Assembly (NCBI RefSeq): GCF_029105185.1
Contig: NZ_JAFMZK010000001.1
Span: 434,001 to 498,000 of the forward strand
DNA: 64,000 bases
Source of the DNA: Aliiroseovarius sp. Z3
GTDB lineage: Bacteria > Pseudomonadota > Alphaproteobacteria > Rhodobacterales > Rhodobacteraceae
Reading direction: 5' to 3'
In this document: one piece after another, positions 1-64,000 of the stretch
How positions within the stretch are numbered: position 1 is the first letter of the stretch
How the letters are laid out: each line of letters opens with the position of its first letter
The notes under the pieces: generated by a model
What the model was told of the DNA's origin: nothing
Seen by the model: only the letters and a program-made list of their open reading frames with translations
Databases searched by the model: none
Made by a program: the position numbers and the translations under genes

Positions 1-2
1 TG

Positions 3-872
3 GCAAGAAAAACCCTTCGGCACAGCGTTCATTGGGTGATCGCGGGAACGTCCTTCATCGCACTTTATGCATTCGACGCCTCTTTTCCGCTGGTGATCCT
101 GACCGCTGCCTGCATCGGCTTCATCTGGATGACCTCCCGCCCCGCCACAGTGCCTCCCGCACAAGCACCATCGGCTTCCCTTTTCGCAACACTGCGGCAG
201 GCCGCCATCTGGCTAACATTGTGGTTTGCGCCCATCATCTTGGCCCACAGCCTGGGGGCAGACATTCTGACCTCCATCGGCTTGTTCTTCTCAAAGCTCG
301 CAGTGGCCAGCTTTGGTGGCGCCTATGCGGTTCTGGCTTATATGGCGCAAGAGGCCGTCACCACTCACGGATGGGTGTCGCCTGCTCAAATGATGGATGG
401 GCTGGGGCTGGCCGAAACCACCCCCGGTCCGCTGATACTGGTGACAGAATTCGTGGGCTACATGGCTGGTTTTGGCCAATCAGGGCCGATATTTGCCCTA
501 CTCACCGCCGCGATGACCTTGTGGGCCACTTTCGTGCCCTGCTTTTTGTGGATCTTCACTGCGGCTCCGCATGTGGAGTGGTTGACCACCCGCCCGCGCC
601 TGACCTCGGCATTGGAGGCGATATCGGCGGCGGTGGTCGGGGTGATCGCGAACCTGTCTCTATGGTTTGCGCTACACGTGTTTTTCGATCAGGTCACACG
701 CGCAGACGCCGTTTTCGCCCCAAGCCTGCCAGTCGCAAGCAGTCTGAACAGCCCCGCTGTCATACTCGCGACCATCGCGGGCGTGCTGCTTTTCCGGCTG
801 CGCGCATCTCTGCCCCTGACACTGGTGATCATGGCCATCATCGGCGCGGGGCTGCATCCGCTTGGCATCTGA
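3..872 (+). CDS. chrA: Chromate transporter (CHR family), 3' part
   Basis: The reading frame is open at the left edge, so only the C-terminal ~289 residues are seen and the start lies outside the window. It is a very hydrophobic integral membrane protein with about five to six predicted helices. The second half carries the CHR-domain signature: an FGGAYAVL-like segment, then a GW..P.Q..DGLGLAETTPGPL stretch and an EFVGY motif, as in the repeated domain of ChrA proteins. Known family members export chromate (or sulfate-like anions) across the inner membrane by proton coupling. The substrate here is inferred from the family alone. It stops 66 bp before sspB and is probably transcribed separately from it. 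Confidence 0.85.
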   Translation, partial: ARKTLRHSVHWVIAGTSFIALYAFDASFPLVILTAACIGFIWMTSRPATVPPAQAPSASLFATLRQAAIWLTLWFAPIILAHSLGADILTSIGLFFSKLAVASFGGAYAVLAYMAQEAVTTHGWVSPAQMMDGLGLAETTPGPLILVTEFVGYMAGFGQSGPIFALLTAAMTLWATFVPCFLWIFTAAPHVEWLTTRPRLTSALEAISAAVVGVIANLSLWFALHVFFDQVTRADAVFAPSLPVASSLNSPAVILATIAGVLLFRLRASLPLTLVIMAIIGAGLHPLGI

Positions 873-938
873 CCATCTTGCGTCTTTTCATCGCCACCGA
901 ATCCCGTATTCTGGGCCCAAGCAGAAGAAAGAACGCTC

Positions 939-1460
939 ATGTCCGATGCCATCGACTATGGAAACCTGATGCACGACGCCATGCGGGACCTGATCCGCAA
1001 GGTTCTGAGTGACGTTTCAGCCTCTGGCCTGCCGGGCGAGCATCATTTCTTCATCAATTTCGACACCCGCCATGACGGGGTCGAGATCGCGAACTGGATG
1101 CATGATCGTTTTCCCGAGGACATGACCATCGTATTGCAGCATTGGTTCGAAGATCTGGCTGTCAGTGACGACGGTTTCTCGGTCACACTGAATTTCGGCG
1201 ACGCACCGGAAACGCTGTTTGTCCCGTTCGATGCGATCAACACCTTTGTCGATCCGTCCGTCGAATTTGGACTGCGATTTGAAATGCAGGACGAACACCT
1301 TCCCGACCTGCACTTGGCCGGTGATGAAGATGGCGACATCGCGGAAGAGGCCGCGCCCGTGGCGGACCCGGAACGTGACGCGCACCCGAACGAGGACTTC
1401 ACGCCCGACGCATCACACAAAGAAGCCGAGATCGTCAGACTGGACAGTTTCCGGAAATAA
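939..1460 (+). CDS. sspB: SspB-type ClpXP adaptor
   Basis: A 173-residue protein of the alphaproteobacterial SspB family, which tethers ssrA-tagged and some regulatory substrates to the ClpXP protease in the cytoplasm. The N-terminal ~110 residues form the conserved fold, including the GLPGEHHFFINFDTR segment, an FPEDMTIVLQHWFEDL stretch, and an FxVPFDAINTFVDPSVEFGLRF segment. An acidic linker follows, ending in a short tail (IVRLDSFRK) that resembles the ClpX-docking tail of the family. The start codon follows a purine-rich AAGAAAGAA. It stands alone between chrA and fumC, and fumC starts about 100 bp downstream. Confidence 0.88.
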   Translation: MSDAIDYGNLMHDAMRDLIRKVLSDVSASGLPGEHHFFINFDTRHDGVEIANWMHDRFPEDMTIVLQHWFEDLAVSDDGFSVTLNFGDAPETLFVPFDAINTFVDPSVEFGLRFEMQDEHLPDLHLAGDEDGDIAEEAAPVADPERDAHPNEDFTPDASHKEAEIVRLDSFRK

Positions 1461-1562
1461 TCTTCACGAGTGCGGCGCGGCTTTGTTCGGGCGCTACCAG
1501 CATTGAATCTGGTGTGCAGTCGTGTACAACAGCGACGGTTTTGCAAATAAAGGCGCTGTGAC

Positions 1563-2957
1563 ATGACCCAGACCCGCACCGAATCCGACAGCTTTGGCCC
1601 GCTCGAGGTTCCCTCTGACAAATACTGGGGCGCGCAAACGCAGCGCTCGTTGATGAACTTCCCAATCGGTTGGGAAAAGCAGCCGGTCGCCATCGTGCGC
1701 GCGCTGGGTGTGATCAAGCAGGCCTGCGCTGAAGCCAACAAGGCGTCGGGTGCGATGAACGCCGACATCGCGGATGCGGTCATTCAGGCGGCTTCCGAAG
1801 TGGTCGCCGGCAAGTTTGACGACAACTTCCCGCTGGTTGTCTGGCAGACCGGGTCCGGCACCCAATCGAACATGAACGCCAACGAAGTCATCGCCAACCG
1901 CGCGATTGAAATCATGGGCGGCGTTATCGGCTCGAAAGACCCGGTGCACCCGAATGATCACTGCAACATGGGGCAATCCTCGAACGACACCTTCCCGACC
2001 GCGATGCATATCGCCACCGCCATGTCAGTTCGTGACGTGCTGCTGCCCGGTCTGGAAAAACTTCTGGCGGGTCTTGAAGCCAAGGAACAGGAATTCAAGG
2101 ACATCATCAAGATCGGCCGCACCCACACGCAGGACGCGACCCCTCTGACACTGGGACAGGAATTCTCGGGTTATGCCCATATGATCCGTCAAGGGATCGC
2201 GCGGGTGAAACTCGCCCTGCCCGGCATTTACGAGCTGGCACAGGGCGGCACCGCCGTCGGCACCGGGCTGAACACCAAGAAAGGCTGGGGTGAAGAGGTC
2301 GCCGCCAACATGGCCCGCATCACCGACCTGCCCTTCGTCACCGCCCCCAACAAGTTCGAGGCCCTGTCGGCCCATGACGCGATGGTGTTCATGTCGGGCG
2401 CTTTGGCTACGGTGGCTGGCAGCTGCTACAAGATTGCCAATGACATTCGTTTCCTCGGCTCCGGCCCGCGCTCGGGTCTGGGCGAATTGATCCTGCCGGA
2501 GAACGAACCCGGCTCGTCGATCATGCCGGGCAAGGTGAACCCGACACAGGCCGAAGCACTGACGCAGGTCGCCGCCCACGTCATGGGCAACGACGCCGCG
2601 ATCAAGTTCGCGGGCAGCCAAGGTCACTTCGAGTTGAACGTCTATAACCCGATGATGAGCTATAACCTGCTTCAGTCCATCCAACTGCTGGGCGACGCCG
2701 CGGACAGCTTTACCGAACGGATGCTGAACGGCATTCAGGCCAATGAGCCGCGCATCGACAAGCTGATGAAGGAAAGCCTGATGCTGGTGACGGCTCTGGC
2801 GCCGACGATCGGCTATGACAACGCAACCAAGGTGGCCAAGACCGCGCACAAGAACGGCACGACGCTTAAGGAAGAAGCAATCGCGCTGGGGTTCGTGGAC
2901 GAAAAGACCTTTGACGAGGTGGTGCGTCCCGAGCAGATGATCGGCCCGAAGGACTGA
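1563..2957 (+). CDS. fumC: Class II fumarate hydratase
   Basis: At 464 residues this matches the normal length of oxygen-stable, iron-free fumarases. These reversibly hydrate fumarate to L-malate in the TCA cycle as a cytoplasmic homotetramer. It has the superfamily signature [11 protein letters not shown] (residues ~318-328), whose serine is the catalytic base in the family, an upstream [14 protein letters not shown] substrate-binding loop (~99-112) and a [16 protein letters not shown] segment (~185-200). It opens a small operon: its TGA overlaps the ATG of the DUF4169 gene by one base (TGATG), which suggests translational coupling. Confidence 0.97.
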
Positions 2958-3148
2958 TGGTCGGGTCTGGTTCAGGGCCGGTCAACCTGAACCGGTATCG
3001 CAAAGAAAAGGCGCGGGCCGACAAAAAGGCCCGCGCGGATGAGAACGCCGTAAAATATGGACGTACTAAGGCCCAAAAAGCGGCCGAAAGCGCGGATAAG
3101 GCCCGCGCGGAACGGCTGCTGGACAGTCACAGGACCGACCCGGAATGA
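2957..3148 (+). CDS. DUF4169 family small basic protein
   Basis: A 63-residue, highly charged protein rich in Lys, Arg, Ala and Glu. Its core (VNLNRYRKEKARA..KKARADENAVKYGRTKAQK) is that of the short Rhodobacterales DUF4169 family, of unknown function. It is predicted to be a single long helix without a membrane segment. It overlaps fumC by one base and the next gene by four (ATGA), so the three are probably one transcript. The helix and charge pattern would suit a nucleic-acid or ribosome contact, but nothing in the sequence proves this. Confidence 0.8.
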   Translation: MVGSGSGPVNLNRYRKEKARADKKARADENAVKYGRTKAQKAAESADKARAERLLDSHRTDPE

Positions 3149-3360
3149 CCGCGCGCCCTGAAAAACACTCGCTGACCCTGCACGGGCACCGCACGTCGGT
3201 GTCGCTGGAGCCGGAGTTCTGGCAAGCCTTTCGCGAGATCGCCAAGGAACGCGGCCTGCCGTTGAATGCACTCGCCGCCGAGGTGGACGCGGCACGCGGC
3301 GTGGACCGGGGTCTGGCCTCGGCGATCCGGGTTTATGTGCTGAATCACTATCGGGGTTAA
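3145..3360 (+). CDS. Ribbon-helix-helix domain protein
   Basis: A 71-residue protein built as one ribbon-helix-helix unit of the RHH_4 type. It has a short strand (TSVSLEPEFW), helix A (WQAFREIAKERG) and helix B (PLNALAAEVDAAR), then an extension ending RVYVLNHYRG. Proteins of this type bind DNA as dimers or act in toxin-antitoxin-like regulation. No toxin partner is visible here. It overlaps DUF4169 by four bases and lies third in the fumC operon, an arrangement I recall from related genomes. Targets are unknown. Confidence 0.8.
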   Translation: MTARPEKHSLTLHGHRTSVSLEPEFWQAFREIAKERGLPLNALAAEVDAARGVDRGLASAIRVYVLNHYRG

Positions 3361-3385
3361 ACACCCCACCGATAACAGGAACAAC

Positions 3386-3739
3386 ATGAAAACTTCAACA
3401 ATGACCGAACCGACCCGGAAGAAGGCCAAATTGATTTACCAAATCATGTCAACTTTGCGGGTCTTGGATGCCGATATGAACATGAACCAAGTGGTGTGTT
3501 TGTGTTGGATTGCATTGAACGAAGGTCGCACTCAGGTTGAATTGCGCCAAGAACTAGGTATGGCGTCATCGACCTCCTCACGCAGCCTAGCGGCCCTCTC
3601 TAAAATGCACCGCTTGGGTAAGCCGGGTCTGGACCTGATCGAGTGGGTTGAGAACCCAGATGACCGCCGCGCAAAGTTGTTGTTCCTCACCACACGAGGC
3701 AGGCACCTCATGGGCGAGCTGGTGGACGCCATCCGGTAA
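3386..3739 (+). CDS. MarR-like winged-helix regulator
   Basis: A 117-residue protein with a winged helix-turn-helix: a recognition region around QVELRQELGMASSTSSRSLAALSK and a wing containing ENPDDRRAKLLFLTTRG, the usual DxRxKxxxLTxxG signature of MarR proteins. It lacks the long N- and C-terminal dimerisation helices of full-size MarR proteins (~140-150 residues). Codon use is less G+C-biased than in its neighbours (several TTG, TTA, ATT and CAA codons), which suggests later acquisition. It is 25 bp downstream of the RHH gene on the same strand. Its ligand and targets are not evident. Confidence 0.7.
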   Translation: MKTSTMTEPTRKKAKLIYQIMSTLRVLDADMNMNQVVCLCWIALNEGRTQVELRQELGMASSTSSRSLAALSKMHRLGKPGLDLIEWVENPDDRRAKLLFLTTRGRHLMGELVDAIR

Positions 3740-3773
3740 CCCGGCTTTAACCCTGATAGGGCAGGCTTGTCTC

Positions 3774-4001
3774 ATGCCTGTTCCCGCCCCTCTCACACCT
3801 GACGCCTGGATGCTCCATCTGTTCAGTTCGAAAGCTGCCCGCCAAGGCGCCGTCATCCGTCGGAAGATTCGCGACATCGAACGCTATGTCGGCCGCGCCG
3901 CGTTTGAGGCCGAGTTGCGCCGCCGTGGCTATCACGCGGTCGAGAATGCCGGGCAATTGGTGATCTTCTGCAACCAGGAACCAATCCGTCGCGTCGTGTG
4001 A
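3774..4001 (+). CDS. Conserved small protein, function unknown
   Basis: A 75-residue protein starting at ATG 3774 and ending RRVV. It begins with a proline-rich segment (PVPAPLTPDAWMLHLFSSKAA) and continues with a basic helix (RRKIRDIERYVGRAAFEAELRRRG) and a short strand region (HAVENAGQLVIFCNQEP). I recall similar short Rhodobacterales proteins carrying the label phosphoribosylanthranilate isomerase, but this protein is far too short to be TrpF and shows no TIM-barrel motif, so I do not use that name. It is followed by the convergent P450 gene. The coding call rests on codon bias and a natural-looking composition. Confidence 0.65.
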   Translation: MPVPAPLTPDAWMLHLFSSKAARQGAVIRRKIRDIERYVGRAAFEAELRRRGYHAVENAGQLVIFCNQEPIRRVV

Positions 4002-4047
4002 TCGTTTTCGTGCACGAAAACGCAGCGGAGAAATGGATTTCTCCGCA

Positions 4048-5421
4048 TCACCCACGCGGTGTCAGTTTCAACCAGATCCCATCCTTTCCCCGCACGGTCA
4101 GATGCGCCACCGGAATGGCGGGCTTGTCGGCCACAAGGTCGAACCGATAGGCGCGCACCAGCATCGACAGGATCAACGGCCCCTCGATCATCGCGAAACC
4201 TGCACCGGGGCACACCCTTTGCCCGCTGGAAAACGGGATATAGGCGCTCCGCAAACAGGTTTTCCCATTCGCGGTCTGAAACCGGGTCGGGTCAAATGCA
4301 TCCGGGTCGTTCCACAAGCGTTCATGGCGGTGCAGATGCCACGGGCTGAGCACGATCTGGCTGCCTTTGGGCACGTCACGGCCCCGGAAGCGTTCGGGAC
4401 AGCGGGTCTCACGCACCATCATCGGCACCGGGGGATAGAGGCGCAGCGCCTCGCGAAACACGTCGCGCGACAGGCGCAGACGTGACATGACTGAAAAATA
4501 TATCTTGTGGGGGTCGATCTCGGCCCGTGCTTCCTGGGCAACACGATCCTGCCATTCGGGATAAAGCGCCAGAAGATACAGCGCCCAGGCCAGGGCCGAG
4601 GCGCTGGTCTCGTGCCCCGCAAGGAAAAAGATCGCCACCTGATCGACCATTTCACCGGTATCGAACCGCTCACCCGTCTCGGGGTCGTTCGTGGTCATGA
4701 TCTTGGTGGCCAGATCGTCAGGCGCGGTGCCCTGCCCGATATCAGCCATACGCGCGGCGGTCAGATTCTCGATCAATCGCCGGATTTCGCGCGCGGTCTG
4801 TTTGGTCTTGCGGCTGTGAAAGCGCGGCATCCAGCGCGGCAGGGGCAACAAAGCCCCAAGGTTCACAACGGGTTGCGCGCGTTGATGGTCGCGGAACCTT
4901 TGAAACACCTGCCCTGCAACCTCGTGTTCGATGGGAATCGAAAACAGCGTGCGGAAAATCACGTCGGCAGCGACATGACTGGCATGGCTTTCCAACTCTA
5001 TCGGACGCCCATCGGCCAAGGGGTGCAGACGATCCACGGCAGACACGGCCGCGTCCCACATGGCCGGGAACACTTCTTTCAACCGCCCGCCTTCGAAAGC
5101 CGGGTCGATGATCCGGCGTTGGCGTTTCCAGACCGCGCCGTTGGTGACAAAAACGGAACCGCCCAGAAGCGGTGCCAAACCTTCGCGAATGCGATCAGAT
5201 TTTGGGAAGTCGTCAGGCCGGTCTTTCAGCACCAGATCGACCAGCGTTGGGTCATTGCACATGTAGCTGCGAAAAAACGGTGTGCGAAACTCGGCCATCC
5301 ACGCCCGATAAAGCCGCGCGGGTTGGGCCGACAGGATGTCGCGACGAAACAGTTTTGCATAGCGCCACAGCGACACCCGCCCACTGCGCGACGGTGGTTT
5401 CGGGGGCAGGCGATAGGTCAT
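4048..5421 (-). CDS. Cytochrome P450
   Basis: A 457-residue soluble-type P450 with all key motifs: the oxygen-activation helix LAGHETS (residues ~267-273), ExxR as EALR (324-327) and the haem loop FSSGQRVCPG (397-406), with Cys404 as the predicted axial thiolate. Such enzymes insert one oxygen atom into organic substrates using electrons from a ferredoxin or flavodoxin partner, and no reductase is encoded nearby. The general look (long N-terminus, RQRRIIDPAF, PPVPMMVRE) is closest to fatty-acid or terpenoid-type bacterial P450s of the CYP4/CYP102-like clan. The substrate is unknown. The start overlaps the upstream hydrolase gene by four bases, so the two are co-translated. Confidence 0.93.
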   Translation of the reverse strand: MTYRLPPKPPSRSGRVSLWRYAKLFRRDILSAQPARLYRAWMAEFRTPFFRSYMCNDPTLVDLVLKDRPDDFPKSDRIREGLAPLLGGSVFVTNGAVWKRQRRIIDPAFEGGRLKEVFPAMWDAAVSAVDRLHPLADGRPIELESHASHVAADVIFRTLFSIPIEHEVAGQVFQRFRDHQRAQPVVNLGALLPLPRWMPRFHSRKTKQTAREIRRLIENLTAARMADIGQGTAPDDLATKIMTTNDPETGERFDTGEMVDQVAIFFLAGHETSASALAWALYLLALYPEWQDRVAQEARAEIDPHKIYFSVMSRLRLSRDVFREALRLYPPVPMMVRETRCPERFRGRDVPKGSQIVLSPWHLHRHERLWNDPDAFDPTRFQTANGKTCLRSAYIPFSSGQRVCPGAGFAMIEGPLILSMLVRAYRFDLVADKPAIPVAHLTVRGKDGIWLKLTPRG

Positions 5422-6680
5422 GGGGCCATGCTCGTAAACTTCGACACCGGGGTTTCAATGCGGCTGGCTGACGGGCGGCGGTCACGATAGCGGTCTGCCA
5501 AGGTCAATGGCCCGGCAGTTATTTGAAAGTAGTCGTAGTCACCGGGTCGATCAAAAGCGCAGAGATATTGAAAATGCAGCCGGAAGAACCGCCAGCGAAG
5601 CTCCTTCCACCGCGCGGGGCTGAGTGTTTTTGAAAAGGCTGCCGAAACAACCAAGGGCCATTTTTTCTCCCTGTCCGGTGCTACACCCGACACCGCGACA
5701 GGATCGCATAAGGCAAAGGCGCAGCCATCGCCGGGGGCGGTGACATCGACCCACGTGATGCTGTCCTGAACGCTCATCTCATGCAGGTCACGCCGTAGCC
5801 GATGCGCATCGGGCAGAAAACTGACCATTGGCACCACCTGTCCAAGGCTGAGAAACGCCAGTGCCGGACCATCTTTTGAAACGCGCCCCGCCCGCGCAAG
5901 ATCCGCCAGCACCGACACAGCCAGATGCGCACCCGAACTGTGGCCCACCACCAAAACCTCGTCCACGTCCGAGCCGAGCGCCTCGGCAATCTGGTCGGCG
6001 AATATCCCCATGCGCGCCTCAAGCTCGGGCGGATTGGCGCCATTGGACCGTGCGGAATAGGCGTAATCATGCATCAGATAATAGACATAGAGCCGGTTAT
6101 CGACCTTGCGAAACCATTGCAACAAGACGGCCACCGTGCTTGCAAACCCAACCCAGTAACCCATCACCATCGCCTCGGGCCTCAGCGTCAGATGCCCGGC
6201 AAAAAACGCGGCGACATGACCAAGGATATGCCCAAGCAGCAGCGCAAGGATCAATTGCAGGATCAGCATACCCACCGGATAAAGCGCCGCGATCACCGGC
6301 CCTTTGCGCAGGCGCATCAATCGCCACAAGGTGCCCGAAGCGATATAGGTCCACGCCGTGCGCGCCATCAGAAGATAGGTCTGCGCGATGTTGAGCTTCA
6401 TGCTGTCGCGCACGATATCGGCCCAGACCAGCACATCGAACTCGGCCTCGGTCTCGACCCCGTCCATCCGGCCCGTCACTTGCCAGCCATATGTGCCCGG
6501 TCCCTGCCGCCCGATCAGGTCGATCTGATAACCCGAGATCGCCGCTTGCGCGGCCCCTTCCTTGCGATACAGCTCGCGATATCTGCGCGGATGAATCGGG
6601 TCGTAACCGGGGATGTAGAACACCCTGCGGCGGCGCACATTTGCGCGAGATTGCGTTGCGGGGGCGTCGTTCGGTCTCAT
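5418..6680 (-). CDS. Membrane-anchored alpha/beta-hydrolase-like protein
   Basis: A 420-residue protein with a cytosolic N-terminal part beginning with FYIPGYDP, two hydrophobic segments (~128-160 and ~172-190) and a C-terminal hydrolase-like domain. A nucleophile elbow GHSSG (246-250, Ser248) is preceded by VDEVLVV and followed by AHLAVSVLADL, as in serine hydrolases. The Asp and His of a triad cannot be assigned with confidence. It is upstream of the P450 gene in a two-gene unit with a four-base overlap. A reasonable but unproven idea is a lipid- or ester-modifying step paired with P450 oxidation. No closer family was recognised. Confidence 0.65.
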   Translation of the reverse strand: MRPNDAPATQSRANVRRRRVFYIPGYDPIHPRRYRELYRKEGAAQAAISGYQIDLIGRQGPGTYGWQVTGRMDGVETEAEFDVLVWADIVRDSMKLNIAQTYLLMARTAWTYIASGTLWRLMRLRKGPVIAALYPVGMLILQLILALLLGHILGHVAAFFAGHLTLRPEAMVMGYWVGFASTVAVLLQWFRKVDNRLYVYYLMHDYAYSARSNGANPPELEARMGIFADQIAEALGSDVDEVLVVGHSSGAHLAVSVLADLARAGRVSKDGPALAFLSLGQVVPMVSFLPDAHRLRRDLHEMSVQDSITWVDVTAPGDGCAFALCDPVAVSGVAPDREKKWPLVVSAAFSKTLSPARWKELRWRFFRLHFQYLCAFDRPGDYDYFQITAGPLTLADRYRDRRPSASRIETPVSKFTSMAP

Positions 6681-6759
6681 GGGCCCGGCCTGTCTGCTTC
6701 GACCTGCAGACTAGCCGGAAAAACAGGCGAAATTAAGCCCTTATCTGGCAGGTCCGCTG

Positions 6760-7512
6760 TCAGCCAAGCGTGGCCAAGGCCGGGAAGGTTTCAAGCAACC
6801 AATAGGAAAATCGCGAAAAGCCACCGGTCAGCATCATCAATCCGATGGTCCACAAAAGCAGACCCATAATCCGCTCGATCCGCTCCATATGTCGTTTCAT
6901 GAAGTTCATGACGCCGGTCATACGGGGGAAAAAGGCTGCGACCAGAAGGAACGGGATGCCCAGCCCCGCCGCATAGATCGCCAGCAATGTTGTGCCCCGC
7001 GCGATGGATCCTTCGGATGCTGCCAGCGACAGGATCGCGCCCAGCTGCGGGCCGATACAGGGTGTCCAGCCAAAGGCGAAGGCCAGCCCCAGAAGATAGG
7101 CGCCGAACGCGCTCCCCCCTTGGTCGCCAGCATCAAGCCGCGCCTCGCGATTGAGGAACGGGATCGAGATCACGCCCAAAAAATGCGCCCCGAAAACCAT
7201 CACGACGATACCGGCGAAAGTCGAGAAAAGCTGTTGATTTTGCAGGAAAAACGCCCCGAACGCCGAGGCTGCAAAGCCAAGAAACAGAAAGACGGTGGAC
7301 AGACCCATCACGAAAAACAGCGCGGCCAGCGTTGCTTTGCGCGCGGCGCTTCGCCCCTCGCTCATCTCGCCCATGCTGACACCGGACATATAGGCAAGAT
7401 AGGGCGGCACGATGGGCAGGACGCAGGGGCTGAGAAAGCTCAATATCCCCGCCACAAAGGCGATGATCAGGGCCGGCAGCAGGCTGGCGTCGATAAGGTC
7501 AAATCCAAACAT
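6760..7512 (-). CDS. ccdA: CcdA-type cytochrome c biogenesis/thiol transporter
   Basis: The start ATG at 7512 gives 250 residues (MFGFDLIDAS...). There are six predicted membrane helices. The family cysteines lie in helix 1 (SFLSPCVLPIVPPYL) and in helix 4 (FGWTPCIGPQLGAIL). CcdA passes electrons from cytoplasmic thioredoxin to periplasmic thiol proteins, which keeps apocytochrome c cysteines reduced for haem ligation. It is transcribed away from tusA, with the two starts 127 bp apart. In-frame codons upstream to 7623 could extend it, but that extension is not hydrophobic and looks non-coding. The window encodes several c-type cytochromes that would depend on this pathway. Confidence 0.92.
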   Translation of the reverse strand: MFGFDLIDASLLPALIIAFVAGILSFLSPCVLPIVPPYLAYMSGVSMGEMSEGRSAARKATLAALFFVMGLSTVFLFLGFAASAFGAFFLQNQQLFSTFAGIVVMVFGAHFLGVISIPFLNREARLDAGDQGGSAFGAYLLGLAFAFGWTPCIGPQLGAILSLAASEGSIARGTTLLAIYAAGLGIPFLLVAAFFPRMTGVMNFMKRHMERIERIMGLLLWTIGLMMLTGGFSRFSYWLLETFPALATLG

Positions 7513-7639
7513 ACCCACCACATAGCGCGGGAAATGCGCGCCGTCACCTGCCGGATCGTCACAACTGCGCGACATATTGGTACACCCGACAATCGGACGC
7601 GCCGATGGACAGAACCGCGCCAAACGCCTATGGGAAGAT

Positions 7640-7867
7640 ATGGAGTTTGACGACGATCTGGACGCATTGGGGCTGCTCTGCCCCCTGCCCGTTTTGAAGG
7701 CGCGTAAGCGTTTGAAGTCGCTTGAGAAAGGTCAGGTTCTTCGGGTGCAAGCAACCGATCCGGCCGCCGTGATCGACGTGCCGCATTTCTGTGCCGAACA
7801 GGGTCATGAGTTCCTGGGCCGCGAAGAGAACGGGACGGCCACGCATTACTTCATCCGCAAAGGTTAA
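7640..7867 (+). CDS. tusA: TusA/SirA-like sulfurtransferase
   Basis: Starting at ATG 7640 the protein has 75 residues, the normal length for TusA. It has the diagnostic N-terminal LDALGLLCPLPVLKA motif, whose CPxP cysteine carries persulfide sulfur in the family, and ends with the typical DVPHFCAEQGHEFLG segment. TusA proteins relay sulfur for tRNA 2-thiouridine, molybdenum cofactor or sulfur oxidation, and which applies here is not shown. It is monocistronic, ending before a strong hairpin shared with the convergent rne gene. Confidence 0.9.
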   Translation: MEFDDDLDALGLLCPLPVLKARKRLKSLEKGQVLRVQATDPAAVIDVPHFCAEQGHEFLGREENGTATHYFIRKG

Positions 7868-7882
7868 GCCCAAAATGAAAAA

Positions 7883-7908
7883 GCCGGGCGATGCCCGGCC
7901 TTTCCTTT
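7883..7908. terminator. Terminator hairpin between tusA and rne
   Basis: GCCGGGC (7883-7889), a 3-nt loop and GCCCGGC (7893-7899) form a perfect 7-bp stem. It is followed on the plus strand by CTTTCCTTTT and preceded by AAAATGAAAA, which would serve as a weaker U-tract for the minus strand. It is 15 bp after the tusA stop and 18 bp before the end of rne. It is best read as the tusA terminator, and it may act for both genes. Confidence 0.75.
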
Positions 7909-7916
7909 TCTTCGGT

Positions 7917-10682
7917 TTAGCGGCCCAGTGACCACCACCCCTTGCGCTTCGGCTTCGGCGGTTCGTCGGCTTTCGCCTCGGGCTCGGGCGCGGCGGCCGG
8001 TGCGGCGCTTGCCATTGCCGGTTCCGGCACCTTCTCGGTGGACGGCGCGTCATCTGCCACCTCGTCGACCTTCTTCTTGCGCGACGTGGTCGCCCGTTTG
8101 CGTGGCGCTTTCTTGGGTTTCGCGTCGGCTTCCGGCGCGGCCTCTTCGGCTATAGGAGCATCCTCGCCCGCCTCGTCCTTGGCCTTCTTGGCGCGGGACT
8201 TGCGCGCGGGTTTCTTGGGGGCGTCCTCGACCTCGGCGTCGGCCTTGGCATCATCGGTCGCAACCTCTTCCGCCTTCGCCTTTGTGGCCCGTTTACGCGG
8301 GGCGCGCTTGGGTTTCGGCTTCTCCTCCGGCTCGGCGTCCGCCACCTCGGATGTTTCCTCAGCCGGGGCGTCGGCAGCCGCGACGGCCTCGTCATCGGCT
8401 TTCTTCGACCGGCGGCGCGGGGCGCGTTTGCGCTTGGGCTTGTCCTCGGTGCCTTCGGCAGAGGTTTCGGCCTCGGCCTCCGTTGCCGCGTTGTCCTTGG
8501 CCTCTTCCGCCGCGCCGTTCTCCTCCGACGCCTCTTCGTTCTGGTTGTCCTGACGCGCGTCGTCCCCATTGGACGACCGACGACGGCGACGACGGCGGCG
8601 ACGTTTCTTGGGCTTCTGTTCTTCCTCGACAGTGTCCTCGGACACGACTTCGGCCTCTTCGACCTCGTCAATATCTTCCATCAGAGAGGCATCGACCGAC
8701 ACGACAGGCGCGGTTGCTTCCGGCACTGTGCGGGTCGCCGTCTTGAACTTCTCGATCGAATAGTCAGGCGAGATCAGGAACGGATCAGCCTCGATCCGAA
8801 CGGCCATACCATAGCGCGCTTCGATCTGCGCGATATGTTCACGCTTGTTGTTCATCAGGAAATTCACGATGCCGACAGGTGCTTTCACCAGAACCTCGCG
8901 TGACCGGCGGCGCACACCTTCTTCTTCCAACTGACGCAGGATCGTCAGCGCAAGGTTGTCGTCCGAACGGATCAGACCGGTGCCGTGGCAATGGTTGCAT
9001 GGCTGCGTCGTGGCTTCGATCATGCCCGGGCGCAGACGCTGGCGCGACATCTCGGCCAGACCAAAGCCCGAAATGCGGCCCACCTGAATACGCGCACGGT
9101 CCGTTTTCAGCTTGTCTTTCAGACGCTTTTCAACCGCATTATTGTTGCGGCGTTCTTCCATGTCGATGAAGTCGATCACGATCAGCCCGGCAAGGTCGCG
9201 CAGACGCAGCTGGCGTGCCACCTCTTCCGCGGCCTCGAGGTTGGTTTTCAGCGCCGTTTCCTCGATCGAGCCTTCCTTGGTGGCGCGACCAGAGTTCACA
9301 TCGATCGCCACCAGCGCCTCGGTCACGCCGATCACGATATAGCCACCGGATTTCAGCTGCACGGTCGGGCTGAACATCCCCGACAGATAGCTTTCAACCT
9401 GGTAGCGCGCGAACAGCGGCATCTGATCATGGTACAGCTTCACGTTCTTCGCGTGGGACGGCATGATCATCTTCATGAAGTCTTTGGCGGTGCGATAACC
9501 TGCCTCGCCTTCCACGAACACCTCGTCGATCTCGCGCGAATACAGATCACGGATCGAGCGTTTGATCAGGTTGCCTTCTTCATAGATCTTCGCAGGGGCT
9601 GTGGAATTCAACGTCAGTTCGCGGATCTGCTCCCACAGCCGTTGCAGATATTCGTAATCGCGCTTGATCTCCGACTTGGTGCGCTTGGCCCCAGCGGTAC
9701 GCACGATCAGACCTGCGCCCTTGGGCACATCGATCTCGGCGGCGATTTCCTTCAATTTCTTGCGGTCGGCGGCGTTGGTGATTTTGCGGCTGATCCCGCC
9801 CCCGCGCGCGGTGTTGGGCATCAGGACGCAGTAACGACCGGCCAGCGACAGATAGGTGGTCAGCGCCGCACCCTTGTTGCCGCGTTCTTCTTTCACGACT
9901 TGCACCAGAAGGATCTGGCGCACCTTGATCACTTCCTGGATCTTATAGCGTTTCGGGCGCGGTTTGCGGCGCGGACGGATGTCTTCGACGGCATCATCAT
10001 CGGCGACGCTTTCGATCTGGTCATCCTTTTCCGAGGCATCCAGCGGTTCATCATCCTCGTCGTCATCGCTGTCGCTGTCGTCGTCGGAATCGTCTGACTT
10101 GTCCGCAGACGCATCGTCGGCATCAGCGACTTTTTTGGCGTCATCGGTGTTTGCGCCGTCCTCAGGCTCTTCAACCGGCGTTTCATCAACGCGTTCCATC
10201 GGCGACTGACCTTCAAGGTCATCTTCTTCGCCATTGTCCAGATCAATGACGTCCATGCCCGACCCCGTGGTCTCGACCTCTTTGGTCACCACGGCATCAT
10301 CGGACTTGGCGTCCTCGGCCTTGGCACGAGACCGGCCACGCGACCGACGACGGCGCGATTTGGGTTTTTCTTCTTCCGCGGCCATGGCTTCGGCATAGGC
10401 GCGCTCTTCTTCCAAGAGCGCCTCGCGATCCGCGACGGGGATTTGATAGTAATCTGGATGAATTTCGGAAAAGGCCAGAAAGCCGTGGCGATTGCCGCCG
10501 TAATCCACGAAAGCCGCCTGCAACGACGGTTCGACCCGCGTTACTTTGGCCAGATAAATGTTGCCAGCGAGTTGGCGTTTGTTTTCGGATTCAAAGTCAA
10601 ATTCTTCAACCTTGTTCCCGTCGACCACCACAACGCGGGTTTCTTCCGCGTGGGTGGCATCGATAAGCATCTTCTTGGGCAT
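7917..10682 (-). CDS. rne: Ribonuclease E
   Basis: The start ATG at 10682 (MPKKMLIDATHAEETRV) gives 921 residues. RNase E is the endonuclease that starts mRNA decay, processes rRNA and tRNA, and scaffolds the degradosome. The S1 domain is split by a long acidic/basic insert (~residues 80-245) before the KRYKIQEVIKVRQ segment. The catalytic core has the metal-binding AIDVNSGR and IVIDFIDM motifs, and a zinc-link CNHCHGTG. The C-terminal ~260 residues are low-complexity: a KRRRRRRRRR block, then alternating acidic stretches and KAPRKR-type basic repeats, expected to be disordered and RNA-binding. A leader of almost 590 nt lies upstream, consistent with autoregulation. Confidence 0.95.
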   Translation of the reverse strand: MPKKMLIDATHAEETRVVVVDGNKVEEFDFESENKRQLAGNIYLAKVTRVEPSLQAAFVDYGGNRHGFLAFSEIHPDYYQIPVADREALLEEERAYAEAMAAEEEKPKSRRRRSRGRSRAKAEDAKSDDAVVTKEVETTGSGMDVIDLDNGEEDDLEGQSPMERVDETPVEEPEDGANTDDAKKVADADDASADKSDDSDDDSDSDDDEDDEPLDASEKDDQIESVADDDAVEDIRPRRKPRPKRYKIQEVIKVRQILLVQVVKEERGNKGAALTTYLSLAGRYCVLMPNTARGGGISRKITNAADRKKLKEIAAEIDVPKGAGLIVRTAGAKRTKSEIKRDYEYLQRLWEQIRELTLNSTAPAKIYEEGNLIKRSIRDLYSREIDEVFVEGEAGYRTAKDFMKMIMPSHAKNVKLYHDQMPLFARYQVESYLSGMFSPTVQLKSGGYIVIGVTEALVAIDVNSGRATKEGSIEETALKTNLEAAEEVARQLRLRDLAGLIVIDFIDMEERRNNNAVEKRLKDKLKTDRARIQVGRISGFGLAEMSRQRLRPGMIEATTQPCNHCHGTGLIRSDDNLALTILRQLEEEGVRRRSREVLVKAPVGIVNFLMNNKREHIAQIEARYGMAVRIEADPFLISPDYSIEKFKTATRTVPEATAPVVSVDASLMEDIDEVEEAEVVSEDTVEEEQKPKKRRRRRRRRRSSNGDDARQDNQNEEASEENGAAEEAKDNAATEAEAETSAEGTEDKPKRKRAPRRRSKKADDEAVAAADAPAEETSEVADAEPEEKPKPKRAPRKRATKAKAEEVATDDAKADAEVEDAPKKPARKSRAKKAKDEAGEDAPIAEEAAPEADAKPKKAPRKRATTSRKKKVDEVADDAPSTEKVPEPAMASAAPAAAPEPEAKADEPPKPKRKGWWSLGR

Positions 10683-11269
10683 GTATTCTTTCCGCACCCA
10701 AAACGCGCGCCCTTCCAGGCGGAAGCGCACGATTTTCGGGGTGTCTTGTCAGGGCGAAGCGATGCGTGGGATACGGCAACAAAGTCAGGGGCTTGCGCCC
10801 CGCCTTCTGTGTTTGCTCGTTCCTCTCGCGCATCATCGCGTTTCTTCTCCGGTCGCGCTTGCAGGTTCTGGAGTGGCCAGAAACCCGTGCGCGGCCCATT
10901 CTTTTGCCCGGTCTGTTGTCAGACATCGGGCGGATTTTCGGATCCAGAACAAAGGCCTTGCGGGCTCTACCGTCCTTGATCGTCAATTTCGCGCTCTGGC
11001 AGCCAGCCCATGATCGGGCGCGTTCCAAAGCATTCTCGGCTTGTTTTGCCCCGGCCTGCGGCATTGGCCATCATTCGGTCAGCAAAACAACGAAACTCTC
11101 GCGGTGGTCGGGCGCGAACGCGCGATCCACCGTAGATGGACCATACGTGGTCCGGGGTTGGAATGACAATGGGCAAAATGCACATCGGTGCAGATGAGTG
11201 AACACAACATGGCGCAAAGCGGGCCACTGGCACGCTTGCTCCACCCTCGCAACGCCTTACCGGGGCCTG
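10683..11269 (-). other. Long non-coding rne leader / rne-mrcA intergenic region
   Basis: About 587 bp without a convincing gene on either strand; frames here are short and lack coding bias. It lies between the end of mrcA and the rne start, both on the minus strand, so it is most likely the rne promoter and a long 5' untranslated region. Two strong hairpins are visible: CGGTGG...CCACCG enclosing GCGCG-AA-CGCGC (11102-11132), and GGACCA-TACG-TGGTCC (11138-11153). In E. coli the rne leader binds RNase E and tunes its own mRNA decay. A like role here is inference. Confidence 0.5.
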
Positions 11270-13810
11270 TTAATAAAGGCCGCCCGAGGACAATGACCCG
11301 AAATCGGCCTTGTCCGGCACCACGACCGTCTTGCCGGTCGAGGTCTGGACCCGCGTTGACCCGCCATCGGTTTCGCCACGATCAAACATGGGCAGATTGG
11401 CCCCCATCGCGAACCCACCGTCGAACATCACGCCAAACAGCGGCTCTTCCCCATCTCGGAAATACTCGGCGACCACGTGATCACCGGACGCATCTGGCGG
11501 CAAGCGTGCACCGGTGAAACGGTCGATCTTGATGAAATGGCCACCGGGCGGCACCTTGAATTCACCGCCACCATATTCCTTGACCGCCTCAAGCATGAAA
11601 CGCTGAAACACCGGGCCGCACATCCCGCCACCGGACGTTCCGGGCATGGTGCGTGGGCGATCATAGCCGACGTAGCACCCCGCCACGATATTCGAGGTAA
11701 AGCCAATGAACCAGGCGTCATGCTCATCATTGGTCGTGCCCGTTTTACCTGCGGTAGGCACCGGCAGGTTGACCACACTGCGGGCCGTGCCGCGCTCGAC
11801 AACGCCGCGCATCATTGATGTCAACTGATAGGCGGTGATGGCGTTCATAACGCGTTCGCGATCCGACACGATCTGCGGCGCCTGCCCGCTGGCAAGGGTC
11901 GGGTCGCTGCAATCGGCGCATTGTCGGCTGTCATGGCGATAGATCGTTTTGCCCCATCGGTCCTGTACACGGTCCACCAGCGTGGGTTCGACCCGCTCGC
12001 CACCATTGGCGAACATCGCATAGGCCGCGACCATGCGGAACAATGTGGTCTCTTCCGCACCAAGCGAGTTGGCGAGGAATTGATTCATGCGGTCATAGAC
12101 ACCGAACCGCTCGGCATAGCCCGCCACGGTGTCCATGCCGATCTCCTGCGCCAGACGAACGGTCATCAGGTTACGCGACTGTTCGATCCCGGTGCGCAGG
12201 GGAGTCGGACCGTAGAACCGGTTGGAATAGTTCTTGGGCCGCCAGATCTTTCCGCCCGCGACCACTTCGATCGGGGCATCGATCACAATCGTGGCCGGGG
12301 AAAACCCGCTGTCCAGCGCGGCGGCATAGACGAAGGGCTTGAAGCTTGACCCCGGTTGGCGCGTGGCTTGCGTCGCGCGATTGAACACCGAATGCTGATA
12401 GCTGAAGCCACCCTGCATGGCGATCACACGCCCCGTGTTCACGTCCATCGCCATGAACCCGCCCTGCACTTCCGGCACCTGCCGCAATGTCCAGCGGATG
12501 AAGCTGCCATCGTCATCCTTGGTCATCCGGCGCACATGGACAACCTCGCCCACCCGCACCAGATCACCGGCGACCTTGGCCCGGCGACCAAGGCTGCCAT
12601 CTTCTTCCAGACGACGCGCCCACGTCACGTCCTTGGCGGGGATCCAGTGGCCGTCCTCATCCTCGTCCACGCCTTCGATGCCGATGCGGGCATCATTACC
12701 GCCAACCTCAAGCACCACCGCCGGATACCAGCCTTCGATGTCGCGCGGGAAACGGGTGTCGGCCAGCGCGGCACGCCAGGCCTGTTCGTCGCCAAGCACA
12801 TCCTGCGGCAACGTCACGCCAGTCGGGCGCCAGACGCCGCGGCTGCGGTCATAGCCTTCCAGCCCGATCCGCAGGCTTTTCGCCGCCACGTCCTGCAAAT
12901 CCGGATCGACGGTCGCACGCACTGTCAGGCCGCCGGTAAAGAACTCCTCTTCCCCGAAATCGCGGCTAAGCTGGCGACGGATTTCATCGGTGAAATAGTC
13001 GCGCGACGGCAATGCCTGCCGGAAGGCCGGGAAATCGCCGTTCTGAACCGAGCGCAGGGGCTTTGCCACCTCGGCGTCGTAAGTCGCCTTGTCGAGATAT
13101 CCGTTCTGGTTCATCTCGCGCAGGACATAATTGCGCCGCGCCAGAAGGCGTTCTTTGGCGCGCACCGGGTGGAAATTGCTGGGCGCTTGCGGCATCGACG
13201 CCAGCGTGGCGGCCTCGTGCGGCTCCAGCTCGTCCAGCGTCTTGTTGAAATAGGTCTGCGCCGCGGCGGTCACACCATAGGAATTCTGACCCAGAAAAAT
13301 CTCATTCAGATACAGCGCCAGAATCTCGTCCTTGGACAAGGTGCTTTCCAGGCGCACCGACAGGATCAACTCCTTGATCTTGCGTTCCGCCGAGCGTTCC
13401 GAGCTGAGCAGGAAGTTCTTCACCACCTGCTGCGGAATGGTCGAGGCCCCGCGCAGCTTACCGCCACGCGCCGCTTCAATCGCGGCGGCGGCGATCCCGC
13501 GTGGGTCAAACCCCGCATGGGTATAGAAGTTTTTATCCTCGGCCGAGATGAAAGCGTGTTTCACAAGGGCCGGAATCTCGTCTGACGGGGTGAACAGACG
13601 ACGTTCGCGCGCGAACTCGTCCATCAGCTGCCCTTCGCCGGAATAGACCCGGCTGATCGTGGCAGGCGTGTAGTTGGCAAGCTGCTCGTGGCTGGGCAAG
13701 TCCCTGGAATACATCCAGAAAACACCGCCGATTACCAACGCGGCCATAAAGACGGCCAGCGTTATGCCGGTAAAGACGGCACCGAATATGCCAAGAATGA
13801 ATCTGATCAC
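11270..13810 (-). CDS. mrcA: Penicillin-binding protein 1A (bifunctional)
   Basis: An 846-residue class A PBP with an N-terminal membrane anchor (~4-33). It builds septal and lateral peptidoglycan in the periplasm by polymerising lipid II glycans and cross-linking stem peptides. The transglycosylase domain has the catalytic EDKNFYTHAGFD motif (Glu91) and GASTIPQQVVKN. An OB-like insert follows (~310-430). The transpeptidase domain has SSFK (Ser488-Lys491), SRN (545-547) and KTGT (689-692). The length fits the PBP1A family. It is followed by the long rne leader, and its start faces pepF across a 184-bp divergent promoter region. Confidence 0.96.
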   Translation of the reverse strand: MIRFILGIFGAVFTGITLAVFMAALVIGGVFWMYSRDLPSHEQLANYTPATISRVYSGEGQLMDEFARERRLFTPSDEIPALVKHAFISAEDKNFYTHAGFDPRGIAAAAIEAARGGKLRGASTIPQQVVKNFLLSSERSAERKIKELILSVRLESTLSKDEILALYLNEIFLGQNSYGVTAAAQTYFNKTLDELEPHEAATLASMPQAPSNFHPVRAKERLLARRNYVLREMNQNGYLDKATYDAEVAKPLRSVQNGDFPAFRQALPSRDYFTDEIRRQLSRDFGEEEFFTGGLTVRATVDPDLQDVAAKSLRIGLEGYDRSRGVWRPTGVTLPQDVLGDEQAWRAALADTRFPRDIEGWYPAVVLEVGGNDARIGIEGVDEDEDGHWIPAKDVTWARRLEEDGSLGRRAKVAGDLVRVGEVVHVRRMTKDDDGSFIRWTLRQVPEVQGGFMAMDVNTGRVIAMQGGFSYQHSVFNRATQATRQPGSSFKPFVYAAALDSGFSPATIVIDAPIEVVAGGKIWRPKNYSNRFYGPTPLRTGIEQSRNLMTVRLAQEIGMDTVAGYAERFGVYDRMNQFLANSLGAEETTLFRMVAAYAMFANGGERVEPTLVDRVQDRWGKTIYRHDSRQCADCSDPTLASGQAPQIVSDRERVMNAITAYQLTSMMRGVVERGTARSVVNLPVPTAGKTGTTNDEHDAWFIGFTSNIVAGCYVGYDRPRTMPGTSGGGMCGPVFQRFMLEAVKEYGGGEFKVPPGGHFIKIDRFTGARLPPDASGDHVVAEYFRDGEEPLFGVMFDGGFAMGANLPMFDRGETDGGSTRVQTSTGKTVVVPDKADFGSLSSGGLY

Positions 13811-13994
13811 GCGCGCACCCTCGAAAAACTGCTACCTTCCTATAAAGGGACCGGTGGGCCGGGTCAAAACCCCTTGGCGGGGAAAATCGGCCATTTTGCG
13901 CCCTTTGCCGCGACGTGCCTCCGATCCGGCCGGGCGGATTGCAACTGCCCTTCCCCCGTCCTATGTCTTGAGCCAGACAACAACCGGAGGTCCG

Positions 13995-15821
13995 ATGCTT
14001 ACCACCCTTCCCTTTCCCGTCCGAGATGCCAATGCACAAACCGGTGATATTCCGCTTGAAGGGCTGCCCGAATGGGATCTGAGCGACCTTTACACCTCTG
14101 CCGATGCGCCGGAACTGACCCGCGACATGGAATGGCTTGAAAAAGCCTGTGCAGACTTCGCCGCCACCTATCAAGGCAAATTGGCCGCGCTGGATGCAGA
14201 CGGCATGCTGGGCTGCATCGACGCTTATGAAAAGATCGACCTGATCGGCGGGCGCATCATGTCCTTTGCTGGCCTGCGCTATTATCAGAAAACCACCGAC
14301 GCTGACCGGGCGCAGTTCCTTCAGAACTGTCAGGAACAGATCACCGTGTTCACGGCGCCGCTGGTGTTTTTCTCGCTGGAAGTGAACCGGATTGACGACA
14401 AAGTGCTGGACGGGTGGTTTGCCGATAATGCGGCGCTGGCCCGATACAAACCCATCTTCGACCGGCTGCGCGCGATGCGCCCCTATCAGCTGTCCGATGA
14501 GTTGGAGCAGTTCCTGCACGACAAATCCTCGGTCGGGGCGTCCGCCTGGAACACGCTGTTTGACGAAACCGTCGCGGGGCTGATGTTTACGGTGAATGGC
14601 GAAGAACGTGGGCTGGAAGCCACCGCCAACCTGCTGACCGACAAGGACCGTGCGACCCGCGAAGCGGCCAGTCACGAGATCGCGCGTGTTCTGGGGGAAA
14701 ACATCAAGATTTTCTCGCGTATCCACAATACGTTGGCAAAAGAAAAAGACATCGAAGACACATGGCGCAAGATGCCCACGCCTCAGACCGGGCGGCATTT
14801 GTCCAACCATGTTGAACCCGAAGTGGTTGAAGCCCTGCGCAACGCCGTCGTCGCCGCCTATCCGCGCCTGAGCCATCGGTATTACGAGCTGAAGCGCAAA
14901 TGGCTGGGGCTGGACGTGATGCAGGTTTGGGACCGCAACGCCCCCCTTCCGATGGAAGACGACAAGCTGGTCAATTGGCCAGATGCCGAAAAGATCGTCA
15001 TGGACGCCTACGCCGATTTCGACCCGCGCATGGCCGAGATTGCCGCCCCCTTCTTCTCGAAAGGCTGGATTGACGCGGGCGTGAAACCGGGCAAAGCCCC
15101 CGGCGCCTTTGCACACCCGACCGTCACCGACGTGCACCCCTATGTGATGCTGAACTATCTGGGCAAACCGCGTGACGTGATGACGCTGGCCCATGAACTT
15201 GGCCACGGTGTCCACCAGGTGCTGGCCGCGGATCAGGGCGAAATGCTGTCATCAACGCCGCTGACGCTGGCGGAAACCGCATCCGTCTTTGGTGAGATGC
15301 TGACGTTCCGAAAACTCCTTGGCGAAGCTAAAACGCAAGCCGAGAAGAAAGTTATGCTGGCGGGCAAGGTCGAAGACATGATCAACACGGTCGTGCGCCA
15401 GATCGCGTTCTATGACTTCGAATGCAAACTGCACGAGGCACGCGCGGGCGGCGAATTGACCCCCGACCAGATCAACGACATCTGGATGAGCGTTCAGGGC
15501 GAAAGCCTTGGCCCGGCCTTTGAATTCATGGACGGCTATGAAACCTTCTGGGCCTATATCCCGCATTTCGTCCATTCGCCGTTCTATGTCTATGCCTATG
15601 CGTTTGGCGACGGGTTGGTGAACGCGCTTTATGCTGTCTACGAAGACAGCGGCGCGGACTTCCAGGACAAGTATTTCGACATGCTGAAAGCTGGCGGATC
15701 GAAACACCACAAAGAGCTTCTGGCCCCGTTTGGCCTCGATGCCTCGGACCCGAAATTCTGGGATAAAGGGCTGGCGATGATCGAAGGCTTCATCGACGAA
15801 TTGGAAGCAATGGAAGACTGA
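13995..15821 (+). CDS. pepF: Oligoendopeptidase F-type M3 peptidase
   Basis: The ATG at 13995 follows a clear CGGAGG ribosome site and gives 608 residues, normal for the PepF/M3B family. It is a cytoplasmic zinc metallopeptidase cleaving oligopeptides of roughly 7-17 residues. The zinc motif is HELGH (400-404), and the third ligand is the Glu of LTLAETASVFGEM (~427). Upstream, PTPQTGRHLSNHV and VHPYVMLNYLG are typical of the family. It is a single gene, closed by a strong bidirectional terminator shared with the convergent peroxidase gene. Confidence 0.94.
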   Translation: MLTTLPFPVRDANAQTGDIPLEGLPEWDLSDLYTSADAPELTRDMEWLEKACADFAATYQGKLAALDADGMLGCIDAYEKIDLIGGRIMSFAGLRYYQKTTDADRAQFLQNCQEQITVFTAPLVFFSLEVNRIDDKVLDGWFADNAALARYKPIFDRLRAMRPYQLSDELEQFLHDKSSVGASAWNTLFDETVAGLMFTVNGEERGLEATANLLTDKDRATREAASHEIARVLGENIKIFSRIHNTLAKEKDIEDTWRKMPTPQTGRHLSNHVEPEVVEALRNAVVAAYPRLSHRYYELKRKWLGLDVMQVWDRNAPLPMEDDKLVNWPDAEKIVMDAYADFDPRMAEIAAPFFSKGWIDAGVKPGKAPGAFAHPTVTDVHPYVMLNYLGKPRDVMTLAHELGHGVHQVLAADQGEMLSSTPLTLAETASVFGEMLTFRKLLGEAKTQAEKKVMLAGKVEDMINTVVRQIAFYDFECKLHEARAGGELTPDQINDIWMSVQGESLGPAFEFMDGYETFWAYIPHFVHSPFYVYAYAFGDGLVNALYAVYEDSGADFQDKYFDMLKAGGSKHHKELLAPFGLDASDPKFWDKGLAMIEGFIDELEAMED

Positions 15822-15829
15822 GCAATATG

Positions 15830-15856
15830 AAAGGGGCGCACGGGGCGCCCCTTTCC
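15830..15856. terminator. Bidirectional terminator between pepF and the peroxidase gene
   Basis: A perfect 10-bp stem AAAGGGGCGC / GCGCCCCTTT (15830-15839 and 15845-15854) with a 5-nt loop, flanked by A-rich and T-rich ends. It sits 8 bp after the pepF stop and 22 bp from the end of the convergent peroxidase gene, so it can serve both. Confidence 0.85.
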
Positions 15857-15878
15857 TTGTCTGTAACTTGTGCGCGGA

Positions 15879-16928
15879 TCAGTTCGGGATCACTTCGCCG
15901 GTCGGGCGCGGGGTGGTCGCAGTCTCAGCCGGCAGAAGCGGATAGGTGACCTCTGGCAGCGTTCCGGTCAGGCTGTCCAGAAACGCGACAAGCTGATCGG
16001 CCGTGGCCCCGTCAATCTCTTCCCCCAACTGGCTTTCTGCCATGATCTCGACCGCCACTTTCAGATCCCAGACCTTGCCGGAATGGAAATAAGGCGCGGT
16101 CAGCGCGATGTTGCGCAGGGGCGAAGCACGGAAGACATATTCGTCATCCACCGTTTCGGTCACGGCAAACCGCCCCTTGTCCCCTTCCGGCAGAACATCC
16201 GCGCCGGGTTTTTCGATCAGGCCGAAGGGATAATATCCATGCCCGCCGACATTGACGCCCGAATGGCAGGACGCACAGCCCAGATCCATGAACTTTTCAA
16301 GCCCGGCCAGTTGCAGGTCCGACATGGCGTTGTCGTCGCCATTCAGCCAGGCATCGAACGGGGCCGGTGTGATCAGCGTTGCCTCGAACGCCTCGATCGC
16401 CTTGGCGAAGTTGTCGAATGTGATCGGATCAGCCTCGCCTTCGAAGGCGGCCCCGAACCATTCAACATATTGCGGCATCGAATTCAGCGTGGCGATCACG
16501 TTGTCAGGCGTGTTGGCCATCTCGACCCCGGCCTGCACCGGACCTTTGGCCTGTTCGGCCAGGTCGGCGGCACGTCCATCCCAGAACTGCGCTTCGTTAA
16601 AGACCGAGTTCAGCGCGGTGGGCGAGTTGCGCGGCCCCTTCTGCCAACCATGCCCGATCGAGGTTTCAAGGTTGTCGTCCCCACCCGTGGCAAGGTTGTG
16701 GCAAGAGTTACAGGAAAACACGCCCGACGCAGACATCCGCGGATCGAAGAACAACGCTTTCCCCAGATCGACCTTGGCTTCGGTGATCGGGTTGTCATTC
16801 ACCGCCGGCACAGTCGAGGGCAGCGGTTTGAAGGTCTCCAGCGCCGCGTCGCGTAAGTCATTGGCACAAGCCATGTTTGCGACGGTAATCAACAGGCCAC
16901 TGGCAAGTGTCAGTTTTCCAAACATCAT
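15879..16928 (-). CDS. ccpA: Diheme cytochrome c peroxidase (CcpA/MauG superfamily)
   Basis: The ATG at 16928 follows GGGAGA and gives 349 residues with a Sec signal peptide (MMFGKLTLASGLLITVANMACA). There are two CxxCH haem sites, CNSCH in the N-terminal half and CASCH in the C-terminal half, as in periplasmic bacterial peroxidases that reduce H2O2 to water with electrons from small cytochromes c. Segments such as NSPTALNSVFN and RASPLRNIALTAPYFHSG are typical of the family. The upstream region carries an FNR-type site and an Irr/ICE-type palindrome, which fits a haem enzyme controlled by oxygen and iron status. It is monocistronic. Confidence 0.93.
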   Translation of the reverse strand: MMFGKLTLASGLLITVANMACANDLRDAALETFKPLPSTVPAVNDNPITEAKVDLGKALFFDPRMSASGVFSCNSCHNLATGGDDNLETSIGHGWQKGPRNSPTALNSVFNEAQFWDGRAADLAEQAKGPVQAGVEMANTPDNVIATLNSMPQYVEWFGAAFEGEADPITFDNFAKAIEAFEATLITPAPFDAWLNGDDNAMSDLQLAGLEKFMDLGCASCHSGVNVGGHGYYPFGLIEKPGADVLPEGDKGRFAVTETVDDEYVFRASPLRNIALTAPYFHSGKVWDLKVAVEIMAESQLGEEIDGATADQLVAFLDSLTGTLPEVTYPLLPAETATTPRPTGEVIPN

Positions 16929-16986
16929 TCTATTCTCCCAAAAAGCGCGCGCTGGGAGGAGTTTAGAATTCACAGATGCCTATACG

Positions 16987-17000
16987 TTGATTTAGATCAA
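16987..17000. promoter_or_regulatory. FNR/FnrL-type binding site upstream of ccpA
   Basis: TTGAT-TTAG-ATCAA is a perfect match to the FNR-family consensus TTGAT-N4-ATCAA. It lies 59 bp upstream of the ccpA start codon, where an activator site would normally sit. It implies oxygen-responsive control by FnrL. Confidence 0.8.
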
Positions 17001-17024
17001 TTCTAATTTAGAATTATTCTAAAT
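17001..17024. promoter_or_regulatory. Irr/ICE-type iron-control palindromes upstream of ccpA
   Basis: ATTTAGAA-TTA-TTCTAAAT (17006-17024) is a perfect 8-3-8 inverted repeat resembling the iron-control element bound by Irr in alphaproteobacteria. A second, overlapping one, TTCTAA-T-TTAGAA, lies at 17001-17013, giving three alternating half-sites. It is directly next to the FNR site. The assignment to Irr rests on recalled consensus, not on a search. Confidence 0.65.
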
Positions 17025-17102
17025 ATCTTAACAGGTGAAAGGCTGCGCCGCGGGACGGTCCACACCGCGCAGCCTTCCGATCTCGTTGACAAATTGGCGC
17101 AA

Positions 17103-17663
17103 TTACGTGACAGCCGGGCACAACACGCGCCGCGACGGATGCGAAACCCTACGATATCCAAACATCACCACAAGCGCGCTCAGCAGCAGAACCAGCCCGG
17201 CTGGCACCGGCACCGGGGCGACCGTGATGATATATGCGCCACTTGCGATGATGCCATCAAACGCAACCGCATTGAACGCCGCGAAGACAGGCGGTGTCAC
17301 GTTGTCGATGGCTGTTTCAAACTCAAGAACGCAATCCCCGGCCGGACATCCAGGCGCAGCAACCGAATTGGAAAAATATCCAAACAAGCTGCCCGCAGCG
17401 GCAATGTCATTGTTGACCGGATCATAGAGCGGCGGCATCGCAGCGTCGGGCGTATCAAAGGTGACGCCCCCCAAAGTGATCGAGAAATCGCCGACAGCCC
17501 CCCCGCCCATTGGCGCGGTGAAGGTCGTGTTCTGTCCGCCCATCGCGATGTCATAGGTGACAGTGGCGGCAGTGGCAGGCGCGGCCAACACCCAAACAAC
17601 AAGAAGAGCAACGAGTTTAATCGGAACAAAATCGAAAATAGACATAGAAATAAGGCGTTTCAT
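17103..17663 (-). CDS. VPLPA-CTERM-like exported protein
   Basis: The ATG at 17663, preceded by AAGGAGA, gives 186 residues. It has a hydrophobic signal region (~14-33, ending APATA-ATV), a Ser/Gly/Thr-rich extracellular-type body with one Cys pair in CPAGDC, and a C-terminal tripartite sorting signal: a VPVPAG motif, the hydrophobic helix LVLLLSALVVMFGY, then RR. This matches the VPLPA-CTERM/PEP-CTERM class handled by exosortases, which process proteins at the cell surface. A tail of about 14 residues after the RR is longer than usual. No exosortase is in the window. The role of the mature protein is unknown. Confidence 0.72.
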   Translation of the reverse strand: MKRLISMSIFDFVPIKLVALLVVWVLAAPATAATVTYDIAMGGQNTTFTAPMGGGAVGDFSITLGGVTFDTPDAAMPPLYDPVNNDIAAAGSLFGYFSNSVAAPGCPAGDCVLEFETAIDNVTPPVFAAFNAVAFDGIIASGAYIITVAPVPVPAGLVLLLSALVVMFGYRRVSHPSRRVLCPAVT

Positions 17664-17812
17664 TGAAGTTTCTCCTTCTGAAAACACCTCACATCATATC
17701 ATTGTTTACGAAAATATCCAAATCACACCAAAGCGCCGCTTTTGTTGCACATGCTCTGCCAATCTATCACGGGTGTTGGGCGATCCCGTTCCGTCTGGGA
17801 ATTGCCGTCTCG

Positions 17813-18082
17813 TTATTTCAGCTGGCTGTCTTTCGACCCACGCCGATTGAAGCCAGGGCGCGCTTTGAAGGCCGCATCCCGTTCCTGCATGCAGTCGATA
17901 CACAGTTTGACGCCCGGAACAGCCTTTCGCCGCGCTTCGGGAATTTCTTCTTCACACTCGGCGCAATGCGTGCGGCTTTCGCCCACCGGCCCCTTGTTGG
18001 CCTGCATCCGTTTCAGTTCATCCTGAACCGAGGCATCAATCTGTTCCTGAACCGCGCCATCGCGCGCCCATCCGCCAGCCAT
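17813..18082 (-). CDS. DksA/TraR-type C4 zinc finger protein
   Basis: An 89-residue protein with a four-cysteine zinc finger (CAEC...CIDC, spaced 18) of the DksA/TraR family. It lacks the long coiled-coil of full DksA (~150 residues), as in the short TraR-like members. The N-terminal helix DASVQDELKRMQ precedes the finger. Such proteins may bind the secondary channel of RNA polymerase and change promoter choice, and that is inferred from family. It begins 11 bp after the oxidoreductase stop, with an AGGGTGA ribosome site, so the two are probably co-transcribed. Confidence 0.85.
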   Translation of the reverse strand: MAGGWARDGAVQEQIDASVQDELKRMQANKGPVGESRTHCAECEEEIPEARRKAVPGVKLCIDCMQERDAAFKARPGFNRRGSKDSQLK

Positions 18083-18093
18083 TTCACCCTCCG

Positions 18094-19083
18094 TCAGCCA
18101 ATATCCACAGCCACGTCAAACACGCGATCAATCATCGCCTGCGTGCCGCGTGAAAACTCCAGCGGGCACGGATAAGCCGCACCTTCGTGCACCGCGCGGC
18201 CAAAGTTTTCGACTTGCAGGATATAATGGTTGGTTTGTGGCCAGCTTTCAATGGTCCGGGTGCCGTCAGGCCGCCGCACTTCAAGCTCCGCCTGCCCGAA
18301 GACGCCCGGATTAAAGGGCGCCGTCAGGCGGATTTCTCCGGCATCGCCTTGAAACACAACCTCTTGCCGTGGGCTTAGCCGCATGGATGTGATTGCGGAA
18401 TAGGTGAACCGCCCCAACGGTCCTTCCATCTCGCCCACCACCTGCGCCCAGGTGTCCACACCGTTTTCAGTCTTGATGCGCGCCGAGATTTCGGCGGGCT
18501 CGGCGCCAGTGACAAAACGCACCGAGGAATAGGTATAGACACCGATATCACGGATCCCGCCGCCCCCCAGATCGGGGTCGTTACGCACGTTCTTGGTATC
18601 CGTTCGGTTGTCATAGCTAAACGCCGTGTCGACATGATCGACCCGACCAATCGCCCCTGACTGCACCAAGTCCCGCGCGCGGATCCACTGGGGATGATGC
18701 ACGATCATATAGGCTTCGGCGATCAACAGGCCGGTTTTGTCGCGCAGGGCGGTCAGGTCGTCAATCTCTTCTGCTTTCATCGCAATTGGTTTTTCCACCA
18801 GCACATGCTTGCCAGCGCGCGCCGCCTTATGCGCCCATTCGACATGCAAAGAGTTCGGCAGAGGGATATAAACCGCGTCAATATCCGGATCATCCAACAG
18901 GGCGTCATAGCTCTCGTGAACTTTAAGTTCAGGTCGAAACAATTTGAAACCTTTTGCTTTTTCGAGACTGGATGTCGCAAGCGCGGTAAGCTGGGCATTC
19001 CCCGCTGCGTGGATCGCTGGCCCCATGTGGTTAAGCGCGAATTTCGACGCGCCCAATATGCCCCAGTTCAACACCTCACCCAT
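18094..19083 (-). CDS. Gfo/Idh/MocA family oxidoreductase
   Basis: The ATG at 19083 gives 329 residues. The Rossmann N-terminus reads LNWGILGASKFA, followed by DAVYIPLPNSLHVEWAHKA and the diagnostic EKP segment GKHVLVEKPIA (~93-103). The C-terminal alpha/beta substrate domain starts around residue 125 and includes GGGGIRDIGVY with the expected Asp near the active site. Members oxidise or reduce sugars, inositols or aldehydes with NAD(P). The substrate here is not predictable. It lies between the rpoH terminator and the DksA-like gene, in the same direction. Confidence 0.88.
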   Translation of the reverse strand: MGEVLNWGILGASKFALNHMGPAIHAAGNAQLTALATSSLEKAKGFKLFRPELKVHESYDALLDDPDIDAVYIPLPNSLHVEWAHKAARAGKHVLVEKPIAMKAEEIDDLTALRDKTGLLIAEAYMIVHHPQWIRARDLVQSGAIGRVDHVDTAFSYDNRTDTKNVRNDPDLGGGGIRDIGVYTYSSVRFVTGAEPAEISARIKTENGVDTWAQVVGEMEGPLGRFTYSAITSMRLSPRQEVVFQGDAGEIRLTAPFNPGVFGQAELEVRRPDGTRTIESWPQTNHYILQVENFGRAVHEGAAYPCPLEFSRGTQAMIDRVFDVAVDIG

Positions 19084-19104
19084 GATCAATCCCCCCAACA
19101 AGCA

Positions 19105-19136
19105 ATGGCCGACCCAACGTAACGTGGGTCGGCCAT
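19105..19136 (-). terminator. rpoH terminator hairpin
   Basis: A 12-bp perfect stem ATGGCCGACCCA / TGGGTCGGCCAT with an 8-nt loop lies between the rpoH stop and the oxidoreductase start. The following minus-strand sequence (TGCTTGTTGG) is only weakly U-rich, so the termination strength is uncertain. Confidence 0.6.
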
Positions 19137-19159
19137 GTGGTAAATCTGAATGATCCGGA

Positions 19160-20056
19160 TCAGGCTTGTTCCAGAAGCCCCTTCTCGGACGCCAGCTCCT
19201 GCATCCGTTTCTGCAGCTTTTCGAACGCGCGCACTTCGATCTGGCGGATGCGTTCGCGGCTGACATCATAGACGCCAGACAGATCCTCAAGCGTTACCGG
19301 CTTATCCTGCAGCCGTCGCTGGGTCAGGATGTCTTTCTCACGGTCATTCAACACGTCCATGGCCTTCGCCAGCAGTTCGCGACGCACCTGCAATTCGTCT
19401 TGTTCGGCATAGTCGCCAGCCTGGTCGGCGTCTTCATCTTCCAACCAATCCTGCCACTGCATCGTTCCTTCGCCATCGGCCGACACCGTCGCGTTCAGAG
19501 ATGCGTCGCCCCCTGACAATCGGCGGTTCATTGAAATCACTTCGTCTTCCGTGACGTTCAGATCATTGGCAATCCGGGCGACGTTTTCAGGGCGCAGATC
19601 GCCCTCTTCCAGCGCGCCGATGCGGGCCTTGGCCTTGCGCAGGTTAAAAAACAGCTTTTTCTGCGCCGAGGTCGTCCCCAGTTTCACCAATGACCAGGAC
19701 CGCAGGATATACTCCTGAATCGAGGCACGAATCCACCACATGGCATAGGTTGCCAGGCGGAAGCCTTTTTCCGGGTCAAACCGTTTCACCGCCTGCATCA
19801 GGCCCACATTAGCCTCGGAAATCACCTCGGCCTGCGGCAGACCATAGCCGCGATAGCCCATGGCGATCTTGGCTGCCAGACGCAGGTGCGAGTTCACCAT
19901 CTGGTGCGCCGCATCACGGTCCTGATGGTCCACCCACCGTTTGGCCAGCATGTATTCCTGTTCCGGCTCAAGCATCGGGAACTTCCGGATTTCCTGAAGA
20001 TAGCGGTTCAAGCCACCTTCCGGCGTTGGGGCTGGCAGATTTTTGTAATTGCTCAT
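19160..20056 (-). CDS. rpoH: RNA polymerase sigma-32 (heat-shock sigma factor)
   Basis: At 298 residues this is the usual RpoH length. It has region 1.2/2 (GGLNRYLQEIRKFPMLEPEQE), a region 2.2-2.4 segment with FRLATYAMWWIRASIQEYI, the RpoH box QKKLFFNLRK (~131-140) that separates RpoH from RpoD proteins, and region 4 ending in the [18 protein letters not shown] helix-turn-helix. It directs RNA polymerase to heat-shock and, in this group, often singlet-oxygen stress promoters. It is monocistronic, with a hairpin downstream. Many Rhodobacteraceae have two RpoH proteins. Which paralog this is cannot be told here. Confidence 0.96.
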   Translation of the reverse strand: MSNYKNLPAPTPEGGLNRYLQEIRKFPMLEPEQEYMLAKRWVDHQDRDAAHQMVNSHLRLAAKIAMGYRGYGLPQAEVISEANVGLMQAVKRFDPEKGFRLATYAMWWIRASIQEYILRSWSLVKLGTTSAQKKLFFNLRKAKARIGALEEGDLRPENVARIANDLNVTEDEVISMNRRLSGGDASLNATVSADGEGTMQWQDWLEDEDADQAGDYAEQDELQVRRELLAKAMDVLNDREKDILTQRRLQDKPVTLEDLSGVYDVSRERIRQIEVRAFEKLQKRMQELASEKGLLEQA

Positions 20057-20237
20057 CGTGGCTACTCTCCCTCACTTTACCCGCAATGTTGCGAGGCTTA
20101 ACATCGAGATAAGCCCTCGCAGCGCGAAATCAAGCGAAACGTCAATATATTTCTTGATCAAGATATGGCCCTCCCAACGCGGAAATGGAAGGGAATGACA
20201 TCAAACCTCACAACCTCGTGCAGTAAGTTGCAGTGGG

Positions 20238-21683
20238 TTAAAGCAACGGGGACAACATGCCGATGCTGTTGATCAGAATGCGGCGCGGCACCGACCAGTT
20301 CACAACCGTGTCCGCCTGAACCTGCAGCGAGACATTCATAAACGCCTCTTGCTTGTTGCTAAGATCGGAAACCACATCAGGATTGACCAGCATCATGCTG
20401 TTTTCATAGTTTAAATCGAAACTTCTTTGATCCAGGTTTGGCGAGCCTACCAGGGCGGCAGTGCCATCGACGCTCAGAATCTTGGCATGCAGCAACCCCG
20501 GTTGAAACTCGTGAATCTCGACCCCGGCTTTCAGCATCGATCGATAGAAACTGCGCGAGGCAAAGGCGACGATCAGACTATCATTGGTAGCAGGCACGTT
20601 CAGCCGCACGCGAACCCCGCGCAAGGCGGCCGCACAAATCTGTTGGTGCAGCGCTTCGGACGGTACGTAATATGGGGTCGTGATGATCACCTCGTCCTGC
20701 GCCGCGGCCAGCAACATTTGCATCATGTCAGGCACCGCCTGAACGCTTTCGGTTGGCCCCGTCCCAGCCATTACCGCGGGAAACCCGTCCTGTGGAACGC
20801 TCGGCACGTGATCCAGACAGTCCGAGATATCATCGCCCCCATGCACCATCCAGTCGGACACGAAAAGTCGCTGTGCCTGCCAGGCGACCGGCCCGGTCAC
20901 GCGCAGCATAACATCAACCCACGGCGCATATTTTGCTTTCACCCGAAACGCCGCATCTGCGCAGTTCTGACTGCCGACATAGGTGGTGGCATGGTCGATC
21001 ACCACGATCTTACGGTGATTGCGGATATCCAGCCTGCGAAAGAAGGCGGAAATCAGCGGAAACCGGAAAGCAAAGGCGATCACGGTGGCAACCCCACCCG
21101 CTTTCATCCGTCGCCACAGCGGATCATACAGCAACCGCCGCGAGCCCAGCCCGTCCACGATCACCCGCACCTTGACCCCACGTGCCGCCGCCCGGATCAG
21201 CGCTTCGGCCACTTTGGTGCCGTTGACATCCGCCAGCCAGATATAGAACAGAATGTGCACATGGTCGGTGGCTGCATCTATGTCAGCCACCAACCAGTCA
21301 ATGCTTTCATTGCTGTCCGTGGTCACGGTTGCACGATTGCCCGGCACCGGCTGAAACCCGTTCACCGAGGCCGCGCGGGCAAAGGCCTGGCGATAGAGAA
21401 GCGGAATGTCAGCGTCGGGCAACGCCTGTGCCGGACGTTTCGGAAGCTCATGCCGTAAATCTTTGAGTTTCTTATCGGATTTTCGATCCGCGCTGGTGTC
21501 GCCCAGAAAGAAATACGCAATCACACCAAGCGCCGGCAGGGTCATGATCACCACGCTCCACGCCAACCGGGACGCGGGTGATCGGTGTTCCCGCGTCACC
21601 GCGCGTGCGATGGTCGCAATGTCCACCACGAACAGCAGGACAGCCCAGATGGCACCCCAGGATGCCCATGAAAGGTTGGTCAT
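20238..21683 (-). CDS. cls: Cardiolipin synthase (phospholipase D family)
   Basis: A 481-residue inner-membrane enzyme with two N-terminal helices (~8-27 and ~40-60) and two PLD catalytic sites: HxK(x4)D as NHRKIVVIDHATTYVGSQN (~222-240) and LHAKILSVDGTAALVGSPNLD (~398-418). Two such HKD motifs are needed to join two phosphatidylglycerols into cardiolipin and glycerol. Length and layout match Cls. It stands between rpoH and the rluD-type gene on the same strand, and the 23-bp gap to the latter's stop could allow co-transcription. Confidence 0.93.
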   Translation of the reverse strand: MTNLSWASWGAIWAVLLFVVDIATIARAVTREHRSPASRLAWSVVIMTLPALGVIAYFFLGDTSADRKSDKKLKDLRHELPKRPAQALPDADIPLLYRQAFARAASVNGFQPVPGNRATVTTDSNESIDWLVADIDAATDHVHILFYIWLADVNGTKVAEALIRAAARGVKVRVIVDGLGSRRLLYDPLWRRMKAGGVATVIAFAFRFPLISAFFRRLDIRNHRKIVVIDHATTYVGSQNCADAAFRVKAKYAPWVDVMLRVTGPVAWQAQRLFVSDWMVHGGDDISDCLDHVPSVPQDGFPAVMAGTGPTESVQAVPDMMQMLLAAAQDEVIITTPYYVPSEALHQQICAAALRGVRVRLNVPATNDSLIVAFASRSFYRSMLKAGVEIHEFQPGLLHAKILSVDGTAALVGSPNLDQRSFDLNYENSMMLVNPDVVSDLSNKQEAFMNVSLQVQADTVVNWSVPRRILINSIGMLSPLL

Positions 21684-21706
21684 GCTCGCCTCTCGCGTCT
21701 CATCTG

Positions 21707-22753
21707 TCAGCGGGCGCGCGCACCCGTCCGCAGCGTTTCGATCAAGGCCACCATATCCGCGGGCATCGGCGCGTCAAAGCTCAAGTTTTCGTCGGTGACG
21801 GGATGCACAAACCCAAGCGTTGCGGCATGAAGTGCCTGACGCGGGAAACTGCGCGCCGCTTCCACCGCCGCGTCGCCAATGACTTTCGCATTCAGCTTGC
21901 GCCGCCCGCCATAGGTGGGATCACCGATCAAGCCATGACCGGCATGGGCCATATGCACGCGAATCTGGTGCGTTCGACCGGTTTCCAGCCAACACTCGAT
22001 CAGCGCCGCCTGCGCCGGATCGCCGAACACCTCGACCATTCGGGCGCGTGTCACCGCGTGGCGCCCGCCGGAAAACAATACCGCCTGTTTCTGCCGGTCT
22101 GTCTTGTGCCGCGCCAGTTGCGTGGTGATTTTCAGGATGTTGCCCGGCTCGAAACTCGTGCCTTTGATGCCCCCCAGCCGCGGATCGGCCTTATCCGGCG
22201 CGCCATGCGTGACGGCATGATAATGCCGCTCAACGCTGTGAGCTTCGAACTGTTTTGCCAACCCGTGGTGAGCCGCGTCAGACTTGGCCACCACCAACAG
22301 GCCCGAGGTATCCTTGTCGATCCGATGCACGATGCCGGGCCGTTTTTCTCCGCCCACACCTGACAAATCGCCGCCAAAATGGTGCAAAAGCGCGTTGACC
22401 AAAGTCCCATTTGGCGTGCCGGGGGCCGGGTGCACAACCATGCCCGCCGGTTTGTTTACAACGATCAGATCCGCATCCTCATAGACGATATCCAGCGGAA
22501 TGTCCTCCGGCCCGATATGGCTTTCCTCGGCCTCAGGCACATGGATTTCAAATGTCTCGCCCTCGACCACCTTCGCGCGTGGGTCGTCCATCACCTCACC
22601 CGCGCGCGTCACGGCCCCGTCGGCAATCAGGCGCGCCAGCCGTGACCGCGACAGGTTCGCTTCCTCTGGCACATCACGCGCAATCGCCTTATCAAGACGC
22701 TTGGGCGGGTTTTCTGAGATGATCACCTCAACGATACGGTGCGAGGACGACAT
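21707..22753 (-). CDS. rluD: RluA/RluD-family 23S rRNA pseudouridine synthase
   Basis: The ATG at 22753 gives 348 residues. An N-terminal S4 RNA-binding domain (PKRLDKAIARDVPEEANLSRSRLARLI) is followed by the catalytic domain with HRIDKDTSGLLVVAK, whose Asp is the nucleophile, and GRTHQIRVHMAHAGHGLIGD. RluD modifies the helix 69 loop of 23S rRNA and is important for ribosome maturation. The RluD subfamily call is inferred from the S4 domain and gene layout. The start codon overlaps that of the divergent DUF6476 gene (CATG, two shared bases), so each 5' region lies within the other gene. Confidence 0.9.
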   Translation of the reverse strand: MSSSHRIVEVIISENPPKRLDKAIARDVPEEANLSRSRLARLIADGAVTRAGEVMDDPRAKVVEGETFEIHVPEAEESHIGPEDIPLDIVYEDADLIVVNKPAGMVVHPAPGTPNGTLVNALLHHFGGDLSGVGGEKRPGIVHRIDKDTSGLLVVAKSDAAHHGLAKQFEAHSVERHYHAVTHGAPDKADPRLGGIKGTSFEPGNILKITTQLARHKTDRQKQAVLFSGGRHAVTRARMVEVFGDPAQAALIECWLETGRTHQIRVHMAHAGHGLIGDPTYGGRRKLNAKVIGDAAVEAARSFPRQALHAATLGFVHPVTDENLSFDAPMPADMVALIETLRTGARAR

Positions 22754-23087
22754 GAACGACACTCCTGAACAGGATCTGGACGCAGCGCTCGAAGCCTCGG
22801 CAGGCCACGGCACGGTGCGCTATCTGAAACGGTTGGTGACAGCCATGACCCTCACCACGATTGTGGGCCTTGTAGTGCTGGTGGGCGTCGTTGTCATGCG
22901 TTTCTCGCAAACCACGCCGGATCAACCCGCACTGCCCGCGTTGCCCGATCAGATTGCCTTGCCAGATGGGGTGACGGCCGATGCCGTCACGTTTGGCCCC
23001 GACTGGATCGCGGTGGTGGCGGACAACGACATCCTGATCTTCGACCGCGCCAACGGCAACCTGATCAAACGCATCCCGGTGCGCTGA
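22752..23087 (+). CDS. DUF6476-like membrane-anchored protein
   Basis: A 111-residue protein with an N-terminal cytosolic part, one membrane helix (~31-54, MTLTTIVGLVVLVGVVVMRF) and a ~55-residue periplasmic domain with the LPDGVTADAVTFGPDWIAVVADNDILIFDR segment. Its organisation matches a short Rhodobacterales family (DUF6476) that I recall beside rluD. The function is unknown. The IAVV..NDILIFD strand pair looks like a single beta-propeller blade remnant. The promoter must lie inside the divergent rluD coding region, or be shared, because the two start codons overlap. Confidence 0.8.
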   Translation: MNDTPEQDLDAALEASAGHGTVRYLKRLVTAMTLTTIVGLVVLVGVVVMRFSQTTPDQPALPALPDQIALPDGVTADAVTFGPDWIAVVADNDILIFDRANGNLIKRIPVR

Positions 23088-23118
23088 ACGCAGGCGGCGT
23101 TTTTACTGCTATGGGGGA

Positions 23119-23195
23119 TGGTACCGACACCCCGGCTCGAACGGGGGACCTCTTGATCCACAATCAAGCGCTCTAACCTACTGAGCTATGTCGGC
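23119..23195 (-). tRNA. tRNA-His (GTG)
   Basis: A 77-nt cloverleaf on the minus strand. The acceptor GCCGACA pairs with TGTCGGT, with a G1-U72 pair. The D arm is AGCTCAGTAGGTTAGAGC, the anticodon arm is CTTGA-TTGTGGA-TCAAG with anticodon GTG, and the T arm contains GTTCGAG. The discriminator is A73 and CCA is encoded. No G precedes position 1, as is known for alphaproteobacterial tRNA-His. Confidence 0.95.
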
Positions 23196-23301
23196 ACGCA
23201 GGACGCATTTACCCGCCACGCGCAGCCAATGCAAGAGGTCGCCGCTTGAAAAATGCACGAAAGGCCACTAACCCCAAAGGGATATTTTCAGGAGACCGGA
23301 T

Positions 23302-23511
23302 ATGGGCATCAACGACGAAAGCGACATCGACGCCAACCTTCAGATCGGCCCAACCTCACTTGGGATGGTGCGGCTTTACGTCGAGGGCGGCGGGGTCGAA
23401 CTGCCGATGGATTTCGAACCGGAAGAGGCCGAGGAAATCGCCGAAGAACTGCGCGTCGCCGCCCAGCAGGCCCGCGCCTTGGCCGACAGTGGCAAATCAA
23501 AAAAGAAATAG
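23302..23511 (+). CDS. DUF6324-like small protein
   Basis: A 69-residue acidic protein with a lysine-rich end (KSKKK). The core IGPTSLGMVRLYVEGGGVELPMDFEPEEAEEIAEELRVAA is a beta-hairpin plus helix, typical of the short Rhodobacterales DUF6324 family, whose function is unknown. The ATG is preceded by CAGGAGA. It is a single gene between tRNA-His and mmcB. Confidence 0.82.
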   Translation: MGINDESDIDANLQIGPTSLGMVRLYVEGGGVELPMDFEPEEAEEIAEELRVAAQQARALADSGKSKKK

Positions 23512-23593
23512 CCGGTTTCTTCTGGCCGGAAATATCCTGGGGTAGCGTGAAATCCCGAAGGGTTTCGCGCGTAGGGGCAACGCCCCTGACCGA

Positions 23594-24052
23594 TCATATG
23601 TTCACAAGCCCCGCCACGCCGGGATCACGAAACCCCTGCAACCTGCGTGCGGCATGGGTCGCAAACTTCTGCACCATCACCTTGCGGCGCGCAGGTGGCA
23701 GCTTGTCCTCTGGACCCATGCGGATAACCTCGGCATCGTAACTGTCTGCAATGATCAGCCCGGTTCCCTCGGGCAACAGCTCGGTCGGGAAATCGGCGTC
23801 GACTGCCCAGAAATAACGGTCACACCACTCAAGATAGCCCTGCCATTTCTGGTCCGACATGAAGTCCACGCGGGACGACTTGCATTCGATCACCCAGATC
23901 TCGCCCTTTGGTCCCAGCGCCATCACGTCCACCCGCAACCCCCGTGTTGGCACCAGTTCTTCAACGGTGACAAACCCATGGCTCAGCATGTGGCGGCACA
24001 CGCCGCGCGCCAGCAATTGCCCGGGCATCAAGGTCTGATTTTGCGTCTCCAT
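23594..24052 (-). CDS. mmcB: MmcB family DNA repair protein
   Basis: The ATG at 24052 gives 152 residues. The restriction-endonuclease-like core shows D in GLRVDVMALGPKG and ExK in WVIECKSSRVDF, followed by a SDQKWQGYLEWCDRYFWAV segment, the PD-(D/E)xK pattern of MmcB. In Caulobacter relatives the gene belongs to the SOS response and affects mitomycin C survival. A LexA-type direct repeat sits 11 bp upstream of the start, supporting damage-inducible control. It is monocistronic. Confidence 0.88.
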   Translation of the reverse strand: METQNQTLMPGQLLARGVCRHMLSHGFVTVEELVPTRGLRVDVMALGPKGEIWVIECKSSRVDFMSDQKWQGYLEWCDRYFWAVDADFPTELLPEGTGLIIADSYDAEVIRMGPEDKLPPARRKVMVQKFATHAARRLQGFRDPGVAGLVNI

Positions 24053-24063
24053 AATGCGAACAT

Positions 24064-24078
24064 GAACAATTCGTGAAC
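24064..24078. promoter_or_regulatory. LexA (SOS) box upstream of mmcB
   Basis: GAAC-AATTCGT-GAAC (GTTC-N7-GTTC on the minus strand) is a perfect match to the direct-repeat LexA operator of alphaproteobacteria. It lies 12-26 bp upstream of the mmcB start, overlapping the place where RNA polymerase would bind. An extra GAAC lies at 24058-24061. Confidence 0.85.
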
Positions 24079-24117
24079 ATTTTGTCAATGGGACGCTTTC
24101 AAGTCCCATCTCTCCCC

Positions 24118-24146
24118 TTGTAACGCCGTGATGTGCCGCCTATCTA
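24118..24146 (+). promoter_or_regulatory. Promoter of the 6S RNA candidate
   Basis: TTGTAA (24118-24123), a 17-bp spacer and TATCTA (24141-24146) form a sigma-70-type promoter. The predicted start, about 7 nt downstream near 24153, coincides with the base of the predicted RNA's closing stem. Confidence 0.6.
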
Positions 24147-24152
24147 GGACGA

Positions 24153-24322
24153 GGCGGCTTCTGCCCTTCTCGTCCCACGCGGGTACAATTCCAGTGGCCT
24201 TAAGCAATTCCGAGGGAGCTGGCTCTGTCCGGACCCTGGTTCGGTTACCCGGCGCCCACCTGTATATACAGGTCCTCGGGAATTCAGACCCCGACGGATG
24301 CGTGCGGTTCCGCCACCTTTTT
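24153..24322 (+). ncRNA. ssrS: 6S RNA candidate
   Basis: About 170 nt without a gene, between a sigma-70-type promoter and a hairpin followed by CCTTTTTCTTT. The 5' GGCGG pairs with the 3' CCGCC. Inner pairing AATTCCGAGG / CCTCGGGAATT and a terminal CCTGTA-TATACAGG hairpin give the long, interrupted hairpin of 6S RNA. The segment GGCGCCCACCT...AGGTCCTCGGG resembles alphaproteobacterial 6S 3' halves as I remember them. 6S RNA binds sigma-70 holoenzyme as a promoter mimic in stationary phase. The identification is structural and by memory. A covariance search was not possible. Confidence 0.68.
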
Positions 24323-24421
24323 CTTTCCTGACCTCCCAAGGCTCACGCGGATTTGTTCGCGGCAATCGGGGCGTTGCCCTAGACTGCCAACAATGTCGCA
24401 TTCATTTCTGCAGGAGGTTCC

Positions 24422-25561
24422 ATGAAAAAACTGTCCCTTGTTGCGGTGTTCAGCCTGTCCGCCCTATTCGGGCAGGTGCAGGTCGGTGCTGCTTTCACCG
24501 CGAACGGTTCTTCCGGCAGCACCTTGAACGCAACCGTGGTTGCCAGCTTTGACAGTCCTTGGGCGATGAGCTTCATCAGCGACACCCAGCTTCTGGTGAC
24601 GACCAAACCGGGGGAAATGTGGCTGGTCTCGACCGACGGTGTGAAACGCCCGATCAAGGGCGTGCCAAGGCCCGTGGTTGGCGGGCAAGGCGGTTTGGGC
24701 GACGTGGTGCCGCATCCTGATTTCGCCTCTAACGGTCTGATTTATCTATCCTATGTCGAAAGCCACGATGGCGGCGCGACACGTGGGGCAGTGGTTGTGC
24801 GCGGCACGCTTGAGCAAGGGGATCAACCTGCGCTGACCAACATCCAAAGGGTCTGGAGTCAGTATCCCCACCGGTCTGGGTCCGGCCATTTCTCGCACAA
24901 GATCGCCTTTGGCCCCAAGGGGTCCGCGCAGGACGGGATGTTGTTCATCACCTCGGGCGACCGGCAGGAACAAACCCCGGCGCAGCGGTGGGACATGGCG
25001 CTTGGCAAGGTGATCCGGCTGAACGATGACGGTACCGTGCCCACCGACAATCCGTTTCAGGATCAGGGCGAGCTGGCAAAAACGTTCTGGACAACAGGTC
25101 ATCGCAATCTGTTGGGAATTGACTTTGATGCGGATGGCCAGCTTTGGACCCATGAGATGGGTCCGCGTCACGGCGACGAATTGAACCTGATCAAGCCGGG
25201 TCAAAATTATGGCTGGCCCGTCGTGTCGATGGGCGACAATTACAGCGGCAAAGCCATCCCCGATCACGACACACGCCCGGACTTTACCGCTCCGGCGGCC
25301 TATTGGGTGCCCAGCATCGCGCCGGCGGGCCTGGTGATGTATTCGGGAGACATGTTCCCTGATTGGCAGGGGGATGCGTTCATCGGCGGCCTTGTCAGCC
25401 AAGCTCTGATCCGGGTCGAGATCAATGGCAACACAGCACGCGAAGCCGAGCGGTTCAGCTGGAACCGTCGCCTGCGCGACGTTGAACAAGGACCACAAGG
25501 CGCGATCTGGGTGTTGGAGGATCGGGGCGGAGGGCGGCTCTTACGGCTAACCACCCCGTAA
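24422..25561 (+). CDS. PQQ-dependent sugar dehydrogenase-like exported protein
   Basis: A 379-residue secreted beta-propeller of the GSDH/sorbosone dehydrogenase (YliI/Asd) family. It has a strong ribosome site (GCAGGAGG), a Sec signal peptide (~1-24) and segments typical of the propeller: [43 protein letters not shown] and [23 protein letters not shown]. Family members oxidise aldose sugars in the periplasm, with PQQ bound at the propeller centre. Actual PQQ binding and substrate are inferred. It lies just downstream of the 6S RNA candidate and converges with the next gene. Confidence 0.9.
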
Positions 25562-25579
25562 GACGTTGACATCGCCCGG

Positions 25580-26053
25580 TCAGCTCTGCATTTCGCAGCT
25601 ATATTCCACCTTGTCGCCATCTTTGGTAAACCACTTGGCGCTGCCTGTGCGCCGGTCAAGCGTGAATTTCCATTCATAGCTCAGGTTGCTGCCCGTGCCT
25701 TCGCCATATTGCGCGTTGAATCGCACCGCTTTTGGGCCTGCAATCGCGGTCAGTTTCCCAACCAGATGCTCATGAGCCGTTTTCCAGTCCGTGGTGACAA
25801 AAACAAGTGTTGGCACGTCCGCATTGCTTAGCAGCCCCCACCCAGCATTTGGCGCGCAATATGTGTCACCAGACAGGCGTTCGGATGTTATGCAATGCAA
25901 AGGTGTTTCAAATCGTGACGGAGACCAAAGAGCGACTGTGATGACATCCTCGTCGCTATTACACAGGATCACTTCTTCGCGCGTCGCAACATCTTCGGCC
26001 ATTGCACCTGTGGTCAGGCTGGCAACAAAGGCGCTCAATATGATCTGCTTCAT
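25580..26053 (-). CDS. Exported protein of unknown function
   Basis: A 157-residue protein with an AAGGAAGG ribosome site and a Sec signal peptide cleaved after AMA (~19). The mature part has five cysteines (ILCNSDED, LHCITSE, TYCAPN and YSCEMQS among them) that could form disulfides. A C-terminal strand-rich section includes the LSYEWKFTLDRRTGSAKW segment. I do not recognise a family. It ends 18 bp from the convergent sugar dehydrogenase. Codon use is a little less G+C-rich than that of its neighbours. Confidence 0.65.
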   Translation of the reverse strand: MKQIILSAFVASLTTGAMAEDVATREEVILCNSDEDVITVALWSPSRFETPLHCITSERLSGDTYCAPNAGWGLLSNADVPTLVFVTTDWKTAHEHLVGKLTAIAGPKAVRFNAQYGEGTGSNLSYEWKFTLDRRTGSAKWFTKDGDKVEYSCEMQS

Positions 26054-26173
26054 TGGCCTTCCTTTGGTAAGGACCGCTGCAACTTATCGAAGGTTACGAC
26101 AATACCTCATGTCGCGCCGCGACCAAGATCATGGTTTGGGCAGGATCAAATTCGGGGCAAAAGAGGTTGGCGT

Positions 26174-26473
26174 TCACTTCCGCGACGTGGCGGCCACCCG
26201 CGCCGGGATCGTGGTGGCAACTGGCTGGCGTTTGCCGCCTTTGGGCGTGTCGTCATGCTCCATCCGCATGATCACGATGGCAAATTGCACACCTGCGAAG
26301 ACGATCCCGTTGAACATGAACAGCATCAGGACCGCGATCCAACCGATATCCGACGTGGACACAAGGTGCCACAGATTACCGACATTGGTGTAAAGCAGCA
26401 GGGCAACGAAGGTCGCTGACAGGCCAAACCCGATCAGAACCTGTTTGATGTAAAGGCGGACAAGTTTTGGCAT
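26174..26473 (-). CDS. Small membrane protein, unknown function
   Basis: A 99-residue protein with two predicted membrane helices (~10-32 and ~43-68, the second containing GWIAVLMLFMFNGIVFAG). A Lys/Arg-rich N-terminus and a basic cytosolic tail surround them. The ATG follows GAAAGGG. I do not recognise a named family. Its first helix begins VRLYIKQVLIGFGLSATFVALLLY. It is a single gene between the exported protein and nusB. Confidence 0.65.
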   Translation of the reverse strand: MPKLVRLYIKQVLIGFGLSATFVALLLYTNVGNLWHLVSTSDIGWIAVLMLFMFNGIVFAGVQFAIVIMRMEHDDTPKGGKRQPVATTIPARVAATSRK

Positions 26474-26580
26474 GACGATCCCTTTCCTGCTTCGTCCCTA
26501 ATCTAGCGCATGCGCAGAAGACTTAAAGGGGCAAGCCGTCGCAGGGGCATCCGTCGGTGGATACGCGCAAACCCTTGCCG

Positions 26581-27048
26581 TCAAAACGCCTCGGGTTTCG
26601 CCTCGCGTGCCATGTGATCCAGCACGGCATTGGCAAACTTGCCTTCATCACTTTCCGGGTAAAACGCCTTGGCGACGTCAACGAACTCGGTGATCACCAC
26701 TTTTGGTGGCGTGTCGCCCTGTGTCAGCTCGGCCCCTGCGGCGCGGAACAGGGCGCGCAGGGTCGGGTCGATCCGTCCGATGGGCCATTTCGCCACCAGC
26801 GCCCGATCTGTCATCTGGTCGATCTTGGCCTGATGGTTCACCGCGTCCTCGACCAGTTTGCGAAACAGGCGGCTGTCGCCCTCGGCCATCGCATAATCGT
26901 CGAACTCTTCGCCGAAACGATGGTCTTCGAATTCGACCATCACGCGGTCGGCGGTTTGACCCGCAGATTCCATCTGAAACAGCGCCTGCACGGCAAACAG
27001 CCGGGCGGCGGATTTCATCTGGCGTTTCTGATTGCCGGAAAGCGTCAT
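26581..27048 (-). CDS. nusB: Transcription antitermination factor NusB
   Basis: A 155-residue all-helical RNA-binding protein starting at ATG 27048 (MTLSGNQKRQMKSAARLFAVQALFQME). The core contains the RIDPTLRALFRAA and PPKVVITEFVDVAKAFYPESDEGKFANAVLDHMA segments typical of NusB. It joins NusE (S10) on boxA RNA to prevent early termination of rRNA operons. It overlaps ribH by four bases (ATGA), the classic ribH-nusB coupling of bacteria. Confidence 0.95.
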   Translation of the reverse strand: MTLSGNQKRQMKSAARLFAVQALFQMESAGQTADRVMVEFEDHRFGEEFDDYAMAEGDSRLFRKLVEDAVNHQAKIDQMTDRALVAKWPIGRIDPTLRALFRAAGAELTQGDTPPKVVITEFVDVAKAFYPESDEGKFANAVLDHMAREAKPEAF

Positions 27049-27596
27049 GCCTTTGGGGTATCCTTCGTGTCTCCTGCAAGCTTGATCGCGTCCGAGATCG
27101 ACTTGAACCCGACGCCTTTGCTTGCGCCGGCCCATTTGCGCGAAAGCGCGACCAGATGCAAGGCCGCAGCCGCCGCCCCGCCCCCTTTATTTTGATCTTT
27201 CGTGTCCGCGCGCATCTCGGCCTGTTTGCGGTTCTCGACGGTCAGGATGCCGTTGCCGATGCACAAGCCTTGTAGCCCCATCATCTGGATTGCCCGCGAA
27301 CTGTCGTTGCAGACCGTTTCGTAATGGGTGGTTTCCCCCCGGATCACGCAGCCCAGCGCCACGTAGCCGTCGAAATTCGACAGCCGATCCGCCATCGCAA
27401 TCGCCGTGGGCACTTCCAGCGCGCCGGGCACTTCGACCAGATCCCATGTGCCACCTGCGGCCTCGATCTCGGCCTTGGCGCCTGCGACCAGATTGTCGGC
27501 AATGTCCTTGTAATACGGCGCGACAACGATCAGCAGCTTCACCGGTTTGTCAAATTTCGGACGATCCAGCACATAGTGCTTTTCTGCGGTGGCCAT
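27045..27596 (-). CDS. ribH: 6,7-dimethyl-8-ribityllumazine synthase
   Basis: A 183-residue lumazine synthase that condenses the ribD-pathway pyrimidine with dihydroxybutanone phosphate in the penultimate riboflavin step. It has the WDLVEVPGALEVPTAI and GCVIRGETTHYETVCNDSSRAI motifs, with the active-site His in the second. It is slightly longer than E. coli RibE (156) because of a C-terminal tail. It lies between ribB (3-bp gap) and nusB (4-bp overlap) in one operon. Confidence 0.96.
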   Translation of the reverse strand: MATAEKHYVLDRPKFDKPVKLLIVVAPYYKDIADNLVAGAKAEIEAAGGTWDLVEVPGALEVPTAIAMADRLSNFDGYVALGCVIRGETTHYETVCNDSSRAIQMMGLQGLCIGNGILTVENRKQAEMRADTKDQNKGGGAAAAALHLVALSRKWAGASKGVGFKSISDAIKLAGDTKDTPKA

Positions 27597-27599
27597 GGT

Positions 27600-28733
27600 T
27601 CAATCCTTCTGAATGGGGCGGGTGCCGGTGATGGCCAGCCCATAGGCGTCCAAACCCACATATCGGGTGTCGGGGCTGTCGGTCAAAAGCACCATGTCAT
27701 GCAGGCCCAGCGCCGACAGGATTTGCGACCCAAGCCCGATCTGGCGCACCGTGCGCGGGCCGTCATCATCGTCATTGGCATAAAGCGTCTTGCGCGGTTC
27801 ACGGAACAGGCAGACCACGCCCCGTCCTTCGTCCGCGATGATCTGCATGGCGCGGGGCAATTCGTCGGCGGGTCGTGGTCCAAGACCCAGCACGTCCTGC
27901 GCCTCTTGCAGGGCATGGGTGCGCACCAAAACCGGGTCGGGCGTGGTGATATCGCCCTTGATCAGGACGACATGTTCGATTTCGTGGGTCAGGTCGGTGA
28001 AAATCCGCATCTCCCAATCGCCACCATATTGCGAGGTGACACGCTCGCGCGAGGTTTCACGCACAAGATTGTCGTGGCGGCGGCGGTAGGCGATCAGGTC
28101 CGAAATCGTGCCGATCTTCAGCCCGTGCGCCCTCGCAATCTCGACCAGCTCCGGCAGCCGCGCCATGGTGCCGTCTACGTTCATGATCTCGCAGATCACA
28201 CCCGCAGGTGTACGTCCCGCAAGGCGCGAGATATCGACCGCAGCCTCTGTATGGCCCGCCCGCACCAACACACCACCATTGCGCGCGCGCAGCGGAAAGA
28301 CGTGGCCGGGGGTTGCGATCTCGGCAGGTCCGTTCTCGGGATCAATGGCAACCGCCACGGTCAGCGCGCGGTCGGCAGCGGAAATCCCCGTGCTGACACC
28401 TTCGCGCGCCTCGATCGAGGTGGTGAACGCAGTTTCATGGCGCGACGAGTTGTGCATCGACATCATCGGCAGGCCCAGCGCCTCGATCCGCGCGGCCTCC
28501 ATCGGCAGGCAAATCAGCCCGCGCCCATGCGTCGCCATGAAATTAATCGTCTCGGCGGTGCAGGCATCGGCAGGAATGACGAAATCGCCTTCATTCTCAC
28601 GATCTTCGTGATCGACAAGAATATACATCCGCCCCGCGCGGGCTTCCTCGATGATCTCCTCGGCCGAGGCGATGGCATCCGACAGGCTGGCCTCGACCGG
28701 GCCGGGCGTTTCATATGTGCTGCGTTCAGTCAC
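27600..28733 (-). CDS. ribB: 3,4-dihydroxy-2-butanone 4-phosphate synthase with degenerate GTP cyclohydrolase II-like domain
   Basis: A 377-residue fusion of RibBA layout. The N-terminal RibB domain (~15-215) is intact, with DHEDRENEGDF, HNSSRHETAF, the TPGHVFPLRA segment and GHTEAAVD; it makes dihydroxybutanone phosphate from ribulose 5-phosphate. The C-terminal ~160 residues align in layout with RibA (EGRGV, IGLGSQILSALG) but lack the three zinc cysteines, and most GTP-site residues are changed. They are therefore predicted to be inactive, so a separate ribA would be needed. The next gene, ribH, starts 3 bp after its stop. Confidence 0.93.
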   Translation of the reverse strand: MTERSTYETPGPVEASLSDAIASAEEIIEEARAGRMYILVDHEDRENEGDFVIPADACTAETINFMATHGRGLICLPMEAARIEALGLPMMSMHNSSRHETAFTTSIEAREGVSTGISAADRALTVAVAIDPENGPAEIATPGHVFPLRARNGGVLVRAGHTEAAVDISRLAGRTPAGVICEIMNVDGTMARLPELVEIARAHGLKIGTISDLIAYRRRHDNLVRETSRERVTSQYGGDWEMRIFTDLTHEIEHVVLIKGDITTPDPVLVRTHALQEAQDVLGLGPRPADELPRAMQIIADEGRGVVCLFREPRKTLYANDDDDGPRTVRQIGLGSQILSALGLHDMVLLTDSPDTRYVGLDAYGLAITGTRPIQKD

Positions 28734-28815
28734 GCGCGTTCCCCTCAGCTTCGCGCCCGTGACTAGCGCAGGCGGAGGGCGTTTGCCAGTGGAAAGGCGG
28801 CTTTAAAACTTCTCG

Positions 28816-29499
28816 TCAACGTTTGTTCAGCTTGTACAGCGCCTCTTGCCCGCTTCCGGTTACCAAGTATTGGTTTGGCCGGGCTTTAAAGTAAGACGCC
28901 CACGTTTTCTGCGGCTGATCCGAAATTTTCCCCGCCCCGCATTCACGAATATTCTTGTTGATATCAGATTTTGTAATCCCTTGCGGATGGTCGCGAACGA
29001 TCCGTAGCACTTCGTCGTCAAAGGAGAGGGTGACGTCGTTGTAAAGCTTGGGAGCAGCCGCAACAGCCTTTGCAGCTGCTAGAGTCACCCAAGAATTACA
29101 CGATTTCCTGAAACACTCTGGCGCTTTCTTCTCACCAATTCCAACGACCCGAAAACCGCGTTCGCGCAAGCGGGCGGCCAGATGCATGAAGTCCCCGTCA
29201 GAACTGGCAAGGGCGAACACATCAATTTTGCTTTCGTAGCTCAGTTGGAATGCATCTAGGGCTAAAACAATATCGGCTGAGTTTTTCCCCGCACCTGAAT
29301 GCACCAATCGAATGCCGGGTGCTGTATCCCAACCTTTGATCATTGCCGCGTTCCCGTAGACACGCCGAACCTGTAATTCGCCCAGCTTGCCCGCCGCGAC
29401 CATCATCTTGCCTGCAAAAGCACTGGAAATATTCTCACCATCAACAAGCAGCGCAACGATTGGCTTGTCAGTTTGTGACGCTAAACAGTTCTCGGACAT
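28816..29499 (-). CDS. NYN-domain putative RNase with C-terminal HTH-like region
   Basis: The ATG at 29499, after GGAGAG, gives 227 residues. The N-terminal PIN-like NYN domain has the expected acidic residues: LLVDGENI, KNSADIVLALDA and ASSDGDFM. NYN/LabA-type proteins are metal-dependent ribonucleases. The C-terminal ~75 residues (SFDDEVLRIVRDHPQGITKSDINKNIRE..) resemble a winged-helix/OST-HTH RNA-binding module. A perfect 13-bp inverted repeat covers the ribosome site and start codon. It is embedded in the riboflavin cluster, between ribB and a metallo-hydrolase, with codon use less G+C-biased than that of its neighbours. Confidence 0.82.
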   Translation of the reverse strand: MSENCLASQTDKPIVALLVDGENISSAFAGKMMVAAGKLGELQVRRVYGNAAMIKGWDTAPGIRLVHSGAGKNSADIVLALDAFQLSYESKIDVFALASSDGDFMHLAARLRERGFRVVGIGEKKAPECFRKSCNSWVTLAAAKAVAAAPKLYNDVTLSFDDEVLRIVRDHPQGITKSDINKNIRECGAGKISDQPQKTWASYFKARPNQYLVTGSGQEALYKLNKR

Positions 29500-29537
29500 A
29501 CACAACTCTCCACTCAATTAGAGCGAGAGTTGTGTAT
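29498..29537 (-). repeat. Inverted repeat over the NYN gene's ribosome site and start codon
   Basis: Arms 29498-29510 and 29525-29537 are perfect 13-bp complements (ATACACAACTCTC / GAGAGTTGTGTAT) separated by 14 nt. In the minus-strand mRNA the 3' arm contains the GGAGAG ribosome site (except its first G) and the A and U of the AUG. The hairpin would therefore hide the translation start. A protein operator is the alternative reading. Confidence 0.75.
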
Positions 29538-29563
29538 TTGCTTCAGGAGTTCAACCACCTTGA

Positions 29564-30529
29564 TCAAAACTGCCACAGTGCAGGCACGAACTGGAACGCC
29601 TCGCCCACGCGGCGCACGTGTCCCACGCCGGGGAACGGGAAGTGATAGCCCAGCACTGCGATCCGGTCGGATGCGGCCATGTCAAGGATCTTGCGGCGGC
29701 TGGCGACGGTCATCTCGCCATCCGTATCGGTGTCGTTGAACCAGTCGGGGTGCGCGAAATTCGTATAGGCATGGGTCAACGCATCGCCCGTGGCGATCAG
29801 TTGCTGCCCGCCGCTGTCGATCATAACCGACAAATGACCGGGCGTATGGCCCGGACTGTCCAGCAAGGTCACACCCGGCACGACCTCGGCCCCGCCGGAC
29901 GCCAGTGTCCAGTCAAGACCGTCGGCGTTGATCGAGTTTGCCGCCCCGACCACGAATTGCTGACGTTCAGGGCTGACCTGATCCACCAAACCATCCTGTA
30001 GCCAATAGGCCTGTTCCGCCTCGCCTATGATATATTCCGCGTCGGGGATGAGCGGTTCGTCGAAATCATCGCGGATACCCCAGATATGGTCGGGATGTGC
30101 ATGTGTGATCACCACGTGAGTGATCCCCATCGGGTCGATGCCCGCCGCCTCAAGATTGCCCATCAACCGTCCCGTTGTGTCCAGCCAACGTGTTCCCGAC
30201 CCAACGTCGATCAGAACCCGTGCGTCTCCGACCTCGATATACAGGTGGTTGGTATGGGAATAGCCGCGCTCGGGATCAAGGAAGTGGTCCTTCAGAAACG
30301 CGATCTTTTCGTCCCCGGGCGCGTTCACCGCCAACCCGCTCGCGGGAAGCGAGAAATAGCCGTCCGACACCACGGTCAGACGCGCTTCCCCAAGAGTGAA
30401 GCTGAAATGCGCCGGGTTGCCTGCGGTTGGTGCGCCCAACATGGCGCGCGCGGTGGCGGGCATGGCGAAGGCAGGGGCAATTGCGGCCAGGCGCAGAAGG
30501 TCGCGGCGCGTGGGGCGGATCAGGGTCAT
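29564..30529 (-). CDS. Exported MBL-fold metallo-hydrolase
   Basis: A 321-residue protein with a Tat-like signal (RPTRRDLLRLAAIAPAFAMPATARA) and a metallo-beta-lactamase fold. The zinc motif THAHPDH (~140-146) is followed by the later ligands in DSPGHTPGH and ATGDALTH, and a YHFPFPG segment near the end. Such periplasmic hydrolases include lactonases, arylsulfatase-like and glyoxalase-like enzymes. The layout is closest to exported MBL proteins of unknown substrate. It lies between ribE (79-bp gap) and the NYN gene in the same direction. Confidence 0.87.
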   Translation of the reverse strand: MTLIRPTRRDLLRLAAIAPAFAMPATARAMLGAPTAGNPAHFSFTLGEARLTVVSDGYFSLPASGLAVNAPGDEKIAFLKDHFLDPERGYSHTNHLYIEVGDARVLIDVGSGTRWLDTTGRLMGNLEAAGIDPMGITHVVITHAHPDHIWGIRDDFDEPLIPDAEYIIGEAEQAYWLQDGLVDQVSPERQQFVVGAANSINADGLDWTLASGGAEVVPGVTLLDSPGHTPGHLSVMIDSGGQQLIATGDALTHAYTNFAHPDWFNDTDTDGEMTVASRRKILDMAASDRIAVLGYHFPFPGVGHVRRVGEAFQFVPALWQF

Positions 30530-30608
30530 GGGTGGCTCCGTCTTGGTGAGGCGTCTCGTCGATCATATGCCTGCACCCGAATATGTCAAAGACAACCCGA
30601 GCGGATCA

Positions 30609-31196
30609 TCACCCGTATTCGGCCAGACGTGCCACGTAGCGGGCCAAGGTGTCGATCTCAAGGTTCACGCGGTCGCCAACCTTGGCCTGCCCCCAGTTCG
30701 TCACATCTTTCGTGTGTGAAATCAGGTTCACCCCGAAGACGTCCCCCTCAACCTCGTTCACGGTCAGCGATGTGCCGTTGAGCGCGACAGAGCCTTTGGG
30801 CGCTATGAACCGCGCCAGTTCAGAAGGCGCCCGGAACCGGACACGTGTGCTGTCGCCCTCATCCGTCATCCCGACGATCTCGGCCACGCCATCCACATGG
30901 CCCGACACGATGTGTCCACCCAGCTCGTCCCCCACTTTCAAAGCGCGTTCAAGATTCACCTTGTGGCCGACCGACCACGTGCCAAGATTGGTTTTCGATA
31001 CGGTTTCCGCAGAAATATCAACGTCATACCAATCATCACCCAGTGCCACCACGGTCAGGCACACCCCGTCCGACGCGATTGACGCGCCGATATCGATGCC
31101 GCCGGTGTCATAACGGGTCTTGATCCGCGCGCGCATGTCGCCCGCCTGTTCCAGCGCTTCGATGCGGCCTATGTCGGTAATGATCCCGGTGAACAT
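30609..31196 (-). CDS. ribE: Riboflavin synthase (alpha chain)
   Basis: A 195-residue protein of two tandem lumazine-binding barrels. The repeats begin MFTGIITDIGRIEAL and VSGHVDGVAEIVGM, with the SIASDGVCLTV and GSVALNGTSLTVNEV signatures. It converts two lumazine molecules to riboflavin as a trimer in the cytosol. No FMN riboswitch was recognised in the 235 bp to the divergent kpsS. It is the first gene of the minus-strand rib block, separated from ribD by the capsule genes. Confidence 0.95.
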   Translation of the reverse strand: MFTGIITDIGRIEALEQAGDMRARIKTRYDTGGIDIGASIASDGVCLTVVALGDDWYDVDISAETVSKTNLGTWSVGHKVNLERALKVGDELGGHIVSGHVDGVAEIVGMTDEGDSTRVRFRAPSELARFIAPKGSVALNGTSLTVNEVEGDVFGVNLISHTKDVTNWGQAKVGDRVNLEIDTLARYVARLAEYG

Positions 31197-31431
31197 GCCC
31201 TCTCCCTTTCAGCGGTGTGGAGCCTCAGCCCTAGCGCGCGACAAAGGTCTTGCCAAGACGTCACGACACCCGACCGCGCGATCCCACATAGCGGCAGGCC
31301 ACAATTTCGCCCAAAGGCAGGGGTAACAGAGTGGAAAGGTTCCCCTTCCCATATTGAACGGACCGGGGCAAAAGGGATTAGGCGTCGCCCAGCCCCCAAC
31401 ACGACGACGGCAAAAGACAGACAGGCAGACG

Positions 31432-32718
31432 ATGATCACCGGCCAAGAACGACATTTCCTGTTTTTGCAAGGCCCCCATGGCCCGTTCTTCTGGCAGTTG
31501 GGGCGGATGCTGCGAACAGCCGGTGCCAAGGTCTGGCGCGTCGGGTTCAACATGGGCGATCAGATGTTCTGGCGGGATCGGTCGACATATATTCCGTTCA
31601 CCGCCCCGCAGGAAGATTGGCCCGACCGGTTCGCGCGGCTGCTGGATGACCACGCCATCACAGATATCGTGCTTTACGGCGACACACGCCCGATCCACGC
31701 CAACGCGGTCGAGATTGCCAAAGCGCGCGGGTTGAACATCCACGTTTTCGAAGAAGGCTATTTACGCCCCTATTGGGTGACGTATGAACGCGACGGTTCG
31801 AACGGCAATTCACGCCTGATGCAAACCAGCGTTGCACAGATGCGCGATACGCTGGCCCATGCCGAGCTTGATATCCCCGAGGCACCGGCCCACTGGGGCG
31901 ACATGCGTCACCATGTTTTCTATGGTGCCCTGTATCATTGGTTCGTGATGTTCACCAACCGCCGCTATCGCCACTTCCGCCCGCACCGGGCGGTGAGCGT
32001 CGGACACGAGTTGAACCTGTACCTGAAACGGCTTCTTCTGATGCCCTTCCTTGCCGCTGACCGGATCGCGGCAACCCTTCGGATCAAATATGGCGGTTTC
32101 CCCTACCATCTTGCCCTGCTTCAGCTAGAGCATGACTCGAGTTTTCAAAACCATAGTCCTTTCAACACGATGACAGAGTTTCTTGATGTGGTGATCAAGG
32201 GGTTTTCGGCAGGCGCAGCAGGCCATCATCATCTTGTTTTCAAAGCCCACCCTCTGGAAGACGGGCGCATCCCTCAACGCCGTGAAATCCGGCGGCTGGC
32301 GCAAACCTATGGCGTATCCGACCGTGTTCACTATGTGCGCGGTGGTAAACTGGCCAAACTTCTGGATCATGCGCGTTCTGCGATGACCGTGAATTCCACC
32401 GCGGCCCAGCAGGTCTTGTGGCGCGGGCTGCCGTTAAGAGTGTTCGGCACGGCGGTCTTTGACAAACCCGAGTTTACCTCGACCCAATCGGTCGAAGAGT
32501 TTTTCGCCCTGCCAAGCCGCCCCGACAGCCGCGCGTATCGCGACTATCGCCATTATTTGCTGGAAACAAGTCAGGTCACCGGCAGCTTTTATGCCGCGCG
32601 TGGCCGACGGCAGCTTTTGCGCCAGGTGGTCGACATGATGCTGGCGGCTGATGACCCATATCAGGCACTTGAACGGGGAACAGCGGCACCAAGGCAACAG
32701 TTACGCCTTGTAAATTAG
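31432..32718 (+). CDS. kpsS: Capsule polysaccharide export protein KpsS-like
   Basis: The ATG at 31432 gives 428 residues, normal for KpsS. It has the family's opening (FLFLQGPHGPFFWQLGRML), an HVFEEGYLRPYWVTYE segment and a C-terminal Kdo-transferase-like half with HLVFKAHPLEDGR and MTVNSTAAQQVLWRGLPL. In E. coli KpsS and KpsC add the beta-Kdo linker to lyso-phosphatidylglycerol, which primes group 2 capsule export. It is the first of three plus-strand capsule genes, divergent from ribE. Confidence 0.93.
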   Translation: MITGQERHFLFLQGPHGPFFWQLGRMLRTAGAKVWRVGFNMGDQMFWRDRSTYIPFTAPQEDWPDRFARLLDDHAITDIVLYGDTRPIHANAVEIAKARGLNIHVFEEGYLRPYWVTYERDGSNGNSRLMQTSVAQMRDTLAHAELDIPEAPAHWGDMRHHVFYGALYHWFVMFTNRRYRHFRPHRAVSVGHELNLYLKRLLLMPFLAADRIAATLRIKYGGFPYHLALLQLEHDSSFQNHSPFNTMTEFLDVVIKGFSAGAAGHHHLVFKAHPLEDGRIPQRREIRRLAQTYGVSDRVHYVRGGKLAKLLDHARSAMTVNSTAAQQVLWRGLPLRVFGTAVFDKPEFTSTQSVEEFFALPSRPDSRAYRDYRHYLLETSQVTGSFYAARGRRQLLRQVVDMMLAADDPYQALERGTAAPRQQLRLVN

Positions 32719-32812
32719 CGCGATAAAGCTGAAAAGCTGGATTAAATCCGCGCGTCCGACTAGGTTCACGCCAAAACCATCCCGGCTATTCGCCCAGAAG
32801 GAGCACGAGCAG

Positions 32813-33955
32813 TTGTCCACCACCGGAAAAAAATGGGTCCGCGCTGCGGCCGTTTGTGCATTGGTCCTTTCTGTTGGTGCGTGCGGCCTGCCACGCAGCG
32901 GCCCAAACAAGTCAGAGCTGCTTGCCGATTCTGAAAACAAGGTAAATGATGCCATTGTCGTGCTAGTCAACGATCACGTGAACCGCGCTACAGCCGTCAC
33001 GCCGTCGCTTGGGTTCAGCAAGGCCTTTTCCAATGCCCCTCTGGTCGGGTCGGATACGATCCAGCCGGGTGATACCTTGGGTATTTCGATCTGGGAAAAC
33101 GTCGATACTGGCATTTTGACCACCGCCGGCGCACCTGCGGCGCTGGAAGAGGTGCAGGTTGACGGATCCGGGTTCATTTTCATCCCTTACGCTGGGCGCA
33201 TCAAGGCGTCAGGCAATTCACCTGAAGCGATCCGCCGGATCATCACCCGCAAACTGGCCGAGCAAACCCCTGACCCGCAGGTTCTGGTGCGCCGTCTGGC
33301 GGGCGACGGGTCCACGGTCACGATCACCGGGGCAGTCAGCGGTCAAGGTGTCTATCCGATCGAACGTCCGACCCGGACCCTGAACGCCATGCTCGCGCGC
33401 GCGGGCGGCATCGCCATTTCGCCCGAGATCGCCAAAATCAAGGTTAATCGCGGCAACCAGACCGGTGAAGTCTGGTTCCAGGACCTGTTTAACCATCCTG
33501 AAACAAACATCGCCCTGCGCGGTGGCGACCGCATTCTGGTCGAAGAGGACAGCCGGTCTTACACCGCCATCGGGGCGACCGGAGGACAAAGCCGTGTCCG
33601 GTTTGAAACCCAGACCCTGTCGGCCATGGAGGCCCTTGCACAGGTTGGGGGTCTGTCGGGTTCCTCTGCCGACCCCAAGGGCATCTTTATCCTGCGCGAC
33701 GAAACGGCCAGCATAGCGAACTCTGTTCTGGGCCGGTCCGACCTTCGCGGCACGCAACGCATGGTCTATGTGCTGAACCTGACCGAGCCCAATGGCATGT
33801 TCAAGGCGCGCGATTTCGTCATTCGCGATGGCGACACGATTTATGTGACCGAAGCGCCTTATGTCCAGTGGACCAAGCTCTTGTCAGCCCTGACCGGGTC
33901 TCTGGCGACGGCGGGATCAATCTCGTCGCTGAACCAGTCCTTGTCCGACAGCTGA
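32813..33955 (+). CDS. Polysaccharide export lipoprotein (KpsD/Wza type)
   Basis: A 380-residue protein read from a TTG start preceded by AGAAGGAG; no ATG gives a complete signal. A lipobox (LSVGAC, Cys24) follows a hydrophobic segment, so it is an outer-membrane or periplasmic lipoprotein. The polysaccharide export domain (~80-175, starting TIQPGDTLGISIWE) is followed by two SLBB-like repeats (TVTITGAVSGQGVYPI and RFETQTLSAMEALAQVGGL). It would form the periplasmic/outer-membrane channel for the capsule made through KpsS and KpsC. The start codon choice is the main uncertainty. Confidence 0.9.
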   Translation: MSTTGKKWVRAAAVCALVLSVGACGLPRSGPNKSELLADSENKVNDAIVVLVNDHVNRATAVTPSLGFSKAFSNAPLVGSDTIQPGDTLGISIWENVDTGILTTAGAPAALEEVQVDGSGFIFIPYAGRIKASGNSPEAIRRIITRKLAEQTPDPQVLVRRLAGDGSTVTITGAVSGQGVYPIERPTRTLNAMLARAGGIAISPEIAKIKVNRGNQTGEVWFQDLFNHPETNIALRGGDRILVEEDSRSYTAIGATGGQSRVRFETQTLSAMEALAQVGGLSGSSADPKGIFILRDETASIANSVLGRSDLRGTQRMVYVLNLTEPNGMFKARDFVIRDGDTIYVTEAPYVQWTKLLSALTGSLATAGSISSLNQSLSDS

Positions 33956-33965
33956 TCCAGAGGGC

Positions 33966-36029
33966 ATGATGGCCCGTTCTTCAAACTCCAAAGAAGCCGT
34001 CGAGGACAATCAGCCCCGGCGGCTTTTTGTTTACAATGGCGGCTTCCTGACGCAACCGCGCATCCGCCGCATTCTGTCTCTGGCAGGATGGGACGTGCGG
34101 ATTGGCATTCCCAAAGACGGCGACTTTGTCGGCACGTGGGGCAAAAGCCCGACCTCGGGCCGTGGGGAAGCCGTCGCTGGCCACCGCGATGCCCCTGTCA
34201 TTCGGGTCGAAGACGCCTTTTTGCGCTCGGTCCTGCCGGGGCGTTCGGGCGAGCCACCACTGGGTCTTCTGATTGATGATATGGGCGTGCATTTTGACAG
34301 CGCCCAACCGTCGCGGCTGGAACATATTCTGGCGACCGACCCGCTGGATCACAGCGACACCTTGCGCCGGGCGCGCGATGCGATGGACCGGATGCGGCGG
34401 GCCCATCTGTCGAAATACAACGCCTTTGACCCCGCCCTGCCCGTCCCAGATGCGCCCTATGTGCTGATCATCGACCAGACGCGGGGGGATGCTTCGATCA
34501 CCCATGCTGGGGCGTCGGAAACCACGTTCCGCGACATGCTGGTTACCGCCCGCCTGACCCACCCTGACGCCCGCATTCTGATCAAATCCCACCCCGAGAC
34601 GACGGCTGGCCATCGCTCGGGTCACTACGGGTCCGAGGATGAGAACGAACAGGTCCGCCTGCTGACCGATCCGGTCAGTCCGTGGGCGCTGATGGAGGGC
34701 GCGCAGGCGGTGTATACCGTCAGTTCCGGTTTGGGGTTCGAGGCCATTCTGGCGGGCCACAAGCCCCACGTATTCGGGCAGCCGTTCTACGCGGGTTGGG
34801 GATTGACCGTGGACGACCGCCCGGTTGATCGGCGGGTGCGCAGCTTAACCCGCACACAGTTGTTCATGGGGGCGATGATCCTTTACCCCACATGGTATGA
34901 CCCCTACCACAACACGCTGTGCGAGATCGAGACCGTGCTGGACACGCTTGAGGCCCGCGCCCGCGCGTGGCGTGAAGATCATCGCGGCTATGTTGCCAGC
35001 AGTATGCGCCTGTGGAAGCGCCGCCCTCTGGCACAGTTTTTTGCAGACGGTCCGGCGATCGTTTTCGACAACAACGCCGCGCGTGCCGCCAAAGGCGCAG
35101 AAGATGTGGATCGCCCCCTGATGGTCTGGGCCGGGAAAGAACAGCCCGATCACCGAACCCACAGTCCATTGTTGCGGATCGAAGATGGGTTCCTACGGTC
35201 ACGCGGTTTGGGCGCCGAACTGGTGCCGCCCATGTCCTTGGTGCGGGACGATCTGGGCATCTATTACGATCCCACCCGCGAAAGCCGGCTGGAACGGTGG
35301 ATCGCAGCGTCAACGGCCCTGCCTGACCATGCCCGCGAACGGGCCGAGCGGTTGATCGCGCGCCTGACAGCGACGGGCGTTGGCAAATACAACCTCGACC
35401 GCCCCCTGCCCGATGAGCTGGACGCTCTGCCCAAAGAACACCGCGTTCTGGTGCCGGGACAGGTTGAAGATGACGCATCGATCCGGCTGGGCACCGACGC
35501 GGTGTCCACCAATCTGGCCCTGCTGGAGCGAACGCGTTCGGAAAACCCCGACGCGGTGATCATCTATAAGCCCCATCCTGATGTGGAAGCCGGGTTGCGG
35601 GCAGGCGCGATCCCGGTGGATAAGGCCCGCACTTTGGCAGATCTTGTCGCCGAAAGCGCCGACCCCATCGGGTTGATCAACGCCGTGGATGACGTTTGGA
35701 CGATGACGTCGACCTTGGGTTTTGAGGCGCTGATCCGTGGGAAACGCGTCACCTGCCTTGGCGCGCCCTTCTATGCCGGCTGGGGGCTGACCCGCGATCT
35801 GGGCGAAACGCCCGCACGTCGCACCGCCCGGCCTGACCTCATCGCACTGACCCATGCCGTGCTGATTGATTACCCGCGCTACCACGATCCGGTGACCGGC
35901 ACCGCCTGCCCGGTCGAACTGGCGGTCGAGCGGCTGGCGGACGGTGTCTCGCCCAAGATCACCCCCGCCACACGCATCTTGTCGAAGTTGCAGGGCATTT
36001 TTGCCAGCTACGCCTATCTCTGGCGTTGA
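33966..36029 (+). CDS. kpsC: Capsule beta-Kdo transferase KpsC-like
   Basis: A 687-residue protein with two homologous halves, as in KpsC: each has a VEDAFLRS or IEDGFLRS motif (the halves start near residues 14 and 360), a KYN segment, a KSHPE or KPHPD segment, and a repeated FYAGWGLT motif. The two modules add alternating beta-Kdo residues to the lipid acceptor of capsular polysaccharide. It begins 10 bp after the export lipoprotein's stop. Its last 16 bases overlap the end of the convergent ribD gene. Confidence 0.94.
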   Translation: MMARSSNSKEAVEDNQPRRLFVYNGGFLTQPRIRRILSLAGWDVRIGIPKDGDFVGTWGKSPTSGRGEAVAGHRDAPVIRVEDAFLRSVLPGRSGEPPLGLLIDDMGVHFDSAQPSRLEHILATDPLDHSDTLRRARDAMDRMRRAHLSKYNAFDPALPVPDAPYVLIIDQTRGDASITHAGASETTFRDMLVTARLTHPDARILIKSHPETTAGHRSGHYGSEDENEQVRLLTDPVSPWALMEGAQAVYTVSSGLGFEAILAGHKPHVFGQPFYAGWGLTVDDRPVDRRVRSLTRTQLFMGAMILYPTWYDPYHNTLCEIETVLDTLEARARAWREDHRGYVASSMRLWKRRPLAQFFADGPAIVFDNNAARAAKGAEDVDRPLMVWAGKEQPDHRTHSPLLRIEDGFLRSRGLGAELVPPMSLVRDDLGIYYDPTRESRLERWIAASTALPDHARERAERLIARLTATGVGKYNLDRPLPDELDALPKEHRVLVPGQVEDDASIRLGTDAVSTNLALLERTRSENPDAVIIYKPHPDVEAGLRAGAIPVDKARTLADLVAESADPIGLINAVDDVWTMTSTLGFEALIRGKRVTCLGAPFYAGWGLTRDLGETPARRTARPDLIALTHAVLIDYPRYHDPVTGTACPVELAVERLADGVSPKITPATRILSKLQGIFASYAYLWR

Positions 36030-37114
36030 CGCCAGCGGTGCAGGATATCACCGTCAATGGCGCGGGTCTCAACAAGGTCGAAACGCGGCGCTTCAGCCAG
36101 CCGTCCCAAACCCATGGCCGCCAGCGACGGACGCCCCTCGGCCCCAAGAGCAAGCCCGGCGGTGTAACCGACAAGCTCGTCCACCAGCCCCGCTGACAAA
36201 AGCGAGGCCGCGAGGCTTCCGCCCCCTTCGCAATAAACGCGGGTCAGGCCACGATCACCAAGCGCCTGCAAGACTGCCGCAGGGTCCAGCGCACCTTCCG
36301 CTTCATCCACCTCGATCATCCTGGCGCCAAGGCCTGCCCATGCGGACACCAGTTCGGGCGCGGCGCGGCGGCCATGGCAAATCCAGACCGGGACATCATT
36401 GGCGGTACGCGCCAATTGACCATCGAGCGGTAGGTCCAGATGGCGTGACAAGACAACGCGAACGGGTTGGTGATCGACACCTAACCCGCGTACAGTCAGC
36501 GATGGGTCATCTGCCCGTGCGGTGCCCGCCCCGATCATCACCGCATCATGGGTGGCGCGCATCGCGTGAACATGGCGGCGTGCCCCCTCCCCCGTGATCC
36601 ATTGGCTGTCCCCCGAGGCTGTCGCAATTCGCCCGTCAAAAGAACTGGCCAGCTTGAGTGTGACCATCGGTCGGCCTTGCGTAACACGGGTCAGGAATCC
36701 CAGCTGATCGGCACGGGCTTCGTCGGCACATAGGCCAGTTTCAACCGCGATCCCAGCCGCACGCAGAATGTCGACGCCACCCCCGTCCACGCGCGGATCG
36801 GGATCGCCAAGGGCCACAACCACGCGCGCGATGCCCGCGTCAACCAACGCCGCCGCACAAGGCGGCGTCTGCCCGTGATGGGCACAGGGTTCCAACGTGA
36901 CATAGGCCGTCGCCCCGCGCGCCGCGTCCCCGGCTTGCGCCAGCGCCACGGGTTCCGCATGGGGCCGCCCGCCGGGTTGGGTCCACCCCCGCCCGACAAT
37001 CCGCCCATCCCGCACGATCACGCAGCCCACCGCAGGGTTCGGTGCACAACGTCCAAGACCCCGCCGCCCAAGCGACAGGGCCAGACGCATATAGCGCGTG
37101 TCAGATTGGGTCAC
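36014..37114 (-). CDS. ribD: Bifunctional riboflavin deaminase/reductase
   Basis: At 366 residues it fuses a zinc cytidine-deaminase-like domain (HAE at ~53-55 and [11 protein letters not shown] at ~76-86) to an NADPH reductase domain ([26 protein letters not shown] and [13 protein letters not shown]). It performs steps two and three of riboflavin synthesis after GTP cyclohydrolase II. It overlaps nrdR by four bases upstream (ATGA) and the convergent kpsC by 16 bases at its end, an unusually tight convergent junction. Confidence 0.95.
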
Positions 37115-37581
37115 TCGTCTTCCGGCGCGACGTCCGGTCGAAGTTCGCTGACGAATTTGTCAAAGTCATCGGCCGCCTGGAAGTTTTTGTAAACACTGGC
37201 AAAACGCACATAAGCCACGGTGTCGATCCGCGCCAGGCTTTCCATCACGATCTCGCCGATGGTTTTCGACGGAATATCCGTCTCGCCCATGCTTTCCAAC
37301 CGGCGCACGATGCCCGAGATCATCTGGTCGATACGCTCGGGTTCAACGGGGCGTTTCTGCATCGAGATACGGATCGAACGTTCCAGCTTCTCGCGGTCAA
37401 AATCCTCGCGTCGTCCGTTGGATTTCACCACGACAAGGTCGCGCAGCTGCACACGTTCATAGGTGGTGAACCGCCCCCCACAGGCCGGGCAAAAGCGACG
37501 CCTGCGAATGGCAACGTGGTCTTCGGCCGGGCGGCTATCTTTCACCTGAGTATCAATATTTCCGCAAAACGGGCAGCGCAT
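37111..37581 (-). CDS. nrdR: Ribonucleotide reductase repressor NrdR
   Basis: At 156 residues it has an N-terminal zinc ribbon ([13 protein letters not shown]...[17 protein letters not shown]) and an ATP-cone domain ([22 protein letters not shown]), the exact NrdR layout. It senses (d)ATP and represses nrd operons by binding NrdR boxes. It heads the nrdR-ribD unit (four-base overlap), an association widespread in bacteria. Confidence 0.97.
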
Positions 37582-37800
37582 CGGCCTTCCTCTTCTCTCA
37601 TCTCACCTCGGTTTTTGGGTCTTTCGCCCAGTTATCCACAGGCACTATAGGACAGCCGCTAGGTCTTGTGTAGTGGGAAATACCCGCCCCAAGATGCGCG
37701 ATGCACCCTTGTCACGGGGAAAGATTGCTTTCCCTTCCCCTGCACGATGGGCGTAAACTTGAACACTCTGCCAGCCAATCAACCAAAAGGGAGAAGACAC

Positions 37801-38004
37801 ATGACAATCGCACGCGTAACCGAGATTTCCGCCACCTCAACGAAAAGCTTTGACGATGCCGTGGAGCAAGGGGTGAAACGCGCGTCGGATACCCTGCGCA
37901 ATGTCGTCAGCGCATGGGTCAAAGAACAATCGGTAAAGGTCGAAAACGGCAAGGTCGCCCATTACCAGGTCAACATGATGGTGACATTCGTTCTGGATGA
38001 CTGA
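37801..38004 (+). CDS. Dodecin (flavin-binding storage protein)
   Basis: The ATG at 37801 follows AAAGGGAGAAG and gives 67 residues. The sequence IARVTEISATSTKSFDDAVEQGVKRASDTLRNVVSAWVKEQSV and the closing VNMMVTFVLDD are those of dodecin, a 12-subunit hollow sphere that binds riboflavin or FMN. In bacteria it buffers free flavin. It diverges from the nrdR-ribD operon, so its gene context matches its ligand. Confidence 0.93.
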   Translation: MTIARVTEISATSTKSFDDAVEQGVKRASDTLRNVVSAWVKEQSVKVENGKVAHYQVNMMVTFVLDD

Positions 38005-38009
38005 ACCGT

Positions 38010-38429
38010 CTAAGAGCCAAGATGCGCCGCCACGTGACGGGTGTGCGGCGCATTTCTGTGTTCAAACAGGTAGATCCCCTGCCACGTGCCCAAAACCAGC
38101 TGTCCGGACTGCACCGGGATTGACAGGCTGACGGGCAGCAATGCGGCCTTGATATGGGCCGGCATATCATCTGGCCCCTCGTAAGTGTGCGTCAGATAGG
38201 ACATGGCAGGATCGGTCGTGGGCGGCACAAGCCGGTGAAAGAAGTTCTGAAGGTCGGTCTGCACCTCTGGATCGGCGTTTTCCTGTATCAGAAGCGAGCA
38301 AGACGTATGGCGCACAAAGAGCGTCAGCAGCCCATCACCCGTGGTCTGCCCCGCCAGCCAGCGTGCAACATCATTGGTAAATTCATAAAGGCCGGGGCCT
38401 TGCGTGTGTATCTTGAAACCATGTCCCAT
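38010..38429 (-). CDS. YjbQ family protein
   Basis: A 139-residue protein with the UPF0047/YjbQ core: the GDGLLTLFVRHTSCSLLIQENADP segment and LVLGTWQGIYLFEHR near the end, with conserved His and Glu residues that cluster in known structures. Members are linked to secondary thiamine-phosphate synthase activity or metal-dependent hydrolysis, and the true role is unsettled. It ends 5 bp from the convergent dodecin gene. Confidence 0.9.
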   Translation of the reverse strand: MGHGFKIHTQGPGLYEFTNDVARWLAGQTTGDGLLTLFVRHTSCSLLIQENADPEVQTDLQNFFHRLVPPTTDPAMSYLTHTYEGPDDMPAHIKAALLPVSLSIPVQSGQLVLGTWQGIYLFEHRNAPHTRHVAAHLGS

Positions 38430-38588
38430 GGCGGTGATAGAATGTCACCCAAGCGATACGCGCAAGGCCCCTTCGTTCGTTTTTCCGGCACCCGAAGCAA
38501 TCAAATTCAGGTCAGCAGGGCCGGCACCCTCTCCGCCTTTGTTCGCGTGAGTGGTTTGCCTCGAAGCGCCGGAAAACACAGGGGAACC

Positions 38589-38783
38589 CTAGAGCGGGAT
38601 CAGGGCGGGACGCCGCGAAATGTGCCCATCCTGCCGCCGGGTTTCCAACTTCATCAGCGCCCTGAGCCGCCCGGATCGCACATCCGGTCGGCTATCGCAC
38701 TGAGCCAATTCTTCTTGAAAGTTCGTGATCGGCCCCTTCAGGCCGGTGGCGTATGTCTGCGCGCCCACCATCTTACGCATCAT
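38589..38783 (-). CDS. Small protein, unknown function
   Basis: A 64-residue basic protein (MMRKMVGAQTYATGLK..., ending RRPALIPL) with high third-position G+C, which argues for real coding. A GGGGATT precedes the start as a weak ribosome site. The middle (ITNFQEELAQCDSRPD...SGRLRALMKLETRRQDG) reads like a charged helical pair. I do not recognise a family. It lies alone upstream of YjbQ, at the edge of the A+T-rich stretch, which may hold its promoter. Confidence 0.5.
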   Translation of the reverse strand: MMRKMVGAQTYATGLKGPITNFQEELAQCDSRPDVRSGRLRALMKLETRRQDGHISRRPALIPL

Positions 38784-39326
38784 AATCCCCAGTTAAAATA
38801 AGTTTCGTGTCAAACAAAGCGATCGTCCAATGTGTTCACATTATCGCCACATTTCCGCCCTATTTCAAAGGAAACAAATTATTAACGCCTGAAAAACAGC
38901 GAAAACAGATTGTTTCCGAGCCTCGGTTCTTTTCTGAGAAGAGTTGAAAATATGCGTTTCGCGAATAGATAGGCGCATCTGACGCCAGCTTCGCGAAAAC
39001 CTCGTTAACTGACCGAGATTCGTTTAACCTGCCGACCATCGAATTTCATGGTCAAAATGAGGCAGGAATGTGGCATCCTGTCGGGATGACGGCACCATCT
39101 GAATCGTTCTTCGGCGCCAGCACCCGTGCCGGTCCATGTCGGACCGATACCTAGATCCGTTAATCTGTGATATGTTTGCCAGGTCAGGCTGTGACGTTGT
39201 CGGGTGACAGACCCCTTAGCGTCGCCAAATTCGTTCCAGTATTTCAGATCAATCCTATTCACGCCAAGTTTCCTGACGCACTGACCCGCAGAGGGTTCCA
39301 ACAGACAATATTTAAGGAAATTAACC
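38784..39326. other. A+T-rich region without a convincing gene
   Basis: Some 540 bp, much of it clearly lower in G+C than the surroundings (especially 38790-38970), with runs such as CAAATTATTAACG and GAAAATATGCG. No frame has good coding bias; a minus-strand frame at 39005-39373 overlaps the start of the next gene and looks like chance. It probably holds promoters for the small gene to the left and the orphan gene to the right, and may mark an old insertion. Confidence 0.4.
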
Positions 39327-39779
39327 ATGCCATTTGATATTCGCACCGCGCCAAACAGAAACCCGTTGGCCACAATCTCGGACTTTCTGACACAATTGAG
39401 AGGGTTCTTGGGCCGCCTGTTTGAAGCGCCGAAGGAGTTCGGTTTGGAGTATGTTTATGACATCCAAACTGAGATCATGACCGCATTTCATGAAGAAACC
39501 GTCAGGTCATTTGAGACGACACAGGCGCAACTTCGTGATGCTGATCCAGAGAAGCTCTATGAGCATGGTCTGACGGGTCATTCGCTGCACGCCAAGATGA
39601 TGGGCATCAATGTTATCTCAGATGCCGTGAATCGACATGCGCTGCGCGCGATCAGGTACCTGCTGTCTCTTGTGAACTCGATCCTCGGGTCAATCGCCTC
39701 TATCGCGGGTGCTGCGGGCGCGATTAAAGAGATCAAAGACCTGTTTGAGAACACAACCGATTTCGCAACGGGACAATAA
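39327..39779 (+). CDS. Orphan protein, unknown function
   Basis: A 150-residue, mostly helical protein with an AAGGAAA ribosome site and its own terminator 1 bp after the stop. It has an N-terminal amphipathic region (ISDFLTQLRGFLGRLFEAPKEFGL), a charged helix, and a C-terminal hydrophobic stretch (IRYLLSLVNSILGSIASIAGAAGAI) that could insert in a membrane. Third-position G+C is lower than in its neighbours, so it is probably acquired. No family was recognised. The hydrophobic helix plus acidic tail would fit a small membrane-active or phage-derived protein, but that is speculation. Confidence 0.6.
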   Translation: MPFDIRTAPNRNPLATISDFLTQLRGFLGRLFEAPKEFGLEYVYDIQTEIMTAFHEETVRSFETTQAQLRDADPEKLYEHGLTGHSLHAKMMGINVISDAVNRHALRAIRYLLSLVNSILGSIASIAGAAGAIKEIKDLFENTTDFATGQ

Positions 39780-39803
39780 AAAGGCGCCCGCAGGCGCCTT
39801 TAT
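39780..39803. terminator. Bidirectional terminator between the orphan gene and rpoD
   Basis: AAAGGCGCC / GGCGCCTTT form a 9-bp perfect stem with a 4-nt loop, A-rich on the left and TTTATTTCTT on the right. It lies 1 bp after the orphan's stop and ~10 bp from the end of rpoD. Confidence 0.88.
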
Positions 39804-39811
39804 TTCTTACA

Positions 39812-41803
39812 TCACTGGTCCAGGAACGACCGCAACTTGCGGCTTCGGCTGGGGTGTTTCAGTTTCCTGAGCGCCTTGGCCTCGATCTGGCGAATCCGTT
39901 CACGGGTGACCGAGAACTGTTGCCCCACCTCTTCCAGCGTGTGGTCGGTGTTCATCCCGATGCCAAAGCGCATCCGAAGCACCCGTTCCTCGCGCGGGGT
40001 GAGCGAGGCCAGAACCCGCGTGGTGGTTTCCTTGAGGTTTTCCTGAATGGCGCTGTCCAATGGCAGCACGGCATTCTTATCCTCGATGAAATCACCCAGC
40101 TGGCTGTCTTCCTCATCGCCAATCGGCGTTTCTAGCGAGATCGGCTCTTTGGCGATCTTCATCACCTTGCGCACCTTCTCAAGCGGCATTTGCAGCTTTT
40201 CGGCCAGCTCTTCCGGGGTCGGTTCGCGGCCGATCTCGTGCAGCATCTGACGACCGGTGCGGACCAGTTTGTTGATCGTTTCGATCATGTGCACCGGAAT
40301 ACGGATCGTGCGGGCTTGGTCGGCAATCGAACGCGTGATCGCCTGACGGATCCACCACGTCGCATAGGTCGAGAACTTGTAACCGCGACGGTATTCGAAC
40401 TTGTCCACCGCCTTCATCAGACCGATGTTACCTTCCTGAATAAGATCAAGGAATTGCAACCCGCGGTTGGTGTATTTCTTGGCAATCGAGATCACCAGAC
40501 GCAGGTTGGCTTCGACCATTTCTTTCTTGGCCTGACGCGCTTCTTTCTCGCCCTTCTGAACCTGCTGCACGATGCGGCGGAATTCGGGGATATCAACGCC
40601 GACATATTGACCAACCTGGGCCATGTCAGCACGCAGCTGTTCCACCTTGTCGGTCGAGCGTTCGATAAAGCTCTGCCAGGCGCGCCCCGATTGGGCCGCC
40701 ATGTCTTCCAGCCATGTCGGGTCAAGTTCGCGCCCACGATAGGCGTCAATAAACTCGCGGCGGTTGATCCGGGCCTGATCGGCCAGTTTCACCATCGCCG
40801 AGTCAATCGACATGATCCGACGGTTGATACCGTATAGCTGGTCGACCAGCGCTTCGATCCGGTTGTTGTGCAGATGCAGTTCATTCACCAAAAGCACGAT
40901 TTCCGAACGCAGTTTCTGATATTCAACCTCGGCCTTCTTCGAGAAACTGTCATCTTCGTTCAGGGTCGCGGACATCCGCAGGTCCTGCATCTCGGACAGC
41001 TTGTTATAGTCGCGGGCAATCAGCTCAAGCGTTTCCAGAACACGCGGCTTCAGCGCGGCCTCCATCGCGGCAAGCGACATGTTGGCGGCTTCATCCTCGT
41101 CATCATCGTCATCGTCCGACGCGATCGGATTGCCGTCTGCATCCAGCTCTGGATCGGATTTCTTCTTGTCGTCGGACGATGCGGCCCCGTTTACGCCGGC
41201 TGTGGCGGCCACGGTTTCGGTGTCGCCATCCTCCATCGCGTTGCCAAAAGTGGCATCCAGGTCGATGACATCACGCAGAAGAATGTCTTCGCTCAGAAGT
41301 TCGTCGCGCCAGATGGTGATGGCCTGGAACGTCAGAGGGCTTTCGCACAGCCCCGAAATCATGGTGTTGCGACCCGCTTCGATCCGTTTTGCGATCGCGA
41401 TCTCGCCTTCGCGGCTCAGCAGTTCGACCGACCCCATTTCACGCAGATACATGCGAACAGGGTCGTCGGTGCGATCCAGCTTTTCGGTTTCGGCGGTGGC
41501 AACGGCAACCTCACGGGCCCCCTGTTGTGTCACCAGCTCGGTCGAACCTTTTTCTTCTTCTTCGGCTTCTTCGTCTTCGATGATGTTGATGCCCATTTCG
41601 GACAACATCGACATCACGTCTTCAATCTGTTCAGAGCTCACCTGATCGGGGGGCAGAACCTGATTAAGCTGATCGTAGGTAATGTAACCTTTTTCCCGCG
41701 CCTCAGCGATCATCTTCTTGACGGCTTTTTGGCTGACGTCGCCCATCGGTTCGTCGTCTTGGTCGTCGTCCTTGCGGTCGTTGGCGGTGTCCTTGGCGGC
41801 CAT
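39812..41803 (-). CDS. rpoD: Primary sigma factor RpoD
   Basis: The ATG at 41803 ([14 protein letters not shown]), preceded by GGGAGGG, gives 663 residues. It has region 1.1 ([29 protein letters not shown]), an acidic non-conserved insert with a run of Asp ([10 protein letters not shown]), regions 2.1-2.4 ([17 protein letters not shown]), 3 and 4 ([16 protein letters not shown]...[20 protein letters not shown]). It recognises housekeeping -35/-10 promoters. It lies downstream of dnaG in the classic macromolecular-synthesis order, and four GANTC sites lie in the gap before it. Confidence 0.97.
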
Positions 41804-41873
41804 GGGCCCTCCCTGCACTTGGCTTGGATATGGGGCATCAGGCGTCAGCCAGTGTGATGTCCCATCACGTCGG

Positions 41874-41915
41874 TGATTCGGGTTGGCCGAATCATCACCT
41901 CGAATCAGTGATTCG
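41874..41915. promoter_or_regulatory. Cluster of four GANTC sites upstream of rpoD
   Basis: TGATTCG occurs at 41874-41880 and 41909-41915, and its complement CGAATCA at 41888-41894 and 41901-41907. They form two inverted pairs (7-7-7 and 7-1-7) in 42 bp. Each contains GANTC, the CcrM methyltransferase site of alphaproteobacteria. They lie 71-112 bp upstream of the rpoD start, between dnaG and rpoD. Confidence 0.7.
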
Positions 41916-41981
41916 CCAACCCATGTATCGCGTATTCTTCGCCTGATCATCCTGAAAAGACCAGAGATCACGGCAGTGTTG

Positions 41982-43958
41982 CTATTTCCCCTTAGTCTTC
42001 TTGGGAGATATCTGCGCCAACAGCTTGTCCAGCGCATCGCGTTCGTCGCGGTTCAGAAGCGTCCCGTTATCGGCGACCTCATATGTGGCTTTGTCCTCGG
42101 TCTGGCTGCGCAGCGCCTTGTTCCGCGCCTCGGCCGCCTGCCCCAAACGCCATGTCACACCCTCATCCGGCAGCGTGCCCATATCTTCGGCGGCATCCGC
42201 AATCTCGCGCCTCAGCCCGCGCGACGCCTCAAGCTTCATGATCTCTTCGTTCAGGCTGGCCTCGACGATTTCATCATCATCTGAGTGGCGTAAAGCGGGG
42301 GTGATCCGCACATGGTTAAGTGCATACAGCTTTTCAAGAGCCGTCGCGCCAATTCGCTCAATTATCGTCTGCTCAAGGGCTTCAGCCCCCTCATGGGCGT
42401 GGCGCAACAACACGCGTTGCAGTGCTCCATGATCGGGGCCGAGCATCTCTAACCGTTCCATCCGGCTTTCGACCTGTTCAAGCATATCGGGTCTGCGGAT
42501 CAGGATCGCCAGGATCACCGCTTCGCGCAGCACCTCTTGCGCCTGATCGTCGGCGGTCGCCAGCAGGGACGACTTGGTGGAATGCAAAACAGGTGGCACT
42601 GGTGCCCAGCCCCGCCCCTTGCCCGACTTCCATGGCGCGCGGGCCCCGCCCTGTGCGCCCTGCACTTTGGGACGCGACCGGAACAGTTCCCACCGTTTGT
42701 CTTTGATTGCTTGCCCATAGTGCGACCGGATCGACGGATCCTGAATGCGTGCAATCGCAGCGCGCAAATCCTTGTCCAGCGCCGCTTTGCGTTCGGGACT
42801 GTCGAACACTTTGCCTTCGGTTTCGCGTCGCCACAGCAAATCGACCATCGGGATCGCGCCGTTGATCAGAGCCTGCATCGCCTCCGGGCCGCTTTCCTTC
42901 ACCAAGTCATCAGGGTCTTTGCCTTCCGGCATAATCGCAAAGCGAAGGCTTTGACCGGCTTCAAGCAACGGCAGCGCATTGTCGATCACCCGCATCGCGG
43001 CGTTCAGCCCGGCCTTGTCACCGTCCAGCGCGATAATCGGCTCGGGAGCAATGCGCCACAAAAGACGCAACTGGTCTTCGGTGATCGCGGTGCCAAGGGG
43101 CGCGACGGTCGCGCCAAACCCGGCTTCGGACAGGGCAATGACATCCATATAGCCCTCTGCCACGATCAGCGGCTGACCTTTGCTAGCGGCTTCCCGCGCC
43201 GGTCCGTGATTGTAAAGACTACGCCCCTTATCAAACAGCTCAGTCTCGGGTGAATTCAGGTATTTCGCGCTTTCCTCAGGGTCCATCGCACGGCCCCCGA
43301 AGGCAATCGCCCGCCCGCGCGCATCGCGGATCGGGAACAGAATACGGTTTCGAAACGTATCATATGGGTTGCCGCCCTTCGTGCTGGGTTTGGCCAGCCC
43401 CGCGCCAAGGATCAGATCATCCTCGACCCCCTTGCCTTTCAGGTGATCCCACAAACCCTGCCATGCATCCGGAGCAAAACCAATTTCCCACCGCTCAAGC
43501 GCGCTGTCCTTCAGGCCACGGCGGGCCAGATAATCGCGTGCCGCTGCGCCCGCGCCCGTTTTCAGCATCAGTCGGAAATGACCAACGGCCATTTCCATCA
43601 CTTCGATCAGCTTTGTCCGGCGGTCGGCTTTTTCTTGTGCCTTGGGGTCGCGTGCAGGCATCTGCATCCCGGCCTCGCCCGCCAAAATCTCGACCGCTTC
43701 CATGAAGCCTACATTTTCGGTTTCCTGAACGAAACCGATCGCATCCCCCTTCGCATGGCACCCAAAGCAGTAATAAAACCCCTTCTGGTCATCCACATGA
43801 AAAGACGCGGTTTTTTCCTGATGAAACGGGCATGGCGCCCACATGTCGCCCTTGGCTTGATTGGATTTGCGCTGGTCCCATATCACCTTGCGCCCAACAA
43901 CCTGTGACAGGCTCAGACGATTGCGCAATTCATCAAGGAAACCGGGTGGCAGTGACAT
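41982..43958 (-). CDS. dnaG: DNA primase
   Basis: A 658-residue primase that lays RNA primers at the replication fork. The N-terminal CHC2 zinc finger ([20 protein letters not shown]...CFGCH) is followed by the catalytic core with [10 protein letters not shown], the TOPRIM motif [11 protein letters not shown] and [18 protein letters not shown], then a C-terminal DnaB-binding helical domain. The length is normal. The rpoD gene starts ~180 bp after its stop; both may share transcripts. The upstream neighbour, a TetR regulator, ends 51 bp before its start, on the same strand. Confidence 0.97.
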
Positions 43959-44009
43959 GTTCTATATATCGGTGCGAAGGGCGCCAGAGTCCAGTGGCGA
44001 CACGTCCAT

Positions 44010-44597
44010 TCACGCACCGACTGCGCCGCGCACCATGTCCCAGTAGATGTCCGCCACCGCGTCGCGCGACAGTCGTCCGCCTTCGCGATACCACGTGTTG
44101 ACCCCGGTCAGCATGGCAATCAAGGCCATCGTGGTCAGGCGCACATCGGGGGCCGTGATCGCCCCTTCGGCCTGCCCGGCGCGCAGGATCGCCTCAAGCT
44201 CGCCTTCATACCGTCGGCGCAGGGCTTCGACAGCAGCGAAGTTCTCGTCTGACAGGTTGCGCAGTTCCATATAGGCGATAAACACCGCATCGGGTCGTTC
44301 AAGGTGAAAGCGTATGTGAAACCGCGCGAAGGCTTCAAGGCGCGACAATGCGCTGTCGCCCTTCGGCTCATCCGCCCACGCCGCCAGAAGCTCGTCCATA
44401 TGCGCTTGCATCAGGTCATAAAGCAGGCTTTGCTTGTCCTTGGTGTACAGGTAAAGCGCGCCCGCCTGCACACCGACCTTGGCGGCGATCTGGCGCATCG
44501 AGACGGCGGCAAACCCATGTTGCGCGAACAGCGAAAGCGCCGCCTCGCGCACCTTGGGGCCGGTGATTTCGCTGTGTGATCCGGTTTTCCGTGCCAT
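44010..44597 (-). CDS. TetR/AcrR family regulator
   Basis: A 195-residue repressor-type protein. The N-terminal helix-turn-helix (VREAALSLFAQHGFAAVSMRQIAAKVGVQAGALYLYTKDKQSLL) is typical of the family, and the C-terminal two-thirds form an all-helical ligand domain. A palindrome 14 bp upstream of its start (TGAACG-CT-CGTTCA) is the likely autoregulatory operator. This operator type is common for regulators of fatty-acid or acyl-CoA genes, but no such gene is adjacent, so the targets are unknown. Confidence 0.9.
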   Translation of the reverse strand: MARKTGSHSEITGPKVREAALSLFAQHGFAAVSMRQIAAKVGVQAGALYLYTKDKQSLLYDLMQAHMDELLAAWADEPKGDSALSRLEAFARFHIRFHLERPDAVFIAYMELRNLSDENFAAVEALRRRYEGELEAILRAGQAEGAITAPDVRLTTMALIAMLTGVNTWYREGGRLSRDAVADIYWDMVRGAVGA

Positions 44598-44610
44598 GCC
44601 CTTTGATAAC

Positions 44611-44624
44611 TGAACGCTCGTTCA
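44611..44624. promoter_or_regulatory. Operator palindrome upstream of the tetR gene
   Basis: TGAACG-CT-CGTTCA is a perfect 6-2-6 inverted repeat, extended outward by TTTGAT...ATCAAA-like flanks. It lies between the TetR gene and the divergent lipoprotein gene and could control both. Confidence 0.75.
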
Positions 44625-44717
44625 AATCAAACCCATTCCGTCCCGCGCCATCTTGCGACACCCGCGCCACGCAGATAAGGTCACGCCAGCCATTGCGGCA
44701 CGTTACAGGAGACCCAG

Positions 44718-45005
44718 ATGCCCATGCGCCAGCTTGTCCTTGCAGTGCTCCTGCCCTGTGCCGTCGCGGGCTGTGCCAATGCCCCGGACTTTCCGGCGGG
44801 CGACGCTGCCAACGCACCCTTTCCGCAAATCGTCCCGATCAGCGAGATACAGGCAGAAGTGACGACAACGCCAGACGAAGATGGGATAGACGCGCTGGCC
44901 GCTCGTGCCGCCGATCTGCGCGCGCGGGCAGATAAGCTGCGCGGCACCCCGGCGGTCGACGACGCAACAGAAGATGAGATGCAGGATGCGTTGACCGCGT
45001 CCTAG
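44718..45005 (+). CDS. Small lipoprotein, unknown function
   Basis: A 95-residue protein with a lipoprotein signal (MPMRQLVLAVLLPCAVAGC, lipobox AVAGC, Cys19) and a strong CAGGAGA ribosome site. The mature part is acidic, with a helix (IDALAARAADLRARADKLRG) in its second half. It is predicted to be attached to a membrane on the periplasmic side. No named family was recognised. It diverges from the TetR gene, and a share of its operator is possible. Confidence 0.78.
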   Translation: MPMRQLVLAVLLPCAVAGCANAPDFPAGDAANAPFPQIVPISEIQAEVTTTPDEDGIDALAARAADLRARADKLRGTPAVDDATEDEMQDALTAS

Positions 45006-45115
45006 GCAGACACGGCATATTCAGAAATATCTCCGAACGCTCACCCTGCGGATTGCACCATGGGCAGCCATTGGATACACGTCGCTGGACCGAATGACAG
45101 CCGACGGAGAGCGAC

Positions 45116-46420
45116 ATGAGTGACAAAAGCCCCCTGCGCACCCCTCTACGCCTTGGGATTGCTGGTCTTGGCACCGTCGGCATGGGCGTGATCAAGATCA
45201 TCCGGCGCCAGGCCGCCCTGCTGGAAGATCGCGCGGGTCGCCCGGTTGTGGTCACCGCAGTTTCGGCCCGATCACGCGATAAGGATCGCGGCGTCGACCT
45301 GTCGGACTATGTCTGGGAAGATGATCCCGTCGCCCTTGCGAAACGCGATGATATCGACGTGTTTGTCGAACTGATGGGTGGTCACGAAGGCGCCGCAAAA
45401 GACGCCTGCGACGCAGCGATTGCGGCAGGCAAGGACATCGTCACCGCCAACAAGGCTCTTCTGGCCCATCACGGACAGGAACTGGCACTGGCTGCCGAAG
45501 CTGCGGGCATTCGGCTGCGCTACGAAGCGGCCGTTGCAGGCGGCATCCCGATCATCAAAGCCCTGACCGAAGGGTTGGCGGGCAACGAAATCACCCGAGT
45601 CATGGGCGTCATGAACGGCACCTGCAATTACATCCTGACCCAAATGCAGGCCACCGGGCGCGGCTATAACGCGCTGTTCGATGAATGTGCTGATCTGGGC
45701 TATCTCGAGGCCGACCCCAACCTTGACGTGGGCGGCATCGACGCCGCGCACAAGCTGTCCATCCTGTCATCAATCGCCTTTGGCACGCAGGTCAATTTCG
45801 ACGCGGTCGAGATCGAGGGCATTCAACGCATCCAGTTGGAGGACATCGAACACGCCGCCGAAATGGGCTATCGCATCAAGCTGTTGGGCGTGGCGCAGAT
45901 GACCGGGCGCGGGCTTGAGCAACGCATGACGCCCTGTCTTGTGCCCGATGGTTCCCCCCTTGGGCAGTTGGAGGGAGGCACCAACATGGTCGTGGTCGAA
46001 GGCGACGCGATTGAACAGGTCGTTCTGCGCGGCCCCGGCGCGGGCGAAGGCCCGACCGCCAGCGCCGTGATGGGCGACGTGATGGACATCGCCCGCGGAT
46101 TTCACCTTTCCACTTTTGGGCAACCTGCAACCACCCTGCGCCCCGTGACGGGCGTAAAGGCCATGAAACCCGCGCCGTTCTATCTGCGCATGGTGTTGCT
46201 GGACAAACCCGGCGCGCTGGCAAAGGTGGCCGCGGTGTTGGGCGATGCGGGCATCTCGATTGATCGGATGCGGCAGATCAGCCACGACCAGAAACTGGCC
46301 CCGGTGCTGATCGTGACCCATAAATGCACGCGCGATGCGTTGGACACAGCGCTGGCCGGCCTGGCCAAGACCAATGTGGTCGACGGCGACCCGGTTGCCA
46401 TTCGCATCGAAAAGGTCTGA
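45116..46420 (+). CDS. hom: Homoserine dehydrogenase
   Basis: A 434-residue enzyme that reduces aspartate semialdehyde to homoserine, the branch to threonine and methionine. It has an N-terminal nucleotide fold (LGIAGLGTVGMGV), a catalytic domain with EAAVAGGIPIIKALTEGLAGNEI and YLEADPNLDVGGIDAAHKL, and a C-terminal ACT domain (FYLRMVLLDKPGALAKVAAVLGDAGISI), which usually confers threonine feedback. It is followed by the ceramidase-like gene 6 bp downstream. Confidence 0.96.
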   Translation: MSDKSPLRTPLRLGIAGLGTVGMGVIKIIRRQAALLEDRAGRPVVVTAVSARSRDKDRGVDLSDYVWEDDPVALAKRDDIDVFVELMGGHEGAAKDACDAAIAAGKDIVTANKALLAHHGQELALAAEAAGIRLRYEAAVAGGIPIIKALTEGLAGNEITRVMGVMNGTCNYILTQMQATGRGYNALFDECADLGYLEADPNLDVGGIDAAHKLSILSSIAFGTQVNFDAVEIEGIQRIQLEDIEHAAEMGYRIKLLGVAQMTGRGLEQRMTPCLVPDGSPLGQLEGGTNMVVVEGDAIEQVVLRGPGAGEGPTASAVMGDVMDIARGFHLSTFGQPATTLRPVTGVKAMKPAPFYLRMVLLDKPGALAKVAAVLGDAGISIDRMRQISHDQKLAPVLIVTHKCTRDALDTALAGLAKTNVVDGDPVAIRIEKV

Positions 46421-46426
46421 CAGGTC

Positions 46427-47155
46427 TTGGATTGGTTCACCGCCATCGACATCTATTGCGAACGCACAGGGCCAGAGTTCTGGTCTGAACCTTTGAACGC
46501 CCTGTCCAACCTTTCGTTCATCTTCGCGGCGCTCTGGGGCTGGATTGAGGCCCGAAAGCGCGACCGCACCGACCTCATGACAGTGATCCTGATCGTGCTG
46601 GCCGCTCTGATTGGTGTGGGCAGCTTTCTGTTTCATACTTTCGCCAATACGTGGTCCAGCCTGGCTGACGTCATCCCGATCTGGACCTTTGTCGCCCTGT
46701 TCGTTCTGGTCGCCATCCACCGGATCGGAGGCGTCCGTCCCGGACGTATCGGGATCGGTCTGGCCATCGCGGTGGGCCTTGTTGCCATCCTGTTTGCCTT
46801 CGGGGGCGATGGCAGTGGCAGCCAGACCAGTGACCTGCCTGCGGCGTCTGGGCACACACATGACCACACAGCTTCCGCGAATTCACTTCTAAACGGGTCC
46901 GAACAGTATTTGCCCGCCGTTCTGGCGCTTTTGGCCTTCGCGGCCCTCAGCCACCGCAAAGGACACCCGATCGCGCCCTGGATTGCTGCGGCCACCGGCA
47001 CGTTTATTGTTTCGCTGACCTTGCGCACGCTGGACATGCACCTGTGTGAAATCTGGCCCCTTGGCACGCATTTCATCTGGCACATCCTGAACGGCGTCAT
47101 GATCGCACTTCTGTTCCAGGGTCTTATTCGCAGTCCCGTTGCAAAGCCCGGATAA
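46427..47155 (+). CDS. Ceramidase-family (CREST) membrane protein
   Basis: A 242-residue protein with about seven membrane helices, read from a TTG start (MDWFTAIDIYCERTGPEFWSEPLNALSNLSF). It has the family's metal-site residues: a Ser/His pair in GVGSFLFHTFANTWSSLADVIPI and a His pair in HFIWHILNGVMIALL. Bacterial members of the alkaline-ceramidase/CREST group are thought to hydrolyse amide bonds of membrane lipids, and the substrate in this organism is not known. It lies 6 bp after hom, so it is probably in one transcript with it. Confidence 0.85.
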   Translation: MDWFTAIDIYCERTGPEFWSEPLNALSNLSFIFAALWGWIEARKRDRTDLMTVILIVLAALIGVGSFLFHTFANTWSSLADVIPIWTFVALFVLVAIHRIGGVRPGRIGIGLAIAVGLVAILFAFGGDGSGSQTSDLPAASGHTHDHTASANSLLNGSEQYLPAVLALLAFAALSHRKGHPIAPWIAAATGTFIVSLTLRTLDMHLCEIWPLGTHFIWHILNGVMIALLFQGLIRSPVAKPG

Positions 47156-47242
47156 GCGTCAAAACCGTCAGCGAGTCTCTTGCCCCTGCCCCGTGCGGGC
47201 ACTAAACCCGTGGTCAAACATTGAAAGTAAGGATTGCCCCTC

Positions 47243-48214
47243 ATGGCCGATAAAGTCGTTTTTCTGGATCGCATGCTCTCGCTCGGTCTGGCCCGTGTGT
47301 CCGAAGCCGCCGCCATGGCCAGCGCCAATCTTGTCGGGCGTGGGGATGAAAAGGCCGCCGACCAGGCCGCGGTGAACGCCATGCGCGATCAGCTGAACCT
47401 TTTGGACATCAAAGGCACCGTGGTGATCGGCGAAGGCGAACGGGACGAGGCCCCGATGCTGTATATCGGGGAAGAAGTCGGCACCGGTGACGGCCCTGCC
47501 GTGGACATTGCGCTGGACCCGCTGGAAGGCACCACGCTGACCGCGAAAGACATGCCCAACGCGCTGACCGTCATCGCCATGGCCCCACGCGGCACGCTGC
47601 TGCATGCCCCGGACGTTTACATGGAAAAGCTGGCCATTGGGCCGGGCTATCCAAAAGATGTGGTGAGCCTTGAAATGTCGCCCGCCGAGCGCGTCAAGGC
47701 GCTGGCCAACGCACGTGGCTGCGATATGTCGGACATCACCGTTTGCGTGCTGGAGCGCCCGCGCCACGAGGAAATGATCGAGGGCATCCGCTCGACCGGT
47801 GCGGCGATCCGGCTGATCACCGATGGCGACGTCGCCGGTGTCATCCACTGTGCCGAAGCCGAGATCACCGGGATCGACATGTATATGGGCAGCGGCGGGG
47901 CGCCCGAAGGTGTGCTGGCCGCTTCGGCTTTGAAGTGCATGGGCGGGCAGATGTGGGGCAAGCTGACGTTCCGCAACGATGACGAGCGCGGACGGGCTGC
48001 CAAAGCCGGCATCACCGATCTGGACCGCATATACACGCGGGACGAAATGGTGACGGCGGATGTGATTTTTGCCGCAACAGGCGTCACGGATGGATCCGTC
48101 GTATCAGGCATCAAACGCGAACCCGGCTTTCTGACCACCGAAACCATCCTGATGCGATCGAAAACAGGGTCAGTCCGCCGGATGATCTATCGCAATCCGG
48201 TGACCGCCAGCTGA
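47243..48214 (+). CDS. glpX: Class II fructose-1,6-bisphosphatase
   Basis: The ATG at 47243 gives 323 residues of the GlpX family, which dephosphorylates fructose-1,6-bisphosphate in gluconeogenesis. It shows VVIGEGERDEAPML and DPLEGTT (metal and phosphate binding) and the GSGGAPEGVLAASALKC loop. An upstream in-frame TTG at 47234 would add three residues. It lies between the ceramidase gene and recJ, all in one direction. Confidence 0.95.
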   Translation: MADKVVFLDRMLSLGLARVSEAAAMASANLVGRGDEKAADQAAVNAMRDQLNLLDIKGTVVIGEGERDEAPMLYIGEEVGTGDGPAVDIALDPLEGTTLTAKDMPNALTVIAMAPRGTLLHAPDVYMEKLAIGPGYPKDVVSLEMSPAERVKALANARGCDMSDITVCVLERPRHEEMIEGIRSTGAAIRLITDGDVAGVIHCAEAEITGIDMYMGSGGAPEGVLAASALKCMGGQMWGKLTFRNDDERGRAAKAGITDLDRIYTRDEMVTADVIFAATGVTDGSVVSGIKREPGFLTTETILMRSKTGSVRRMIYRNPVTAS

Positions 48215-48270
48215 GTCCGTCATCGCGCGGTGTCTCGCATCAACTGAACGGCGCTGTATCTGAGGTGAGC

Positions 48271-50019
48271 ATGGGCAGTTTTCTGGGGGTCGACAGTTCA
48301 ATCACCGGTCGCCGCTGGATTGGCCCCTCGACCGAAGTCAGTCGACAGGCCGAAGCGTTGGAACAGCACACCGGCCTGCCCGGCCCCTTGTGCACCGTGC
48401 TGGCGCGACGCGGCGTTGCGCCCGAGGAAACAGCCGGGTTTCTTGACCCGACCCTACGGGATTTGCTGCCGGACCCGCGCAAGCTGAAAGACATGGAAAC
48501 CGCCGCGACGCGTGTGCTCCGCGCGCTTGATCGGAACGAACGAGTCGCGGTTTTTGCCGATTATGATGTCGATGGCGCGACCTCCGCCACCTTATTGATC
48601 GACTGGTTTCGCTTCTTCGGGCGCGAGGTCACGCTTTATATCCCCGACCGGATCGACGAAGGCTATGGCCCCAACGTGCCCGCGATGCAGGACCTTGCCC
48701 GCGATCACTCGCTGATCATCTGCGTCGATTGCGGTACGCCGAGTTTCGAGCCCATCGCCGCCGCCTGCGCCGCTGGTGCCGATGTTGTGGTTCTGGATCA
48801 CCACCTTGGCGGTGAAACCCTGCCTGAAGCGACCGCCGTGGTGAATCCGAACCGGCAAGACGAGGCGGACGCCCCGGGATACCTGTGTGCTGCGGGCGTG
48901 GTCTTTCTGCTGCTGGTCGAACTGGGCCGCCGCCTGCGTGAAGCCGGGCGTGGCGGGCCTGATCTGATCTCGATGCTGGATTTGGTGGCGTTGGGAACAG
49001 TGGCCGATGTCGCGCCCCTGACAGATGCCAACCGGGCCTTCGTGCGGCAGGGGTTGAAGATCATGGCACGTCGTGCCCGGCCCGGCATGGTGGCGCTGGC
49101 CGATGTGGCAGGTTTGAACGAAGCGCCGCGCGCATATCATCTTGGCTATCTGATGGGTCCGCGGGTGAATGCTGGCGGGCGGATCGGCAAGGCCGATCTG
49201 GGCGCACGACTGCTGTCGACCACCGACATGAACGAAGCCCGCGCAATTGCCGAAAAGTTGAATGAACTGAACGCGGAACGACGCGAGATCGAAGCGCGCG
49301 TGCAGGACGCCGCCATGGCACAGGCGGAGGAACGCGGATTGGATGCCCCGCTGGTCTGGGCCGCATCCGATGGGTGGCATCCCGGTGTTGTGGGCATCGT
49401 CGCAAGTCGCCTGAAGGAAGCCACCAACCGCCCGGCCATCGTGATCGGGTTCGATGGGGACGACGGCAAGGGGTCGGGTCGATCCGTCACGGGCATCGAC
49501 CTGGGCGCTGCCATCCAACGGCTGGCGGCTGATGGGTTGATCGAAAAAGGGGGTGGGCACAAGATGGCAGCCGGTCTTAGCCTGACACGCGATCAATTGC
49601 AGCCGGCAATGGAACAGCTGTCCACTTTGCTTGCCAAGCAGGGCGCAGGCGAACTTGGGGCCGCTGATCTGAAAATCGACGGGCTTTTGATGCCGTCAGG
49701 TGCGACCGTCGACCTGATTGAAAAACTGGAAGACGCCGGACCGTTTGGCGCATCAGCCCCCGCCCCGCGTTTTGCCTTTCCCGATGTGCAGATTCTGTTT
49801 GCCAAACGGGTCGGCCAGAACCACCTGAAGGTCAGCTTTGGCGACGGAATGGGCACCCGTCTTGACGCCATTGCCTTCGGCGCGTTTGACGGCCCGCTTG
49901 GCACGACGCTGGAACAACATGCAGGCCAGCGTTTTCATCTTGCCGGACGCATTGAAATCAACCAGTGGCAGGGCCGCAGCAGCGCCCAATTGCGACTGGA
50001 AGATGCCGCAAAAGCCTGA
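48271..50019 (+). CDS. recJ: Single-strand DNA exonuclease RecJ
   Basis: The ATG at 48271 follows TGAGGTGAG and gives 582 residues. The DHH domain has VFADYDVDGATSA, CVDCGT and VVLDHHLGG, and DHHA1 has the GVVGIVASRLKE and GGGHKMAAG motifs. RecJ degrades ssDNA 5' to 3' in recombination and mismatch repair. It is the last protein gene before tRNA-Glu. A GTG at 48265 is an alternative start. Confidence 0.95.
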   Translation: MGSFLGVDSSITGRRWIGPSTEVSRQAEALEQHTGLPGPLCTVLARRGVAPEETAGFLDPTLRDLLPDPRKLKDMETAATRVLRALDRNERVAVFADYDVDGATSATLLIDWFRFFGREVTLYIPDRIDEGYGPNVPAMQDLARDHSLIICVDCGTPSFEPIAAACAAGADVVVLDHHLGGETLPEATAVVNPNRQDEADAPGYLCAAGVVFLLLVELGRRLREAGRGGPDLISMLDLVALGTVADVAPLTDANRAFVRQGLKIMARRARPGMVALADVAGLNEAPRAYHLGYLMGPRVNAGGRIGKADLGARLLSTTDMNEARAIAEKLNELNAERREIEARVQDAAMAQAEERGLDAPLVWAASDGWHPGVVGIVASRLKEATNRPAIVIGFDGDDGKGSGRSVTGIDLGAAIQRLAADGLIEKGGGHKMAAGLSLTRDQLQPAMEQLSTLLAKQGAGELGAADLKIDGLLMPSGATVDLIEKLEDAGPFGASAPAPRFAFPDVQILFAKRVGQNHLKVSFGDGMGTRLDAIAFGAFDGPLGTTLEQHAGQRFHLAGRIEINQWQGRSSAQLRLEDAAKA

Positions 50020-50110
50020 TTTTCATGGGCCTTACAGTTTTTTTAAAAAAGCTGAAAAACCCTCTTGCACGGCCCCAACCTTTCTCTTAGAACCCCCTCA
50101 CCGACAGAGT

Positions 50111-50185
50111 GGCCCGTTCGTCTATCGGTTAGGACGCCAGGTTTTCAACCTGGAAAGAGGGGTTCGATTCCCCTACGGGCTGCCA
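50111..50185 (+). tRNA. tRNA-Glu (TTC)
   Basis: A 75-nt cloverleaf: acceptor GGCCCGT pairs with ACGGGCT, the anticodon arm is CCAGG-TTTTCAA-CCTGG with anticodon TTC, the T arm is GGGGTTCGATTCCCC, the discriminator is G and CCA is encoded. It lies ~90 bp after recJ with its own short upstream A+T-rich region. Confidence 0.96.
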
Positions 50186-50426
50186 CTTCCTTCCTTAGAT
50201 TTTATTCCTTTGTTTCTGATGGTTGAGCAAATCTGCTTACCTCTGGAGCAGGGTTTCATATGTCTGTTCCGTCGATTTGTCTTGCGGTCAGGTGGCGTTG
50301 AAACGGTCCAGTATCGAAACCATGACGATGACGAAGGCCCTGGGCGGCAATCCGGTATTGGCAACGAAAAGCCATAAATAATTGGTCGAATGCGTTTCTT
50401 TAGCGAGCGGGCCGACCGAACACAGC
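50186..50426. other. Intergenic region after tRNA-Glu
   Basis: About 240 bp with no convincing gene. A 53-codon plus-strand frame from ATG 50219 lacks a ribosome site. No clear terminator was found for the tRNA. Confidence 0.3.
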
Positions 50427-51284
50427 CTAACCCAGCAAGCTGTCGCGCTGGCCGGCCAGGCGCTCTCTCAACTGCCCTTCGACCTCGCGCATCGGTGTGG
50501 TCTGGATTGTATCGACATGGCGCGCGACCCAAAGCGGTGATCGCAGGTGAGGTGCCTTGGTCTTCAGGCGGACAAGATCGCGGTGCAAGTCGCCGACGAA
50601 GCAAGGCAACAGGGCAGCCCCCGCCCCTTGTGCGGCCAAGGCGGCAAGTGTCAGAAAGCTGTCTGATGCCGTGGTCATCTGGTCAGGGCTGATATTTTCA
50701 GCCATCCAGGTGCCCGCAACGGATCGGGTCAGCGGCCCTGACAAGCCCAGCCATTGGTCTTGGAACGTATCGGTGGCATAGGCGGCAAACCCGATTTCGC
50801 AGGCGGCAATCCCGACCAAATCATCCGCAAGTTTGAGTGACGGCCGCACGATGATATGTGCCTGTTCCCGGATCAGATCGAGATGGGTATTGCTGCTTAA
50901 CAGTGTCATTTCCAGATCCTGGCTGTCGGCTTTGATCGCGCGGGTAATGCGCGGCAAGACCAGCACACATAACGTGTCGGTCGAGGTGATCCGCACCGTC
51001 CCCTTCATGGCGCCGCGCTCCCCTCCCCCGGCAAGCCGCGCAACTTCGTGGATCGCCGAAGCCGCGGCCTGCGCTGCACGAATGATATGCTCGCGATCCG
51101 CCAGCACTCGATATCCGTTCGGTGTGCGTTCAAAGATCGGCAACCCATGCCTGTCCTCGAACGCCGCCAGATGCCGAAGCACGGTCGCATGATTGACACC
51201 CAGCCTTTTCGCCGCCTGCAAGACCGATCCGGTTTCCACAACCGCAAGCACATAGCGCAGATCGTCCCAGTTTTCGTTGTGCAT
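50427..51284 (-). CDS. LysR family regulator
   Basis: A 285-residue LysR-type regulator. Its N-terminal winged helix-turn-helix (DDLRYVLAVVETGSVLQAAKRLGVNHATVLRHLAAFEDRHG) is followed by a substrate-binding-like domain from ~90. It is divergent from the cytochrome c' gene, with 101 bp between starts, so it may control that pair. The ligand is unknown. Confidence 0.9.
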   Translation of the reverse strand: MHNENWDDLRYVLAVVETGSVLQAAKRLGVNHATVLRHLAAFEDRHGLPIFERTPNGYRVLADREHIIRAAQAAASAIHEVARLAGGGERGAMKGTVRITSTDTLCVLVLPRITRAIKADSQDLEMTLLSSNTHLDLIREQAHIIVRPSLKLADDLVGIAACEIGFAAYATDTFQDQWLGLSGPLTRSVAGTWMAENISPDQMTTASDSFLTLAALAAQGAGAALLPCFVGDLHRDLVRLKTKAPHLRSPLWVARHVDTIQTTPMREVEGQLRERLAGQRDSLLG

Positions 51285-51385
51285 TTTTTGATACCTTGCA
51301 GCGCGAATTTTCTAACTGTTGCCATATTTTCGAACAGCTATCCTTTCTGCAAGTCCAATCACCTTTTCAGATAAGGAGCTCAGAC

Positions 51386-51865
51386 ATGCGGAAATCATTG
51401 ATTGCAGGCCTTGCAATTGCCGGAGTGGCCGTCGGTGCCATCGCCTATGCAGACAATCACGTCAGTGACGCACAGAAAGAGGCAGCGGTCAAAGCCCGCA
51501 AAGCGCATATGACGCTTTATGCCTTCAATCTGGGCACCCTTGGCGCCATGGCGAAAGAAGAAATGCCCTATGATGCGGCAGCTGCCACGGCAGCGGCTGA
51601 CGCGATTGCCGCTCTGGCCCAACTTCCCCAGTCAGGCTATTGGTTGCCCGGCACGGACAATCAAAGCATGGAAAAAACCCGCGCCCTGCCAGCAATTTGG
51701 GCGGATGGCAGCGATGTTGGCACCAAGGCTGGCGATTTGGTCAAAGCCGCGATGGAGATGCAAACGGCTGCGGCAATGGACCTTGATTCACTGAAGGCCG
51801 CCATGGGCCCCTTGGGCGCATCCTGCGGCGGATGTCACAAGAGCTTCCGTCAACCAGACGAATAA
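51386..51865 (+). CDS. Cytochrome c'
   Basis: The ATG at 51386 follows AAGGAG and gives 159 residues with a Sec signal (MRKSLIAGLAIAGVAVGAIAYA). The mature ~135 residues are all helical with a single C-terminal CGGCH haem site, the layout of cytochrome c'. These periplasmic proteins bind NO and CO at a five-coordinate haem and help resist NO. It is followed, 24 bp later, by a diheme cytochrome. Confidence 0.9.
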   Translation: MRKSLIAGLAIAGVAVGAIAYADNHVSDAQKEAAVKARKAHMTLYAFNLGTLGAMAKEEMPYDAAAATAAADAIAALAQLPQSGYWLPGTDNQSMEKTRALPAIWADGSDVGTKAGDLVKAAMEMQTAAAMDLDSLKAAMGPLGASCGGCHKSFRQPDE

Positions 51866-51889
51866 GGGCGCAGGTCTTTTGACCGTCAC

Positions 51890-52771
51890 ATGAAACGGAT
51901 CATCCTGATATTATTCATTGTTGGATGTGTGGTCGCCACCATTGGGCTGGTGATCACGCGTCCGCAACGCGTATCGGCCGAGACCCTGGCCGGTTTCACG
52001 CCGGACGCGGATCGGGGCAAGCTGGTATATGCCGCGATGGGCTGTGCCAGCTGCCATATGGCACCGGGTTCTGATGATCAGACCCGCCTTCCAGGCGGCA
52101 AAGCCTTCCTGACCGATTTTGGCACGTTCTATGCGCCCAACATCTCCTCTGACCCGGAACATGGCATCGGCGACTGGACGGATGAACAGATTGCCACTGC
52201 GGTGCTCCGGGGCACCTCACCCGACAATCAGCACTATTTTCCGGTCTTTCCCTATGGGTCGTATGTGCGTGCCAACCCGTCCGATGTGGTTGACCTGATT
52301 GCGCATCTGCGAACGCTTGAACCTGATCAGACCCCCAGTCGAGCGCATGATGTAGGGTTTCCCTTCAATATCCGCGCCAGCCTTGGGGGGTGGAAACTGC
52401 TGTTCACTGACCCAGACTGGATCGTCACCCAAGACCTGACCGAACAGGAAGAGCGTGGCCGGTTGCTTGTCGAGGCGATGGGCCATTGCGGCGAATGCCA
52501 TACGCCAAGAAACATCTTTGGCGGGATGAAAACCGACGAATGGCTGGCAGGTGCGGCAATCCCCGGCAAAAAGGGCCGCACGCCTGATCTGCGCGCGCCA
52601 TCGTTAGAGTGGAGCGCCGCCGACATCGTGGCTTATCTGAAAACCGGCCTGACCCCGGAATACGACTCTGCCGGGGGCGAAATGGTCGACGTGATCGCGA
52701 ACACCAGCCAATTGCCGGACAGTGATCTTTCCGCCATCGCGGCCTATCTGCTCCTGATTGGTGCCAGTTAG
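51890..52771 (+). CDS. Membrane-anchored diheme cytochrome c
   Basis: A 293-residue protein with an N-terminal membrane anchor (~4-24) and two class I cytochrome c domains: CASCH (~52-56) with a later Met ligand, and CGECH (~200-204). It resembles the cytochrome subunits of periplasmic dehydrogenases (nicotinate or alcohol dehydrogenase type). Its neighbour, cytochrome c', suggests electron transfer to or from it. The last bases overlap a possible decayed minus-strand gene. Confidence 0.88.
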   Translation: MKRIILILFIVGCVVATIGLVITRPQRVSAETLAGFTPDADRGKLVYAAMGCASCHMAPGSDDQTRLPGGKAFLTDFGTFYAPNISSDPEHGIGDWTDEQIATAVLRGTSPDNQHYFPVFPYGSYVRANPSDVVDLIAHLRTLEPDQTPSRAHDVGFPFNIRASLGGWKLLFTDPDWIVTQDLTEQEERGRLLVEAMGHCGECHTPRNIFGGMKTDEWLAGAAIPGKKGRTPDLRAPSLEWSAADIVAYLKTGLTPEYDSAGGEMVDVIANTSQLPDSDLSAIAAYLLLIGAS

Positions 52772-53013
52772 GCATCCAGTGTCTTTTCCACCGCCCCAGC
52801 GATGTCATCATCCGACCCGCGCCACCTGTTAACCGGGCAAGGATCTGATCCCCGAGCAATCTCAGCACATGTTCGCCTGCCCGATGCGATGGTGCGATTC
52901 GCCTTCTCGCGCATCACCCGTTGCGCTGGAACCTGTCGATTCAATGCAGCAAGCAGGCAAGCGCCCTTTCGCGGAATATTCGCTGGTGGTGGGAAACCAC
53001 TGCCCCAATCTCA
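52768..53013 (-). pseudogene. Possible small or decayed gene
   Basis: A minus-strand frame from GTG 53013 to TAA 52768 encodes 81 residues. It includes a basic middle (RVMREKANRTIASGRR) and a natural-looking C-terminus (GSDDDIAGAVEKTLDA), and ends convergently within the diheme cytochrome's last codons. A TGA precedes the frame and no good ribosome site is seen, so it could be the remaining C-terminal part of a lost gene. Third-position G+C is only moderate. No family was recognised. The region up to 53205 holds nothing else convincing. Confidence 0.3.
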
Positions 53014-53205
53014 CTCATCGCCGGTAAATATTGGGGGGTGCAAGGCAGTCTGCATTGATATCGCCACTCGGTCGTCTTCTTTGTTCAATAGACCGAGCAG
53101 CACCTTAGCGGGTCAGAGCAGACGCGGTGCGGCGAAACAAACCCGCGTGCAATACACAGAACTCGAAATGCGAACAGAGCTTGAGATGAGCGCAATCGTC
53201 AGACG

Positions 53206-54213
53206 CTACGCCTCTTGCCGGGACAGGCGGTATTCAGGGCGAAAGATCGTCTGGCAAGCGCGGCCCCTATCCTTCGACATGTAAAGCGCAAAGTCGGCAT
53301 CGGATACCAGCTGCTCCGCCGTGATACTGTCATAATCGGTGCTGCGGGCAATACCGATGCTGGCTGAAATCTGGCAGGTCTTACCGTCGAAGGGGATGGG
53401 GCGCTCAAGCCGTGCAATGATGCGCAACGCAATACTTTTTAGCATGTCGGCCTCGGTCAAACGATTGAACAATAAAACAAATTCGTCACCACCCACCCGT
53501 GCTACCATATCTGAATCCCGCGTCTCGTCCCGCAGAATGCTGGCCACTTCGCGCAATACCGCGTCTCCGGCCGCATGCCCTTGGGTGTCATTGACCGCTT
53601 TGAAAAAATCCAGATCAATATGCATCAGCGAAAACACCCCGCCACGGGCAATCTGCCGATCGAGGTTGATGTCAAAGGCGCGGCGGTTTTGCAGGCCGGT
53701 CAATCCGTCGGTCATCGCCTCAACCTGCGCTTCTGCCTTTTCATCGTGCAGGCGATGGGCAAGCTGGGTGGTGGCTTCCATCGCCGCCGTCTTCGCCTCC
53801 ATCAGATAAAGCATTTCGACGGTCAGATCGGTCGGTGCAAAATCAGATCCGGCAAGTTTATAGCGCGCGACGGCATCGACCACGGAATAGCCGAATGATA
53901 GATTCATGAGCACCTGATCGCCACCCGGCAGGACCGCAACGGCGCCCACCATCGTCGTGCCTGACCCGTCCTTCAGACGTAGATAGACCTTCGCATCGCC
54001 CATCGCCCGCACATCATCCATCGACCGCACGATACGGGGGCGCCGCAGTTCGAACAGGGAAAACGCGCTGCGACCGACAAGTGGCGCGCCGAACACTTTT
54101 TCAATGGTAGGGCCAGCATGGCTGATCCTTGCCGCACCATCCAAAACCAGATGCATTGGCATCATCTGATCCAGAGTATGCGGTGCAATTGGTATTGTCT
54201 GAGCGGACATCAC
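53206..54213 (-). CDS. GGDEF diguanylate cyclase with PAS/HNOBA-like sensor
   Basis: A 335-residue cytoplasmic enzyme. Residues ~15-125 look like a PAS/HNOBA-type sensory domain, followed by a coiled coil (~130-165) and a GGDEF domain with the intact VGGDEFVLLF (241-245) and an I-site RDSD (232-235) placed five residues upstream. It should make cyclic di-GMP and be product-inhibited. It starts within the end of the H-NOX-like gene (four-base overlap), so the two form a sensor-enzyme pair. Confidence 0.88.
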   Translation of the reverse strand: MMSAQTIPIAPHTLDQMMPMHLVLDGAARISHAGPTIEKVFGAPLVGRSAFSLFELRRPRIVRSMDDVRAMGDAKVYLRLKDGSGTTMVGAVAVLPGGDQVLMNLSFGYSVVDAVARYKLAGSDFAPTDLTVEMLYLMEAKTAAMEATTQLAHRLHDEKAEAQVEAMTDGLTGLQNRRAFDINLDRQIARGGVFSLMHIDLDFFKAVNDTQGHAAGDAVLREVASILRDETRDSDMVARVGGDEFVLLFNRLTEADMLKSIALRIIARLERPIPFDGKTCQISASIGIARSTDYDSITAEQLVSDADFALYMSKDRGRACQTIFRPEYRLSRQEA

Positions 54214-54806
54214 GACACCCCGCCTGCTGCAAGATGAAAAGCGCGCCCTGTGCCGTGACGCATTTCCAGCAACCTGATCGAAATGGTCTCGTCCTGACCC
54301 TCACGACCAAGATGTTCCAGATAGGCCAGTGCACCATAATCATCCGCCAGCGCCCGCAGGATTCCCAGAAGTATGAAACCCACGCCGTCCGAGACATTGT
54401 AACAGGTGATCCGAAACTCCTCAGCCGAGACAGCGTCCAGTTCAATTGTAGGCAGATCCAGATCCGGAACAGCAAGTTGCGCCCGGCCACTCAGGTCTTC
54501 AAGCGAGTGGAGGAAATCGGTGTAATCCACCCCCCCAAATCGCAACAACCGCCGCACACGCTCGACCCGTTCGTCGGTCACGAGGAAGGTGCCAAAGTCT
54601 TCCAGCAAGGTATCGGCTGGCTTGCCCAACTGACGGGCAGCCGCTGAGATCAAACGGTTCGCCAGATCGACGTCATATCGAAACAACGGTTCGAAACTGT
54701 CATAGCCAAGGTCAAGGTCGCCCATGATGGAACGCCAGCGACCGGCCCCATAGGTATAGATAAGGAACCCTTCGAAACACCAGAATATCAAACCATGAAT
54801 CGTCAT
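54210..54806 (-). CDS. H-NOX-like (haem NO-binding domain) protein
   Basis: A 198-residue protein with the H-NOX length and fold pattern (MTIHGLIFWCFEGFL, LLEDFGTFLV, VRRLLRFGG and a C-terminal ISIRLLEMRHG strand). In the segment where the haem-ligating His normally sits (LDxLH), this protein reads FLHSLEDLS, with Ser106 at the usual position and His100 six residues earlier. The canonical YxSxR is replaced by YNVSD (136-140). It therefore may bind haem differently or not at all. The partner is the downstream GGDEF enzyme with an HNOBA-like domain (four-base overlap). Confidence 0.82.
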   Translation of the reverse strand: MTIHGLIFWCFEGFLIYTYGAGRWRSIMGDLDLGYDSFEPLFRYDVDLANRLISAAARQLGKPADTLLEDFGTFLVTDERVERVRRLLRFGGVDYTDFLHSLEDLSGRAQLAVPDLDLPTIELDAVSAEEFRITCYNVSDGVGFILLGILRALADDYGALAYLEHLGREGQDETISIRLLEMRHGTGRAFHLAAGGVS

Positions 54807-54878
54807 TTCACACTCGTTTCTGAACCGAGGTTAGCAGCCGAGTGTAAACAAAACTGAAACAGCCGATTGGGCAGGAAG

Positions 54879-55574
54879 CTATCCAGACGCCCCATCCAAC
54901 CATGTCGGGATGTGCCCGATATCATCCAATACGACGTCTGCAAATGGAGCAAGCTGATCCTCGGTCGCCAGCCCGGTCAGAACAGCGATGGTTTTCATTC
55001 CGGCCGCACGTCCGGCATGCAGGTCATGCAGGCTATCGCCCACCATCGCCACGCGATCCGGTGCAAGGCCTGTTGCCGTCGCGAAGGCCAGGCACGGTCC
55101 CGGCTCTGGCTTCACGCCATGGCCGCTGTCATAGCCTGAGATGAAGTCGAACAGACCGGTCACACCTGCTGCATCCAGATGCGCCCGCGCAGGACGTTCC
55201 GCATCATTGGTGGCGACACCGATTTTCAGCCCGCGCTGGCGCAGTGTCTGAAGATACGGGACCAGAGCAACCGCTTCGACCTGCGGCGCAACGGCGGCCT
55301 CCTCGTTAAGAATGGTTTCCAGCGCGTCGTCGGAATAGGCGACATGTCGCCGAAGCTCTTGCACAACCTCAAACGGGGTGCCGGCAATCACAACGCTGTT
55401 GCGCTCAAAGCTTTTCGTATCGAGATCATAGCCGATGTCCAAGCCGATCACGCGGGCGCGGTCCAGATCGCCATCCGTCAGACGCATCAGCACCGCATGT
55501 GCCCAACTTTCCCATGTAGCCTCGAACAGGAACAACGTTCCGTCCTTATCAAAAAGCAACGCATCAATGGACAT
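54879..55574 (-). CDS. HAD family hydrolase (phosphoglycolate phosphatase-like)
   Basis: A 231-residue haloacid dehalogenase-type phosphatase. It has motif I FDKDGTLF (nucleophile Asp10, acid Asp12), motif II Thr in GVATND, and motif IV VAMVGDSLHDLHAGR. The cap is helical (C1 type), as in Gph/phosphatases acting on small sugar phosphates. The substrate is unproven. It lies between the H-NOX-like gene (73-bp gap) and DUF3572, in the same direction. Confidence 0.9.
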   Translation of the reverse strand: MSIDALLFDKDGTLFLFEATWESWAHAVLMRLTDGDLDRARVIGLDIGYDLDTKSFERNSVVIAGTPFEVVQELRRHVAYSDDALETILNEEAAVAPQVEAVALVPYLQTLRQRGLKIGVATNDAERPARAHLDAAGVTGLFDFISGYDSGHGVKPEPGPCLAFATATGLAPDRVAMVGDSLHDLHAGRAAGMKTIAVLTGLATEDQLAPFADVVLDDIGHIPTWLDGASG

Positions 55575-55625
55575 ATGGCCTCTCTCGGGGAATCCCTAAA
55601 ATATTGGAAAGTTTACGTTTCTGGT

Positions 55626-55904
55626 TCAGGTCCAATGGGTTTGCGCCCCACCGGGCAGCATCTGGCGGGCAATTGCCAGCTGGTCATAGGGCAGGTTCAG
55701 CGCATCACAAACCCGGATGACCCAAGCATCATCCATCAGCAGGAAATCCAGCACCGACCCCAAAAACGCAGCTTCTCCGGCGCCTGCCCTTAAGGCATCC
55801 TGATCAACACCGGTTGCCCCCATGAAGACCGGTAGCAAATCCTCGTCCGCGACCAGCCATCCCAGCGCCTTCAGCGCGGTGGTTTCGGCATTTTCCGGTG
55901 ACAT
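55626..55904 (-). CDS. DUF3572 family protein
   Basis: The ATG at 55904 follows AAGGAGG and gives 92 residues. The sequence MSPENAETTALKALGWLVADEDLLPVFMGATG is the core of DUF3572, a small alphaproteobacterial family that I recall beside pleD-type genes. It is all helical and soluble. The function is unknown. It diverges from the PleD-like gene across 100 bp. Confidence 0.88.
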   Translation of the reverse strand: MSPENAETTALKALGWLVADEDLLPVFMGATGVDQDALRAGAGEAAFLGSVLDFLLMDDAWVIRVCDALNLPYDQLAIARQMLPGGAQTHWT

Positions 55905-56004
55905 CCTTACCCTCCTTAACGATTGGAAAGGTTTTCTTAACCAATCTGGCAGCAATATGAACAGACCTTAAACCTGGGCACAATGACAAGGGCGAATTGA
56001 CGAT

Positions 56005-57390
56005 ATGAGTGAGAGAATCCTGATAGCGGATGACCTTGCGACCAATCGCATCGTTTTGAAGGTCAAACTGACCGTCGCCTGTTACGACGTGATACAGAGC
56101 GACCGCTGCGACGAGGTCGCTGCCCTGGCCCGTGACGCTCAGCCTGATCTTATCATTCTTGGACGCGGGCGCACCGATTGTAGCCTGTCCACCTGTCGCG
56201 AACTCAAGGCAGACCCCGTACTTGGCTTGATTCCGATCATCATGGTTTCGGACCAGGACGACCAACATGCTCGGCTGGAGGCGATCATGGCCGGAGCGGA
56301 TGATGTGTTTTCCAAACCCCTGAACGAAGCCACGCTGATGGCCATGGTACGCAATCTGATCCGGGCGCGCGGGACTGATAACGAGGTTATGCGCCGACGC
56401 GAGTTGTCGCGCGATTTCGGATGCGCCGAAGCCCCCGCTTTGTTCGCGCGTCATGCGCGGGTTGCCTTGATCGCGCCGGATGCCGAAACGGGTGTTTACT
56501 GGCGGATGCACCTTGCGACCGAGATCCGGCACCGCATTGATATCATGACACATTCACAAGCGCTTGAGGATATCGGCACCATCGGCAATGTCCCTGATGC
56601 TTTCATCATCGCCTCGACGCTTGGCGAAACGTCTGATGGCCTGCGACTGGTCAGCGAACTAAGGTCGCGCCAGACAACGCGCCATTCGGTTATCGTCGTG
56701 CAGGATTGCGGCGAAACCCCATCGCCCAGCTCGATGGCCCTTGATCTGGGGGCAAATGCTGTCCTTCGGCCCGGTTTCGATGCGCGTGAGCTGGCATTGC
56801 GCCTGACGCGATTGTTGGCGCGGAAATTCGAAGGCGACGATCTGCGCAAAAGTTTTGATGCCAATCTGGCCTTGGCGTTACGCGACCCGCTGACCGGGCT
56901 GCACAATCGGCGGTTTGCCCAAAGCTATCTGGACCGGCTAGAGCGCGAAGCACAGGTGAAAAACCAACCCTTTGCCATCATGGTGCTGGACCTTGATCGG
57001 TTCAAATCCATCAATGATACGTTCGGCCACCCGGTCGGCGATGAGGTTCTGGTCGAGGTTTCAAACCGGCTGAAGGCAAATTTACGCGATATGGATCTGC
57101 TGGCCCGCTATGGCGGAGAAGAGTTTTTAATCGCCCTGCCCGGTGTCGGTCGAAAACAGGCTCAGGCGATGGCCGAACGGCTCAGACGTGCGGTAGGAGA
57201 TTTCCCGGTCGCCCGCAGCGAATTCACGGACGGCATCAACGTGACACTGTCTATCGGTGTCGCGGTTTCGGGCGACACGCCGAAAAACGCGCGCTCGGCA
57301 CATGAATTGTTGCAGTTCGCTGATCAGGCGCTGTACCGCGCCAAATCAGACGGTCGCAATCAGGTCACTTTCGTATCCGACGCGGCCTGA
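56005..57390 (+). CDS. pleD: PleD-like diguanylate cyclase with degenerate receivers
   Basis: A 461-residue REC-REC-GGDEF protein of PleD layout. REC1 keeps the acidic pair (ADD, 8-10) and Lys104, but the phospho-acceptor position is Gly53 (LIILGRGRTD). REC2 (~151-270) also lacks an obvious acceptor (DAFIIAST). The GGDEF domain has an active RYGGEEF (370-374) and an I-site RDMD (361-364). In Caulobacter PleD is turned on by phosphorylation of REC1. Here control must differ, perhaps through dimerisation by a partner. It is divergent from DUF3572. Confidence 0.88.
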   Translation: MSERILIADDLATNRIVLKVKLTVACYDVIQSDRCDEVAALARDAQPDLIILGRGRTDCSLSTCRELKADPVLGLIPIIMVSDQDDQHARLEAIMAGADDVFSKPLNEATLMAMVRNLIRARGTDNEVMRRRELSRDFGCAEAPALFARHARVALIAPDAETGVYWRMHLATEIRHRIDIMTHSQALEDIGTIGNVPDAFIIASTLGETSDGLRLVSELRSRQTTRHSVIVVQDCGETPSPSSMALDLGANAVLRPGFDARELALRLTRLLARKFEGDDLRKSFDANLALALRDPLTGLHNRRFAQSYLDRLEREAQVKNQPFAIMVLDLDRFKSINDTFGHPVGDEVLVEVSNRLKANLRDMDLLARYGGEEFLIALPGVGRKQAQAMAERLRRAVGDFPVARSEFTDGINVTLSIGVAVSGDTPKNARSAHELLQFADQALYRAKSDGRNQVTFVSDAA

Positions 57391-57439
57391 ACATCCCCTC
57401 AGTGATCTGGTGCTTGAAGCTGGTGACGGAAAACTTTGA

Positions 57440-57952
57440 TCAGCGCGCGCGCTTACGCACGGATTTTTCGATCCGGTCCGCAAACTCGTGACGTTCCGAC
57501 ATGCTCATCCGCCCGATCCGTTCAACCAGCACGGTGCGGGCAAGCTCGCCACGTTGGCGCATCCGCTCGGATTGCTGGGACATGTTCGACAACAGTGCCT
57601 CGGGATCGAACGGGTCAGCGCGAAGGGCTGACAGCATGGCTTGAAACTCGCTCTCCAACCGCTTGCGGTTTTCGGCAAAGGATCCGCTGCGATCCCGAAG
57701 AATCTTGCCGATTTCGCGACGATCAGCCCGGTCCAGCGCCCCTGCCAAAGGCGCAAAGCCCAAATCGCGGATCGCACCGCGATTGGGGCCACGGGGATCG
57801 AACCCGTGATCGCGATGACCGCCCAACTTGGCACCGATCACCAGCCCAAGAACCAACAGGTTAAGTGTCAACGACACCACCAACAGAACGCGCATCCATT
57901 TTCGGCGCCCGGTGCCAGACTGGTCGGTAGGTGGTAAAGTGGGTGTGGTCAT
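57440..57952 (-). CDS. Periplasmic heavy-metal-sensor-like protein
   Basis: A 170-residue protein with a short cytosolic N-terminus, one membrane helix (~21-41, MRVLLVVSLTLNLLVLGLVIGA) and a long helical periplasmic part rich in Arg, Glu and Met (MSQQSERMRQRGE, RIGRMSMSERHEF), like CnrX/ZraP-type metal sensors. HRDH and Met clusters could bind metal. It overlaps the anti-sigma candidate by four bases and belongs to the ECF module. Confidence 0.78.
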   Translation of the reverse strand: MTTPTLPPTDQSGTGRRKWMRVLLVVSLTLNLLVLGLVIGAKLGGHRDHGFDPRGPNRGAIRDLGFAPLAGALDRADRREIGKILRDRSGSFAENRKRLESEFQAMLSALRADPFDPEALLSNMSQQSERMRQRGELARTVLVERIGRMSMSERHEFADRIEKSVRKRAR

Positions 57953-58389
57953 CCCTCATCCTCCATGAAAACGTCGGTGCCCAAATAGCTTGGGGCAAAA
58001 TCCTCCAGCACATAGGTTTGCGCGGAGGTGGAATAATCACCACTCAGGACCAATCCGCCAGACATCGCCTCAAGCTGGGCAGGAGAGACAAACCCAATCC
58101 ACACCCCGGCAATTGTCGCGGTCGCCATACCCGCCAGCGCAGGCCACCCGCCCATGCTTGCCCTGAGATCGGCCCAGAACCCGCGCCTTTGGCGCCGGTC
58201 TTTTCCCTGCACAAGCGATTTGTCTTTCAATGAGCTTGGCGAGGCATCCCGTCCAGCTTGTTCGGTTGCGGCATCGTCAAGAATAGCAGCCATCAATGCG
58301 TCAGACGGTGTAGCCGTGTCGTTTCGGGCCGCATTGAAAAACGCTTCCAGCTCGTGATCATCCAGCATGTTTTTGTCAGTCTTTGCCAT
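57949..58389 (-). CDS. Anti-sigma factor candidate
   Basis: A 146-residue protein with a cytosolic N-terminal ~75 residues (LDDHELEAFFNAARNDTATPSDALMAAILDD), one membrane helix (~83-103, GMATATIAGVWIGFVS) and a short periplasmic tail. This is the layout of single-pass anti-sigma factors such as CnrY. It overlaps the ECF gene by 14 bases and the metal-sensor-like gene by four. Direct homology to a named family was not established. Confidence 0.7.
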   Translation of the reverse strand: MAKTDKNMLDDHELEAFFNAARNDTATPSDALMAAILDDAATEQAGRDASPSSLKDKSLVQGKDRRQRRGFWADLRASMGGWPALAGMATATIAGVWIGFVSPAQLEAMSGGLVLSGDYSTSAQTYVLEDFAPSYLGTDVFMEDEG

Positions 58390-58963
58390 ATCCCAACTCC
58401 TCTCGCTGTCCCGCCAGGGCCTGCGCCAGCGCTCTTTTTCCCCGTGCCGTCAGGCTTTCAACCGCCTCGACACTGATATCCATGATCTGCGCAATGTCGG
58501 GGTTGGTCTCCCCTTCGATATGGCGCAGCGTCACGGCGATCCGTTGCCGCTCCGGCAAACTGCTCAGCGCGGCTTGCAGGGCGGCGGCGCGGTCCGCCTG
58601 GATCATCCGATCGACCGCAGCGGGCGTATCGTCTTCCGGTTCCTCAATCGCGTCGATGTCGACAGTGCGCCGCTTGCGCAGCCGGTCCGTACACAGGTTA
58701 GACACAACCCGGAACAGCCATGTCGATACTTTCGCCTCGCCTGTCCGCCAGTCGGGGGCGATCTTCCACAGACGCAGCATCGCCTCTTGCGTCACATCTT
58801 CAGCCTCGGCGCGATCACCGCCCAACAGACGCGCAGCAAACCCCAAGATCCGCGGGGCAAGGCGGCGGGTCAGAAGCTCTGCCGCCACCGGATCACCATT
58901 CCCGTACAAGACGAGAAGCGCGTCATCCGATGCGTCAGCATACGCGTCCAAAGCCATTTCCAT
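58376..58963 (-). CDS. ECF-type RNA polymerase sigma factor
   Basis: A 195-residue sigma factor with only regions 2 and 4. Region 2 runs ~20-95 (RAEAEDVTQEAMLRLWKIAPDW and STWLFRVVSNLCTDRLRKR), and region 4 runs ~135-190 (LPERQRIAVTLRHIEGETNPDIAQIMDISVEAVESLTARGKRAL). It would be held by the adjacent membrane anti-sigma until a periplasmic signal frees it. It is downstream of the EF-hand protein gene, with the hairpin at 59010-59030 between them. Confidence 0.93.
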   Translation of the reverse strand: MEMALDAYADASDDALLVLYGNGDPVAAELLTRRLAPRILGFAARLLGGDRAEAEDVTQEAMLRLWKIAPDWRTGEAKVSTWLFRVVSNLCTDRLRKRRTVDIDAIEEPEDDTPAAVDRMIQADRAAALQAALSSLPERQRIAVTLRHIEGETNPDIAQIMDISVEAVESLTARGKRALAQALAGQREELGYGKD

Positions 58964-59009
58964 TCGTCCTGCCTAGCCCCAATACCCGCAGGTGACAACG
59001 GGCGGGTCC

Positions 59010-59030
59010 GCCCCCGCAACACGCGGGGGC
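59010..59030. terminator. Hairpin between the EF-hand gene and the ECF sigma gene
   Basis: GCCCCCGC / GCGGGGGC form a perfect 8-bp stem with a 5-nt loop 10 bp beyond the EF-hand gene's stop codon. The T-run is on the plus-strand side (CCTTTTTT), so on the minus strand it is a hairpin without a U-tract. It may attenuate or stabilise the transcript rather than end it. Confidence 0.5.
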
Positions 59031-59039
59031 ACACCTTTT

Positions 59040-59654
59040 TTACCCGCCTTGGCGTTTGCCGTGGCCGCCTTTGCCATGCCCGCCTTGGCCATGCCCACGT
59101 TTCCCATGTCCGCGCAAGAAGGCTTCCTTTTGCGCCTCGTCGAACTCGGCCTGCGAAATCGCGTTGTCATCATCGGTGTCGAACCGGTCGATCATGCGAT
59201 CCAGCCGCACCTGATCCGGGGTCATTTCATCAAGGCTCAGGGTGCCATTGCCGTTGCTGTCACGCTTGGCAATCATCTTTTCAACCATCCAGCCCATCTG
59301 TTTTTCCGACAGTGGCTTGGATCGCTTCTGTTGATCACCCGATGCCGCCTGACGCTCGGCCATTTTCGCGCTGCGATGTGCCTGCAGCTCTTCGACGGTA
59401 AGCTCTCCGTTCCCGTCGGTATCGGCCGACGTAAAACGTGCCTGTGCGTTGGCCTGCAGGTCTTCGACGGTGAGCTGGCCATTGGCATCAGCATCCAGAT
59501 CGGCAAACTCCATCTGCATGAACCCGCCGTGTGGGCCATCCATTCCGCGACCGTCTTTCCCACCAAAAGCCATAACCGCGGTCCCGCCAAGCGCCACGGA
59601 GGCACCCAGCACCAAAGCAATTGCGGTTGCAGTCTGTTTTCTTGTCAATGTCAT
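59040..59654 (-). CDS. Exported EF-hand protein with Gly/His-rich tail
   Basis: The ATG at 59654 follows AAGGAA and gives 204 residues. It has a Sec signal (~1-30, ending AVMA). There are four EF-hand loops: DLDADANGQLTVEDL, DTDGNGELTVEEL, DSNGNGTLSLDEM and DTDDDNAISQAEF. The tail repeats GHGKRGHGQGGHGKGGHG, likely a Ni/Cu/Zn-binding site. It is predicted to bind Ca2+ in the periplasm and is the first gene of the ECF module, either its target or its ligand buffer. Confidence 0.88.
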   Translation of the reverse strand: MTLTRKQTATAIALVLGASVALGGTAVMAFGGKDGRGMDGPHGGFMQMEFADLDADANGQLTVEDLQANAQARFTSADTDGNGELTVEELQAHRSAKMAERQAASGDQQKRSKPLSEKQMGWMVEKMIAKRDSNGNGTLSLDEMTPDQVRLDRMIDRFDTDDDNAISQAEFDEAQKEAFLRGHGKRGHGQGGHGKGGHGKRQGG

Positions 59655-59849
59655 GGTATATTCCTTTTCCTTGCCTGTTCTCACCGGGCATTTCTAACCG
59701 GCGACATATCCATTGAACGCTGCTGGGTTGTGTTTCCGTCGCATGTCGGCGAAATAAATCGCGACATCCCGCCGCAAGACCAAATTCGCTGCATGATTTT
59801 CCGTGCGTCATTCCTTAGAATGGGTTGGTGCGCGACAAAGGACGATTGA

Positions 59850-60278
59850 ATGACCGACGTAAGAACGATGACACCAGACTCCATGGCCCTTGACGATGGG
59901 CTGGAACGCGAGCTGAAACCCGCGATCAAGAGGGGATGGCGCAAACGCTGCCCCAACTGTGGCACGGGCAAAATGTTTCAGGGCTATCTGAAAGTTCATG
60001 ACAGCTGCACGGTGTGCGGGGAAGAGCTGTATCACCACCGCGCCGATGACGGCCCTGCCTATTTGACCATTCTGGTCGTCGGGCACCTGATGGCACCGCT
60101 TTTGCACATCACATATGTGAATTTCGTGCAGGAACCGATGGTGCTGGCATCAATCTTTACCGTGGGCACGGTCGCCGCATCGCTGTATCTTCTGCCCCGG
60201 TTCAAGGGCTTCATGGTCGGGTTTCAATGGGCCAAACGAATGCACGGATTTGCAGTGAAAACCGGGCCGGGCGGATAA
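59850..60278 (+). CDS. DUF983 membrane protein
   Basis: A 142-residue protein with a zinc-ribbon-like N-terminus (RCPNCGTGKMF...CTVCGEELYHHRADDGPAYLTI) and two membrane helices (~70-115). It is the usual length for the DUF983 family. The role is unknown, and the cysteine pairs may bind zinc. It is divergent from the EF-hand gene and is followed by the NUDIX gene. Confidence 0.9.
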   Translation: MTDVRTMTPDSMALDDGLERELKPAIKRGWRKRCPNCGTGKMFQGYLKVHDSCTVCGEELYHHRADDGPAYLTILVVGHLMAPLLHITYVNFVQEPMVLASIFTVGTVAASLYLLPRFKGFMVGFQWAKRMHGFAVKTGPGG

Positions 60279-60294
60279 AAAGGTGGGCAAGGCG

Positions 60295-61020
60295 ATGGAC
60301 AAGACAATGGACGGGGCGATCGACAAGGCGAAGATCATTCGGGACGCGGCAACCGTCATCCTGATCCGCGACAAAGCGGCCCGCCCGCATGTTCTGATGG
60401 GCCAACGCGGGGCCAAGGCCGCCTTCATGCCCAACAAGTTCGTGTTTCCCGGCGGGGCGGTTGACCCCACCGACAGCCATGTTCCGCTGGCCGAAGGTGG
60501 GGCTGAACCCTGCCGCACACGGCTGGGGGAACAGGCCGACCCGACCTTGTCATCAGCCCTTCTGGTGGCTGCCATTCGCGAATTGTGGGAAGAAACCGGC
60601 CAGATGTTGGCCGCACCCGGCAATTGGAACGGCGACATCCCCAAAGGGTGGGAGGCCTTCGCAAAAGAGGGATTGATCCCGTCCGCCCGCGGCATGGCGT
60701 TTGTGTTTCGGGCCATCACGCCCAAGGGGCGCCCGCGCCGGTTCGACGCGCGTTTTTTCGCCGTGGATGCAGACGAGCTGCACACCGACATTGATGATTT
60801 CTCGCGCGCCTCGGACGAGTTGAGCCATCTGCAATGGATCCCGCTGGACGATGTGCGTCGCTTCGACCTGCCTTTCATCACCGAGGTTGTGTTGGCCGAG
60901 ATCGTCGGCAATTTGCCCGATTTGGGCGCCCCCGCGCAGGTGCCGTTTTTCAACAACTCGGACGAAGAAAGCCTGTTTGAACGACTGGGCGGTGTCGGCC
61001 CCCTGAGCGCATCCGGGTAA
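60295..61020 (+). CDS. NUDIX hydrolase
   Basis: The ATG at 60295 gives 241 residues; a GTG at 60283 is possible. It has the NUDIX fold (AATVILIRDKAARPHVLMGQRG) and box residues in FVFPGGAVD...AAIRELWEETGQML, with a long insert (~35 residues) between the GG and the RELxEE parts. Members hydrolyse nucleoside diphosphates linked to other groups. The substrate is unknown. It begins 16 bp after the DUF983 stop. Confidence 0.9.
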   Translation: MDKTMDGAIDKAKIIRDAATVILIRDKAARPHVLMGQRGAKAAFMPNKFVFPGGAVDPTDSHVPLAEGGAEPCRTRLGEQADPTLSSALLVAAIRELWEETGQMLAAPGNWNGDIPKGWEAFAKEGLIPSARGMAFVFRAITPKGRPRRFDARFFAVDADELHTDIDDFSRASDELSHLQWIPLDDVRRFDLPFITEVVLAEIVGNLPDLGAPAQVPFFNNSDEESLFERLGGVGPLSASG

Positions 61021-61023
61021 GGG

Positions 61024-61929
61024 CTATTTCAGGAACAGCACCAACACCAGAACCGAGATCAGGATCAGCGCGGTCCCGGCATATTCGCGCCCCGTGACCT
61101 TTTCGCGAAAGACAAATAGCGTGGCAGCGTAAGAAAACAGAAGCTCGACCTGACCCAACGCCTTGACCAATGCCGCGTTCTGCAAGGCGAAGGCGGTGAA
61201 CCAGCAGAAACTGCCGATCATCGAGCTAAGCCCCACCAGCGCCCCCACCCGCCACGCGGCAAAGACGCGTGTAATCTCGCCTTTTTCGCGCAGGGTCATC
61301 CACATGATCATCACGGCGGACTGAAACGCGGTGACGACGGCAAGCGTGAAACCCGCGCGCGCGACCACATCCTGTGCAGGCAGCGACAGGGCCGCCCCGC
61401 GATACCCGATGGCCGAGACCGAGAAAAGAAACCCCGCCCCCAGCCCCAAGGCTGCAGCGCGATTGAAAAACCGCTTCCAGCCGGTCTTGCCCCCCTCGGG
61501 TGGATCGGACAGCAGGATCAGCCCGAGGAACCCAACGGCAATTGCCAAGCCTCCGGCCAGTCCGACACCCTCGCCCAGGACGGCCAGACCAACAAGCGCG
61601 GTCAGAACAACCTCGGTTTTCTTGAACGTGATGCCCACGGCAAAATTGCGTTCCGCAAAAAGGGCGACAACACAAATCGTGGCAAGGATCTGGGCAATGC
61701 CCCCCGTAAACGCAAACAGAAAGAACCGCCCACCCGGTATCGGCGCCGATTGATCGGTCGCGGATAAATAGGCCACAAGGATCAGCGCCACCAATGGCGC
61801 GGAATAGACAAACCGCGCCAACGTTGCCCCGGTCGACGACAGCCGCGTGTCTTTCAGCTGTTTTTGCAGCATGAACCGCAGATTCTGCGAAAACGCGGCG
61901 GCAATGGTGATCGGAATCCAAGCTTGCAT
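61024..61929 (-). CDS. EamA/DMT-family transporter
   Basis: The ATG at 61929 gives 301 residues with ~10 membrane helices. The two EamA halves can be seen in the repeated structure: the N-terminal half ends near residue 145 (LAIAVGFLGLILLS), and the C-terminal half includes SVSAIGYRGAALSLP and ALGQVELLFSYAATLFVFREKVTGREYAGTALILISVLVL. It probably exports or imports a small metabolite. The substrate cannot be told. It ends 3 bp from the convergent NUDIX gene. Confidence 0.9.
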   Translation of the reverse strand: MQAWIPITIAAAFSQNLRFMLQKQLKDTRLSSTGATLARFVYSAPLVALILVAYLSATDQSAPIPGGRFFLFAFTGGIAQILATICVVALFAERNFAVGITFKKTEVVLTALVGLAVLGEGVGLAGGLAIAVGFLGLILLSDPPEGGKTGWKRFFNRAAALGLGAGFLFSVSAIGYRGAALSLPAQDVVARAGFTLAVVTAFQSAVMIMWMTLREKGEITRVFAAWRVGALVGLSSMIGSFCWFTAFALQNAALVKALGQVELLFSYAATLFVFREKVTGREYAGTALILISVLVLVLFLK

Positions 61930-61970
61930 GATGTCCCTTTGGCACAGGGACGACGGAAACGCCAGTGGCG

Positions 61971-62492
61971 TTAACGCGTTCGTAGCCGCGACAGGGTATA
62001 GCCGTTGAATCCCAACACATCGCGCGCCGCTTTGATCCGGTCTTCGCCGCCGGATCGTGACCGGTCGATAATCCAGCCAAAACTGCCTGACGGCGTGCCG
62101 ATGGCGGCCGTGCGGTAATCTGCGTCGACCCACAACACCCAATATTGTGTATCAAAGGGCGGGGTTCCAACAGAAATGCGACCGGGCGCGGGTTGCTTGG
62201 TGTCGTACCTTTCCAGCAAACCCGACGGACCATAAACATCCAACGCCACGATTGAACCGTTGCGATGGGTCAGGTTCACCGCCCCGAAAGATGGCTTTTC
62301 ACCGGGATAAACGAACTCGCCACGAATTTCCCAACGCCCTGCAAAGCGCGCGGCGTCAAAGCGCGTGGTCGAGCTAAGTTGTCGTGTCTTGCTGCGGTGA
62401 AACTCGACGCCAGAGCCACCACCGACACAAGCCGTCAGGCCAGCGGCCACGGCAACCGCGCCGGTCATGGCAAGTATTTGACGTCGTTTCAT
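61971..62492 (-). CDS. Lipocalin-family lipoprotein
   Basis: The ATG at 62492 follows AAGGA and gives 173 residues; an ATG three codons upstream (62501) is an alternative. A Tat/lipoprotein-like signal (KRRQILAMTGAVAVAAGLTAC) is followed by an eight-strand barrel with the lipocalin GxW motif (RFAGRWEI) and YWVLWVDADYRTAAIGTPSGSFGWIIDRS. Bacterial lipocalins (Blc type) are outer-membrane lipoproteins binding lipids. Here it starts near the aldo/keto reductase end and runs toward the EamA gene. Confidence 0.88.
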   Translation of the reverse strand: MKRRQILAMTGAVAVAAGLTACVGGGSGVEFHRSKTRQLSSTTRFDAARFAGRWEIRGEFVYPGEKPSFGAVNLTHRNGSIVALDVYGPSGLLERYDTKQPAPGRISVGTPPFDTQYWVLWVDADYRTAAIGTPSGSFGWIIDRSRSGGEDRIKAARDVLGFNGYTLSRLRTR

Positions 62493-62546
62493 GGCACTCA
62501 TCCTTCACTGGGTCGCGGTTGTGCAGACAAACCCGTTATCCAACCG

Positions 62547-63590
62547 TCAGAATGGCATTGGATGGGCACGGTGGGCTTGATCAATGTCTTTCATCACGTC
62601 GTCTGATAGTATCAGGTCTTTACCATCCAAAATACGGGTCAGTTGTTCCATCGATGACGCCCCGAAAATCGTCGACCCCATGAAGGGGCGCGACACCGAA
62701 AAGGCCAGCGCCATGTGAACCGGGTCCAACCCATGCTTGTTCGCGACCGCAAGATAGGCATCCACCGCATCGAACGCCCGTGGCGTGGCCCGTCCACCCA
62801 GCCCCGGCGACAGGTCCAGCCGCGACCCTTTGGGCACCACATTATTCTGGTACTTGCCCGTCAGAAGACCAGTGGCCAGCGGCGAATAGGCCAGCACACG
62901 CACGCCTTCGTTCATACACAGCTCGGCCAGATCGGTGTCGGCAAGCCGGAACAACAGGCTATATTCGTTCTGGATCGAGATCACTTCAGGCGCGCCCATC
63001 TCGCGTGCGATGCGCAGCCACTGGGCCGTGCCCCATACGCTTTCGTTGGACAACGCGAAATGGCGCACTTTGCCAGCTGCCACGACCTCGGTCATCGCCT
63101 GCAAGACGTCGCGCATATGCGCCTCGACCTCGTCCTTGTTCTGGCCGGAGGGATCAAAGGTCCAGTTCTGGCGAAACGCATAGCTGCCGCGAATGGGCCA
63201 ATGGGTCTGATAGATGTCGATATAATCGGTGTTCAACTTGACCAGAGACTCATCCACCGCGTCGCGAATGATCGCGCCGTCATACCCTTTGCCACCGCGT
63301 TTCCAGCCCGGATTGTCGCCCGAAACTTTCGTGGCAATGACCACGTCATCCCGCCGCCCGGATTTCGCAAGCCAGCTTCCGATCACTTCCTCGGAGCGGC
63401 CACATCGTTCCGCTTTGATCGGATTGACCGGATACATTTCCGCGGTGTCGATAAAGTTGATCCCGTGATCCAGCGACATGTCGATCTGGTCGTGACCGTC
63501 GGCCTCGGTGTTGGTGGACCCCCATAGCATCGAGCCAAGGCACAGGGCGCTGACCTTCAACTCTCCGCCTGCCAGTTTGTTCATCTGCAT
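62547..63590 (-). CDS. Aldo/keto reductase (Tas-like)
   Basis: The ATG at 63590 follows AAAAAGGA and gives 347 residues of the AKR superfamily. The catalytic tetrad parts can be seen: Asp and Tyr in NFIDTAEMYPVNP, Lys in VVIATKVSG and His in IYQTHWP. NADP binding is in the C-terminal IFGASSMEQL segment. The layout matches Tas/AKR11-12-type general reductases. The substrate is unknown. It lies in the same direction as the SDR gene 77 bp upstream. Confidence 0.92.
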   Translation of the reverse strand: MQMNKLAGGELKVSALCLGSMLWGSTNTEADGHDQIDMSLDHGINFIDTAEMYPVNPIKAERCGRSEEVIGSWLAKSGRRDDVVIATKVSGDNPGWKRGGKGYDGAIIRDAVDESLVKLNTDYIDIYQTHWPIRGSYAFRQNWTFDPSGQNKDEVEAHMRDVLQAMTEVVAAGKVRHFALSNESVWGTAQWLRIAREMGAPEVISIQNEYSLLFRLADTDLAELCMNEGVRVLAYSPLATGLLTGKYQNNVVPKGSRLDLSPGLGGRATPRAFDAVDAYLAVANKHGLDPVHMALAFSVSRPFMGSTIFGASSMEQLTRILDGKDLILSDDVMKDIDQAHRAHPMPF

Positions 63591-63667
63591 CGGTTCATCC
63601 TTTTTCGTCTGCTCGCGGCGGCAAGGTTGCCCATCGTATTCGCAAGAACAACCCCAAAACGCTGCGC

Positions 63668-64000
63668 CTAGAACGTCGCGTTCACTGCGCCGCCGTCCAG
63701 AAGCACGTTCTGCCCCACCATGAAACCGGCATGTTGCGAGCATAGGAAGGCGCAGGTGGCCCCAAATTCGTCAATCGTGCCATATCGCCCTGCGGGGATG
63801 GTGGCTGCGCGGGCGGCGCGGGCCGCATCAACGGTCCCGCCCTGCGCATCGACAACCCCTTGGTCCAGCGCCGCCGCACGATCGGTATCATGGATGCCGG
63901 GCAACAGGTTGTTGATGATGACACCCTGCCCGGCCACCTGCCGCGCTGTGCCCGCGACAAAGCCGGTCAGCCCGGTGCGCGCGGTGTTGGACAGGCCCAA
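63668..64000 (-). CDS. SDR family oxidoreductase, 3' part
   Basis: The window ends inside this gene, so only the last ~110 residues are seen. They hold the end of the Rossmann fold (LGLSNTARTGLTGFVAGTARQVAGQGVIINNLLPG) and a C-terminal FLCSQHAGFMVGQNVLLDGGAV segment typical of short-chain dehydrogenases of the FabG-like group. The catalytic Ser-Tyr-Lys lies upstream, outside the window. It reads toward the aldo/keto reductase gene. Confidence 0.88.
   Translation of the reverse strand: MGLSNTARTGLTGFVAGTARQVAGQGVIINNLLPGIHDTDRAAALDQGVVDAQGGTVDAARAARAATIPAGRYGTIDEFGATCAFLCSQHAGFMVGQNVLLDGGAVNATF

Follow-up and report, generated by a model that had tools for sequence, protein, structure and literature searches.

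Bacterial sensing of periplasmic calcium is poorly known. Among the envelope proteins to which the present locus can be compared, CpxP and Spy are soluble periplasmic proteins, whilst CnrX carries near the end of its domain a histidine, His119, which we take to be a metal ligand. According to the portions of the cited sources that were available, CnrX Met123 is also a metal ligand near the domain end (PMC7689651), CnrY bears a two-helix anti-sigma domain of class II (PMC4598750, PMC7406223), the zinc-binding ZAS anti-sigma domain is marked by the motif HxxxCxxC (PMC4598750) and the EcfG consensus is GGAAC-N16-CGTT, i.e. GGAA-N17 (PMC7083833). The cabp-sigV pair of Caulobacter vibrioides (CCNA_02838-02837) was described in a 2026 study (PMC13171946), in the available text of which overexpression of sigV raises cabp expression and deletion of sigV lowers it, overexpression of CaBP raises sigV, and activation of the promoter without calcium requires CaBP. 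There, 5' RACE underlies a cabp promoter of the form GGAAA-N13-CGTTCA; for sigV the authors locate a separate promoter within cabp, and they treat cabp and sigV as monocistronic genes that both belong to the SigT regulon. In the same text the work covers two genes, and the authors' model marks the membrane link with a question mark. This was the sole paper on an EF-hand/ECF sigma pair found in the literature search, from the results of which the main ECF re-classification paper was absent.

The window analysed here is a stretch of DNA of 64,000 nucleotides, and the host of the four-gene module that it contains is a marine bacterium. Four minus-strand ORFs were found in the order EF-hand protein, ECF sigma factor, single-pass membrane protein and Metal_resist membrane protein, and the module that they form is most probably an autoregulated, self-activating ECF switch for envelope (periplasmic ionic/acid) stress. 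The exported EF-hand protein (59040..59654, minus strand, 204 aa, signal peptide by inspection) matched EF-hand_7 (1e-16) and four EF-hand_1 stretches in Pfam, with the calcium-binding loops DADANGQLTVED, DTDGNGELTVEE, DSNGNGTLSLDE and DTDDDNAISQAE, and ends in a Gly/His/Lys-rich tail. The sigma factor (58376..58963, minus strand, 195 aa) matched Sigma70_r2 (1.9e-18) and Sigma70 r4_2 (6.5e-16) in Pfam, exceeded the curated cut-off of the equivalog NF009176 (PRK12524; 306.6 vs 264 bits) and is remotely homologous to CnrH (1.5e-6, rank 15 in PDB). Its ORF overlaps by 14 nt (58376-58389) that of a probable anti-sigma factor (57949..58389, minus strand, 146 aa), which itself overlaps by 4 nt (57949-57952) the ORF of a membrane-anchored, sensor-like periplasmic protein of the CpxP/Spy/CnrX type (57440..57952, minus strand, 170 aa). 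The minus-strand gene order, the two overlaps among the last three genes and the exported protein with four EF loops and a Gly/His tail had all been described in an earlier note on this DNA, and were borne out by the ORF coordinates and the protein itself. Between the EF-hand and sigma genes (58964..59039, minus strand) lies a strong predicted hairpin without a T-run (z -2.12 against dinucleotide shuffles for 58964-59045), with z < -2 in 63 of 96 loci (mononucleotide shuffles), and transcripts could be split there.

The His-rich tail is lineage-specific, and was ruled out as a defining metal site because only 29 of 98 EF-hand proteins, the window's own included, possess at least three His within the last 35 residues. 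Membership of the lanmodulin family was ruled out as well, the EF-hand protein (32.1 bits) and a second EF-hand protein (36.8 bits) scoring under the NF053806 cut-off (135 bits).

Of 198 family genomes, sampled at one per genus, 142 have a match above the NF009176 cut-off. The order of the four genes in related genomes, which had been put forward as a check, was kept with all four present in 96 of 103 distinct loci (phmmer, the window's own counted), and the arrangement is therefore far beyond chance. The exceptions comprised four loci with no recognisable upstream EF-hand gene (L023, L033, L093 and L094, of which L033 was also truncated by a cut downstream of sigma), two loci cut by contig ends (L021 and L038) and one (L099) whose third gene was divergent, yet found by HMM. 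The anti-sigma profile, run across the class, returned only nine of 289 genomes, five of them outside the family; since this profile found little, the sigma family was used for the class-wide survey. The module is class-wide in Alphaproteobacteria: the sensor accompanies sigma at 77 of 84 loci from other families, the EF-hand gene at 43 and a strict promoter site at 20.

No Pfam or NCBIfam match was obtained for the 146-aa protein. Its AlphaFold2 model (mean pLDDT 67.2) comprises short N-terminal helices (residues 11-23 and 30-48; pLDDT 88, 86, 89 and 72 for the ten-residue blocks of 11-50), a transmembrane (TM) helix (82-100) and a short periplasmic tail, the TM segment being conserved as GGWPxxAGLATAxxAGxWIG. 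The anti-sigma profile gave no sequence match to CnrY in the PDB search, which is not evidence of difference, and inspection for the ZAS motif showed that the window's own protein lacks Cys altogether and that an alignment of 22 contains no conserved motif of this type. Position beside the sigma gene, together with this low-confidence model, makes the protein a probable anti-sigma factor of the CnrY-like two-helix kind.

A near-invariant promoter, GCGACGGAA-N14-CGTT, was found upstream of the EF-hand gene. In the window it occurs as an exact site (59716..59742, minus strand) with GCGACGGAA as -35, a 14-nt spacer and CGTT(CA) as -10. In the dyad search GGAA-N14-CGTT was common to 76 of 98 loci (three in shuffles), and CGACGGAA-N14-CGT[TC] was present in 78 of the 98, any other spacing occurring in none or one. 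The earlier note had expected a shared ECF-type promoter before both the EF-hand and the sigma genes; this was ruled out, as the dyad search of the 98 loci revealed none of comparable strength directly before sigma. Across the EF-hand 3' end and intergenic region, where an intragenic sigma promoter of the Caulobacter kind would lie, no dyad occurred in more than 31 of 98 loci, a search that lineage-specific promoters would escape; several dyads there, present in 22-27 loci compared with 0-3 in shuffles, may reflect the coding sequence of the EF-hand gene. Strict sites in other families lay 5' of the EF-hand gene in all 14 loci having that gene and directly upstream of sigma in all six where it was not found; the position of the site tracks the first gene of the operon. 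The 13-base site was present in 137 of 170 family genomes with the sigma factor (E <= 1e-40) compared with five of 28 without it, and at least two sites in 73 of 170 compared with one of 28 (p 1.4e-5), whilst outside the family the site was no commoner than its reversed pattern (24 vs 41, 40 genomes). An output role in the regulon, one of the two roles that the earlier note had supposed, is very likely for the EF-hand protein, because the conserved ECF-type promoter precedes its gene and, elsewhere in the genome, a second EF-hand gene, and because the motif follows the sigma factor among family genomes and precedes genes for RND pumps, cytochrome b561 and rpoH as well as the second EF-hand gene.

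The window's own genome carries four exact sites in all, the predicted targets being an RND adaptor-permease pair and the second EF-hand protein; a site internal to uvrC, shared with six loci of the same genus (L132, L135, L136, L137, L141 and L144), was ruled out as a coding coincidence in conserved coding sequence. The third EF-hand gene of this genome has no site (best 7/13). In relatives, the genes downstream of sites included those for cytochrome b561, DUF4405 and rpoH. Downstream recurrence across genera (84 sites) was highest for RND/MFP-type adaptors (8) and RpoH (7), followed by EF-hand proteins (4) and cytochrome b561 (4); clusters of up to six genera arise also on the upstream side, so that conserved neighbourhood adds to these figures. 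Four of nine site loci from other families (L123, L124, L125 and L127, among L120-L128) were the module's own operon, the remaining five being coding or uninformative. Of the 24 rpoH upstream regions that could be read, nine match at least 11 of the 12 positions of the site (none expected from mononucleotide shuffles); the other 15 fall below this value, among them that of the window's own genome, where rpoH has no site (best 8/12). This suggests that rpoH is under an envelope sigma factor in several genera.

The sensor-like protein matched PF13801 (Metal_resist, 'Heavy-metal resistance'; 1.6e-17, 64.3 bits vs a gathering cut-off of 29.2), as did 25 of 25 members of set A2. Its model (pLDDT 82.9, N-terminal TM anchor) was closest to CpxP (Z 8.2), followed by Spy (6.8) and CnrX (5.8), values which, being below 13 for helical bundles, may reflect merely a common arrangement. 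The profile search gave CpxP (2.8e-4), Spy (5e-4) and NccX/CnrX (0.018-0.46), the last two not significant by sequence alone because an unrelated plant protein (8cra, 0.011) outranks both; Foldseek alone returned no match at E <= 0.001 (best 0.77, CpxP), which is not evidence of difference. Membership of PF13801 and structural likeness to CnrX/NccX would fit a sensor that binds Ni, Co, Cu or Zn directly, with the EF-hand protein and its His tail as metal buffer, as would the RND pump in the regulon and an RcnB match that narrowly misses its cut-off (24.4 against 25.9 bits); this match lies downstream of a site in one relative and clusters with a second. The sensor alignment, however, has conserved Arg columns and no conserved His or Cys column (best His 19%, Cys 4%, 101 sequences). 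Two alignments, the structural one with CnrX (through its end points) and a weak one (E 0.25) between NccX and a family member, place V141 and R145 at CnrX H119 and M123; the ligand comparison is limited to these two positions, the further CnrX ligands H42, H46 and E63 having no reliable placement. The His tail is confined to the minority of EF-hand proteins given above, and the window genome's RND permease scored 213 bits against a heavy-metal RND cut-off of 701, though it was also below the multidrug models (397 vs 1250 bits). Ni/Co sensing by CnrX chemistry is set back by these residues, and direct metal sensing appears quite improbable: the parallel with CnrH-CnrY-CnrX drawn in the earlier note holds for gene content and the likely fold of the third component, but not for CnrX-type metal sensing. 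A 'heavy-metal resistance' family protein, this suggests, can serve an ECF switch without CnrX-type ligands. The higher rank of CpxP and Spy than of CnrX in both profile and structure comparisons, and rpoH among the targets in relatives, would better suit a CpxP-like folding sensor, which would respond to misfolded or aggregating protein in the periplasm, and to calcium or acid only by way of it. Such a sensor is possible but somewhat unlikely, given that the recurrent downstream clusters (84 sites) included no protease or chaperone gene, that the window protein is anchored, unlike CpxP and Spy, and that the structural scores may reflect a common arrangement.

A role as input has also to be weighed for the EF-hand protein, whose apo- or calcium-loaded form would bind the sensor and set its state, the module then measuring periplasmic calcium. 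Its gene leads the operon in the 96 ordered loci, the EF-hand proteins are acidic (last 170 residues at a median net charge of -8) where the sensor is slightly basic (mean +3) with its conserved Arg columns, and the available Caulobacter account has CaBP raising sigV and being needed for calcium-free activation (PMC13171946). The gene was nevertheless not found at 41 of the 84 other-family loci (two with short upstream sequence) and four of the 103 loci, in a locus-level search in which copies elsewhere are possible; it is therefore hardly an obligate sensor part, and an input role is judged unlikely. That the promoter belongs instead to an EcfG/SigT general stress or RpoE sigma factor, with the module a mere passenger, would agree with the resemblance of its CGTT -10 and GGAA core to EcfG sites and with the SigT dependence claimed in the accessible Caulobacter text (PMC13171946). 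This is very improbable, since the EcfG spacing is GGAA-N17 in the portion of the source available (PMC7083833) and the EcfG-type promoter was not matched (spacing 14 in 78 of 98 loci, 17 in none), and since sites are rare in family genomes without the module sigma. The separate promoters and SigT control described for Caulobacter do conflict with a single operon promoter.

In the favoured reading as an envelope-stress switch, the two N-terminal helices of the 146-aa protein would clamp sigma in the resting state, as CnrY clamps CnrH, and the adjacent anchored 170-aa protein would keep the anti-sigma factor sequestering. Envelope disturbance would alter the periplasmic helical hook and free sigma, which would read GCGACGGAA-N14-CGTT promoters, that of the EF-hand gene first, a step well supported by sequence. 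As sigma would read the promoter before the EF-hand gene, the four-gene operon would be positively autoregulated, with the EF-hand protein as its leading output. Further targets would differ by species: in the window's genome the second EF-hand protein and the RND pair, in relatives cytochrome b561, DUF4405 and rpoH. Buffering of periplasmic Ca2+ is the probable task of the EF-hand protein, which may also act back on the sensor, and the Caulobacter data, as far as the available text gives them, suggest calcium depletion or acid as candidates for the inducing signal. A broader and rather doubtful proposal is an ancestral alphaproteobacterial calcium/acid envelope-stress system in which the CpxP-like sensor would read periplasmic Ca2+, EF-hand proteins would be calcium-dependent feedback partners and the relay would pass through a CnrY-like anti-sigma factor to a dedicated ECF sigma and its GCGACGGAA-N14-CGTT promoter; with rpoH also driven in several Rhodobacteraceae genera, periplasmic calcium would be linked to cytoplasmic proteostasis.

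With CnrYXH of Cupriavidus metallidurans the module shares a co-encoded ECF sigma, a small membrane protein with a putative anti-sigma role, two cytoplasmic anti-sigma helices (here in a predicted model) and an anchored helical-hairpin sensor. It differs in lacking equivalents of H119 and M123, in the EF-hand gene that leads the operon and in a sigma only distantly homologous to CnrH; the nickel/cobalt system CnrYXH is induced by Ni/Co and controls a heavy-metal RND pump, whereas the site-linked permease here is under the heavy-metal RND cut-off. The sensor domain matches CpxP and Spy best, by profile as well as by structure, and the protein differs from them in its N-terminal TM anchor and in being encoded with an ECF sigma. 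EcfG/NepR likewise combines an alphaproteobacterial ECF sigma and a CGTT -10 with, in the available part of the source, an anti-sigma of a type wrapping around its sigma (PMC8103513), but differs in spacing and -35, and the anti-sigma candidate here is membrane-bound and has a sensor as its partner. Compared by arrangement, not by sigma orthology, cabp-sigV as described in the available text (PMC13171946) has in common with the module a periplasmic EF-hand gene immediately before an ECF sigma gene, the promoter core and spacing upstream of the EF-hand gene and sigma-dependent EF-hand expression, measured in Caulobacter and predicted from sequence here; it has three EF loops compared with four, and the window adds a longer -35, a regulon and, among its four genes, a candidate anti-sigma and sensor. 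At the level of the whole genome, C. vibrioides has an NF009176 match (E <= 1e-40) under the cut-off and a PF13801 match (E <= 0.01). The module supplies candidates for both anti-sigma factor and sensor, an exactly defined promoter and a list of predicted target genes, and would be the missing membrane link of the Caulobacter study if the systems are orthologous; GCGACGGAAA before cabp, together with a two-helix membrane protein and a PF13801 protein, would, if present, unite the two systems.

The four minus-strand genes at window 59654–57440 encode, in order, an exported EF-hand protein of 204 aa (Pfam EF-hand_7), an ECF sigma factor of 195 aa (Pfam Sigma70 r2/r4; above the NCBIfam NF009176 cut-off), a membrane protein of 146 aa with no Pfam or NCBIfam match and a second membrane protein of 170 aa, the putative sensor, which matched Metal_resist (Pfam PF13801). 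The last three genes overlap successively by 14 and 4 nt, and this arrangement, first described in the earlier note, was confirmed at the level of ORFs, Pfam and NCBIfam. The nearest relative of the sigma factor was found in Aliiroseovarius sp. S1339 (89% identity). A PleD-like response regulator/diguanylate cyclase gene (window 56005–57390, plus strand), which scored below the PRK09581 cut-off, is convergent with the operon and ends 49 nt from its stop.

The gene order proved to be conserved across related genomes. A set of 80 loci and a set of 31, the latter including two of the window's own, comprised 103 loci distinct by sigma sequence (own included), and 96 of these carried the complete four-gene set in identical order. 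Four of the seven exceptions (L023, L033, L093 and L094) had no recognisable EF-hand gene, two were cut by contig ends and one had a divergent third gene. The NF009176 model exceeded its cut-off in 142 of 198 Rhodobacteraceae genomes (one per genus). Among 385 alphaproteobacterial genomes, a sigma relative was detected at E ≤ 1e-20 in 166, and the NF009176 cut-off was passed by only five, all Rhodobacteraceae. Of 84 loci from other families, drawn from the best sigma relatives in those 166 genomes, 77 had an adjoining Metal_resist gene and 43 an EF-hand gene, with scant flanking sequence on the relevant side in two of the seven sensor-less and two of the 41 EF-hand-less loci.

An unbiased dyad count in the region around the EF-hand start identified GGAA-N14-CGTT in 76 of 98 loci (three in shuffles), extending to a −35 element of CGACGGAA. 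This 8-base element was present in 93 of the 98 loci, and CGT[TC] lay exactly 14 nt from it in 78, compared with zero or one at other spacings from 8 to 21 nt. Of the 20 loci lacking an exact CGTT match, 18 scored 11–12 of 13 bases, most of them having CGTA or CGTG instead; of the remaining two, one had only 109 nt upstream. In the window, the site lies upstream of the EF-hand gene at 59742–59716 (minus strand). Another genome of the genus (G164) and the S1339 locus have identical promoter sequences. The suggestion that the EF-hand and sigma genes are each preceded by the same ECF promoter was not borne out, as the EF-hand-to-sigma region of 98 loci contained no comparable dyad (the commonest occurred in 31, shuffles 8); further dyads there, in 22–27 of 98 loci, may represent EF-hand coding sequence. 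Of the 84 other-family loci, 20 also carried the strict site; in the 14 of these with a recognised EF-hand gene it preceded that gene, and in the six with none found it immediately preceded the sigma gene. The EF-hand–sigma junction contains a strong hairpin without a T-run (window 58964–59045, minus strand; z −2.12), and intergenic folding z was below −2, relative to mononucleotide shuffles, in 63 of 96 loci; such a hairpin could hold EF-hand mRNA above the level of the regulator mRNA.

The pattern CGACGGAA-N14-CGTT occurs four times in the organism's own genome. Besides the copy at the module operon, one precedes, by 30 nt, the gene for a second exported EF-hand protein (159 aa; locus L374:2872–2393, minus strand), which is flanked by genes named by inspection as a BMP-type substrate-binding protein and an oxidoreductase. 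At locus L373:1162–5952 (minus strand), a moaB-like gene (by inspection) is followed by an RND adaptor, above the TIGR01730 cut-off, and an RND permease of 1108 aa, below every cut-off listed; here the site extends across the stop codon of the moaB-like gene and lies 111 nt upstream of the adaptor–permease pair. The copy inside uvrC was rejected as a target, being a coding coincidence. A third EF-hand gene (locus L375:1603–2214, plus strand) had no site (best 7 of 13 bases).

Sites outnumbered the reversed pattern in 21 genomes of the genus (71 vs 33) and in 40 family genomes (84 vs 32), compared with 24 vs 41 in 40 genomes outside the family. Across the 198 family genomes (sigma presence scored at E ≤ 1e-40), the 13-base motif was present in 137 of 170 with the sigma factor and five of 28 without, a contrast that is to some extent trivial, since the operon itself contributes a site; at least two sites were present in 73 of 170 and one of 28, respectively (p 1.4e-5, tests ignoring relatedness). 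On sequence evidence, the predicted motif regulon follows the sigma factor. Clustering of the genes downstream of 84 sites revealed RND/MFP-type adaptors in eight genera, RpoH in seven, cytochrome b561 in four, EF-hand proteins in four (operon copies included), and DUF4405-like, small membrane and RcnB-like proteins in two each. The upstream-side control also clustered, in up to six genera, and conserved neighbourhood therefore contributes to this recurrence. The small membrane protein (IYWNDPAH...; locus L329:1054–1428, plus strand) had no Pfam or NCBIfam match. A search of 149 genomes for rpoH gave 30 loci, 24 of them readable, and nine of the 24 matched the site in at least 11 of 12 bases between positions −106 and −124 (none in shuffles); the window's own rpoH (20056–19163, minus strand; 85% identical to the query) lacked the module site upstream.

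In the model of the 146-aa candidate anti-sigma factor, two short helices predicted with local confidence are followed by a linker and a TM helix. This predicted layout is as described for CnrY, in which a pair of helices wraps around CnrH (PMC4598750 and PMC7406223). The ZAS motif was absent from this protein, and a PDB sequence search with it gave no credible match. The sensor model (pLDDT 82.9) consisted of a TM helix and a helical hook. In a profile search, CpxP (2.8e-4) and Spy (5e-4) ranked ahead of NccX/CnrX (0.018–0.46), with an unrelated plant protein (0.011) in between, and Foldseek gave no match at E ≤ 0.001 (CpxP top at 0.77). VIA-align Z values were 8.2 for CpxP (98 aligned, 3.0 Å), 6.8 for Spy, 5.8 for CnrX, 5.6 for ZraP and 5.2 for NccX, all below the range regarded by the tool as reliable for helical bundles, but these five proteins accounted for 16 of the 18 top rows. 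When sensor residues 62–170 were aligned structurally with CnrX 40–148 (104 of 109 aligned), the CnrX ligands H119 and M123 fell on V141 and R145, respectively; a weak alignment between NccX and a family member (E 0.25) gave the same placement. Conserved His or Cys was lacking in the sensor (best columns 19% and 4%), and its sole conserved Met, 149 (96%), occupies the Leu of an LTxxQ-like motif. The Cnr-type metal sensing inferred in the earlier note is thus not supported.

Judged from sequence, the operon is conserved, as is the putative promoter before the EF-hand gene. The sigma factor would be held by the two-helix anti-sigma factor, with the CpxP/CnrX-like partner as a probable periplasmic switch; envelope stress would release the sigma factor, which would then activate its own operon, with the EF-hand protein as the foremost product. 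In the Caulobacter cabp–sigV pair, acid and calcium limitation induce both genes and cabp is under sigV control, as reported in PMC13171946; because of these data, calcium depletion or acid may serve as a first guess for the signal, provided that SigV is the same sigma factor. The cabp promoter defined by 5′ RACE (GGAAA, 13 nt, CGTTCA; PMC13171946) has the window's own pattern. Separate promoters and SigT control are favoured by the authors of that Caulobacter study; at the cabp promoter, the spacing of 14 nt points to a dedicated sigma factor. The EcfG promoter, given as GGAAC-N16-CGTT in PMC7083833, has a spacing three bases longer than that of the module site. The module is real, class-wide and of a known kind, namely an ECF sigma factor with a membrane anti-sigma factor and a sensor, from which it differs in its EF-hand outputs, in the distinctive form of its promoter and in having a sensor that resembles CnrX but lacks those CnrX ligands that were tested.
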